Below are positions 1 through 38,296 of a stretch of DNA of 38,296 nucleotides, in pieces. Source of the stretch: Candidatus Methylomirabilis lanthanidiphila (GTDB lineage Bacteria; Methylomirabilota; Methylomirabilia; Methylomirabilales; Methylomirabilaceae); assembly GCA_902196205.1 (NCBI GenBank), contig CABIKM010000023.1, positions 1 through 38,296 on the forward strand, given 5' to 3'. Position 1 is the stretch's first letter, and each line of letters begins with the position of its first letter. The position numbers and the translations under genes were made by a program. The notes beneath the pieces were generated by a model. It was not told the origin of the DNA. It did no database searches and saw nothing but the letters and a program-made list of their open reading frames with translations.

Positions 1-1
1 T

Positions 2-691
2 GGGAAGACGCTGATTGCGGCCGGACTTGCGCACGCCCTGCAGACTCTGGGGGTCGATATCGGTGTGATGAAGCCGGTCGAGACCGGCTGCCCGATGCGA
101 GATGGCCGGCTGCAGCCGCCGGATGCCTTAGCGCTGCGCGAGGCCGCAGGCTTGCGGGACGCCCTCGACCTGATCAACCCGTACCGCTTTCACGCGCCGC
201 TGGCGCCGATGGTGGCGGCCGAGCGATTACGACGATGCATTGACGTCGAGCGGCTGCTGGAGCGATTCGGCCGTCTTGCCGATCGACACACCATGATGTT
301 GGTGGAGGGCGCCGGCGGCCTGTTGGTGCCCATTACCGAAAAGCTGTCATTCCTCGATCTTGCAGTTCGGCTACAGCTTCCTGTGCTTGTGGTCATCGGG
401 TCCAGGCTTGGCGCGCTGAACCACGCCAGACTGACAGTCGAGGCTGTGCTTGCTGCCGGCATCCCGGTGGCTGGAGCCATCGTCAATCGCGCGACGCCCG
501 AACGGTCGCTCGCCAGAACGACCAATCTTGCGGCCCTCAGGCGCCTTTTGGCGATCCCGGTCCTCGGCGAGATCCCTTACCTGTCCGGCATCAGGGGACA
601 CGCGGTCTGGCGCAGTCCTGTCCTCCAACGCATCCTTGCGTCGTATCTCGGCGATCTGTTTCCGGAACTTATTAAGGAAAGCGCGCAATAG
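2..691 (+). CDS. bioD: Dethiobiotin synthetase BioD, 5' end cut by the window
   Basis: BioD closes the ureido ring of dethiobiotin from diaminopelargonate, CO2 and ATP, the next-to-last step of biotin synthesis in the cytoplasm. The frame is open from base 2 and begins in the P-loop (GKTLIAAGLA); only the first dozen or so residues are missing. Downstream are the family motifs KPVETGC (substrate and ATP contact) and EGAGGLLVPI (second nucleotide-binding loop), then VNRATPE and GEIPYL near the C-terminus as in other BioD proteins. About 230 codons are visible, close to full family length. An internal ATG at 68 would remove the P-loop, so it is not the true start. Other bio genes presumably lie upstream, outside the window. 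Confidence 0.93.
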   Translation, partial: GKTLIAAGLAHALQTLGVDIGVMKPVETGCPMRDGRLQPPDALALREAAGLRDALDLINPYRFHAPLAPMVAAERLRRCIDVERLLERFGRLADRHTMMLVEGAGGLLVPITEKLSFLDLAVRLQLPVLVVIGSRLGALNHARLTVEAVLAAGIPVAGAIVNRATPERSLARTTNLAALRRLLAIPVLGEIPYLSGIRGHAVWRSPVLQRILASYLGDLFPELIKESAQ

Positions 692-720
692 ATTACACTC
701 TTACATAACATCTCAAGCAA

Positions 721-811
721 CCTCTCCCTTTGAAAAAGGGGGATTGAGGCGGATTTTCTGATCGCTCAAATCTCCCCTCGTCCCGCTTTACGAAGGGGGG
801 GTACAAGCTAT
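721..811. repeat. Imperfect palindromic intergenic repeat between bioD and rlpA
   Basis: The gap between bioD and rlpA holds a purine/pyrimidine-skewed palindrome. A short hairpin (CCCTTT, then AAAGGG) at about 726-740 is followed by GGATTGAGGCGGATTTT. A mirrored half then follows, with AAATCTCCCC at about 768-777 and AAGGGGGGG near 793-801. Elements of this look (CCCTTTGAAAAAGGGGGATT) are common as dispersed intergenic repeats in many bacterial genomes. It could also act as a transcription terminator for bioD. Only one copy is visible here, so its repeat status is inferred from its look. Confidence 0.5.
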
Positions 812-844
812 TTTATGCTCTGAGTAATATTAGGAGGTAAACCG

Positions 845-1504
845 ATGTCTATAACCCGCCGATCCGCAATCCTCGCGCTCCCATTGCTCTTGCTATTGTT
901 CCTGACGTCGTGTGCGTCCATCAGCCAAGGACCGCGAGCCTGGAAGGACCCGTCGGGCGAGCGGGGATTGGCATCCTGGTACGGCCATCCGTATCATGGC
1001 CGCCGCACCAGCAACGGAGAGGTCTATGATATGTATCAGCTTTCGGCCGCCCACCGCGAGATCCCGCTTGGAAGCTGGGTGGAGGTGATCAATCTCACCA
1101 ACGGTCGTTCCCTGACGGTCCGGGTCAACGATCGCGGACCGTTTGTAGACGGTCGGATCATTGACCTGTCGTATGCCTCGGCGATGCTGCTCGGCGTGGT
1201 GGGACCCGGTGTGGCGCCGGTCAGGGTTCGATTGACCCAGGCGCCGCTGCAGGCTCCAGGCCCAGCCCGCTATTCGGTGCAGGTGGCCTCTTTTGTCGCG
1301 GAGTCGAACGCGCTGGCGTTGAAGACGGAACTGGAGCAGAAGGTGTCAGGCGTGTACCTGATGAAGGCCGCGATCGATGGCGAGGTCTACTATCGGGTCC
1401 GGGTCGGACAGTTCGTCTCCCATGCGGAGGCCAAAACTGCCGCCGAGCGGCTGGCCTCGCTGGGCTACCGCGTCCTGATCATGGGGTTTGAAGACAGACT
1501 CTAA
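845..1504 (+). CDS. rlpA: RlpA-like septal lytic transglycosylase lipoprotein
   Basis: RlpA is an outer-membrane lipoprotein that cleaves denuded (stem-peptide-free) glycan strands at the division septum. The start at 845 follows a strong ribosome site (TAGGAGGT). Residues 1-23 are a lipoprotein signal peptide with lipobox LTSC, making Cys23 the lipidated residue. A double-psi beta-barrel domain spans about residues 40-115, with GLASWYGHPYHGRRTSNGE and the catalytic-type motif RVNDRGPF. A SPOR domain (about 143-216, RYSVQVASF and VRVGQF) binds denuded peptidoglycan at the septum. The 219-residue length is typical. It stands alone after bioD, and its envelope role fits the Tol-Pal cluster further on. 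Confidence 0.93.
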   Translation: MSITRRSAILALPLLLLLFLTSCASISQGPRAWKDPSGERGLASWYGHPYHGRRTSNGEVYDMYQLSAAHREIPLGSWVEVINLTNGRSLTVRVNDRGPFVDGRIIDLSYASAMLLGVVGPGVAPVRVRLTQAPLQAPGPARYSVQVASFVAESNALALKTELEQKVSGVYLMKAAIDGEVYYRVRVGQFVSHAEAKTAAERLASLGYRVLIMGFEDRL

Positions 1505-1712
1505 GGAATTCCCTCCCTCTCCATGCTCTTTCGCACTATGCTCCGGTCTTTCGCTGTTAATCTTGCTCGACTAATGGTAAATCTCATTAATATATCCGGA
1601 ATGTACCTAACTGAAAAATATCTTGATGTTTGTTAAACGCTAGTGGAAAATACGTACCCGTCGATACGTGAAAAGCAGGATGATTCATTCTGTGTGAGCG
1701 GAGCGATTACGG

Positions 1713-2595
1713 ATGGATCAAGAGGACACGCATCAGCCAATCTCTTCCCCGCGCGGCTCGACGTTGTGGGCAAGCGTTGGCACCCGCCTGTTGCTGCTCA
1801 CCCTCATGGCTATTGTGCCTGCCTTAGGCCTTGCGCTCTACACGGGCTTGGAACATCGTCGAACAGCCGCCGTCCAGGCACAACAAGAAGCGCTGCGACT
1901 TGCCAGGATCGCCTCCAATGACCACGAACGATTGATAGAGGGGGCACATCAACTCCTCGTCGCCCTATCGTTGCTACCCGCGGTCCGTACACGCGATGCT
2001 CGCGCTTGCAGTGCGTTCTTTGCCGACCTTCTGAAGCAGTACACCCGGTATGCCAACTTGGGCGTCGTCGAAGCGGACGGTTATTTCTATTTTGGCGGAG
2101 GTTCGGCTCCAGGCCGACCAAAAACAGCTTAGCCAGGAGCTGTGCGTCGACGAGGCGCCACCCACGCTGATCGCCGATCCCGTCCGCCTCAAGCAGATCC
2201 TGTTGAACCTCCTCTCCAACGCCGTGAAGTTTACGCCGGACGGCGGGCGGATCACGGTCACCGCCCGGCGCGTTTCGAGTTTCGAGTCTCTGGTCTCGAG
2301 TTCCCAACCCGAAACCCGAAACCCGAAACCCGAAACGCCGAAATCTCCTGAGTTCGTAGAGATCTCGGTTGCCGACACGGGAATGGGGATCAAGCCGGAC
2401 GACTTGCCGCGGCTCTTTCAGGAGTTCGTCCGTCTCGACGCGGCGATGGTGAAGCACATCCCGGGGACCGGACTCGGCCTTGCCTTGACGAAAAAACTGG
2501 TCGAGCTGCACGGGGGAGAGATCGCCGCCGCCTCGGACGGCGAAGGCCGCGGCAGCGTTTTCACTGTCCGCTTTCCCCTGGCGCCTTCTCAATAG
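1713..2595 (+). pseudogene. Histidine kinase gene broken by an internal deletion
   Basis: The 5' part (1713-about 2100) encodes a membrane segment (about residues 28-48) and the beginning of an extracytoplasmic sensor region ending GVVEADGYFYFGG. At about 2095-2110 this frame fails and stops at 2132. From the same point another frame encodes the tail of a kinase: RLQADQKQ, then an N-box (LKQILLNLLSNAVKFTPDGG), a G1 box (VADTGMGI) and GTGLGLALTKKLVELHGG, ending at 2595. The rest of the sensor and the whole HisKA domain with its phosphorylated His are absent, so an internal deletion best explains the layout. A 63-bp heptad array (2273-2335) is also inserted in the ATPase domain. The remnant should not be able to autophosphorylate; the 139-residue N-terminal fragment might still be made. 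Confidence 0.82.
2273..2335. repeat. Heptanucleotide inverted array inside the kinase pseudogene
   Basis: Nine consecutive 7-bp units in one unbroken register: two TTTCGAG, then TCTCTGG, TCTCGAG, TTCCCAA, then four CCCGAAA. The left units are near reverse complements of the right ones (CCCGAAA reverses to TTTCGGG), so the array can fold into a hairpin. It lies between the ARRV and FVEISVADTG segments of the ATPase domain, a position where kinases of this type have a short loop. It keeps the frame open, adding about 20 residues with a 7-residue period (PETRNPK). Confidence 0.85.
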
Positions 2596-2668
2596 TTTCC
2601 CAGACCTGACGCTGTCCGGACGTTACGGCATACAAGATAACGCTGATCTGATAACACTATAAAACGTA

Positions 2669-2697
2669 TTGATATATTGATTTCAGTCTGATATAGT
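2669..2697 (+). promoter_or_regulatory. Sigma70-type promoter of the HD-GYP regulator gene
   Basis: The AT-rich gap 2596-2741 contains TTGATA (2669-2674), a 17-bp spacer and TATAGT (2692-2697); each box matches the consensus at 5 of 6 positions. The expected transcript start is near 2704, giving a leader of about 38 bases with a GGGAG ribosome site before the ATG at 2742. Other A/T-rich near-matches lie in the same stretch, so the exact start could differ by a few bases. Confidence 0.65.
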
Positions 2698-2741
2698 TGC
2701 TATAACACATTATATAACACCTATTCTTGTGGGAGTGAGAT

Positions 2742-3749
2742 ATGGATATGCGACCTGCGCAGGTATCCTCGAAGCCGTCACGGCTGCTCGTCGTCGACGA
2801 CAACGCGCAGAACGCCGAACTGCTGACGGCCCTGATGGAGGCGGAGGGGTATGAGGTTGTAGTCGCCACAGACGGCCAGGCCGCACTGGACCACGTGGTT
2901 GCCGTCCCTCCGGACCTGATCCTGCTGGACGTCATGATGCCCAAGCTGGACGGCTACGCCGTCTGCCGTCGCCTGAAACAGAAAGCGGCCACCCGTCTGG
3001 TGCCGATCGTGCTGGTCACGGCCCTTGGGGCGGAAGATGCCAGAATTCGCGGGATCGAGGCGGGGGCCGACGACTTCATTACGAAGCCGTTCAGCCGGAC
3101 CGAGCTAAAGGCCCGTGTCCGTTCGTTGCTCCAGCTTAAGACCTATACGGACGAGCTGGAGCACGCCGAAACCATGCTGGTGACGCTGGGCCGAACGGTC
3201 GAGGCCAAAGATCGGTATACTCAGGGCCACTGCGAGCGGCTGGCGACCTACTCGACCGCCCTGGGGAAACGGTTTGGCCTGCCGGCGGAGGATCTAATCG
3301 CGCTGGATCGAGGAAGCTCCCTGCACGACCTGGGGAAGATCGGCATCCCGGACGCGATCCTCCTGAAACCAGCGGCCCTCAGCGAGGCCGAGTGGGTGGT
3401 CATGCGCGAGCATCCGCTGATCGGCGAGCGGATCTGTCTGTCGCTCAAGTCGCTGCAGCGGGTGTTGCCGATTATCCGCCATCACCACGAACGGTGGGAT
3501 GGGGGCGGCTATCCGGACGGCCTCGCGGGTCAGGCGATCCCGATCACCGCGCGGATCATGCAAATCGTCGATATCTATGATGCGCTGAGGACGGCCCGAC
3601 CATACAAGCCGGCCCTCTCTATCGAAACCGCGTGCGATATCCTCCGAGAGGAGGTGGCGCGCGGTTGGCGCGACCCGGATGTCGTATACCCCTTTATCGA
3701 ACTGATGGGGCGCAACGGCCGGGAGAGATCGGAGGAACGCGCGGCCTGA
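2742..3749 (+). CDS. Response regulator with HD-GYP cyclic-di-GMP phosphodiesterase domain
   Basis: This is a two-domain cytoplasmic regulator of 335 residues. An N-terminal REC domain (about 13-130) has LLVVDDN, a phospho-acceptor Asp at residue 63 (LILLDVMMPKLDGY) and the conserved Lys (ITKPF). A C-terminal HD-GYP domain (about 145-325) has HDLGKIGIPD with the metal-binding HD pair near residue 195, then HHERWDGGGYPDGL carrying the HHE and GYP signatures. Enzymes with these residues intact break down cyclic di-GMP, so the protein probably lowers this second messenger in response to a kinase signal. The partner kinase may have been the broken gene just upstream, or the intact kinase at 3932. 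Confidence 0.93.
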   Translation: MDMRPAQVSSKPSRLLVVDDNAQNAELLTALMEAEGYEVVVATDGQAALDHVVAVPPDLILLDVMMPKLDGYAVCRRLKQKAATRLVPIVLVTALGAEDARIRGIEAGADDFITKPFSRTELKARVRSLLQLKTYTDELEHAETMLVTLGRTVEAKDRYTQGHCERLATYSTALGKRFGLPAEDLIALDRGSSLHDLGKIGIPDAILLKPAALSEAEWVVMREHPLIGERICLSLKSLQRVLPIIRHHHERWDGGGYPDGLAGQAIPITARIMQIVDIYDALRTARPYKPALSIETACDILREEVARGWRDPDVVYPFIELMGRNGRERSEERAA

Positions 3750-3931
3750 GACGCCTGGTTGTTGCTCCATGATGACCAATCTACGATCCGCTGTCGCGGC
3801 TCCCCCCTTTTTTGGTATCATAATTCACGACGTCAACGCTCAGAACGTTCTCCCCTCACCCCAGACCTCTCTGCCAAAAGGGGGTAGCAGGACTCATGGG
3901 ACGCGACATAAGGATCTGTCCGTAGGCGAAT

Positions 3932-6025
3932 ATGTACCATATTAAGAACTGGAGTATCCGTACGCGGATGCTCCTGGCCTTCATTGCGGTCCTGACCCCG
4001 TTTGTGGGGTTCACCGGCATTGCCGCCCTTCATTACGGTAGTCTCATGCATGCCTACATGCGGACCCAGGAGGACGCGACCGTCGATCTTATGCGGACAT
4101 CAGATGTCATGGCGGCCGCCGACGGGCTGATGCTGGCCGTTGAAGACTATGCAGTCGGTGAAGGTCGGCAAGAGCGACAGCGGGTCAACGGGTACCTGAC
4201 ACATCTGCATGAGGCCTTCAGCACGCTGAAAAAAACGCCATTTGATGGCGTCGACGAGCGACGATTGATCGACGCGTTGATGGGCCCTGTATCTCGCATG
4301 GAGGCGCTCGGACGGGAGATCCTGGTTGCGGCGCCCTTCCCAACCAATCATGAGACGACTGCCACACTCAGCGTGCTGAATCAGTTGCACGATCAAGTTG
4401 ATATGACGTTGCACCGGCTTATGGAGGTCCACGTGGGTGCAATCGATGCCGCGGCGCGGCAGGTGTCCGATGTGGGCCGGCAAGTGATTGTCGTGACACT
4501 TATCACTCTGATCGTCAGCGGGTTGGGGGCCATGAGCATCGGCTTTCCGCTGGCGAACTGGCTGAGCGGGCCTATCCAGGCCATTGCGTACGGCAGTCGT
4601 CGGCTGGCTGAGGGCGACCTGTCCTATCGGGTGGAGATGAGCAGCGGGGGGGAGCTCGGGGAGGCAGCTATGGCCTTTAATGCGATGGCTGAACGATTGG
4701 AGCGGTCCGCAGTCGAAAACGCCGCGCTGTACGGCGCTGCGCGCCAACGCGCCGAACGGATTGCGGCAGTCAATCGCTTGACTAGGATCATCAGCGCCTC
4801 CCTCGATATCGGCGCCGTCTATGAGAGCTTCGCCGAAGAGTTGAAACGGTTCATCTCCTATACTCGGATAGGGATTGTGATTGCCGAAGAGTCAGGCGCG
4901 CGATTCACGCTCTTTCAGCTGGTCGGTAAACCGTTGGACGAGGTCCCGCTCGGGATGGTCTGGTCGAGGAGGCGGGACAGCGGCGTGGAGTGGGTCATGA
5001 CACACAGGCGCCCGCATTTTGAATCGGATCTCGCGAAGGCGAAACGGTTTATTGAAGACGAGGCCATGGCGAAGGAGGGGATTCGCTCTACGGTTCGCCT
5101 GCCGTTGATCGTTGCGGGGCAGGTCATCGGTGTCCTTTTTTTGGACGATGTCGAGCCCGACCACTACACGGAGGCCGATCTTGACCTGCTTATTCCGCTC
5201 GGGGAGCAGTTGGCCATCGCCATTGAAAATGCGAGGCTCCACAAGGAGATGGGGCACAGGGTGGAGGAGCGAACGCGGGCGCTCAAGCAGACGCAGGCGC
5301 AGCTTATCCAGTCCGGGAAGCTGGCGGCGGTCGGGACGCTCGCGGCCGGGGTTGCCCATGAGCTGAACCAGCCCCTGATGATCATCCGTGGCTATGCCCA
5401 GGAGCTGCTTCAGGACCGCCGGATCACAGACGCGGAGATTCGTGACGATCTGTGGCGGATCGAGGCGCAGACGACCCGTATGGTGGCCATCATCAACCAC
5501 CTTCGCGATTTTTCGCGCGAGTCCAAGGGGCGGCGGGAGGGTGTAGACCTGAACCGGATTGTGAGCGATGCGCTGACCTTTCTCGACCAGCAACTCAAGA
5601 GCAGAAATATCGTCGTCACTCAGGAGCTGTCCCCCGATCGTCCGCAGGTCTGGGTGGATCCGCTGCAGATCGAGCAGGTACTCCTGAACCTGATCACCAA
5701 CGCGAGAGACGCCATGGAGGCGGCAGGGTTCGGGACCATCATTGTTCGGACAGAACCGGTATCCGGCGGCCGGGTCGCACTGAGCGTCACCGATATCGGG
5801 CCCGGCATCCCTGACGACATTCGGTCGAGAATCTTCGATCCCTTTTTCACGACCAAAGAGGTCGGCAAGGGGACAGGGCTGGGCCTGAGCATCTGTCATG
5901 GGATCGTCGAGGAGCATGGGGGAGCGCTCACCGTAGAAAGCCCGGTGGCCGACGGTCAGGGCGCCAGATTTACAATAGTCTTGCCCTGCGCCCGTCGGGA
6001 TGATAGGAAGGATGATCAGAGATGA
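3932..6025 (+). CDS. Membrane histidine kinase (sensor-HAMP-GAF-HisKA-HATPase)
   Basis: A 697-residue sensor kinase. Transmembrane segments lie at about residues 10-33 and 186-208, flanking a mostly helical periplasmic region. A HAMP linker follows (about 208-262, with [11 protein letters not shown]), then a GAF-like domain (about 283-432). The HisKA H-box is VAHELNQPL, with the phosphorylated His at residue 476. The ATPase domain has the N-box [14 protein letters not shown], the G1 box DIGPGIP and the F/G2 boxes [18 protein letters not shown]. All catalytic motifs are intact. The stop codon overlaps the next gene by 4 bases (ATGA), so the kinase and the response regulator at 6022 are probably translated together and act as a pair. 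The signal is unknown. Confidence 0.93.
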
Positions 6026-6726
6026 AGCGCGCGCGCATTCTGCTGGTCGATGACGAGCCGGAGATTCGCCGTTTGCTGTCGCGTCACCTCGGGCGGCTGG
6101 GGTACACTGTACAGGAGGCCGCGGATGGCGAGGCGGCTGCGGCGCTGGCGAAGCATGAGACTCCGGATGTCGTGATTACCGATATGGCAATGCCTCGCCT
6201 GGGCGGCCTCGGGTTGCTCGAGGCGCTGCGGAGCGTGGACCACGATCTCCCCGTCATCGTGCTCACCGGACATGGGTCGTTCGACAACGCCATCGCCGCG
6301 ATGCGCAAGGGGATCCTCTTCGACTATCTGCACAAACCGCTCGAGGAATTGAGCCTGCTGGAGGTTGCGGTGGCCAGGGCGTTGGAAGTAAGGGAGTTGC
6401 GCGCCAAGGCCCGCGAGGCGGACCAGGTCGTCGCCATCCGGGAGTTGGCGGTCACCGCGAGCGATAAGATCCTGAATCCTCTGAACGTCATCAGTTTGAG
6501 CGTAGAGCGGCTCGCGCGCGAAGGGATCACAACAGAGGCGAAAGCGAAGGCGGTCTCACATATTGAGGCGGCTGTCGGGACCATCACCAAGGTCGTCCGA
6601 CAGATGCGCGCGGTGGCGCGATACACGCCCCGAGAGGTCATTCCGGGGTTGTGGGAGATCGATCTCGATCGGGCCGTCGTCGACGAGTTGCGCGAGAAGA
6701 ACCATGAGTCATTACCGCCAACATAA
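6022..6726 (+). CDS. Response regulator with a HisKA-like C-terminal region lacking the His
   Basis: The 234-residue protein starts with a complete REC domain (about 3-120): LLVDDEPE acidic pocket, acceptor Asp54 (ITDMAMPRLGG), the switch Thr in VLTGHGS and the conserved Lys in HKPLEE. There is no DNA-binding domain. The C-terminal half has a segment (LAVTASDKILNPLNVISL) that lines up with a kinase H-box of the form AHEINNPL, but the phospho-accepting His position holds Asp. It looks like a dimerisation domain that has lost kinase function, or a protein-interaction module. It overlaps the kinase gene at 3932 by 4 bases and is its likely phosphorylation partner. The output is unknown. Confidence 0.85.
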   Translation: MKRARILLVDDEPEIRRLLSRHLGRLGYTVQEAADGEAAAALAKHETPDVVITDMAMPRLGGLGLLEALRSVDHDLPVIVLTGHGSFDNAIAAMRKGILFDYLHKPLEELSLLEVAVARALEVRELRAKAREADQVVAIRELAVTASDKILNPLNVISLSVERLAREGITTEAKAKAVSHIEAAVGTITKVVRQMRAVARYTPREVIPGLWEIDLDRAVVDELREKNHESLPPT

Positions 6727-6741
6727 GCACCGGACACGCAT

Positions 6742-6997
6742 ATGAGAAAACGGCTTGGTGAAATCCTGATCGCGGCTAAGGTCATTCGGCTGGAGCAACT
6801 CCAACAGGTCCTGAAGCTTCAGGCCCGGATCCGGCAACTGGTGGGGCGACTGCTGATCAGCCAGGGATTGGCTACGGAGGAGCAGATCGCCCAAGCGCCT
6901 CGTCGAGTTGCATGGGGGACAAATTACGGTTGCCTCTGAGGGTCCGGGTCGTGGGAGCACCTTTACGGTGCGCCTGCCTCTCCATCCGACGGTATAA
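6742..6997 (+). pseudogene. MshEN-like domain joined out of frame to a kinase ATPase tail
   Basis: From ATG 6742 the frame encodes about 52 residues resembling an MshEN domain, the nucleotide-binding module of type II secretion and pilus ATPases ([26 protein letters not shown]). Similarity then stops, and the frame ends at 6939. In another frame, 6899-6997 encodes [19 protein letters not shown] and [13 protein letters not shown], the unmistakable last 32 residues of a histidine kinase ATPase domain ending at a TAA. The layout suggests that a deletion removed the middle of an MshEN-containing kinase, or of two adjacent genes. A truncated 65-residue product could still be made. Confidence 0.75.
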
Positions 6998-7012
6998 CGC
7001 AAGGAAGCGACA

Positions 7013-7735
7013 ATGACGCTGAAGGCGGTGATCTTCGATGCCGGCAACACGCTGATGCTCGTCAACTACGGCGTGGTGGTTGAGGCGTTGGGGGCTGAGG
7101 GATGGGATGTGGAGGAGGCGGCGGTACGTGAGGCCGAGTATCGCGCCAGGGTGCGCCTGGATCAGGTCCTGGCCCGCCGTCATTCGACCGAGGCGCCGGA
7201 GATCTTTCGGACATACATGCGCTTTGTCTGCGAGGAGATCGATGTGCCGTGGGACGAGGCCGCCGAGCGGGCTCTGGGCCGGATTGCCGCGTACCATCGG
7301 GTGCACAACCTCTGGGACCGGCTCAACCCGCAGGCCCAGACAGTACTCGAGATGCTGCGCGATCGCGGGCTGACGCTCGGGATGATCTCGAATTCGAACG
7401 GGTGGGTCGAACGCCTGGTGATGGAGAACGGGCTGCGCCCGTATTTTCACTTTGTGCTGGACTCGCGGCTCATTGGCGTGGAAAAGCCCGATCCCAGGAT
7501 CTTTCAGATCGCGCTCGACCGGCTCGGGATCGATCCAGCCGAGGCGCTGTATATCGGCGACCTGTACTCCATCGATGTCGTGGGGTCGAGAGCGGCCGGG
7601 ATGCGCGCGATTCTGCTCGATCCTGCCGGTCTATGGGACCATGTCGACTGCCCCAAGGCGCGCGACCTGTCCGAAGCCGCCGACCTGATCCTGAAGCAGA
7701 TAGGGGCGGGGTTGCCCCGCCCCTGGGCAGGATAA
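7013..7735 (+). CDS. HAD-superfamily hydrolase
   Basis: A 240-residue cytoplasmic HAD (subfamily I-like) hydrolase, probably a phosphatase of unknown substrate. Motif I is FDAGNTL with the nucleophile Asp; the second position, usually the acid/base Asp, is Gly here. Motif II is ISNSNG, motif III Lys is in GVEKPDPRIF, and motif IV is YIGDLYSIDVVGSRAAG. A helical cap lies between motifs I and II, at about residues 20-110. The last residues (GAGLPRPWAG) and the stop codon are encoded inside an inverted-repeat element (7701-7747), so the C-terminal tail may be a recent addition. The Gly variant makes the exact chemistry uncertain. Confidence 0.85.
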   Translation: MTLKAVIFDAGNTLMLVNYGVVVEALGAEGWDVEEAAVREAEYRARVRLDQVLARRHSTEAPEIFRTYMRFVCEEIDVPWDEAAERALGRIAAYHRVHNLWDRLNPQAQTVLEMLRDRGLTLGMISNSNGWVERLVMENGLRPYFHFVLDSRLIGVEKPDPRIFQIALDRLGIDPAEALYIGDLYSIDVVGSRAAGMRAILLDPAGLWDHVDCPKARDLSEAADLILKQIGAGLPRPWAG

Positions 7736-7747
7736 ATCCTGCCCCTA
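7701..7747. repeat. TAGGGGC/GCCCCTA inverted repeat, likely two-way terminator
   Basis: Outer arms TAGGGGC (7701-7707) and GCCCCTA (7741-7747) enclose two perfect hairpins. The first is GGGGCGGGG / CCCCGCCCC (7703-7711 with 7715-7723). The second is GGGCAGGA / TCCTGCCC (7725-7732 with 7737-7744). The plus-strand HAD gene ends with TAA at 7733-7735, in the loop of the second hairpin. The minus-strand gene ends with TAG at 7745-7747. The element therefore supplies both stop codons and probably ends transcription from both sides, although there is no T-run. A second, longer copy type is at 24271-24335. Confidence 0.75.
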
Positions 7748-8407
7748 CCCGAACAAGAAGCGCCGCGTGTGGGGCGCTATGGCTGCCCCGGCGGTCGCCA
7801 GATCACGTTGGAGCCTGGTCAGGTCGTCAGGCGTATCCACATCGAACCAGGGCGGAAGCACGGCCACCTGTAATCGTTGCGCTGTGGCGCGATGGAGCGT
7901 CTCATTGAGGACTGTCTGGCTGCTCCAGGGGATATCGTCGAAGAGCGCTCGGCAGGGACGCTTGAGACCGATGAGGTAATAGCCTCCGTCGTCTGTCGGG
8001 CCGAGCACCAGGTCTGTGGTCCCGCCCTGCAATTGCTTGACCGCATCAAGCAGGTAGGGCGTCGGCAGGGTCGGGCTGTCGCTATCGATCAGGATGACCG
8101 CCTGGTGGCCTCGCTCCAGGAGAATCGCTGAGAGCCGGTGAAGCCGGTCTCCGAGCGTCGAACCGGCCTGCGGAATCAGCGTAAAGCCGTCCGGCAGCAG
8201 CGCGAGCATCGACGGTCTCGCCTCAAGCGGTGTGTAGGCCAGATACGGATCGATGTCGGTGAGCCCGGCCACCTGCAGCAGCTTGTCCAACAGCAGGCAT
8301 CGGTACAGGTTCGCCGCGCACTCACAACTTAACGGCGGAACGAGGCGTGTCTTAACCCGCCCCGGCTCCGGCGCCCTGGCCATTACCGCAATCGCGTATC
8401 GTCGCAT
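7745..8407 (-). CDS. DUF2064 / TIGR04282-type glycosyltransferase-like protein
   Basis: A 220-residue protein of the DUF2064 family, which has a nucleotide-diphospho-sugar transferase fold. Family motifs are the N-terminal VMARAPEPGRVKTRL (nucleotide-binding loop), GDRLH, LIDSDSPTLP (DxD-like metal site) and LGPTDDGGYYLIGL, then DVDTPDDL near the end. Relatives are annotated as rSAM/selenodomain-associated transferase 1; the true substrate is unknown. It converges with the HAD hydrolase and its stop codon lies in the shared repeat. No companion radical-SAM gene is visible here. Confidence 0.85.
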   Translation of the reverse strand: MRRYAIAVMARAPEPGRVKTRLVPPLSCECAANLYRCLLLDKLLQVAGLTDIDPYLAYTPLEARPSMLALLPDGFTLIPQAGSTLGDRLHRLSAILLERGHQAVILIDSDSPTLPTPYLLDAVKQLQGGTTDLVLGPTDDGGYYLIGLKRPCRALFDDIPWSSQTVLNETLHRATAQRLQVAVLPPWFDVDTPDDLTRLQRDLATAGAAIAPHTRRFLFG

Positions 8408-8518
8408 AACGGAAGCCTATCGGACCCCCTCTCGCTTGTCAATCGGACGCTGTACCTGAGGCCCAGCGATTTGTAGTGTAGAAGTCCATTTCTAATTTGC
8501 AAGACAATTGATGCGTCA

Positions 8519-9523
8519 TTATGTCGGCGGCGCGCTGTCTCCCGTGAGCTGGAGGGCGTAGTGGGCGGCGCCGAGCAGGGCCGTACGGGGATTGACTGCG
8601 GCCTTTACCTCAATCGACCGGAGCAGGTCGGCGAAACGCCCCTTGTCGGCGAAGGCACGAATGAACGTACCGTCTTGAAGCCTCGGCAAGATCTTCGGCC
8701 CGATCCCTCCCCCGATATACACCCCGCCGATGGCGAAAGCTTTTAAGGCTAGATTACCCGCCTCCGCTCCATACACAGAGCAGAAAAGGTCGAGCGCTTT
8801 TGTGCAGAGAGGGTCGTCCCCTGCCAGTCCGATCTCGGAGATGGCGGCGCTCGCGTCATCTGCCGCGATCCGAGTGCGCAGCCAGTCCGGCTCTGAGGCG
8901 AAGCCGCTGTCCCGCAGGAACCGATAGATATTGAAGAGTCCAGGTCCGGACAACACGCGCTCGTAGCTGACGTGGCCGGCCTCTCGTTGAAGATAGCGCA
9001 GGAGGTTGACCTCCAGATCGCTGCGCGGGGCAAAGTCGGTGTGGCCCCCTTCGGTGGCCATCGGGTGATGACGTGTCCCGTCCCAATAGAGGATCGCCTC
9101 TCCCAAACCCGTCCCCGCCGCGATGACGGCGATGTTCCCCGTGCGCGTAAGACCCGACTGAAGCACGCACAGATCAGTCGGCTCGATGTGGAGCATCCCG
9201 TAGGCCGTGGCCTCCAGATCGTTCAGGAGCTTCAGGTGCGGAATATGAAGGGTTTTAGCCAGGTTGCACTCATCCAGTACCCAGGGAAGGTATGTGACTT
9301 TACACCTGCCTTCGATCACCGGTCCGGCTACCCCGAAGCAGGCTGCGCGGAGCGATGTGCGAGACTCCGACCCCAGGAATCGGCTGAGGATCTCTTCGAG
9401 CGTATCGTAGTTCCGGCTGGGGAACGTCTCGTCGCGGATAGCTTGCAGCCGGTTACCGGCCGCTTCAAACAGGCCAATTACGGTCTTCGTGCCCCCAATG
9501 TCGCCAGCCAGGATCATGGTCAT
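8519..9523 (-). CDS. glk: Glucokinase
   Basis: Glucokinase phosphorylates glucose with ATP to glucose-6-phosphate in the cytoplasm. The 334-residue protein has the phosphate-1 motif LAGDIGGTKTVIGLF at the N-terminus and the sugar-binding LNDLEATAYG. It also has the adenosine/phosphate-2 region AVIAAGTGLGEA, EGGHTDFAPR, and IGGVYIGGGIGPKILP near the C-terminus, as in the bacterial Glk (PF02685) family. It lies 31 bases downstream of pgi on the same strand, so the pair forms an operon for the first two steps of glycolysis. The short gap is filled by a heptad repeat and shows no ordinary ribosome site. An alternative ATG is two codons further in, at 9517. Confidence 0.93.
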   Translation of the reverse strand: MTMILAGDIGGTKTVIGLFEAAGNRLQAIRDETFPSRNYDTLEEILSRFLGSESRTSLRAACFGVAGPVIEGRCKVTYLPWVLDECNLAKTLHIPHLKLLNDLEATAYGMLHIEPTDLCVLQSGLTRTGNIAVIAAGTGLGEAILYWDGTRHHPMATEGGHTDFAPRSDLEVNLLRYLQREAGHVSYERVLSGPGLFNIYRFLRDSGFASEPDWLRTRIAADDASAAISEIGLAGDDPLCTKALDLFCSVYGAEAGNLALKAFAIGGVYIGGGIGPKILPRLQDGTFIRAFADKGRFADLLRSIEVKAAVNPRTALLGAAHYALQLTGDSAPPT

Positions 9524-9526
9524 GAT

Positions 9527-9561
9527 TCAGCGATCAGCATTCAGCCGTCAGCGGTCAGCGC
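9527..9561. repeat. Heptanucleotide array between pgi and glk
   Basis: Five 7-bp units all starting TCAG: TCAGCGA, TCAGCAT, TCAGCCG, TCAGCGG and TCAGCGC. On the coding (minus) strand these read as units ending CTGA. The TCA of the last unit is the reverse complement of the pgi stop codon TGA (9555-9557), and the array runs to within 4 bases of the glk start codon. It therefore occupies the entire pgi-glk space, including where a ribosome site would be. Only one arm orientation is present here. Confidence 0.82.
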
Positions 9562-11288
9562 CGCAGGGCTTGCTGGAAGGCGGTGTGCAGTGTCGCCAGG
9601 CCTGCCTCCACGTCGGAGCCGAGATGAACCCGCAATGCCCGACGATGACGCTCCGTCAAGACCTGGAAGTCGCCGCGCGCCTGTGCGGCCTTGACCATGC
9701 CGAAGCTAAACCTCTGCCCGGGGACAGGCAGGTCGATCGCGTCGTCGCAGGTGATCTGTAGGAAGACGCCCGTATTCGGTCCGCCCTTGTATGTCTGGCC
9801 GGTCGAGTGCAGGTAACGCGGGCCAAAGCCGACACATGTTGCCGTACGCTTGGCGTCGCGGACTGCGTGACGCAGCAGCCCAAGCACGTCTTCATGGGCG
9901 TCGTTCATCTCGATATAGGCTAGGATGGCGAAGTAATTGCTGGACTGCAATCGGTTCAGATGCGCCCGAAGATATCCGACGAGCGACCGATCGCGTCCGG
10001 CTGCCTCCGTCAGCGCCGCAGCGTTCCGCTGGTCGCTGAACAGCGCGATGCCGCGCTCCTGCAGGAACGGCGCTTCCGGAGGGAGTGAGCCTGTCTGCTC
10101 ATATACGGCCGTCAATGTCCGTGCCGCGACCTTACTAGCCTCCACATCAGGCTGATCAAACGGGTTCACGCCGAGGATCGACCCGGCCACCGCGGTGGCG
10201 ATCTCCCACCGGAAGAGTTCGGCTCCCAGATCGTACGGATCGGTCAGGCTAATCCGGACCACGGGTTGACCGGCGCGTTCGAGGGCGTCAAGCGCCGCGT
10301 CCTGCGACCGATCCGGACCCGATACCATCCTGAGGTAGACGAACAGCCGATCTGCGCCGTAGAGGTCGGGAGGACCCAACGCCTCGCGATCGACGGGGAT
10401 CAGCCCCCTTCCTGTTTTTCCGGTCGACTCGGCCAGCAGTTGCTCCAGCCAGGCGCCAAAGCGCCGAATGTCGGGCGAGGCGACGATCGTCACTTTATCG
10501 CGCCCCCGTGCGGCAAGGATACCGAGGATGGTGCCGAGGGTAACTCCGGGGTTCTCCTCGATCGGGACGCATGAGGCGCAGGCGCGCGCCATTTCTGCGG
10601 CGCGGTCCAGCAGCGCGAGCGCGTCGACTCCCATGATGGCTGTCGGCACCAGGCCGAAGGTCGACAGGGCCGAGTATCGGCCGCCGATGCTCGGGAGCCC
10701 ATGGAAGACGCGACGAAATCCGAGGCGCTCAGCGAGTTGCTGGAGCGTCGAATCCGGATCGGTAATGGCGATGAATCGGCTCCCCGCCTTGTCGGCGCCG
10801 ACGACCTGTCCCACACGGTCATAGAAATACTGAGTGAACATATTCGGCTCAAGGGTCGTACCCGACTTGCTCGATACGATAAAGAGCGTGTCGGCGAGGT
10901 CTACCCGCTGTTCGATGCCCTTAACGTGAGCGGGGTCGGTCGAGTCCAGGACGTACAGCTCCGGATAGCCGGCCTGCCTGCCGAATGTGCCGGCTACGAC
11001 CTCGGGGCAAAGACTGGATCCTCCCATCCCCAGGAGCAGCGCATGTGTAAACCTCGCGGGTCCCACCTCTTCAGCGATCGCGCGCAGGTAGGTCTCACTT
11101 TCCCGCCGATCCTCAATGATCCCCAGCCAACCCAGCCACCCCCCCTCGTCTGTTCCCGTCCAAAGGGTGGCGTCTCGTGCCCACAATCTGTGAACGTTGC
11201 CGCTTTCGTACCACGCCCGTAGCGACGCCCTGACAGCGGCGACGAGATCGTCGGGCAGCGCGTAGGTCTGGCGGTTCAGGTGGTTCAT
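9555..11288 (-). CDS. pgi: Glucose-6-phosphate isomerase (TalPgi-type Pgi domain, stand-alone)
   Basis: This enzyme interconverts glucose-6-phosphate and fructose-6-phosphate. The sequence shows the SIS fold motifs LLLGMGGSSLCPEV, FIVSSKSGTTLEPN and the phosphate-loop region SIGGRYSALSTFG. Further on are FEATURES of the second half such as WEIATAVAGSILGVNPFDQPD, the catalytic-type HSTGQTYKGGPNTG and the final GDFQVLTE. These match the Pgi half of the fused transaldolase/glucose-6-phosphate isomerase proteins better than the classical E. coli-type Pgi, yet no transaldolase domain precedes it. The start is placed at ATG 11288, with AGAGGG 10 bases upstream; a TTG at 11294 in the same frame would add two residues. 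It is the first gene of a pgi-glk operon. Confidence 0.88.
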   Translation of the reverse strand: MNHLNRQTYALPDDLVAAVRASLRAWYESGNVHRLWARDATLWTGTDEGGWLGWLGIIEDRRESETYLRAIAEEVGPARFTHALLLGMGGSSLCPEVVAGTFGRQAGYPELYVLDSTDPAHVKGIEQRVDLADTLFIVSSKSGTTLEPNMFTQYFYDRVGQVVGADKAGSRFIAITDPDSTLQQLAERLGFRRVFHGLPSIGGRYSALSTFGLVPTAIMGVDALALLDRAAEMARACASCVPIEENPGVTLGTILGILAARGRDKVTIVASPDIRRFGAWLEQLLAESTGKTGRGLIPVDREALGPPDLYGADRLFVYLRMVSGPDRSQDAALDALERAGQPVVRISLTDPYDLGAELFRWEIATAVAGSILGVNPFDQPDVEASKVAARTLTAVYEQTGSLPPEAPFLQERGIALFSDQRNAAALTEAAGRDRSLVGYLRAHLNRLQSSNYFAILAYIEMNDAHEDVLGLLRHAVRDAKRTATCVGFGPRYLHSTGQTYKGGPNTGVFLQITCDDAIDLPVPGQRFSFGMVKAAQARGDFQVLTERHRRALRVHLGSDVEAGLATLHTAFQQALRR

Positions 11289-11396
11289 GGTCAATTGTCC
11301 CTCTGAATATATATCGTTGTTTCTTCCGCATTGTTGTTCATCTTACTCTGAGACGGGACGCAGATCAAGGTACGGTGAGGCAATCTTCATTTCTCC

Positions 11397-11426
11397 TTGA
11401 CATCTTCACGAGGGTCAACTTAGCAT
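11397..11426 (+). promoter_or_regulatory. Candidate sigma70 promoter in the 11289-11610 gap
   Basis: TTGACA (11397-11402, perfect -35) is followed after 18 bases by TAGCAT (11421-11426, 4 of 6). It would drive the hypothetical gene at 11611 with a leader of about 180 bases. The rest of the 322-base gap between the pgi start and that gene holds no gene or clear repeat that I can support. A minus-strand promoter for pgi must also lie here; A/T-rich TATATATT at about 11309-11316 is a possible -10 area. Confidence 0.45.
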
Positions 11427-11610
11427 AGGTGGATCGTCATTGGGGCTCCCCTTGTGACGGCTGAAGCGTGGCGATGTGGTGATTGTCCGTGCGCTGTCGG
11501 AACGTCAGGCAGCTCGGCACAAAGAGAATCTATTGTCATAAATGACCCGTCCACCGTTGATGACGGCGGGCAACACGTGTACAAATGGTGTATTCAAAGG
11601 AGAAGCGACC

Positions 11611-12012
11611 ATGAAGTTTCTGCGCAAGATGTTCAGTGGGCGACAGATGGGAGATCAGCAGGAAGACCAACAGAGTGATGAACAGTCCGGAGAGCCGGAG
11701 GAAGGCGGACCACCGCAAGTACAGGGTGTGTTGATCCTTACCCGGCAGCATCTGAATGATTCATGGGGATTGCTGGAACAGATTACCGCCATGCAACGAT
11801 CCAAAGGGTACCGCATTGCCGTCAATATGATTTCCAAGGCGGCGGCAACCGAACACTTTGACGATGAAGCGTTTCTTCACGAAAAGATACGCAAAGAGTT
11901 CGCCAAGCTCGGCGGCGACAATCTCATCGAGCGGACAAAAGTGTTTCCCTGTCAAGCGTCGGGCGGCAACTCCGGCGTGTATTGCATTATCTTTGATCGG
12001 CCCATGTCGTGA
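11611..12012 (+). CDS. Unrecognised 133-residue protein with acidic Gln-rich N-terminus
   Basis: I do not recognise the family. The start at 11611 has a good ribosome site (AAAGGAGA, 8 bases upstream), which is why the longer in-frame start at 11542 is not used. The first 20 residues are basic (MKFLRKMFSGRQMG). Residues about 15-36 are very rich in Gln, Glu and Asp, likely disordered. The rest (about 38-133) looks like a compact alpha/beta domain beginning VQGVLILTR and ending GVYCIIFDRPMS, with two Cys residues. There is no signal peptide or membrane segment. It stands alone, so context gives no function. Confidence 0.7.
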   Translation: MKFLRKMFSGRQMGDQQEDQQSDEQSGEPEEGGPPQVQGVLILTRQHLNDSWGLLEQITAMQRSKGYRIAVNMISKAAATEHFDDEAFLHEKIRKEFAKLGGDNLIERTKVFPCQASGGNSGVYCIIFDRPMS

Positions 12013-12308
12013 TGGGGAGTGCGTAGCGTCCACGTCGTCGGATGTGGATCGACAGGCCCGTAGGGTGCCCGCAGTGGGCCGCACGATGGGGACGAACAAC
12101 GCGCCGTGGTGGAGAGCGCGTTCGGTCGACGGTTGATCGACTTGCGGTGCTACCCTGTTTGGCCACAATCTCGGCACTCAAGACTGCCTCTCTAACTTTT
12201 CTTGAGGGATCGTCGAACGTTTCGGATCTTGGAGTGTCTAAGCGACAGATCGTGTAGGACGGACGCGTTCGCCGTCTGCTGTTCACCGTATCGGAACAGG
12301 AGAGAATA
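12013..12308. other. Intergenic stretch without a supported feature
   Basis: This stretch of about 296 bases separates the unrecognised protein from the BamE-like lipoprotein gene. The open frames in it are short, lack ribosome sites and resemble nothing I know. No clear promoter, terminator or repeat was seen. The last 20 bases hold the AACAGGAGAGAAT ribosome site of the next gene. Confidence 0.5.
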
Positions 12309-12644
12309 ATGTGGGAGCGGTATCGTCGTCTTATGAGTCTGGCAGGCCTTATCCTGCTGTTTGCCGGGTGTGTGTCGGTGGGGGAGGAGTTCCGGATACC
12401 GACCGCTGAAATGATCAAGAATGGGGTGACCACGCGGGCTGAGCTGCTTCAGCTTTTTGGCGCTCCGACTCAGGTCGGAATCGAGGACGGGAATCAGACC
12501 TGGACATGGGTCTATGTGAGGGCGGGCGGCTTCAGCCGCACCCTATCCAAAGAGTTGCATGTCAAATTTACCGAGCGGGGGATTGTGAAGTCATATTCCT
12601 ATACGTCGAGTCTGCCGGAAGAGGTTGAGCGAAGCAGCCGGTGA
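12309..12644 (+). CDS. Small BamE/SmpA-like lipoprotein
   Basis: A 111-residue lipoprotein. The signal peptide (residues about 8-20) ends with LLFAGC, so Cys20 is the likely lipidated residue. The mature part has the pattern typical of the BamE/SmpA/OmlA fold: IKNGVTTRAELLQLFGAPTQ (one helix leading into the G-x-P turn) followed by beta strands (TWTWVYV, ELHVKFTERGIVKSYSY). BamE itself helps the BAM complex insert outer-membrane proteins, but many small lipoproteins share the fold, so the exact role is not certain. It lies just upstream of the Tol-Pal cluster but has its own ribosome site and a promoter separates it from tolQ. Confidence 0.75.
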   Translation: MWERYRRLMSLAGLILLFAGCVSVGEEFRIPTAEMIKNGVTTRAELLQLFGAPTQVGIEDGNQTWTWVYVRAGGFSRTLSKELHVKFTERGIVKSYSYTSSLPEEVERSSR

Positions 12645-12691
12645 TACTCCGGCGGGTTGCGAGGGTACGGAACGGCCGCAGGCAAATGATC

Positions 12692-12720
12692 TTGACCACG
12701 ATACATGGCGGTGGTATAAG
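12692..12720 (+). promoter_or_regulatory. Sigma70 promoter of the tol-pal operon
   Basis: TTGACC (12692-12697, 5 of 6), a 17-bp spacer and TATAAG (12715-12720, 5 of 6) lie directly before tolQ. The predicted transcript start near 12727 leaves a very short leader of about 14 bases that contains the AAGGA ribosome site (12729-12733), 7 bases from the tolQ ATG. Confidence 0.75.
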
Positions 12721-12740
12721 CACAAATTAAGGACCATGAG

Positions 12741-13460
12741 ATGAGCGTTGTCAGCCTCGTTGTGCAAGCAGGACTCGTTGCGAAGGCGGTACTGCTCATT
12801 TTACTGGGTTTTTCCTTGATGAGCTGGACACTGATCTTCATGAAGTTCGGGGTGTTCCGGCGCGGTCAACGAGAATCGGCGCAGTTTCTCCACGTCTTTC
12901 GATCGGCGAAGAACCTGACAACGGTATTTGACGAATCCAAGCGATTTACAAAAAGTCCCATTGTCAGCCTGTTTCAGGATGGGTATCGGGATCTGAGCCA
13001 GTTGGTGAAAGGCAGTCAGGGTCCGGCTGCTCAGTGGCCGACCGCCAACGAGCCCAGGGCAGCAGCAGTCGACATGCCTCTATATAAGGAGCCGGTCGAT
13101 CTCATCAGCCGGACCCTCCGCCATGCGAGTATGAGGGAGGTTGCGCAGCAGGAACGCCATCTGATCTTTTTGGCGACGACGGGCAACGTCACACCCTTTG
13201 TTGGTCTCTTCGGAACGGTATGGGGGATCATGGATGCCTTCGCGAGCATCGGCCAGGCAGGCTCCGCGAATCTGGGCGCCGTCGCGCCTGGGGTCGCAGA
13301 GGCCCTGATCACCACGGCGGCCGGACTGTGGGCGGCTATCCCGGCGGTCATCGCCTATAACTACTTCGTGAATCGAGTCAGAAGGCTGGCAACGGAGATG
13401 GAACTGTTCAGCCTGGAGTTTCTCGCCTTAGCCGAACGGATTCTGGCCAGGAGCCGCTGA
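12741..13460 (+). CDS. tolQ: TolQ, proton-channel subunit of the Tol-Pal system
   Basis: TolQ with TolR forms the inner-membrane proton channel that powers TolA and so holds the outer membrane to the constricting cell wall during division. The 239-residue protein has an N-terminal membrane helix (about 13-33, LLILLGFSLMSWTLIFMKF). A large cytoplasmic loop follows, then two more helices with the MotA/TolQ/ExbB signature GNVTPFVGLFGTVWGIMDAF and VAEALITTAAGLWAAIPAVIAYNYF. The cytoplasmic loop has a variable insert of about 25 residues around GSQGPAAQWP. It is the first gene of tolQRAB-pal. ExbB is the alternative, but tolB and pal downstream settle the call. Confidence 0.95.
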   Translation: MSVVSLVVQAGLVAKAVLLILLGFSLMSWTLIFMKFGVFRRGQRESAQFLHVFRSAKNLTTVFDESKRFTKSPIVSLFQDGYRDLSQLVKGSQGPAAQWPTANEPRAAAVDMPLYKEPVDLISRTLRHASMREVAQQERHLIFLATTGNVTPFVGLFGTVWGIMDAFASIGQAGSANLGAVAPGVAEALITTAAGLWAAIPAVIAYNYFVNRVRRLATEMELFSLEFLALAERILARSR

Positions 13461-13903
13461 TGGCGATGATGTCACCGGGCACAGGTTCGAGCGAGCGGCC
13501 GGGAGGTAGTGCGCTTTCCGAGATTAACATCACGCCGTTTGTCGATGTCGTCTTGGTTCTTCTTGTCATCTTCCTCATTACGGCGCCGATGATGCTCAGG
13601 GGGATCGATGTCAAGGTGCCCAAGACCGAGGCCAAGAATGTCGGACCCGAGGAGCGGCTGATGCTGACGGTCACGAAGGAGAAGGCTATCTACCTGGATA
13701 ATCAGCCTATCACCCTTGGCAGATTGGAGGGAGTCCTTGTCGGGCTTCGACAGCGCAACGCGAAGGCCGCGGTATTCCTTCGGGCGGATGAAGGAGTGGC
13801 CTATGGCGTTGTCGTCAAGGTGATGGACGCAGTGAAGAAGGCGGGCATTGAACGGTTGGGGATGGTGACCGAACCGATTCCTCCCCCGACGAGGGGGCAG
13901 TAG
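13460..13903 (+). CDS. tolR: TolR, channel subunit of the Tol-Pal system
   Basis: TolR is a bitopic inner-membrane protein that pairs with TolQ in the proton channel and binds peptidoglycan through its periplasmic domain. The 147-residue sequence has a short cytoplasmic N-terminus and then ALSEINITPFVDVVLVLLVI, the ExbD/TolR membrane helix with the proton-carrying Asp in FVD. A periplasmic domain (about 50-140) follows, including LRADEGVAYGVVVKVMDAV. Its start codon overlaps the tolQ stop by one base (TGATG), showing translational coupling. Confidence 0.95.
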   Translation: MAMMSPGTGSSERPGGSALSEINITPFVDVVLVLLVIFLITAPMMLRGIDVKVPKTEAKNVGPEERLMLTVTKEKAIYLDNQPITLGRLEGVLVGLRQRNAKAAVFLRADEGVAYGVVVKVMDAVKKAGIERLGMVTEPIPPPTRGQ

Positions 13904-13904
13904 C

Positions 13905-14732
13905 GTGGCGGTAGGAGCGGCCGGCCTGCGCCTTCCTGTGTCGGCAGTGTCGTCCTCGTGCGGTCTCTCATTGTTACTGCACGGACTGCTGGTGGCTGGG
14001 ATTGTGTACGGCCCACAGTGGCTTCATGGCAAACCGTTCACGGTGCCGCTCAACTACGAAGTCACGCTTATCTCTCCAAAGGAGACCGTCAACGCGCAGA
14101 AGTCGGAGGCTTCGCTCACAGCGGGACGGAGGTCCGCGGCCCCGATAGCGAAGGCCCCCTCACCGCCGCGGGATGTGCTCACGCTCCCATCGTCCCAGAG
14201 GTCCGGTATACGGAACGACGAGTTGGCCCTGCCGAGCAGGCGCCGAGCCTCCGAGCGGCAGCCTGGCGCGCCGGCCGCCATGCCCCAGGCTCCCCCAAGG
14301 ATTGTTGCCCCCCTGGTGTCCTCTATGCCGTCTGTGTCGCAGCCTGTGATCACGGCGCCGGGCGCGGATCTTACGCAAGCGGGAGGAGGTCAAGGCTTCA
14401 GCGCAACCGCGGAAACCGGGGTGACGGTGGGCAATACCGACCCGGCGTTGGCCTATTACTTCGTGCTGATACAGGATAAAATCACTAGCAACTGGACGCC
14501 GCCAAAGATGAGTCCCGGCACGACGGCCAGCGTGAGTGTGTCCCTGAAGATCCTGCGTTCCGGACAGGTGCGCGGACTGACGGTCGGGTCGCCGTCTGGA
14601 GACCGTCTGCTTGACGATTCCGCCGTTCGGGCCGTCAGCCTCTCGAGCCCGCTGCCGCCGCTCCCTCCACTCTACAAGGCCGAGACGCTCTCTCTCGACT
14701 TGCGCTTCACATTTGTCGGGGAAAAGAGCTGA
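13905..14732 (+). CDS. tolA: TolA/TonB-type energy-transducing protein
   Basis: TolA spans the periplasm and carries energy from TolQR to TolB and Pal at the outer membrane. The 275-residue protein starts with GTG one base after tolR. A single N-terminal membrane helix lies at about 15-38 (SLLLHGLLVAGIVYG, with the His typical of the TolA/TonB SHLS-like region). A long Pro/Ala/Ser-rich spacer follows (about 55-160), in place of the Ala/Lys-rich helix of E. coli TolA. The C-terminal TonB/TolA domain (about 180-272) has SNWTPPKMSPGTTASVSV and SGDRLLDDSAVRAV. The position between tolR and tolB makes TolA the best name. Confidence 0.88.
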   Translation: MAVGAAGLRLPVSAVSSSCGLSLLLHGLLVAGIVYGPQWLHGKPFTVPLNYEVTLISPKETVNAQKSEASLTAGRRSAAPIAKAPSPPRDVLTLPSSQRSGIRNDELALPSRRRASERQPGAPAAMPQAPPRIVAPLVSSMPSVSQPVITAPGADLTQAGGGQGFSATAETGVTVGNTDPALAYYFVLIQDKITSNWTPPKMSPGTTASVSVSLKILRSGQVRGLTVGSPSGDRLLDDSAVRAVSLSSPLPPLPPLYKAETLSLDLRFTFVGEKS

Positions 14733-16078
14733 TGCGATTGGTCCGATCGATCCGTCATAGGCGCCAGTGCGGCGTGCGCTGTGTCTTCGGTTTCTTCCTC
14801 GTGACGATGCTTCTGCTGCCGGTTGTCCTCTCCGCTGAGGAGAAATACACTGTCGATATTGTTCGAAAAGAAGCGCAGAAGATTACGATTGCGGTCGCAG
14901 GGTTCCCGCCGCTGAAGGTCGGCTCCAAGGGCGAAGACTTCGGCGCGCAAGCGGGCGCCATCTTGACCGATGATCTGAAGAGCACCGGGATCTTCGATGT
15001 CATCGATCCGTCATTTCTTCCGGTTGAGGCTGCCAAGGTCGAATTAGGGCAGGAGAAGGGGATACTGCCGGCGCTGAACTCATTGAAGGTCCAGGCCTTG
15101 GTGGTGGGAAGGCTCTCATCCCGGGGCGGCGAGCTTGTGGTGGAGGGCCAGCTCTTTGAGGTCACAAAGGGTGAGATGCTGTCCGGGAAGCGTTATGCCG
15201 GAGATTTGCGGACCTTGCGGACGATGGTGCATCGCCTGGCGGACGAGATCGTCTTTCGGCTGACGGGAGAAAAGGGGATCGCCTCCTCCCGGATTGCGTA
15301 TGTCGCCTCCGTCAATGGCGCGAAAGAGATCTACGTCATGGACTACGATGCCTATAATCCGCTTCTGATCACCGGCAATCACTCGATTAACCTCTCACCG
15401 CGATGGTCTCCAGACGGGAAGAAGATTGCCTATACCTCCTATCGAGATCGGAATCCCGACCTCTTTGTGATCGATCTGGAGACCGGACGACGTCAGAAGA
15501 TTTCGTCAAGCCCCGGACTCAATGTGGCCCCGGCGTGGTCTCCGGACGGCAAATGGCTGGTCTTTTCAATGAGCCGTGGGACGGGGACCAACCTCTTTCT
15601 GATCCGGCCGGATGGGACCGGGCTTCGTCAACTGACGCAGGGACCGCATATCGATATCTCCCCATCTTTTGCTCCCAACGGGCGGCAGATTGTGTTCAGT
15701 TCGGATCGCGGCGGGACACCGCAGATCTATCTGATGGATATCGAAGGAACCAATATCCGGCGTCTGACCTTTGGGGTTGGAGACTATAGTGTGTCGCCTC
15801 GGTGGTCCCCGCGTGGCGATAAGATCGCCTTTGTGGGCAGAACGCACGGCAGCTTCGATATCTTTCTGCTCAGTCCCGACGGGACAGGGTTGGTACAGTT
15901 GACTGCAAACTCGCGCAATAACGAGGAGCCGTCGTGGTCGGCTGATGGTCGGCATGTTCTCTTTACCTCAACGCGGAATGGTTCTCGACACCTGTATATG
16001 ATGCGAGCCGATGGATCGAATCAGCGGCAGTTGACGAAAGATGGAGCGGAAAACTACCTCGCAGACTGGTCGCCGTAG
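14732..16078 (+). CDS. tolB: TolB, periplasmic beta-propeller of the Tol-Pal system
   Basis: TolB is a periplasmic protein that binds Pal and is pulled by TolA, so regulating Pal mobility at the septum. The 448-residue sequence has an N-terminal signal peptide (about 13-36, VFGFFLVTMLLLPVVLSAEE). The TolB N-terminal domain (about 40-170) has ITIAVAGFPPLK and ILTDDLKSTGIFDVID. A six-bladed propeller follows, with repeated units of the form NLSPRWSPDGKKIAYTSYRD and PAWSPDGKWLVFS. The protein ends in the propeller blade ADWSP. The start overlaps the tolA stop by one base. Confidence 0.96.
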   Translation: MRLVRSIRHRRQCGVRCVFGFFLVTMLLLPVVLSAEEKYTVDIVRKEAQKITIAVAGFPPLKVGSKGEDFGAQAGAILTDDLKSTGIFDVIDPSFLPVEAAKVELGQEKGILPALNSLKVQALVVGRLSSRGGELVVEGQLFEVTKGEMLSGKRYAGDLRTLRTMVHRLADEIVFRLTGEKGIASSRIAYVASVNGAKEIYVMDYDAYNPLLITGNHSINLSPRWSPDGKKIAYTSYRDRNPDLFVIDLETGRRQKISSSPGLNVAPAWSPDGKWLVFSMSRGTGTNLFLIRPDGTGLRQLTQGPHIDISPSFAPNGRQIVFSSDRGGTPQIYLMDIEGTNIRRLTFGVGDYSVSPRWSPRGDKIAFVGRTHGSFDIFLLSPDGTGLVQLTANSRNNEEPSWSADGRHVLFTSTRNGSRHLYMMRADGSNQRQLTKDGAENYLADWSP

Positions 16079-16182
16079 GCGAGGATAGGCTGTGTTGTGA
16101 GTGGTGGTCGTGAAGGTGCGATCGGGACAGTGACGGGCGAGTGTAGTCGGGATGCATTTGAGAACAATGGGAGGAGTTCGAG

Positions 16183-16824
16183 ATGAGATGGACAGGGCGA
16201 ATAGGGATCGGTTCCACTGTAACATTGACGCTGACGGCGTTGTTGCTGACCGGGTGTCCGAAGCGGCCGGAGGTTGTCGAGACGGTTCCAAGGCCCGGTG
16301 CGCCACAAGGTATGGCCGGCGAGTCGGCGCCTCCGACAACGCCACGGGTTGCCGCCTCCGAAGAGAAGTCGCCCACTGAGGTCGCGGTCCAGGCACCGGA
16401 CACGAAGCCGACCGAGACCGGTGCGGCCCCTGAGGCCAGGATCGCTGAGGCGGAGGTCAGACAGGACGGTGCTGTAGGGGCTCAGGTCTCGGAGCTGAAG
16501 GACGTCTACTTCGATTTTGATCAGTCCGGCATTCGAGAGGATGCCAGAAAGCTTCTGAATGAGAATGCCGAATGGTTCAGGAAAAATCCATCGGCCAAGG
16601 TGACCATCGAAGGCCACGCTGACGAGCGCGGCTCCAGCGAGTATAACCTTGCGCTGGGCGAGCGGCGCGCCAGGTCAACACGTGACTACCTCGTGGCTGC
16701 CGGAGTGGCGGCGAATCGGATCAGCACCATCAGTTTTGGGAAGGAGCGCCCCTTTGTGCTCGGGCACGATGAGTCTGCCTGGAGGTGGAACCGGCGGTCG
16801 CATTTTGTCTCCAGCGTAAAATAA
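16183..16824 (+). CDS. pal: Pal, peptidoglycan-associated lipoprotein
   Basis: Pal anchors the outer membrane to peptidoglycan. The ATG at 16183 follows a good ribosome site (GGGAGGAG). The signal peptide ends in a lipobox (LLLTGC, Cys25). A Pro/Glu/Ala-rich linker (about 26-100) leads to an OmpA-like domain (about 105-213) with [33 protein letters not shown] and ERPF, including the Asp and Arg that bind diaminopimelate. The C-terminal NRRSHF replaces the more common NRRAEF. The gap of about 100 bases after tolB contains nothing else clear. Confidence 0.95.
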
Positions 16825-16874
16825 CCGGGTGCGTCCGGATGTTATGCGGGTCAACGAGAGTTCGATACGTGTTC

Positions 16875-16911
16875 GGGTATGGCGGGCAGGCCTCACGTTC
16901 CCGCCATACCC
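16875..16911. repeat. Perfect 12-bp inverted repeat between pal and cpoB
   Basis: GGGTATGGCGGG (16875-16886) and CCCGCCATACCC (16900-16911) form a perfect 12-bp stem with a 13-base loop. It lies 50 bases after the pal stop and 53 before cpoB. No T-run follows, so it is not a standard rho-independent terminator. It may protect the 3' end of the tol-pal message or reduce read-through into cpoB. Confidence 0.7.
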
Positions 16912-16963
16912 GCGCGAGCCATGGACGACTCATGACGAAACGGCCGACTCTAGAGTATAGGAC

Positions 16964-18169
16964 ATGAGAGCGTATTCCCTGATGGCGGCTGCTCTGGCCA
17001 TTGGTCTGTTGACGGCCGGGTGCGAGGGGGATCTGCCGCTGCAAATGCTTCAACGGGACGTGGACTCCATGCGGGGTGAGCTGACTACCGTTGCCAGGAC
17101 AGGTGAGGGGACGCGACAGTCCATAGAGGACCGCCTGCGAAAGCTCGAGGACCGCCTGGACAAGAGTAATCGTGTCAAGGCTGCCCTGGAAGACAGGCTG
17201 GGGAAGTTGGAGTCGGATCTCAAGAGCCAATCGGCAAAGGTCGTTCAGGAACGACAGGCGTTCCTTCAGTCTCAGGCGGCGCTCACCGTGAAACTGGACG
17301 AATTGACAACCAGCGCACGCTTGGCGCAGGGACAGACTGAAGGGATCGGCCATGGCATCACGGAGGCGAACAGGCGAGTTGACGAGTTCGGGCGTCGCCT
17401 CGATCAGATGGGGCAACGACTGAACGGGTCCGACAAGCAGGCTGTCCAGGCGACCGCCGCGGCGCAAGCGGCGACGGCCGCGTCTCAGCAGACCGCACAG
17501 CAGGTGACGGCGGCGCTCCAGCAGATGGCCCAGCAGACCAACGCGGCGATTGAGCAGGTCAACGCCACCGCGCAACTCGCCTTAGCCGAAGCCAGGAAAA
17601 CGGGGAAGGAGAGGCCGATGACTGGTCCTGCCGGTTCCTCTCGCGCTGCGCCTCGGCCGCTGTCCCCTGTCGCGGCCTCGATTACGGCGCCCACCATCGT
17701 TCCGCCTGCGCAAGCCGTACCGGCTCCGGTCCAGGAGGCAGCGCCCCCGTCGCCTGCACCCCCGGTCCCGGCTGCGAAGCCGGCGGTCAGGATGGAGAGC
17801 GCGGGCGAGCTGTACAGGAATGCCCTGAATGATTATGCAAAGGGCGAGTATGACCTGGCGATCAGCGGCTTCCAAAATCATATTGAGATGCACCCCACCT
17901 CCAGCCTTACGCCGAATGCCAGATACTGGCTCGGCGAGTCGTATTACGGTCAGAAGAACTATGACCAGGCGATTAAGGAGTTTGCGCTGCTCATCAAGCA
18001 GCACCCGGATAATCCAAAGGTCGCGAGCGCCATGCTGAAGCAGGGGCTTGCCTACTTCGAACTGGGTGACAAGTCTAAGGCGCGGACGGCGCTCGACAAC
18101 CTGGTGAAGCAATTCCCGAAGTCGCAGGAGGCGAGGCGGGCGAAGGAGCGGCTGAGCCGGGTCAAGTGA
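16964..18169 (+). CDS. cpoB: CpoB/YbgF, Tol-Pal coordinating TPR protein
   Basis: CpoB (formerly YbgF) coordinates Tol-Pal constriction with peptidoglycan synthesis in the periplasm. The 401-residue protein has an N-terminal signal that ends AGC (Cys20), so here it is probably a lipoprotein. A long coiled coil follows (about 25-225, many Gln, Ala and charged residues). Next comes a Pro/Ala-rich linker (about 230-275). The C-terminal TPR domain (about 280-400) has the YbgF family motif AGELYRNALNDYAKGEYDLA and the repeat YYGQKNYDQAIKEFALLIKQ. At 401 residues it is longer than E. coli CpoB (about 263), the extra length being in the coiled coil and linker. Confidence 0.9.
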   Translation: MRAYSLMAAALAIGLLTAGCEGDLPLQMLQRDVDSMRGELTTVARTGEGTRQSIEDRLRKLEDRLDKSNRVKAALEDRLGKLESDLKSQSAKVVQERQAFLQSQAALTVKLDELTTSARLAQGQTEGIGHGITEANRRVDEFGRRLDQMGQRLNGSDKQAVQATAAAQAATAASQQTAQQVTAALQQMAQQTNAAIEQVNATAQLALAEARKTGKERPMTGPAGSSRAAPRPLSPVAASITAPTIVPPAQAVPAPVQEAAPPSPAPPVPAAKPAVRMESAGELYRNALNDYAKGEYDLAISGFQNHIEMHPTSSLTPNARYWLGESYYGQKNYDQAIKEFALLIKQHPDNPKVASAMLKQGLAYFELGDKSKARTALDNLVKQFPKSQEARRAKERLSRVK

Positions 18170-18179
18170 GCAGGGTGAG

Positions 18180-18674
18180 ATGCTGAAGGTCCACGGTGTT
18201 GGAGCCGTATCGAAGCCGACGGCGTCCAAGGATGGCGCCTTACGAACCATCATTGCGCTTAAGGCCCTTGGCGGGGTACTGTTCCTGCTGATCGGCCTTG
18301 GCGTTCTTACCCTGGTCAACCACGACATCGCCGATCTGGCGGAGGACGTTGCTGATTCGCTTGGCGTCGACCCGGAGAACCTTTATCTGCTGCAGTTTCT
18401 CGAGTGGCTCATCGGGATCTCTTCAAAGCAGATTATCGCAATAGGATTTGTGACCCTTCTGTATTCGGCCCTGCTGCTGACGATGGCGTGGGGACTTCAC
18501 GTGGGACGGGTCTGGGCCGACTGGCTGACGATCGGCGCGACAGGGCTCTTTATCCCCGTTGAGCTCTACGAAGTGGTCTGGTCGATCCGCCCGACCTACT
18601 CGATTGCGCTCGCCATCAACATCTTTATCGTGTGGTATCTGATCCGCCGCCGTATCCGATCGTCATCGCTTTGA
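18180..18674 (+). CDS. DUF2127 membrane protein
   Basis: A 164-residue integral membrane protein of the DUF2127 family, whose function is unknown. A cytoplasmic N-terminus is followed by four predicted membrane helices, at about residues 21-45 (RTIIALKALGGVLFLLIGLG), 78-104, 112-132 and 137-156. Family-typical features are the ALKAL start of helix 1, a loop with Asp-rich HDIADLAEDVA, and VELYEVVW before the last helix. It follows cpoB by 10 bases and may be co-transcribed with it; no functional link is implied. Confidence 0.8.
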   Translation: MLKVHGVGAVSKPTASKDGALRTIIALKALGGVLFLLIGLGVLTLVNHDIADLAEDVADSLGVDPENLYLLQFLEWLIGISSKQIIAIGFVTLLYSALLLTMAWGLHVGRVWADWLTIGATGLFIPVELYEVVWSIRPTYSIALAINIFIVWYLIRRRIRSSSL

Positions 18675-18685
18675 ACCCACCACGC

Positions 18686-18771
18686 CATTGCGAGGCAAAG
18701 CTGAAGCAATTTCACAGTCCTTCAGAACAACGACGATGAGATTGCCGCGCTCCCGTTGGTCGCTCGCAATG
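18686..18771. repeat. MITE-like intergenic repeat, 86 bp
   Basis: Perfect 9-bp terminal inverted repeats CATTGCGAG (18686-18694) and CTCGCAATG (18763-18771) enclose a second, inner pair, GCAATTTCA and TGAGATTGC, with one mismatch. The type CATTGCGAG...GAAGCAAT...GATTGCCGCGCTCC...CTCGCAATG is a widespread dispersed element in diverse bacterial genomes. It carries no gene and lies between DUF2127 and the end of leuB, where it could fold into a long hairpin. Confidence 0.78.
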
Positions 18772-18881
18772 ACGAGCGAGCGAGTGTTATGATCTCGCCG
18801 CGCACTTTCATGCCCATGGATGCAACAACTGCGTTGAGGTAGCACTCTGAAAGTATCCTTATATCTGCGATATCTCTACTT

Positions 18882-19967
18882 TTAACAACCCCTCACAATA
18901 TGCTCGACCACAAGGTCGCCCATCTGTGCTGTGCCGATAAGCACCGTGTGGCCGGGTTGCCGGATATCGAGTGTTCGGTACCCGGCCTCGAGCACCCGGT
19001 CTACCGCCGTCTCGATGGCGGCGGCCGCCGGCTCGTGGTGGAGTGAATAACGCAGGAGCATCGCCGCGGATAGGATGGTGGCAAGGGGGTTCACCGTGTC
19101 TTGTCCGGCAATATCCGGGGCGGAACCATGGATCGGTTCGTACAGGCCTGGCCCATCTCCCATGCTTGCCGAAGCGAGCATGCCGATTGAGCCGACGAGC
19201 ATGGCGGCTTCGTCGCTCAGGATGTCTCCGAAGGTATTCTCGGTCAGCACGACGTCGAAGCGTCGTGGATCGCGGATTAGTTGCATCGAGCAGTTATCCA
19301 CCAGCATATGATCCAGCTCGACGCCGGGGAACTCCTTGGCCGTCTCGGTGACTACGCGACGCCAGAGCTGAGAGCTGGCCAGCACATTGACCTTGTCGAC
19401 GGAGGTCAGTCGCTTCCGACGCTGCGCGGCGATCTTGAATCCGATCCTGGCGATTCGCTCGATCTCATCAGTGGTATAGCTGAGCGTGTCTACACCTCGT
19501 TCCCCTTTGCCGTCCGGGGCGGGGCCTATCCCCTTCGGTTCGCCGAAGTACAGGCCGCCGGTCAGCTCTCTGAGGACGAGCAGATCGACCCCCTCGATGA
19601 TCTCGCGCTTCAGCGGCGATGTGTCGACGAGCGGGGCGAACAGCTTCACCGGCCTGAGGTTGGCGTACAGCCCCAGCTCCTTGCGCAATGCGAGCAGCCC
19701 TCGCTCAGGGCGACGATCGACCGGTAGGCTGTCCCACTGAGGGCCACCCACCGCGCCGAAGAGGATGGCATCGGCTGCGCGGCAGAGGCGCCCGGTCTCC
19801 GGTGGGAGCGGGGTTCCACAGTGATCGATGGCGATGCCGCCGACAATCCCCTCCTGGAACTGCAAGGGGAGACCAAACAGCGCGGCGACTTGTCGCAGGA
19901 CCTTTAACGCCTCCCGGATGATCTCCGGGCCCACGCCATCTCCAGGCAGCACAGCAATCCGAGCCAT
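18882..19967 (-). CDS. leuB: 3-Isopropylmalate dehydrogenase
   Basis: LeuB oxidises and decarboxylates 3-isopropylmalate with NAD+ to the leucine precursor 2-oxoisocaproate. The 361-residue protein has the N-terminal motif [13 protein letters not shown], the substrate-loop region [15 protein letters not shown] and the Tyr/Lys catalytic set, with [13 protein letters not shown]. It also has the signature [21 protein letters not shown] and [17 protein letters not shown] with the NAD-binding Asp. The start is placed at ATG 19967, where GGGAGGATTC gives a perfect ribosome site; the longer in-frame start at 20009 would add 14 unlikely residues. It stands alone and diverges from engB. Confidence 0.96.
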
Positions 19968-20080
19968 GAATCCTCCCGGACAGACATCCCTCAGACAAAG
20001 TCCGTTCACTCAGAGCATCCATGACTAGCACGGCGAGATGGGCGGGTCAAGGATAAAGGACTGCGTGGGACAGGCTGTGC

Positions 20081-20086
20081 TATACT
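20081..20086 (+). promoter_or_regulatory. -10 box just before engB, suggesting a leaderless message
   Basis: TATACT (20081-20086, 5 of 6 matches) ends only 6 bases before the GTG start codon of engB at 20093, so transcription would begin at or next to the start codon. No ribosome site lies between them. The -35 area is weak (AGGACT at 20057-20062, 18-bp spacer, 3 of 6). Confidence 0.55.
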
Positions 20087-20092
20087 GTTTCC

Positions 20093-20797
20093 GTGAATAT
20101 CGTCGCTGCTGAGTTCGTGAAAAGCGTATCGTCGCTTGTCCAACTCCCGCGTGAACAACGGGCGGAGATCGCCGTTGTGGGCCGTTCCAATGTCGGCAAG
20201 TCGTCGTTGATCAACTGTCTGCTGCGCCGCCGTGGGCTGGCCCGGGTGAGCGCTACGCCGGGGCGGACGCAGCTTCTCAATTATTTCCTGATCAATCAGG
20301 ACTTCTATCTGGTCGATCTCCCCGGCTACGGTTACGCAAAGGCGCCCGATGCCATTCGACAGGCGTGGGGACCGCTGGTCGAGGGATACCTTGCCGCACG
20401 CCGCGACCTCAGGGCCGTGATGGTGTTGTTTGATGCGCGACAGGGGGTCACGGACAGGGACCAGCTCATGACGCGGCTGCTGGGTGAACTCTCGATCAAG
20501 TGGATCCCTGTACTGACTAAGATCGATAAGCTTCGGCGGAACGCCCGTCATCCACAGATCTGCAGCGTGGCCCAAGCCTTGGGTGTGCGCGATGCTCGGG
20601 CGATCATCCCGTTTTCTGCGAAGTCTGAGGAGGGGCGGGACAGGTTGCTGGCGGCCATCGACGGCTGCACGCATACGCGATCCCACCCGAGGGATTCAGC
20701 GTTGACTCAGACCTCCGGACCTGCTAGGCTCAAAGCGGCGATGACGGGGCGGTCGCAGTCGACGTCCCGCGCCGGCGTACGCGAGGAGTGCGGATGA
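20093..20797 (+). CDS. engB: EngB/YihA/YsxC ribosome-biogenesis GTPase
   Basis: An essential GTPase that acts in late assembly of the large ribosomal subunit. The 234-residue protein starts IVAAEFVKSVSSLVQLP, the usual EngB N-terminus, which fixes the GTG start at 20093. GTPase motifs are G1 GRSNVGKSSLIN, a switch I Thr in SATPGRTQ, G3 DLPGYGYAKA, G4 TKIDKL and G5-like FSAKSEEG. The last 35 residues or so are Ser/Arg-rich and longer than usual. The stop overlaps the next gene's ATG by 4 bases. It has no Shine-Dalgarno sequence and a -10 box immediately upstream. Confidence 0.95.
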   Translation: MNIVAAEFVKSVSSLVQLPREQRAEIAVVGRSNVGKSSLINCLLRRRGLARVSATPGRTQLLNYFLINQDFYLVDLPGYGYAKAPDAIRQAWGPLVEGYLAARRDLRAVMVLFDARQGVTDRDQLMTRLLGELSIKWIPVLTKIDKLRRNARHPQICSVAQALGVRDARAIIPFSAKSEEGRDRLLAAIDGCTHTRSHPRDSALTQTSGPARLKAAMTGRSQSTSRAGVREECG

Positions 20798-22572
20798 GTA
20801 TGATAGGGGCAGGACGGGTTCGACAACGGCTCATTGTCTTGTTGGGGCTGGTCGTATTCGGACAAGGGTGCGCGACCGTGCAGAGGGGCGGCGAATCGGT
20901 GATGAGGGGTACGGCGCCTGCGGCTGCCGTCGCTTCTGTGGCCATAACAGCCAAGCAGGAAGAGGGCAAGGCTGAGGCCTACTACCGATTTATGAGGAGC
21001 CTGCTGGCAGAACAGGCAGGAGATTATCAGGCAGCGATCACGTGGCAAAAGGCGGCGCTAGAGGTCGATCCTCGATCTGTTGCCATGCACAACGTTCTGG
21101 CCTCTCTGTATATGAAACGGGGCGATGTTCGGGGCGCAATCAGCACCGCAGAGGATGTGCTTGCCCTTGATGCGAAGAACCTTCACGCCCACCTGCTCCT
21201 GGCCGCGGTCTATCAGAGCCTCCATAATCTGCCGGTCGCCGAACGGTATCTTCGCGAGGCGGTCGATCTGGATCCCAGCCGAATCGAGATCTACCTGCAG
21301 CTTGCGGTTCTCTATCGGGAGGCCAAAAGACTGAATGAGGCGATTGCTGTGTACCGGAGAGCCCTGGACGTTGATCCCGGGTCACTGGTGCTTCGCTACA
21401 ACCTGGGTCGTCTCTACCTGGAAGAAGGACAGCCGGAGCAGGCAGGCCTGATCTTTCGGGAGATCCTGGAGCGCGACTCCGAGTTCAACCCCGCGTTGAT
21501 GGCGCTTGGGATGAGCCTTGAGGCCCAGGGGCGATTCGACGAGGCCAGGGAGACATATCGGCGTGCGCTTGACGACGATCCCAGAAATGGCGAGCTTCGG
21601 GAGCGTGTCGCTCATCTGCTGTTGAGGCAAAAGGACCTGGAGGGCGCTCTCGTTGAATATCAACGGCTGCTCGATCAGGAGCCGAACAACAGCTCATTCA
21701 AACTTCGGATCGCATTCATTTACTACGAAAAGAGAGTGTATGACAAGGCCGTTGGGGTCTTTCAGGACATCCTTCGACAGGAACCGGGCAACCATGAGGT
21801 CCGCTACTACCTGGGGCTGACCCTTGAGGATGACAAGCGCCCGGACGAGGCTCTCGACGCGCTGGCACAGATTCCCAAAGAGAGTCCACGTTATCCGGAT
21901 GCGCTGTTCCACCGCGGGTATATTCTGAGCCAGAAGGAACGGTATGCCGAGGCTAGCGATCTGCTCTCAATGGCAGGCGCCCTCAAGCCGAACGAGGGCA
22001 CCATTCCGTACCTGCTGGGTCTGATCTACTTTCAGCAAAAAAGCTATGGACAGGCCATCGCGCAACTTGAGCGCGCGCTCGGTCTGGAACCGAGCAATGC
22101 CGCCTACCTGTATCAACTCGGTTCGGCCTTTGAGCGCAGTCGTCAGATTGACAAGGCTGAAACGGTCTTTCGTAAGTTATTGGTTGTCGATCCGAAGAAT
22201 GCCGACGCGTACAACTACCTGGGGTACATGTTCGCCGATGAGGGGATCAGGCTCGATGAGTCGGTGGCCCTGGTCAAGAAGGCGTTAGAGCTTCAGCCCG
22301 ATAACGGGGCGTTTGTCGACAGCCTGGGTTGGGCCTATTTTAAGAAGGGGATGATCGACGAAGCCCTGGCGGAACTGAAGCGCGCCGTGGAACTCACCAC
22401 GAAGGAGGATCCCACCATCTTTGAACACCTTGGGGACGTCTACTTTAGAAAGCAGATGGTTCCCGAGGCGATCAGGGAGTGGGAACGTTCGCTTGCCATC
22501 GATAGTGCGAACGAGGCCGTACAGCGCAAGCTCGGTAAGGCCAGGGAGGTGCTCTCTCGGGAGGAGAGGTGA
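20794..22572 (+). CDS. Large TPR-repeat lipoprotein
   Basis: The protein is 592 residues from ATG 20794, chosen because GAGGAG lies 5 bases upstream; a GTG at 20788 would add two residues. A lipoprotein signal ends FGQGC (about residue 25). The rest (about 45-590) consists of some 14-15 tetratricopeptide repeats with the typical W/Y-x2-L/I-G...A...Y...A...P spacing, for example NLGRLYLEEGQPEQAGLIFR and NYLGYMFADEGIRLDESVAL. TPR proteins are scaffolds for protein complexes. This one probably sits in the outer membrane facing the periplasm. It is coupled to the LolB-like gene (4-base overlap); its partner is unknown. Confidence 0.88.
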   Translation: MSMIGAGRVRQRLIVLLGLVVFGQGCATVQRGGESVMRGTAPAAAVASVAITAKQEEGKAEAYYRFMRSLLAEQAGDYQAAITWQKAALEVDPRSVAMHNVLASLYMKRGDVRGAISTAEDVLALDAKNLHAHLLLAAVYQSLHNLPVAERYLREAVDLDPSRIEIYLQLAVLYREAKRLNEAIAVYRRALDVDPGSLVLRYNLGRLYLEEGQPEQAGLIFREILERDSEFNPALMALGMSLEAQGRFDEARETYRRALDDDPRNGELRERVAHLLLRQKDLEGALVEYQRLLDQEPNNSSFKLRIAFIYYEKRVYDKAVGVFQDILRQEPGNHEVRYYLGLTLEDDKRPDEALDALAQIPKESPRYPDALFHRGYILSQKERYAEASDLLSMAGALKPNEGTIPYLLGLIYFQQKSYGQAIAQLERALGLEPSNAAYLYQLGSAFERSRQIDKAETVFRKLLVVDPKNADAYNYLGYMFADEGIRLDESVALVKKALELQPDNGAFVDSLGWAYFKKGMIDEALAELKRAVELTTKEDPTIFEHLGDVYFRKQMVPEAIREWERSLAIDSANEAVQRKLGKAREVLSREER

Positions 22573-23399
22573 CTGGTCGCCTCGCCGTATGCGTCTCGGC
22601 GCTTATTACAGCAGTCGCGCTGAGCGGGTGCGCTGTCTATACGGTTGATCTCGTTCCGGAGGAACGGAACCAGCCGCGTCCTTCGAGACCGGTTGCGCAG
22701 GAGATTCTCCGGTCCTTACAGGAGCGAGAGGCTGCGATCACGGGTCTGCAAGCCGTACTTGACTTCACCGTGCGGCGCGCGGGCACGCAGGAGCACGGGC
22801 AGGAGGCGGTTGTTGTCCGGCGACCCGACCTGATTCGACTGGAGAGCATCGGTTGGGGCGGACTGACGTCGTTCGTGATCGTGAGTGACGGACGCCGACT
22901 GATCGCGCATGCGCTGCTGCAGAATCTATTCGTCGAGGGGCGTCCGACCCCTGAGAACGTTGCGAAGGTTACGGGACTTCGCGTGGCGCCGGCCCATCTG
23001 GTCCGGTTGCTGCTCGGCCTGCCGCCCATCGCGATCCAGGTCGATACGACAGAACTGTATGGCCCGGATGATGGTCGCGCATATCTGCTGCGAGGGCAGG
23101 ATGCGCCCTTTACGCAGCGCCTCTGGGTATCCGATGACGACCTGAGCCTCCTGAGAGGGGAGTTGTACGACCGAACATCGCTCCGCCTGAGGTTTCGGTA
23201 CGTGCCCGCGGTCCACGGTTTACCCACGCTCCTGCTGGAGGAGCCCGTGAAGCAGGTAGCAGTGGAGCTGTCGTATCGGTCCTATACGCTGAATCCCGAG
23301 TTATCCGATGAGTTGTTCCGAATTCCGCCGGCCCAGGGAGCGCAGGTCGTGAACCTGGACGCAGGTGTAGCCCCAATGCTCAGGTTTCTTGAGAGATGA
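22569..23399 (+). CDS. LolB-like / DUF4292-type outer-membrane lipoprotein
   Basis: A 276-residue protein starting with GTG (GTGA overlap with the TPR gene, ribosome site GGGAGGAG). The signal peptide ends VALSGC (Cys21). After a short linker, ITGLQAVLDFTVRRAG and VVVRRPDLIRLESIGWGGLT follow the pattern of the LolA/LolB fold, a half beta-barrel that carries lipoproteins. Later strands include LRFRYVPAVHGLPTLLLEEP and VELSYRSYTLNPELSDELF. The place directly before ispE and prs is where lolB lies in E. coli and others, which supports a role in lipoprotein insertion. The sequence similarity to true LolB is weak, so a DUF4292 protein with another role is possible. Confidence 0.65.
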   Translation: MTGRLAVCVSALITAVALSGCAVYTVDLVPEERNQPRPSRPVAQEILRSLQEREAAITGLQAVLDFTVRRAGTQEHGQEAVVVRRPDLIRLESIGWGGLTSFVIVSDGRRLIAHALLQNLFVEGRPTPENVAKVTGLRVAPAHLVRLLLGLPPIAIQVDTTELYGPDDGRAYLLRGQDAPFTQRLWVSDDDLSLLRGELYDRTSLRLRFRYVPAVHGLPTLLLEEPVKQVAVELSYRSYTLNPELSDELFRIPPAQGAQVVNLDAGVAPMLRFLER

Positions 23400-24274
23400 A
23401 ACAGGTCACGCTGACGTCTCCTTCCAAGATCAATCTGTTTCTAGAGGTCCTCGGACGGCGAGACGATGGGTACCACGAAATCTGTTCAATCGTCGCGCTG
23501 ACCGAACTGTGCGATACCATTATCCTGGAACGCCGAACGAGCGGGATTACCATCCGGGTCAGAGATCCCAAGGTCCCATCAGGGCCCGACAATCTGTGCC
23601 ATCGGGCGGCCGATCTGTTGCTGCGACACAGTGGGATTCACGGTGGGGTAAGCATTCGGATCGAGAAGCATATCCCTGTAGCCGGTGGGATGGGCGGGGG
23701 GTCGAGCAACGCCGCGGCGACATTATGGGGGTTGAACCTGTTGTACGACCTGGGGTGGCCTCGCGAGGAGCTGACTAGCCTCGGGTCTGAGTTGGGTTCC
23801 GATGTGCCCCTGTTCTTTTGCCGGGGAGCCGCCTTTATACGAGGGCGAGGGGAGCGGGTAGAGGAGTTGGCTGCGCTGACGCCGCGATGGCTTGTGATTG
23901 CCAATCCCGGGATGGAAATCTCCACGGCGTCGGTCTACCGTCGGTTGAGATTGCCGTTGACATCTGAAAAAGCCGGGTTTACAATGCGGGGTTTAGTCGA
24001 GTCGGGTCAGGTAGAGGCGGCGCTGTCGCACTGCTTTAACCGACTGGAGGACGTTGTACTTGAGGCCTATCCCCCGGTCGCCAACCTCAAACAGCGGCTG
24101 TTGCTATTGGGGGCGAGCCCGGTCTTGGTCAGCGGGAGCGGGCCGACGGTCTTCGGCGTCATGCGAGAGGCTAAGGCGGCCAAGCGGGTTGCGTCAAGTT
24201 TAGTCGAGAGCGGAATTGCTGCGGTTGCCTGCCGCACCCTGGAGAAGAATCCTTTGTTGACGACGGAACGGTAG
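23396..24274 (+). CDS. ispE: 4-Diphosphocytidyl-2-C-methyl-D-erythritol kinase
   Basis: IspE phosphorylates CDP-methylerythritol in the non-mevalonate (MEP) route to isoprenoids; ispD and ispF, the steps before and after, are also in this window. The 292-residue GHMP kinase has SKINLFLEVLGRRDDGYHE at the N-terminus, the ATP-binding loop PVAGGMGGGSSNAAA and the C-terminal motif VSGSGPTVFGV. The start overlaps the LolB-like gene by 4 bases (ATGA). Its TAG stop (24272-24274) lies in the left arm of the repeat element at 24271-24335. Confidence 0.96.
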   Translation: MKQVTLTSPSKINLFLEVLGRRDDGYHEICSIVALTELCDTIILERRTSGITIRVRDPKVPSGPDNLCHRAADLLLRHSGIHGGVSIRIEKHIPVAGGMGGGSSNAAATLWGLNLLYDLGWPREELTSLGSELGSDVPLFFCRGAAFIRGRGERVEELAALTPRWLVIANPGMEISTASVYRRLRLPLTSEKAGFTMRGLVESGQVEAALSHCFNRLEDVVLEAYPPVANLKQRLLLLGASPVLVSGSGPTVFGVMREAKAAKRVASSLVESGIAAVACRTLEKNPLLTTER

Positions 24275-24335
24275 GGGCGCGATTTATCGCGCCCATGTGG
24301 GCGCAACAACAGGGCGTCATAAATGGCGCCCCTAC
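24271..24335. repeat. GTAGGGGC/GCCCCTAC inverted repeat between ispE and tRNA-Gln
   Basis: Outer arms GTAGGGGC (24271-24278) and GCCCCTAC (24328-24335) are perfect reverse complements. Inside is a perfect 8-bp hairpin GGGCGCGA / TCGCGCCC (24275-24282 with 24287-24294), and GGGCGC (24299-24304) can pair with GCGCCC (24326-24331). The left arm carries the ispE stop codon and the right arm ends 1 base before the tRNA-Gln gene. It has the same end sequence and two-hairpin plan as the element at 7701-7747. Confidence 0.75.
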
Positions 24336-24336
24336 T

Positions 24337-24410
24337 TGGGGGGTCGGATAAGGGTAATCCGGCAGACTTTGGATCTGCACATCGAGGTTCGAGTCCTCGC
24401 CCCCCAGCCA
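24337..24410 (+). tRNA. tRNA-Gln (anticodon TTG)
   Basis: A 74-base tRNA with an acceptor stem TGGGGGG / CCCCCCA (24337-24343 with 24400-24406). The anticodon arm is GCAGA-CTTTGGA-TCTGC with anticodon TTG, reading CAA. The T arm is CGAGG-TTCGAGT-CCTCG. The discriminator base is G and the CCA end is encoded (24408-24410). It sits between the ispE and prs genes, in the same direction. Confidence 0.95.
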
Positions 24411-24482
24411 GAGCGGGCGGCGGCAGGCTGCCGTCGTATGTAAACGCGCAGGAGGAACGACGCGGTATGTGGAGAGTATCTG

Positions 24483-25421
24483 ATGGCTGATCGATTAATC
24501 CTTTTCTCCGGTAACGCCAATCCGGCGTTGTCGCAGGAGATTGCGGACTACCTCGATACCCCGCTGGGCGACGCCGAGGTTACGCGCTTTGCTGACGACG
24601 AGATCCTGGTGCAGATTTTCGAAAATGTCAGAGGGGCCGACGTCTTTGTGATCCAGCCTACGTGCCGACCTGTCAACGAAAACCTGATGGAACTGTTGGT
24701 GATCATCGATGCGTTAAAGCGGGCGTCGGCGTGGCGGATCACAGCCGTCATGCCGTACTACGGCTACGGGCGGCAGGATCGCAAGGTTCAGCCTCGCGTC
24801 CCGATCACCGCGAAGCTGGTGGCCGACCTGTTGACGGCGGCTGGGGTGCATCGGGTGTTGACGATGGATCTTCATGCCGGACAGATTCAGGGTTTCTTCA
24901 CGACCCCCGTCGATCATCTGTATGCGGCCCCGGTCTTATTGCGGTTTTTCGAGGAACGAAGGTTGCGGGATGCGGTAGTCGTCTCCCCGGACGCGGGCGG
25001 CGTGGAACGAGCCCGCGCATTTGCGAAGCGTCTGGGGAGCCCGCTGGCGTTTATCGACAAGCGGCGGACAGGTCCCAATGAGGCGAAGGTCATGAATATT
25101 GTCGGAGACGTCGACGGACGGGACGTGATCATCGTGGACGACATGATCGACACGGCAGGAACCCTCACGCAGGCGGTCCCGGCGCTCCTCGAAAAAGGCG
25201 CGAAGCGAATCTTTGCGGGTTGTACACATCCGGTTCTTTCCGGCCCGGCGGTGGAGCGGATCGATGGATCGGTGCTCGAAGAGGTGGTCGTGACGAATAC
25301 CATCCCCCTTCCCAAGGGCAGCACGTATAAAAAGCTGACGGTCCTCTCGGTGGCGCCTCTTTTAGGAGAGGCAATCCGCCGCATCCACAAAGAGGAATCG
25401 GTCAGCAGTCTGTTTGTCTGA
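24483..25421 (+). CDS. prs: Ribose-phosphate pyrophosphokinase (PRPP synthetase)
   Basis: Prs makes phosphoribosyl pyrophosphate from ribose-5-phosphate and ATP, feeding nucleotide, His and Trp synthesis. The 312-residue sequence is the usual length. It has the N-terminal [17 protein letters not shown], the ATP-binding [10 protein letters not shown], the flexible-loop [20 protein letters not shown] and the PRPP-binding signature [22 protein letters not shown] ribosome site precedes ATG 24483. It leads the prs-rplY-pth group, an order found in many Gram-negative bacteria. Confidence 0.97.
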
Positions 25422-25491
25422 CGGGGGGCATAGATCGAGGGCGCAGGGACGAGCAATAATCTCGCCTGCGCCTTGCGGGAAGGAGAGTGCG

Positions 25492-26154
25492 ATGGAACAA
25501 GCAGTGTTGAAAGGGCAGGTCCGTACGCAGTTCGGTACGGGGGCCGCGAAAAGGCTTCGGCGACAGCGGCTGATTCCGGCTATTGTGTATGGAGGCGAAT
25601 CCGGGCCCACGGCGGTCACCATCAATCCCCTTGAGATGATGAAGCTGCTGGGGGGCGGAGGTGGCGAGAATGTCCTGATCACCCTCGCTTTGGATGGGGA
25701 TGGTGAGCGATCGAGGACGGTCATTGTCAAGGGTTTGCAGCGGGACCCCGTACGAGGCGGGCCACTGCACGCCGATTTCCTCGAGGTCTCCATGCAGCGC
25801 AAGATCAAGGTCCAGATTCCGCTCAGGCTGACTGGGGAGGCTGTCGGGGTAAAACTCAAAGGAGGCCTGTTGGAGCAGCATCTACGCGAGGTCACTGTCG
25901 AGTGCCTGCCTGGAGCGATCCTCAGTCACATCGAGGTAGATATCAGTCAGCTTGATCTGGGCCACTCCATTCATGTCCGCGAGCTGACCATCGCGGGAGA
26001 CATCAGGGTGCTTGACGACCCGGCAAGGCCTGTGGTGACGGTACTGATTCAACGGGTAGTGGCGGAAGGGGCTGCGGCTGCAACGGAGGAGAAAACGGCT
26101 GAGCCGGAGGTGGTCGGCAAGAAGGAAGCGAAAGAGGTCAAAGAAGGCAAGTAG
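25492..26154 (+). CDS. rplY: Large ribosomal subunit protein bL25, CTC/TL5 long form
   Basis: bL25 binds 5S rRNA. The 220-residue protein is the long (CTC) form. An N-terminal 5S-binding domain (about 1-95) has RTQFGTGAAKRLRRQRLIPA and the DPVRGGPLHADFLEV motif, and a C-terminal TL5 domain (about 100-190) has LREVTVECLP and IEVDISQLDLGHSIHV. A Lys/Glu-rich tail follows. ATG 25492 was chosen because GGAAGGAGAG lies just upstream; the frame extends further 5' without a ribosome site. It sits between prs and pth as usual. Confidence 0.95.
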   Translation: MEQAVLKGQVRTQFGTGAAKRLRRQRLIPAIVYGGESGPTAVTINPLEMMKLLGGGGGENVLITLALDGDGERSRTVIVKGLQRDPVRGGPLHADFLEVSMQRKIKVQIPLRLTGEAVGVKLKGGLLEQHLREVTVECLPGAILSHIEVDISQLDLGHSIHVRELTIAGDIRVLDDPARPVVTVLIQRVVAEGAAAATEEKTAEPEVVGKKEAKEVKEGK

Positions 26155-26187
26155 AAGGCCGGTACGATCGCCTGACGAGGTGCTGTA

Positions 26188-26775
26188 TTGTGGATCGTGG
26201 TGGGCTTGGGCAATCCCGGTCAGGAGTATGAACGTAGTCGCCACAATGTCGGCTTTTGGGTTGTGGACACGTTGGCTGATCGGCTCGGCGTGGCGGTTAC
26301 ACGTTGTCGATACCGTTCGCTGTTTGCGAGAGGTCTCCTCCACGGGAGTCAGGTGTTGTTGGCGAAGCCCTTGACCTTCATGAACGAGAGCGGCTTCAGT
26401 GTTTCCAGGTGGCAACAGGCCTTACGGCTTGAGCCTGGTCGGATTATCGTGGTCCATGATGATCTGGATCTACCGCTGTCTCAGTTGCGGGTCAAGGCTG
26501 GCGGCGGCGATGGTGGGCACAGGGGTGTTCGCTCCGTCGTCGAGGCGATCGGCAGCTCTGACTTTCTGCGAGTCAGGGTAGGAGTCGGACGGCCTCGGGA
26601 AGGTCGGGATGCGGCGACCCATGTGCTCGAGTCATTCGATGAGCGTGAAGGCGAGATGATGCGAGGAGCGGTACAACGGGCGACCGACGCTGTGGAGACG
26701 CTGGTACAGGACGGTCTCGATGCAGCGATGAACCGGTATAACGTTCGAGGTGTTCGTCAGGCTTGTATGGCGTAA
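26188..26775 (+). CDS. pth: Peptidyl-tRNA hydrolase
   Basis: Pth frees tRNA from stalled peptidyl-tRNA. The 195-residue sequence starts directly with the family's VVGLGNPGQEYERSRHNVGF, carrying the catalytic His (in RHNVGF) and Asn. It continues with KPLTFMNESGFSV, DDLDLPLSQLRVK and GGDGGHRGVRSV. Because the conserved N-terminus begins at once, the start must be the TTG at 26188, preceded by GAGGTG. The TTG start suggests moderate translation. Confidence 0.95.
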   Translation: MWIVVGLGNPGQEYERSRHNVGFWVVDTLADRLGVAVTRCRYRSLFARGLLHGSQVLLAKPLTFMNESGFSVSRWQQALRLEPGRIIVVHDDLDLPLSQLRVKAGGGDGGHRGVRSVVEAIGSSDFLRVRVGVGRPREGRDAATHVLESFDEREGEMMRGAVQRATDAVETLVQDGLDAAMNRYNVRGVRQACMA

Positions 26776-26794
26776 TCTGGAGGAGGTGAAGAGA

Positions 26795-27175
26795 GTGACC
26801 CGGTATGAGGTGATTATGATCCTGGACCCGGCCCTTACGGAGGACGGTGTTGAGGCAGGGATCGGCGGAGTTCGCGAGATCGTCGTCAAGAAAGGTGGAC
26901 AGGTGCTGGAGGTCCAGAAGTGGGGAAAAAAGCGACTCGCCTATGAGGTAAAAAAACGGCGGGAAGGCCAGTACGTCCTGATGAAGGTGGAGGGTATGGG
27001 CGGAGTTGTGGCCGATCTCGATCGACATTTTCGGATCACTGAGGCTGTTCTTAAAGGAACGGTCGTCAGGGCTGAGGAACCTCGGAGAGGACGCTTTAAG
27101 GCAAAGTCGCACGCCACGCTTGAGGGTAGTACCGTGACAACTACCCAGGAGGTGGGGGATGGTGAGTTTCAATAA
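26795..27175 (+). CDS. rpsF: Small ribosomal subunit protein bS6
   Basis: bS6 binds 16S rRNA together with bS18. The 126-residue protein begins with GTG 26795 (TRYEVIMILDPALTEDGVE), after a strong GGAGGAGGTG ribosome site. Family features are VLEVQKWGKKRLAYEVKKRREGQY and LDRHFRITEAVLKGTVVR. A Thr/Ser-rich tail of about 25 residues follows. Its 3' end overlaps ssb by 17 bases. The order rpsF-ssb-rpsR-DUF2232-rplI-dnaB is a conserved bacterial operon. Confidence 0.96.
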   Translation: MTRYEVIMILDPALTEDGVEAGIGGVREIVVKKGGQVLEVQKWGKKRLAYEVKKRREGQYVLMKVEGMGGVVADLDRHFRITEAVLKGTVVRAEEPRRGRFKAKSHATLEGSTVTTTQEVGDGEFQ

Positions 27176-27554
27176 AGTCATTTTACTGGGGAATCTGACG
27201 CGGGATCCTGAGTTGCGGCATACGCCCGGCGGTATGACCGTGTGCAACTTCGATCTTGCGGTCAATCGCTCGTTTACGACGAAAGGCGGTGAGCGGCGAG
27301 AGGAGGTCTGCTTCATCACGGTAGTTGTGTGGGACAAGCAGGCACAGACCTGCGCCGAGTTTCTGAGTAAGGGGCGTCAGGCGCTCGTTGAGGGTCGGCT
27401 CCAGCAACGATCGTGGGACACGCCGGATGGGCAGAAACGAAGTAAATATGAGGTGGTAGCAGAGCGGGTACAATTTGTCGGTGGACGAAAGGATACAGCG
27501 CTCTCCGAAGAGGAGCCGCCTCGATCCGGCGAGGAAGAGGAGGTACCATTCTGA
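27159..27554 (+). CDS. ssb: Single-stranded DNA-binding protein
   Basis: SSB coats single-stranded DNA in replication and repair. The 131-residue protein has FNKVILLGNLTRDPELRHTP at the start, the OB-fold strands VCNFDLAVNRSF and ALVEGRLQQRSW, and a short acidic C-terminus ending EEEEVPF. That ending is the partner-binding tip (usually DDIPF). A strong AGGAGGTG precedes the ATG inside the end of rpsF. Confidence 0.95.
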   Translation: MVSFNKVILLGNLTRDPELRHTPGGMTVCNFDLAVNRSFTTKGGERREEVCFITVVVWDKQAQTCAEFLSKGRQALVEGRLQQRSWDTPDGQKRSKYEVVAERVQFVGGRKDTALSEEEPPRSGEEEEVPF

Positions 27555-27585
27555 AGCGCGATCACGTTGAGGGAGGTGACGACGA

Positions 27586-27822
27586 ATGCTGAAAAAGCGA
27601 CGGAGCTTTCGACGGCAAAAGGTGTGCAAGTGGTGTGTCGATAAAATCGAGTTCGTCGATTTTAAGGACGCCAAACGGCTGAGGAACTTCATTACGGACC
27701 GAGGGAAGATTATTCCCCGGAGAATTTCTGGTAACTGCGCGGGTCATCAGCGCGAGTTGGGCGGGGCCATCAAGAGGGCCCGCAGTATCGCATTACTCCC
27801 CTTCGCCGCCGATCTGCTTTAA
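27586..27822 (+). CDS. rpsR: Small ribosomal subunit protein bS18
   Basis: A 78-residue ribosomal protein that partners bS6 on 16S rRNA. The sequence has [20 protein letters not shown] and then [20 protein letters not shown], the bS18 core. Three Cys residues (CKWC and NC) and a nearby His suggest the zinc-binding version. A GGGAGGTG ribosome site lies 7 bases upstream. Confidence 0.96.
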
Positions 27823-27871
27823 GCTGGAGGGACCGGCAGATTATTGTGGCGGTGTTGACGAGTGACGTCCG

Positions 27872-28822
27872 ATGAAAGAGGGATCAGCCGGGACAGCCGT
27901 ACAAGCCGTTACCCTTTGTCTTGCGTCTCTTGTGCTTGCGCTGGCCGGCGGGGTGATCCCGATTGTCGGGAGTTTCTTTACCCTGCTGACCCCCCTGCCG
28001 CTTATCCTCCTGTCCTTGAGAGCCGGCCGAGTCGGTGCGCTTCTCGGAATGCTGGTTGTAGGAATCTGTGTCGCCGGCCTCCTGGGTCCGGGATACGCCT
28101 GGTTCTTCTATATTCAATTCGGCCTTCCCGCAATGGTGCTGGCGGAGACGATCCGCCGCCAGTGGACTCCAGAGGTATCGGTAGCCGCAGGAAGCGTCAC
28201 TGTCCTGATGGGCGGTCTGATCGGCCTTGTTCTCGCGGCATGGGGCGCCGGCGGGTCGTTAGTGGATTTTCTTCAGCATCGTCTCGATATTGCCGTTCGA
28301 GACGCGATGGACCTATACGGCAAGATGGGGGTCGCGTCTGACGAGGTTGGGCCGCTATTTGCGTCGGTTGATGAGGTCCGAACGTTTCTGCTCACAACCT
28401 CACCCGGCCTCTTCATGGCGGCGGCCCTGCTCAGCACGTCGGCCAACTTTTTCCTGGCGCGGAGGGGTGTGGCCCAAGTCGCTGTTGCAGGGGGTCCGGC
28501 TCCCGGATTTACGTGGAGAGTCGCGGATTGGCTGGTATGGGTGTTTATTGGGTCGGCGGCCTTGTTGCTGAGCGGACTGCCGATTGCGAAAGAGATTGGG
28601 TTCAACGGGCTGCTTGTTATGATCACGGTCTATTTTCTACAGGGCTTGGCGATTACCACGTTCTGGATCCGCCGGCTAAGGTTATCACCGTTTGTCGGGC
28701 TCTTGGGCGTTGCGCTGCTGCTGCTTCAGCCACTGCTGTTGCTGCTCGTGGCGCTCGTCGGGCTGTTCGACATCTGGGTCGTATTTCGCCGGCATTCGCT
28801 TCCGACCGCCCCTGACGTGTAA
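27872..28822 (+). CDS. DUF2232 (YybS-like) membrane protein
   Basis: A 316-residue integral membrane protein with about eight hydrophobic segments, for example VTLCLASLVLALAGGVIPIV, VGALLGMLVVGICVAGLLG and LLGVALLLLQPLLLLLVALV. The place between rpsR and rplI is the usual site of DUF2232/YybS genes, which have no agreed function; relatives are compared to transport proteins. The ribosome site before ATG 27872 is weak. Confidence 0.82.
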   Translation: MKEGSAGTAVQAVTLCLASLVLALAGGVIPIVGSFFTLLTPLPLILLSLRAGRVGALLGMLVVGICVAGLLGPGYAWFFYIQFGLPAMVLAETIRRQWTPEVSVAAGSVTVLMGGLIGLVLAAWGAGGSLVDFLQHRLDIAVRDAMDLYGKMGVASDEVGPLFASVDEVRTFLLTTSPGLFMAAALLSTSANFFLARRGVAQVAVAGGPAPGFTWRVADWLVWVFIGSAALLLSGLPIAKEIGFNGLLVMITVYFLQGLAITTFWIRRLRLSPFVGLLGVALLLLQPLLLLLVALVGLFDIWVVFRRHSLPTAPDV

Positions 28823-28862
28823 CGCGCGGCAGGTCGCGTAGGACGGAGGAGGTTACGTACTG

Positions 28863-29312
28863 ATGAAGATCGTTCTCTTGGAGCGGGTGGAAAAAGTCGG
28901 CTCCGCTGGTGACCAGGTTGAGGTAGCGGACGGCTACGCTCGGAATTTCCTGATCCCGACGCGTAAGGCCGTCGCTGCAACCTCTGCCAACATGAAGTCG
29001 CTGAATCACCTGGTTCGACAGAATGCGGAGCGCGAGGAGAAGCTTCGTCGGGCGGCGGAGATGACGGCCGGCCGGATCGCGGAACTGCACTGCGTCATCG
29101 CGCGTCGAGCCGGCGAGCAGGATCGACTCTTCGGCGCCGTGACCAACCAGGATATCTGCGCCGCCCTGGCTGCCCAGGGATTGGAGATGGATCGCAGAAA
29201 GATCGTGCTGCAAGAACCGATCAAGGCGCTGGGCAGTTATACCATTCCCATCCGCCTGCATCCCGAGGTCGTTGGGGAACTTCGGCTTACTGTCGAGCGC
29301 GAAGAGGGCTGA
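28863..29312 (+). CDS. rplI: Large ribosomal subunit protein bL9
   Basis: bL9 binds 23S rRNA near the L1 stalk and supports reading-frame fidelity. The 149-residue sequence has MKIVLLERVEKVGSAGDQVE followed by VADGYARNFLIPTRKAVAAT, the N-terminal bL9 signature. A connecting helix follows, and then the C-terminal domain with LFGAVTNQDICAALAAQG. A GGAGGAGG ribosome site lies upstream of the start. Confidence 0.96.
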   Translation: MKIVLLERVEKVGSAGDQVEVADGYARNFLIPTRKAVAATSANMKSLNHLVRQNAEREEKLRRAAEMTAGRIAELHCVIARRAGEQDRLFGAVTNQDICAALAAQGLEMDRRKIVLQEPIKALGSYTIPIRLHPEVVGELRLTVEREEG

Positions 29313-29316
29313 GCCG

Positions 29317-30726
29317 GTGGGGCAACGTAGCATGCGGGAGTCGACCCTGGATCGGCGTGAGACGGCCGGAGAGCGGATTCCGCCGCAGAACCTGGAGGCC
29401 GAGATGTCGGTCCTTGGGGCGGTCCTGCAGAGCAGCGAGGCCTTCATGAAGTGTCTTGAGGTGCTGCGGCCCGACCAGTTCTATCGGGACGCGCATCGCA
29501 AGATCTTCGCCGCAGCGACCGTCCTGTTCGGCCGCGGTGAGCCGGTCGATCTCATTACAATCACCAATGAGCTGCGTCGTCGAGGCGAACTCGACGAGGT
29601 AGGTTCCTCGGCGTTCCTTGCCTCATTGGTCGATGCGGTCCCCACCGGCGCAAACGTTGCCTACCACGCGCGGATCGTCCGCGACAAGGCGCTCATGCGC
29701 CAGTTGATCAATGTGGCCACCGATATTGTCGGGCTCGGTTTCGCCGATCAGGAGGAGGCGGACCAGGTGCTTGAGCAGGCCGAGCAGCAGATCTTCGAGT
29801 TGTCGGAGGACCGTGTACGGCGCGCCTTCCTGCCGTTGAAGTTGATTTTGAAGGATACGTTTGAACAGGTGGAGAAGCTGTACGACCGCAGGACACAGGT
29901 CACCGGGGTCCCTACGGGGTTCGAAGATCTTGATATGAAAACGGCCGGTCTGCAGCCGTCGGAGCTGATCATCATCGCGGGCCGTCCCTCGATGGGGAAG
30001 ACGAGTTTTGCCCTCAATATCGCGAGAAACGCCGCCGTCGATGAGCGGATACCGGTCGGCGTCTTCAGTCTGGAGATGTCGAAGGAACAGGTCGTCCAGC
30101 GACTACTCTCCTCGGAAGCCGAGGTCGACTCCAACCGTATCAGGACAGGGTGGCTGCGCGAGAGCGACTGGCCGAAGCTGACCAATGCGGCCGGTCACCT
30201 TTCAGAGGCGCCCATCTTTATTGACGACTCGGCCGCCCTCTCAGTTATTGAGCTTCGGGCGAAGGCGAGGAGACTGAAGGCCGAGCAGAACATTGGGATG
30301 GTGGTCATCGACTATCTCCAGCTCATCTCGGGTCGTTCCAGATCCGAGAATCGGCAGCAGGAGGTGTCGGACATCTGCCGGTCCCTGAAGGCGATGGCGA
30401 AAGAGTTGAAGGTTCCGGTCGTGGCGTTGTCGCAGCTCGCGCGGCGAACCGAGGAGCGAGAGCGCCCGCAGCTCTCGGATCTTCGGGAATCCGGAGCCAT
30501 TGAACAGGACTCGGATGTCGTCGTCTTCCTGTATCGGCCCAGCTACTATCAGGCGAGAAAAGCCGGCGCCCCTGATCCGGAGCGGGATACCAAGACCGAG
30601 ATCATCATCGCCAAGCAACGGAACGGCCCGACCGGGACCGTCGAGTTGGCCTTCCTGAGGGAATACGTCAAGTTCGGGCCGCTTGATCTCGTCCATCAAG
30701 AGCCGGATGAAACGGAGGAGATGTGA
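29317..30726 (+). CDS. dnaB: Replicative DNA helicase DnaB
   Basis: DnaB unwinds DNA ahead of the replication fork. The N-terminal domain (about 15-125) starts IPPQNLEAEMSVLGAVLQS. The RecA-like motor domain has Walker A AGRPSMGKTSFALNIA, SLEMSKEQVVQRLLSSEA, Walker B VVIDYLQLISG and the DnaB-type SQLARRTEERERPQLSDLRE and GAIEQDSDVV. The GTG at 29317, 4 bases after the rplI stop, is preferred as start; ATG 29332 is possible, and both remove an extension that overlaps rplI. The protein is 469 residues and no intein interrupts it. Confidence 0.96.
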   Translation: MGQRSMRESTLDRRETAGERIPPQNLEAEMSVLGAVLQSSEAFMKCLEVLRPDQFYRDAHRKIFAAATVLFGRGEPVDLITITNELRRRGELDEVGSSAFLASLVDAVPTGANVAYHARIVRDKALMRQLINVATDIVGLGFADQEEADQVLEQAEQQIFELSEDRVRRAFLPLKLILKDTFEQVEKLYDRRTQVTGVPTGFEDLDMKTAGLQPSELIIIAGRPSMGKTSFALNIARNAAVDERIPVGVFSLEMSKEQVVQRLLSSEAEVDSNRIRTGWLRESDWPKLTNAAGHLSEAPIFIDDSAALSVIELRAKARRLKAEQNIGMVVIDYLQLISGRSRSENRQQEVSDICRSLKAMAKELKVPVVALSQLARRTEERERPQLSDLRESGAIEQDSDVVVFLYRPSYYQARKAGAPDPERDTKTEIIIAKQRNGPTGTVELAFLREYVKFGPLDLVHQEPDETEEM

Positions 30727-30734
30727 CGGGTCCC

Positions 30735-30769
30735 GTTCAAGGTTCGACGTTGAACGTTGCACGTTGAAC
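30735..30769. repeat. Heptanucleotide array between dnaB and radA
   Basis: Five 7-bp units in register: GTTCAAG, GTTCGAC, GTTGAAC, GTTGCAC and GTTGAAC. After one extra G, two worn units (GTTCAGC, GTGCGAC) continue to about 30784. GTTCAA reads as the reverse complement of TTGAAC, so left and right units can pair. The array fills most of the 76-base gap and ends before the radA ribosome site (GAGAGGAG). Confidence 0.82.
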
Positions 30770-30802
30770 GGTTCAGCGTGCGACGGCGGGTAGAGAGGAG
30801 CG

Positions 30803-32176
30803 ATGGCTAAAGCACAGAGCCATTACCTCTGCCAGAGCTGCGGGTATCAGACCGCTCGCTGGATGGGTCGCTGCCCTGATTGCGGGGAGTGGGCGAGCCT
30901 GTTAGAGGAGCGCGTCACGGGTGAGCGGCATGGTGCCCGTCGTAACGAGGCGCCCTCAGGGTCATCCCGCGCGACGCCGATCACCGCCGTCGATAGCTTG
31001 GCGCTCGGCCGGATGAGCACCGGTCTGACCGAGTTGGATCGTGTGCTGGGCGGGGGAATCGTTCCCGGCTCGTTTGTGCTCGTGAGTGGTGATCCCGGGA
31101 TTGGCAAGTCGACCCTGCTCCTCCAGGCGTCGATGCAGATCGCGCTGAGGGATGGGGTCGTTCTGTATGTCTCCGGCGAGGAATCGCTTCAGCAGACTCG
31201 ATCCAGGGCAAGCAGGCTGGGTCCACTCTCAGATCGACTGCTGCTCCTCGCTGAAACCTCTCTCCAAATCATTCTGGATCAGGCAGACCAGATCCGGCCG
31301 ACCATCCTGGTCATAGATTCTATTCAGACCATCGTCTCTGACGAACTGGAGTCCCCCTCAGGCAGTCTCAGTCAGGTGCGCGAAGCGGCCGTTCGGCTGA
31401 TGACGCTTGCGAAAGAAAAGGGGATCAGTACCGTCATCATCGGGCATATCACAAAGGACGGGGCCATTGCGGGTCCGAAGGCGATGGAGCACTTGGTCGA
31501 TGCGGTCGTCTTTATAGAAGGGGAGGGACATCAGATTCATCGGCTGCTGCGAGCCGTAAAGAACCGCTTTGGCCCTACGCCGGAGATTGGCGTACTCGAG
31601 ATGACGTCGTCCGGCCTGCGGGAGCTTGCCAACCCGTCCGAGGTATTTCTCTCGCAGCGTCCGTCGGGCGCGCCCGGCTCGGTCGTCATCCCAACCTTGG
31701 AGGGGAGTCGGCCGTTACTTGTGGAGTTGCAAGCGTTGGTGGCGGCGCCAAGCGCCCCGGTCTCCAGGCGTGTGTTCAATGGCGTGGACAGCAACCGGGG
31801 CATCCTGTTGTTGGCTATCCTGGAAAAGCGGCTTGGCCTGGCGCTCAGCGCGTGCGATGTCTATGTCAACGTTGTCGGGGGTGTGAGGGTAGGGGAGACC
31901 GCTGCTGATCTTGGTATAGCCGCAGCAGTCCTGTCAAGCGCCAGAAACCTTCCGCTGGATCCCGGACTGTGTGTGTTCGGCGAGGTCGGTTTAGCGGGCG
32001 AGGTGCGGGCTGTACCGATGGCGGAGCGACGGCTCGACGAGGCCGCCCGACTGGGATTATCGCATTGTCTGATGTCCCGACATAACCTGTGCCGAACCAT
32101 GCCTGACTTTTCCTCTTTACGGGTGAGCGGACTGAGTACGGTGGAGGAGTTGACTGAGAGATTGGAGAGATGGTAG
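30803..32176 (+). CDS. radA: DNA repair protein RadA (Sms)
   Basis: RadA is a RecA-like branch-migration helicase in recombination repair. The 457-residue protein has an N-terminal C4 zinc finger (CQSCGYQTARWMGRCPDCGEW, residues about 9-29). The ATPase core has Walker A SGDPGIGKSTLL and Walker B ILVIDSIQT, followed by the RadA-specific KNRFG motif (VKNRFGPTPEIGVLEM). A Lon-protease-like C-terminal domain (about 290-450) has the GGVRVGETAADLGIA region. A good ribosome site lies upstream. Its neighbours carD and yacL follow, as in Firmicutes and other deep lineages. Confidence 0.96.
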   Translation: MAKAQSHYLCQSCGYQTARWMGRCPDCGEWASLLEERVTGERHGARRNEAPSGSSRATPITAVDSLALGRMSTGLTELDRVLGGGIVPGSFVLVSGDPGIGKSTLLLQASMQIALRDGVVLYVSGEESLQQTRSRASRLGPLSDRLLLLAETSLQIILDQADQIRPTILVIDSIQTIVSDELESPSGSLSQVREAAVRLMTLAKEKGISTVIIGHITKDGAIAGPKAMEHLVDAVVFIEGEGHQIHRLLRAVKNRFGPTPEIGVLEMTSSGLRELANPSEVFLSQRPSGAPGSVVIPTLEGSRPLLVELQALVAAPSAPVSRRVFNGVDSNRGILLLAILEKRLGLALSACDVYVNVVGGVRVGETAADLGIAAAVLSSARNLPLDPGLCVFGEVGLAGEVRAVPMAERRLDEAARLGLSHCLMSRHNLCRTMPDFSSLRVSGLSTVEELTERLERW

Positions 32177-32333
32177 ACGGGGTCAATCCACGACTGGCTA
32201 TTGAACGACGGTGTTACAGCCAATGAACAATGCCGTCCTATTGTTGCATAGCGTTACATACCATACTGGCGTCTACCATTATACGAAGCGGTAGTCGATT
32301 GGAAAAGTCCATGTGTGTTTTTAAGAGAATCTT

Positions 32334-32369
32334 TTGACTAGTTACAAGATCCCTGCTAAAATTTATAAT
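32334..32369 (+). promoter_or_regulatory. Strong promoter abutting the carD start codon
   Basis: TTGACT (32334-32339, 5 of 6), a 17-bp spacer and TAAAAT (32357-32362, 5 of 6) form a near-consensus promoter. A perfect TATAAT (32364-32369) overlaps the downstream side and has GTTACA (32341-32346, 4 of 6) at 17 bp. The carD ATG is at 32375, so the transcript would start 0-7 bases before it. No ribosome site is present in this space. The rest of the 32177-32374 gap is A/T-rich and shows nothing else clear. Confidence 0.72.
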
Positions 32370-32374
32370 TAAGA

Positions 32375-32857
32375 ATGTATAGCACAGGGACAAAAGTAGT
32401 GTATCCCACCCACGGCGTCGGGTGGATTGAGGCCATTGAAAAAAAAGAAGTTGGAGATGGACTTCAGCCATTCTACGTAGTTCGTATCATTGGGAACGGA
32501 ATGACGATTCTGGTTCCCACAAAGAACGCGCAGCGGGTCGGGCTTCGAGCGGTCATCGAACCGTCGGAGATCCCGAAGGTGCTGGCGATTTTACAAAAGA
32601 ATGACCTGGAGATCAGTTCAAATTGGAATCGCAGATTTAAGGATAACTTAGAGCGAATCAGGACGGGATCGGTGTTTGAGGTGGCGCTAGTGTTGCGAAA
32701 GTTGGTTCTGCTTCAGCAGGAACGCAGCCTGTCGTTCGGCGAAAAGACGATGCTGGAGAATGTCCGGAGGTTGATTGTCAGCGAGATTTCGCATGCCTCC
32801 GGGATTGACCAGGAGAGAGCAAGAGCGCTTGTCGAGCAGGCGACTAACCACAGATAA
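32375..32857 (+). CDS. CarD/CdnL-family RNA polymerase-binding regulator
   Basis: CarD/CdnL proteins bind the RNA polymerase beta subunit and stabilise open promoter complexes, often at rRNA genes. The 160-residue protein has the RNAP-interaction domain at about 1-60 (TGTKVVYPTHGVGWIEAIEK, GMTILVPTKNA). The helical C-terminal domain follows, with WNRRFKDNLERIRTGSVFEV and the family-typical RSLSFGEKTMLENVRRLIVSEI. The CarD domain begins directly at ATG 32375. That ATG has no Shine-Dalgarno sequence and lies against a strong promoter. Confidence 0.92.
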   Translation: MYSTGTKVVYPTHGVGWIEAIEKKEVGDGLQPFYVVRIIGNGMTILVPTKNAQRVGLRAVIEPSEIPKVLAILQKNDLEISSNWNRRFKDNLERIRTGSVFEVALVLRKLVLLQQERSLSFGEKTMLENVRRLIVSEISHASGIDQERARALVEQATNHR

Positions 32858-32903
32858 TGATTACGCGCGTAGTCATCGACGTGGATGAGAGGGGGTGATC
32901 GGT

Positions 32904-33926
32904 TTGAACAACTATCGCGTTGGTCTCCCGATGATTGCTGGAGGGGCGGCCATCGGGTTCTATCTGGCCTCTCGGGCCGCCGTAGGTCCATACCAATCGC
33001 TGCTCAGTATGGCCGGCCTCCTATTAGGGGCCTCCTGCGGTATCGTTGTAATGGTCCTCCAGCGCAAGTTTCGTCAGACGTCCTTGCAGGTCATTATCAG
33101 CGGCATCATCGGATTCGTTTTAGGTCTTGGTCTGGCCGAACTTTTTTTTAATGCGATTTCCGGCTTTCTGAACTTCATTCCTAATTATATCGCTGAGACC
33201 ATGCAGACCATTGTTACAATCGGCGCGGCCTACCTGGGGGCTGCAATCGCGATCGAGAAGAGTCCGGGGTTCAGCATGTCGAGTCTGGTGCGGGCGTTCA
33301 GGGAAAAGCCACGGGGTAAGAGCAGCAAGATCCTTGATACCTCGGTGATCATCGATGGCCGTATTGCGGATATCTGCGAGACGGGATTTGTTGAGGGAAC
33401 GCTTGTAATTCCTCAATTTGTCTTGCGGGAGTTGCAGCAGGTTGCCGACTCATCAGATCCGTTGAAACGCAACCGTGGTCGACGGGGACTGGATATCCTA
33501 CAGAAAATACAGAAGAAGGTCGATGTGCATGTCGAAATCAGTGATATGGACTTCCCTGACATCCGTGAGGTGGACGCAAAATTGGTCGCGCTGGCCAAGG
33601 CGCTGAATGCCAAGGTGGTCACCAACGATTTCAACCTGAATAAGGTGGCAGGGCTACACGGGATCGGGGTATTGAACATCAACGAGTTAACGAATTCGCT
33701 TAGGCCTGTTGTCCTGCCCGGTGAAGAGATGCAGGTGTTCGTCCTGAAAGAAGGTAAGGAGTACAACCAGGGGATTGCCTACCTTGATGATGGCACGATG
33801 GTGGTGGTCGATAGTGGCCGTCGATATATCGGCCAGACTGTCGAAGTGCGCGTGACCACGGTGCTGCCGACGACAGCCGGGCGCATGATCTTTTCACGTT
33901 TGAAGGAAGAGGCCGAGGCCGCGTAA
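32904..33926 (+). CDS. YacL-like membrane PIN-TRAM protein
   Basis: An N-terminal membrane region with about four helices (roughly residues 5-120) precedes a PIN nuclease-fold domain (about 140-255). The PIN domain has ILDTSVIIDGRIADI (two acidic metal ligands), VLRELQQVADS, and ATNDF-like VVTNDFNLNKVA. A C-terminal TRAM RNA-binding domain (about 285-330) has GIAYLDDGTMVVVDSGRRYI. YacL is a probable membrane-bound RNase; its targets are unknown. The start is placed at TTG 32904, because GAGGGGGTGATC upstream matches the 16S rRNA end over 10 of 12 bases with good spacing. A GTG at 32895, inside that site, would add three residues. Confidence 0.85.
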   Translation: MNNYRVGLPMIAGGAAIGFYLASRAAVGPYQSLLSMAGLLLGASCGIVVMVLQRKFRQTSLQVIISGIIGFVLGLGLAELFFNAISGFLNFIPNYIAETMQTIVTIGAAYLGAAIAIEKSPGFSMSSLVRAFREKPRGKSSKILDTSVIIDGRIADICETGFVEGTLVIPQFVLRELQQVADSSDPLKRNRGRRGLDILQKIQKKVDVHVEISDMDFPDIREVDAKLVALAKALNAKVVTNDFNLNKVAGLHGIGVLNINELTNSLRPVVLPGEEMQVFVLKEGKEYNQGIAYLDDGTMVVVDSGRRYIGQTVEVRVTTVLPTTAGRMIFSRLKEEAEAA

Positions 33927-33931
33927 GAGCA

Positions 33932-33998
33932 GGGTAAAGGGTTTAGGGTGTAGGGTAGAAGCAAGGACCAAGCTGCCAAACCCCAAACCCCAAACCCT
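33932..33998. repeat. Heptanucleotide inverted array ending at the ispD start codon
   Basis: The 7-base register runs unbroken: GGGTAAA, GGGTTTA, GGGTGTA, GGGTAGA, then AGCAAGG, ACCAAGC, TGCCAAA, CCCCAAA, CCCCAAA, CCCT. The G-rich left arm and C-rich right arm are inverted (CCCCAAA reverses to TTTGGGG) and can form a long hairpin. The last unit runs into the ispD ATG at 33999. The array fills the whole space between yacL (stop at 33926) and ispD except for five bases. Confidence 0.85.
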
Positions 33999-34691
33999 AT
34001 GATTGTGACTGCTATTGTTCCCGCCGGTGGAGCGGGAATTCGATTCGGGGGAGCGGTCAAGAAACAGTTCATCACCCTGAACGGTTTGCCGATACTCAGC
34101 CATACGTTGCGAGCGCTGGCAGCGTCTAACGCGTTTGCTGTCATCATTGTCGCGGTCCCTGCCGGGGAGGAGTCGAAGGGTCGAGAGGCGCTGGAGCTGG
34201 CCAGGATCAATCTAGAGACAGAGGTGGTCCCGGGAGGACAGACGCGGCAAGAGTCGGTCTATAACGGTTTGCAGAGGGCGAAGGCGGCGACGGATCTCGT
34301 GCTGATCCACGACGGCGTTCGCCCTTTTGTTTCGCGTGAGGTTGTGCTGTCTACCGTAGAGGCCGCGAGACACGCGGGCGCGGCGGTTGCAGCCGTGCCC
34401 GTTGTCGATACCATCAAGCGGGTCGACATTGACGGCTTTGTGGTGGAGACGCTGCCGAGAGGACAGCTCTGGTCGATCCAGACCCCTCAGGTCTTCCAAT
34501 ACGAGCTCCTGATGCGGGCTCACCGGGTAGGTCGGGAGCACGGCATTATCGCCACCGATGATGCCGCACTTGTGGAGCGAATAGGGGGGACGGTCAAGGT
34601 TGTGAGAGGGAGTTACGAGAACCTTAAAATCACCGGCGAAGAGGATCTGCCTCTCGCCGACCTGATTCTGAAGCGACGGAAGGTCACATGA
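33999..34691 (+). CDS. ispD: 2-C-methyl-D-erythritol 4-phosphate cytidylyltransferase
   Basis: IspD transfers CMP to methylerythritol phosphate in the MEP isoprenoid route. The 230-residue sequence has VTAIVPAGGAGIRFGGAVKKQF (CTP-binding loop), LIHDGVRPFVSREVV and the C-terminal GSYENLKITGEEDLPLADLIL. The conserved N-terminus fixes ATG 33999, yet no Shine-Dalgarno sequence is present: the heptad array runs up to the ATG. The stop overlaps ispF by 4 bases. Confidence 0.95.
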   Translation: MIVTAIVPAGGAGIRFGGAVKKQFITLNGLPILSHTLRALAASNAFAVIIVAVPAGEESKGREALELARINLETEVVPGGQTRQESVYNGLQRAKAATDLVLIHDGVRPFVSREVVLSTVEAARHAGAAVAAVPVVDTIKRVDIDGFVVETLPRGQLWSIQTPQVFQYELLMRAHRVGREHGIIATDDAALVERIGGTVKVVRGSYENLKITGEEDLPLADLILKRRKVT

Positions 34692-35164
34692 CAGTCGGCA
34701 TTGGGTTTGATACACACCCGTTAGTTCCCGGTCGGCGTCTTGTCCTGGGCGGGGTGGAGATCCCTTTCGAGAAAGGACTTGACGGCCATTCGGATGCGGA
34801 TGCCTTGGCCCACGCCGTAATCGACGCCATACTTGGCGCCGCCTGCGCCGGCGATATCGGCTCCTGCTTTGGCACGAATGATCCTCAATACAAGGATGTG
34901 TCGAGTCTCCTGCTCCTCAAGGAGGCGCTCCGACGTGTTCAGGCACTTGGCTATGCGGTCAATCACATCGATGCGACCATCATCGCAGAAGCGCCGCGGC
35001 TTGCGTCCTTCATTGTACAGATGCGGGCCAACGTTGCCGATAGCGTGGGCACTCCAATCGAACGAGTCAGCGTCAAGGCGGCGACCGCGAATCGGGTGGG
35101 TGCGCTGGGGGCGGGCGACGGGATTGCCTGTCTCGCTGTGGCATCACTGCAGCGTCTCGAATGA
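34688..35164 (+). CDS. ispF: 2-C-methyl-D-erythritol 2,4-cyclodiphosphate synthase
   Basis: IspF closes the cyclodiphosphate ring in the MEP route, after IspE. The 158-residue protein has GIGFDTHPLVPGRRLVLGGV with the zinc-binding Asp-x-His, FEKGLDGHSDADALAHAVID, the catalytic ATN-type motif KAATANRVGALGAGDGI and the usual length. It is translationally coupled to ispD (ATGA). Confidence 0.96.
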   Translation: MTVGIGFDTHPLVPGRRLVLGGVEIPFEKGLDGHSDADALAHAVIDAILGAACAGDIGSCFGTNDPQYKDVSSLLLLKEALRRVQALGYAVNHIDATIIAEAPRLASFIVQMRANVADSVGTPIERVSVKAATANRVGALGAGDGIACLAVASLQRLE

Positions 35165-35190
35165 AGGGCGTAGGATGACGGGATAGACGC

Positions 35191-36783
35191 ATGGCGCTGG
35201 TCATCTATAATACCTTACGGCAAAAAAAGGAGCCGTTTGAGCCGTTCGTGCCCGGCATCGTGCGGATGTACGCCTGTGGGCCGACCGTATACGACCGCGC
35301 CCATATCGGTCATGCGCGCGCCGCCCTCACCTTCGATGTGGTGTGGCGCTACCTGGAGTACCGAGGCTGTCAGGTTGTCTACGTACGTAATTATACGGAT
35401 GTGGACGATAAGATCATCCAACGTGCGGCAGAGCTGGGACAGTCGCGTGAATCGCTGGTAGAGGAGCAGATTGAAGCCTATCGCCGGGATATGAAGGCGC
35501 TGGGGCTCAGAACGCCCACGGAGGAGCCCAGGGCCACGTACCATATCCGGGAAATGATCGATCTCATCCGAACCTTGATGGCGAAGGGGGTAGCATATTC
35601 GGTCGATGGCGATGTCTATTTTGAAGTCAGACGCTCGCCTGACTACGGCAAGCTCTCTCATCGGGGTCTCGACGAATTACAGGCAGGGGCGAGGGTTGAG
35701 GTGGATCCGCGAAAACGCGATCCCCTCGATTTTGCGTTGTGGAAGGCATCGCGCCCTGGAGAGCCGACATGGGACAGCCCGTGGGGCCCAGGCAGGCCTG
35801 GCTGGCATATCGAGTGCTCGGCCATGTCGATGAAATATCTCGGTGAAAGCTTCGACATCCATGGCGGGGGAGCCGACCTGATCTTCCCCCATCACGAGAA
35901 CGAGATTGCGCAGTCGGAGTGCGCCACCGGCAGGCCGTTTGCTCGCTACTGGATCCATAACGGTTTTGTCAATATTCGCGCCGAAAAGATGTCAAAGTCG
36001 TTGGGCAATATCTTAACGGTCCGTGACATCCTGAGACAGATCAGCCCGTGCGCGTTGAAGCTGTTCCTGCTCGGAACTCACTACCGGGCGCCCGTAGATT
36101 TTTCGGAGGATGCGCTGAGCAGCGCCGGGGCGGCAGAAGATCGATTCCGTTATGTGCTGGACGAGGTACAGCGTATCCGAGATGCTCGGAGCCCAAGCGT
36201 CGCCCTATCGCATATGGATCCTATGCCTCTTATGAACCAGGTTCGCGAGGTGGAAAAAGAGTTCACGGACGCGATGGATGATGATTTTAATACTCCACGC
36301 GCGCTGGCCGCATTATTTACCCTGACTAGGGGGATGAACGTTGTCCTGAAGGACGCTGGTCGTGCGCCGGGGCCTTCGCTTGTGAACGCGCTGGGCATAG
36401 CAGAAGAGGCGTTGTGGAGGTTGGGATCGGTGTTGGGCGGCTTGTTTGAGGGCCTCAGGGAAGTGGTCGACCGGATTACGATCACGCCATCTGCGGATCG
36501 CGCGATCATTGAGTCGGCGGATCCGGTAATCATGGTGTCGAGAGACGATTATGACAAGGCGCGAGAAGTTGTGGAGTCGGCGATGGCATCAGGCCAGCCC
36601 CTGCCGCCGGAGGCGATCAGGGCTCTTGTCGTCTATCGGGCCATATGCCGCGATAAGAAAGACTGGGCGACCGCCGACGCCATCCGTGCCTGGTTAACCG
36701 ATCTGGGGGTTGTTATAGACGATACCGGTGATGGGGTCCGTTGGTACGTGAAGACGACCCACGCAAAGATCCAGCGACCATGA
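35191..36783 (+). CDS. cysS: Cysteinyl-tRNA synthetase
   Basis: CysRS charges tRNA-Cys. The sequence has MYACGPTVYDRAHIGHARAA (zinc Cys and the class I HIGH motif), the zinc-site GWHIECSAMS and GGGADLIFPHHENEIAQSEC, and EKMSKSLGN (the KMSKS motif). The 530 residues are longer than the 460-490 typical of the family; the extra length is in the C-terminal half, which ends with the usual KDWATADAIRAWLTDLGVVI and DDTGDGVRW. The ribosome site is weak. rlmB overlaps it by 4 bases. Confidence 0.96.
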   Translation: MALVIYNTLRQKKEPFEPFVPGIVRMYACGPTVYDRAHIGHARAALTFDVVWRYLEYRGCQVVYVRNYTDVDDKIIQRAAELGQSRESLVEEQIEAYRRDMKALGLRTPTEEPRATYHIREMIDLIRTLMAKGVAYSVDGDVYFEVRRSPDYGKLSHRGLDELQAGARVEVDPRKRDPLDFALWKASRPGEPTWDSPWGPGRPGWHIECSAMSMKYLGESFDIHGGGADLIFPHHENEIAQSECATGRPFARYWIHNGFVNIRAEKMSKSLGNILTVRDILRQISPCALKLFLLGTHYRAPVDFSEDALSSAGAAEDRFRYVLDEVQRIRDARSPSVALSHMDPMPLMNQVREVEKEFTDAMDDDFNTPRALAALFTLTRGMNVVLKDAGRAPGPSLVNALGIAEEALWRLGSVLGGLFEGLREVVDRITITPSADRAIIESADPVIMVSRDDYDKAREVVESAMASGQPLPPEAIRALVVYRAICRDKKDWATADAIRAWLTDLGVVIDDTGDGVRWYVKTTHAKIQRP

Positions 36784-37565
36784 CGGAGCAGATACTCGTT
36801 GGCCCTCATGCTGTGTTGGAGGCGCTTCGAGCGGGGCGACGTCAGATTGATCGAATTTATCTGGCGAGAGAACGGTATGATCCCAGGATCACTGAGATTA
36901 TCAAGCGCGCCAGAGACGGTGGGGTACCCTTCACACAGGAGACACGGCAGCGGCTTGGCGAATTGGCCAAGGGGGTGACGCACCAGGGCGTTGTGGCCGT
37001 GGTCAGTGCGGCCGGCTACGATGACCCGTTTGAACTGGTTACTCGAATCAAGGCCGCCACCCCGATGCCGTTACTGCTGCTGCTTGACGGAGTCCAGGAC
37101 CCTCAGAACCTCGGAGCGATCATGCGTACGGCGGAGGCCGCGGGCGTAGATGGACTCTTCATCACGAAACATCGCGCCGTCGGGATTACGTCGGCGGTTG
37201 CAAAGGCCTCTGCCGGGGCTTCAGAGCACCTGCCCGTGGCCCGGGTTGGGGGTCTGCCGGCGTTTCTTGCGTGGCTGAAAGATCAGGGCATCTGGATTGT
37301 TGGGGCTGATCCCAGCGCGACGCAGTCCCTCTACGGGATCGATATGTGCGCTCCAATGGGCGTTGTCATCGGAGGCGAACATCGGGGACTGACAGTGTTG
37401 GTACGACAGCGATGCGATCTGCTTGCGCGAATCCCCGCCTGCGGTCGTGTTGCTTCTCTCAATGCCGCTGCCGCTGCCGCCATCTTTCTCTTCGAGATCC
37501 GTCGACAGCATAGCGTGATAAAGCAGATTCCAGCGAATGGACGAGAACCTGTGATTGTTTCCTAA
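36780..37565 (+). CDS. rlmB: 23S rRNA 2'-O-methyltransferase RlmB-type (SpoU family)
   Basis: This SpoU-class enzyme methylates the 2'-hydroxyl of a 23S rRNA guanosine with S-adenosylmethionine. The 261-residue protein has an N-terminal RNA-binding part (about 1-75, ILVGPHAVLEALRAGRRQID). The knotted SPOUT domain has motif 1 LLDGVQDPQNLGAIMRTAEA, motif 2 GVVIGGEHRGLT and motif 3 IPACGRVASLNAAAAAAIFL; family members more often have SLNVSVA there. ATG 36780 overlaps the cysS stop (ATGA). The last gene before the terminator. Confidence 0.92.
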   Translation: MTEQILVGPHAVLEALRAGRRQIDRIYLARERYDPRITEIIKRARDGGVPFTQETRQRLGELAKGVTHQGVVAVVSAAGYDDPFELVTRIKAATPMPLLLLLDGVQDPQNLGAIMRTAEAAGVDGLFITKHRAVGITSAVAKASAGASEHLPVARVGGLPAFLAWLKDQGIWIVGADPSATQSLYGIDMCAPMGVVIGGEHRGLTVLVRQRCDLLARIPACGRVASLNAAAAAAIFLFEIRRQHSVIKQIPANGREPVIVS

Positions 37566-37570
37566 ATAGA

Positions 37571-37600
37571 GCAATAATAGAAATTATTGCTTGCTTTTTT
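37571..37600 (+). terminator. Rho-independent terminator after rlmB
   Basis: Stem GCAATAAT (37571-37578) and ATTATTGC (37583-37590), with an AGAA loop, is followed by a T-rich tail ending in TTTTTT (37595-37600). It lies 6 bases after the rlmB stop and ends the long core-gene run. Confidence 0.8.
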
Positions 37601-37619
37601 CCGATAATGCCGGTATATT
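37591..37619 (+). promoter_or_regulatory. Promoter of the tRNA-tuf operon
   Basis: TATATT (37614-37619, 5 of 6) has TTGCTT (37591-37596, 3 of 6) at a 17-bp distance, with A/T-rich sequence upstream that could serve as an UP element. A C/G-rich discriminator (CCCCTTGCG) follows the -10 box, as in promoters under stringent control. The -35 box overlaps the tail of the rlmB terminator. Confidence 0.55.
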
Positions 37620-37664
37620 CCCCTTGCGTCTCTCCAGAATTACTAATAATCTAAGGGTTTACGT

Positions 37665-37740
37665 GCTGGCGTAGCTCAGTTGGCAGAGCAGCTGATTTGT
37701 AATCAGCCGGTCAGGGGTTCAAATCCCTTCGCCAGCTCCA
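37665..37740 (+). tRNA. tRNA-Thr (anticodon TGT)
   Basis: A 76-base tRNA with acceptor stem GCTGGCG / CGCCAGC and anticodon loop TTTGTAA (TGT, reads ACA). The T arm is AGGGG-TTCAAAT-CCCTT. The discriminator is T and the CCA is encoded. It is the first of four tRNAs before tuf. A short palindrome, GATCCCGA/TCGGGATC (37762-37778), follows in the spacer and may guide processing. Confidence 0.96.
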
Positions 37741-37781
37741 CGGAGAGCCGCCGTTTAGAGCGATCCCGAATCGGGATCCGC

Positions 37782-37866
37782 GGGGAGATACCCAAGCGGC
37801 CAAAGGGGGCAGACTGTAAATCTGCTGGCGTTGCCTTCGGAGGTTCGAATCCTCCTCTCCCCACCA
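37782..37866 (+). tRNA. tRNA-Tyr (anticodon GTA)
   Basis: An 85-base class II tRNA with acceptor stem GGGGAGA / TCTCCCC and anticodon loop CTGTAAA (GTA). It has a long variable arm (TGGCGTTGCCTTC region), a GGAGG-TTCGAAT-CCTCC T arm, discriminator A and an encoded CCA. Confidence 0.96.
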
Positions 37867-37969
37867 TAGGGACGGACTCGCACAATACACGTCAGTCCGA
37901 AGGCGGGGCTGTCGTCTCTGTTTGTATTGAGAAAGGTGCTGCGCGCGTGAGGTAACCGAATAAGCTTGG

Positions 37970-38046
37970 GCGGGAATAGCTCAGTTGGCTAGAGCGTCAG
38001 CCTTCCAAGCTGAGGGTCGCGGGTTCGAATCCCGTTTCCCGCTCCA
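37970..38046 (+). tRNA. tRNA-Gly (anticodon TCC)
   Basis: A 77-base tRNA with acceptor stem GCGGGAA / TTCCCGC and anticodon loop CTTCCAA (TCC, reads GGA). The T arm is GCGGG-TTCGAAT-CCCGT. The discriminator is T and the CCA is encoded. Confidence 0.96.
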
Positions 38047-38084
38047 AATCATAATTCATTGTGGCTTGGGATCCTGGCAGTCCG

Positions 38085-38160
38085 GCCCACGTAGCTCAGT
38101 TGGCAGAGCACATCCTTGGTAAGGATGAGGTCACCAGTTCAATCCTGGTCGTGGGCTCCA
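38085..38160 (+). tRNA. tRNA-Thr (anticodon GGT)
   Basis: A 76-base tRNA with acceptor stem GCCCACG / CGTGGGC and anticodon loop TTGGTAA (GGT, reads ACC and ACT). The discriminator is T and the CCA is encoded. Thr-Tyr-Gly-Thr followed by tuf is the classical thrU-tyrU-glyT-thrT-tufB order of E. coli. Confidence 0.96.
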
Positions 38161-38203
38161 GATAGTGTTCTTGATATTCTACTAACAGGGGTGATCAAAT
38201 TCG

Positions 38204-38247
38204 CCTTCGGCGGGTGAGTGCCGAAGGGAAACGGAAGGTCGCCCTTC
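38204..38247 (+). promoter_or_regulatory. Tuf leader with two competing hairpins
   Basis: Between tRNA-Thr and tuf, CCTTCGGC (38204-38211) pairs with GCCGAAGG (38220-38227). GAAGGG (38223-38228) can instead pair with CCCTTC (38242-38247), just before the GGAGGTG ribosome site. The two hairpins share bases 38223-38227, so only one can form at a time. Confidence 0.4.
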
Positions 38248-38262
38248 AGGCTTGGAGGTGCT

Positions 38263-38296
38263 ATGGCCAAGGCGAAGTTCGAGCGGACGAAAGAAC
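38263..38296 (+). CDS. tuf: Elongation factor Tu, 3' end cut by the window
   Basis: Only 11 codons are visible: MAKAKFERTKE, the usual EF-Tu N-terminus. A strong GGAGGTG ribosome site lies 6 bases before the ATG. EF-Tu brings aminoacyl-tRNA to the ribosome. The four preceding tRNA genes confirm the identity. Confidence 0.9.
   Translation, partial: MAKAKFERTKE

Follow-up and report, generated by a model that had tools for sequence, protein, structure and literature searches.

Arrays of seven-base repeats next to gene starts have been described in two settings. In the Beggiatoaceae, TAACTGA heptads adjoin the start codons of core genes and overlap the place of the Shine-Dalgarno (SD) sequence; SD sequences are rare, and the origin of the repeats is given as unknown (PMC4679880). 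In Xanthomonas and Nostoc, GGGNATC heptads lie between aligned genes, often with four G-tracts, and their G-rich strand is sense near stop codons and antisense near start codons (PMC4692102). These start-proximal heptads are the closest known systems to the structure analysed here, an inverted pair of seven-base arrays that occupies the whole of the 72-base gap between yacL and ispD. Like the GGGNATC heptads, the structure has a period of seven and four G-tracts (four AGGGTNN units); unlike the Beggiatoaceae repeats, it is not built of TAACTGA. No description of such heptad hairpins in the Methylomirabilis group was found in searches of a library of openly licensed papers.

The gap lies in a stretch of 38,296 nucleotides, analysed at its full length (the window), from a member of the methane-oxidising NC10 bacteria. 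The gene order on the + strand is radA, a CarD-like gene, yacL (PIN and TRAM domains), ispD, ispF, cysS and rlmB. The product of ispD was identified by TIGR00453 (236 bits for a cut-off of 181) and PF01128, and among named records that share this ispD region the nearest, with 87% identity in IspD, is an assembly assigned to Candidatus Methylomirabilota. The features of the junction are:

32895..33926, + strand: yacL-type gene (PIN domain and TRAM domain), the operon partner upstream of ispD
33924-33926, + strand: yacL stop codon, TAA
33927..33930, + strand: GAGC foot linking the yacL stop to the hairpin, read from the sequence
33931..33958, + strand: 5' G-rich arm, four AGGGTNN heptads with four GGG tracts
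33959..33975, + strand: apical part of the hairpin, containing AAGGA
33976..33998, + strand: 3' C/A-rich arm, 3.1 copies of CCAAACC, abutting the ATG
33999..34691, + strand: ispD, start codon ATG at 33999-34001
34688..35164, + strand: ispF, whose start shares 4 nt (ATGA) with the end of ispD, a close operon packing

The units of the 5' arm are AGGGTAA, AGGGTTT, AGGGTGT and AGGGTAG. As the original prediction stated, the array ends at 33998, flush with the ATG at 33999. Within positions 33700-34100 neither a promoter-like site nor an intrinsic terminator (a G+C-rich hairpin with a T run) was found, the hairpin being followed by the ATG, and the only Rfam matches at gathering score in the window were five tRNAs; the hairpin matched no known RNA family. 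We infer that yacL and ispD are co-transcribed. We also put forward, tentatively and at somewhat less than even confidence, that translation of ispD is coupled to that of yacL, ribosomes being handed over past the folded hairpin.

An upstream in-frame start of ispD is impossible because of an in-frame TAG at 33951-33953, and ATG 33999 is the first start after this stop in the list of open reading frames. The sole near alternative, GTG 34005 (codon 3), is a GTG in 5 of the 14 genomes of the genus that carry ispD, whereas the ATG is found in 14/14; the claim that ispD has no other start is thus borne out. The same holds for the claim that no ribosome site precedes the ATG. With an SD tetramer defined as GGAG, GAGG or AGGA at -20..-4, none of the three is present before ispD in the window, and the predicted pairing with the anti-SD is +2.3 kcal/mol, worse than at any of the 48 unambiguous starts sampled in the source genome. 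The end of the 16S rRNA of this genome carries the canonical anti-SD CACCTCCTTT, a tail motif shared by genomes G004 and G005. The apical AAGGA is about 31 nt from the ATG, a distance too great for a normal SD.

To be counted as unambiguous, a start had to come first after an in-frame stop not more than 60 nt away and to be followed by 60 nt free of a second start; the samples were annotated with a simple purpose-written caller, of which only such forced starts were trusted. A tetramer precedes 22/48 of these starts in the source genome and 12/35 in G004 (34/83 over the two sampled genomes), against baselines of about 30% and 29%, respectively, for shuffled upstream bases and of 21% and 11% for a segment lying further upstream. 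That translation of ispD "must start in another way" was therefore an overstatement, as the remaining 49 of the 83 unambiguous starts in the two genomes also lack a tetramer. The comparison of related strains that the original prediction had in mind placed a tetramer at the ATG in neither array-bearing nor array-less members of the genus (0/14), the ATG itself being kept in all 14, and the predicted anti-SD pairing energy of ispD is above 0 in 11/14. The absence of an SD sequence at ispD is ordinary for the genus; the unusual part is a conserved hairpin that runs from stop to start, flush with the ATG, while its units change. The proportion of tetramer-less starts (49/83) favours the main rival to coupling, a passive repeat combined with ordinary SD-less initiation: ispD would start de novo by an SD-independent route, and the hairpin would be a neutral or selfish repeat that expands in operon junctions and chanced to reach the ATG. 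We consider this rather unlikely, and the evidence on both sides is given below.

IspD was found in 14 of the 15 genomes of the genus, the exception being G003 (83% complete). A hairpin is present in the yacL-ispD gap in 13 of the 14, with unit sequences that differ by species. The gap ends in CCCT against the ATG in 12/14, the array-less L086 among these; AGGGT lies within 12 nt of the yacL stop in 12 of 14 gaps, and the foot GAGCAGGGT is found again in 8/14. L094 carries an unrelated unit pair, GGTTCCA/GGAACNN, at the same place, and in L086 the TAA is followed by 12 nt and the ATG, with no SD. Presence in 13/14 and the CCCT edge in 12/14 exceed what is seen at other compared sites (such as purF, or glk, where the array is in the source genome only), which counts against a passive repeat. 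The scaffold of L088, which has the hairpin, also bears a second, array-less junction of a yacL end and an ispD start beside a run of Ns; this could stem from the assembly having collapsed at the hairpin, or represent a strain variant. From the 76 loci of one search only L007 was used, and its gap, identical to that of L084, was not counted separately.

In the wider order, IspD was found in 31 of 35 genomes searched and 16 loci outside the genus were inspected, all with yacL upstream of ispD (16/16). Extended to these loci, the lack of an SD tetramer held for 15/16; it failed at L119, the only one with a tetramer (1/16), and L121 has a strongly G-rich stretch, both in another family with a different hairpin. 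In that one family (L119-L121), a heptad hairpin of opposite polarity, AATCCCA/TGGGATT, was seen by eye in the yacL-ispD gap, and a G-rich stretch, strongly so in L121, lies between hairpin and ATG in L119 and L121. The idea that the array erased an SD is not supported, as the array-less L086 and 15/16 order-level relatives also lack a tetramer, although several of these order-level relatives pair better with the anti-SD; probably, then, the missing SD predates the array or has nothing to do with it.

Four further junctions, with gene names from NCBIfam, were compared; they had been picked for an array in the source genome or in G004 and are not a random sample. A period-7 score of at least 12 was reached at 3/12 purF, 7/14 coaBC, 6/13 nuoL and 1/13 glk loci and at 8/14 ispD loci, a mechanical test that undercounts; purF, coaBC and nuoL thus resemble ispD. 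Two results from these sites favour the passive repeat: arrays appear and vanish at purF, coaBC and glk among genomes, and coaBC starts lack an SD tetramer in 14/14 whether an array is present or not. Without an array, the purF junction of L139 reads TAAATG and the nuoL junction of L250 is TAG, 6 nt and ATG. In G004 the nuoL start is forced by an in-frame stop at -6, a C-rich array lies 5 nt upstream, and there is no SD. Across the nuoK-nuoL gaps (L249-L261) the units vary by species (CCCGAAA, TTGAAC, ACCCT, TTGGAAC), as if gained repeatedly. At the glucokinase gene, on the minus strand, a single-arm GCTGANN array makes up the whole 31-nt gap before the ATG (window 9524-9554); its phase matches that of the TGA stop before it, and it was seen in the source genome only among 13 loci.

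Heptad hairpins lying between operon genes are numerous in this genus. The sample of the source genome, about 402 kb in total, comprised the window and 19 further stretches, a twentieth consisting of N only. This sample contains 38 period-7 arrays, 30 of them between called genes, for 0-8 arrays at periods 5, 6 and 8-11; in 400 kb of G004 there are 17 vs 0-2 at other periods. The source genome thus has a genuine class of period-7 arrays. By eye, their units are of several kinds, including ACCCTNN, GTTCAAN, GCTGANN, CCCGAAA and CTCCTNA. Over both samples 13/55 lie inside called genes, a further point in favour of a passive repeat. Hairpins also occur in coding sequence: a heptad inverted pair, GTTTCGA/AACCCGA, lies at window positions 2272-2345 inside the called frame 2092-2595, and others were seen inside called genes of the source genome at L099 13960-14074 and L100 ~14750-14870. 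A bias of arrays toward co-directional gaps was not striking (26/29 observed, 21.4 expected) and was set aside. A flush edge is not a general rule either: with 133 C-rich arrays followed by an ATG within 14 nt, 11 are at distance 1, three of which are ispD itself, and most are at 6-10; many ATGs near C-rich arrays are not starts, a frame of at least 200 aa opening at 12/30 loci. In genomes G000-G009, T-rich sequence often comes after C-rich heptad arrays that lie near an ATG (38% T in gaps of at least 6 nt, e.g. ACCCTGTTTTTTATG), and an SD tetramer lies between array and ATG in 9/133.

For the yacL-ispD gap the predicted structure is a single hairpin of -27.5 kcal/mol, with the first pair 4 nt past the stop and the last pair abutting the ATG. 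For the gap alone z was -2.3 against dinucleotide shuffles; for 33927-34018 it was -1.5, with 16/200 shuffles as stable, and a comparison with mononucleotide shuffles gave -3.9. Taken by itself, this hairpin is predicted to be only moderately more stable than chance. The case for the hairpin rests on the relatives, where a hairpin is the predicted fold of 13/13 array-bearing gaps of the genus, with z between -1.1 and -4.4. In the predicted structure an average of 26% of the 20 bases upstream of the ATG are unpaired. This contradicts bS1-dependent initiation on an unstructured C/A tract, one of the routes that had been suggested, as the tract is the 3' arm of the hairpin; it also speaks against the passive repeat, the arm next to the ATG being predicted to be paired rather than open. 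When 5' and 3' arms were swapped among species (13 x 13), p was 0.04 with all 13 and 0.38 without L094, and the species' own arm pair was top of its row in 0/13. Arm coevolution or compensatory change is not claimed, given the p of 0.38 once the odd species L094 is excluded; the absence of any sign of coevolution counts against coupling and favours the passive repeat. Arm pairing may be a by-product of the polarity of G-rich and C-rich repeats, and selection on pairing is unsupported because the arms are not specifically matched within species.

Two other explanations were considered. Firstly, the G-tracts of the 5' arm would form a G-quadruplex that alternates with the hairpin and releases the C/A arm and the ATG. 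At least four GGG tracts are present in the 5' half of 10/13 array gaps, and quadruplex formation in vitro is described for related G-rich heptads (PMC4692102), but with quadruplex energies switched on the hairpin stays the minimum-energy fold in all gaps, and L094 lacks such G-tracts. A quadruplex as the main fold was rejected since the energy model does not prefer it, and a switch of this kind appears very improbable. Secondly, RNase III or another nuclease would cut the hairpin and generate an ispD mRNA with a very short leader or none, to be translated as a leaderless message. A long stem flush with the ATG and the CCCT edge in 12/14 favour such processing, yet mismatches and stem geometry differ among species and RNase III is not expected to cleave precisely at an ATG; we regard this explanation as quite improbable.

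Coupling to yacL, our preferred reading, would proceed as follows. There is no SD site at ispD, and most likely none existed there when the array arrived. On free mRNA the C/A arm beside the ATG would be paired, and independent entry of a 30S subunit would be costly. A ribosome ending yacL would sit on the foot of the hairpin and loosen the pairing next to the ATG; with the rest of the hairpin still folded, it would stand a few unpaired bases from the ispD ATG, and the ribosome or its 30S subunit could then initiate ispD. This folding out would be the reason why the insert was tolerated or kept. In array gaps, the linear distance from stop to start of 71-108 nt (median 84) becomes 1-26 unpaired nt (median 7) once folded; in the window 72 nt become 4 nt in the predicted fold. 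The folded median is close to the 12 nt of the array-less L086. The predicted cost of opening -15..+13, where the ribosome lands, has a median of 11.0 kcal/mol (8.2-20.2) over the 13 gaps with an array, falling to 6.7 kcal/mol with 12 nt past the yacL stop held open, as a terminating ribosome would do, and to 3.9 with 25 nt, for 5.4 kcal/mol in L086. These predicted energetics fit coupling through unfolding and proximity. The sequences point the same way: the hairpin is present in 13/14 despite differing units, the unrelated pair of L094 included, array-less gaps at comparable junctions can be short as in coupled pairs (purF of L139, nuoL of L250), and the search for a promoter-like site gave none at 33700-34100. 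Against coupling, the predicted relief with 12 nt held open is partial, and nil or near nil in L089 and L093, perhaps because the heptads can pair again with a shift of one unit; in addition, the helix that abuts the ATG would need opening at the E site.

Published data bear on coupling in both directions. Unfolding by upstream translation of a structure at the downstream start is an established coupling route (PMC12548453). In E. coli, re-initiation is reported to be nearly gone at a linear gap of +38 nt (PMC10666635), and the 72-nt gap would therefore need to be folded out; older reports of coupling across long linear gaps, mentioned in the same paper, imply that folding out may be unnecessary. 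In a synthetic E. coli operon, a stable structure right after the stop reduces re-initiation (PMC7518266), a result that counts against coupling here, as the hairpin begins 4 nt after the yacL stop. Hand-over from yacL is the best supported of the three routes offered in the original prediction, though opposed by these post-stop data. The same data suit an insulator, in which a ribosome termination structure would block yacL ribosomes from re-initiating, ispD being set independently at a low level: the distance of 4 nt from the stop, the -27.5 kcal/mol and a gap exceeding 25 nt fit the published structures (PMC7518266). However, the hairpin covers the ispD start too and would also block de novo entry, and neither an alternative ribosome site nor a promoter was seen; we judge insulation improbable. 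Combined, the results uphold the anatomy that had been described and part of its interpretation, but not that the lack of an SD is exceptional or that the C/A tract is open, since the former is common and the latter predicted to be paired.

If coupling to yacL is true, a long structured insert can separate coupled genes without uncoupling them, the ribosome meeting the folded distance. This would bear directly on linear versus folded distance in re-initiation, where published results conflict, and the 13 genomes, each with its own hairpin at the same junction, provide a series made by nature. A gene of the isoprenoid pathway would also join the cases in which tandem repeats take the position of a ribosome site.

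The structure can be set beside known systems. Like the TAACTGA repeats of the Beggiatoaceae, the heptads are adjacent to the start (here at 0 nt) and SD sequences are rare (0/14), but those repeats are nearly all direct, whereas here the arrays are inverted, form a stop-to-start hairpin and have species-specific units (PMC4679880). The strand rule of the GGGNATC heptads is obeyed, the G-rich strand being sense 4 nt past the yacL stop and antisense flush with the ATG; unlike those heptads, the unit is AGGGTNN, and the stop and start positions are united in one gap as an inverted pair (PMC4692102). The predicted fold also differs in favouring a hairpin over a quadruplex. As in a ribosome termination structure, a stable intra-operon fold lies directly past a stop in a gap of 72 nt, for a criterion of at least 25 nt, but it also covers the downstream start and is built of fast-changing tandem repeats (PMC7518266). 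Finally, the junction shares with coupled pairs a structure over the start, close gene packing and no strong ribosome site of its own (PMC12548453, PMC10666635), and differs from native re-initiating pairs of E. coli in a linear gap that, at 72 nt, is longer unless folded out (PMC10666635).
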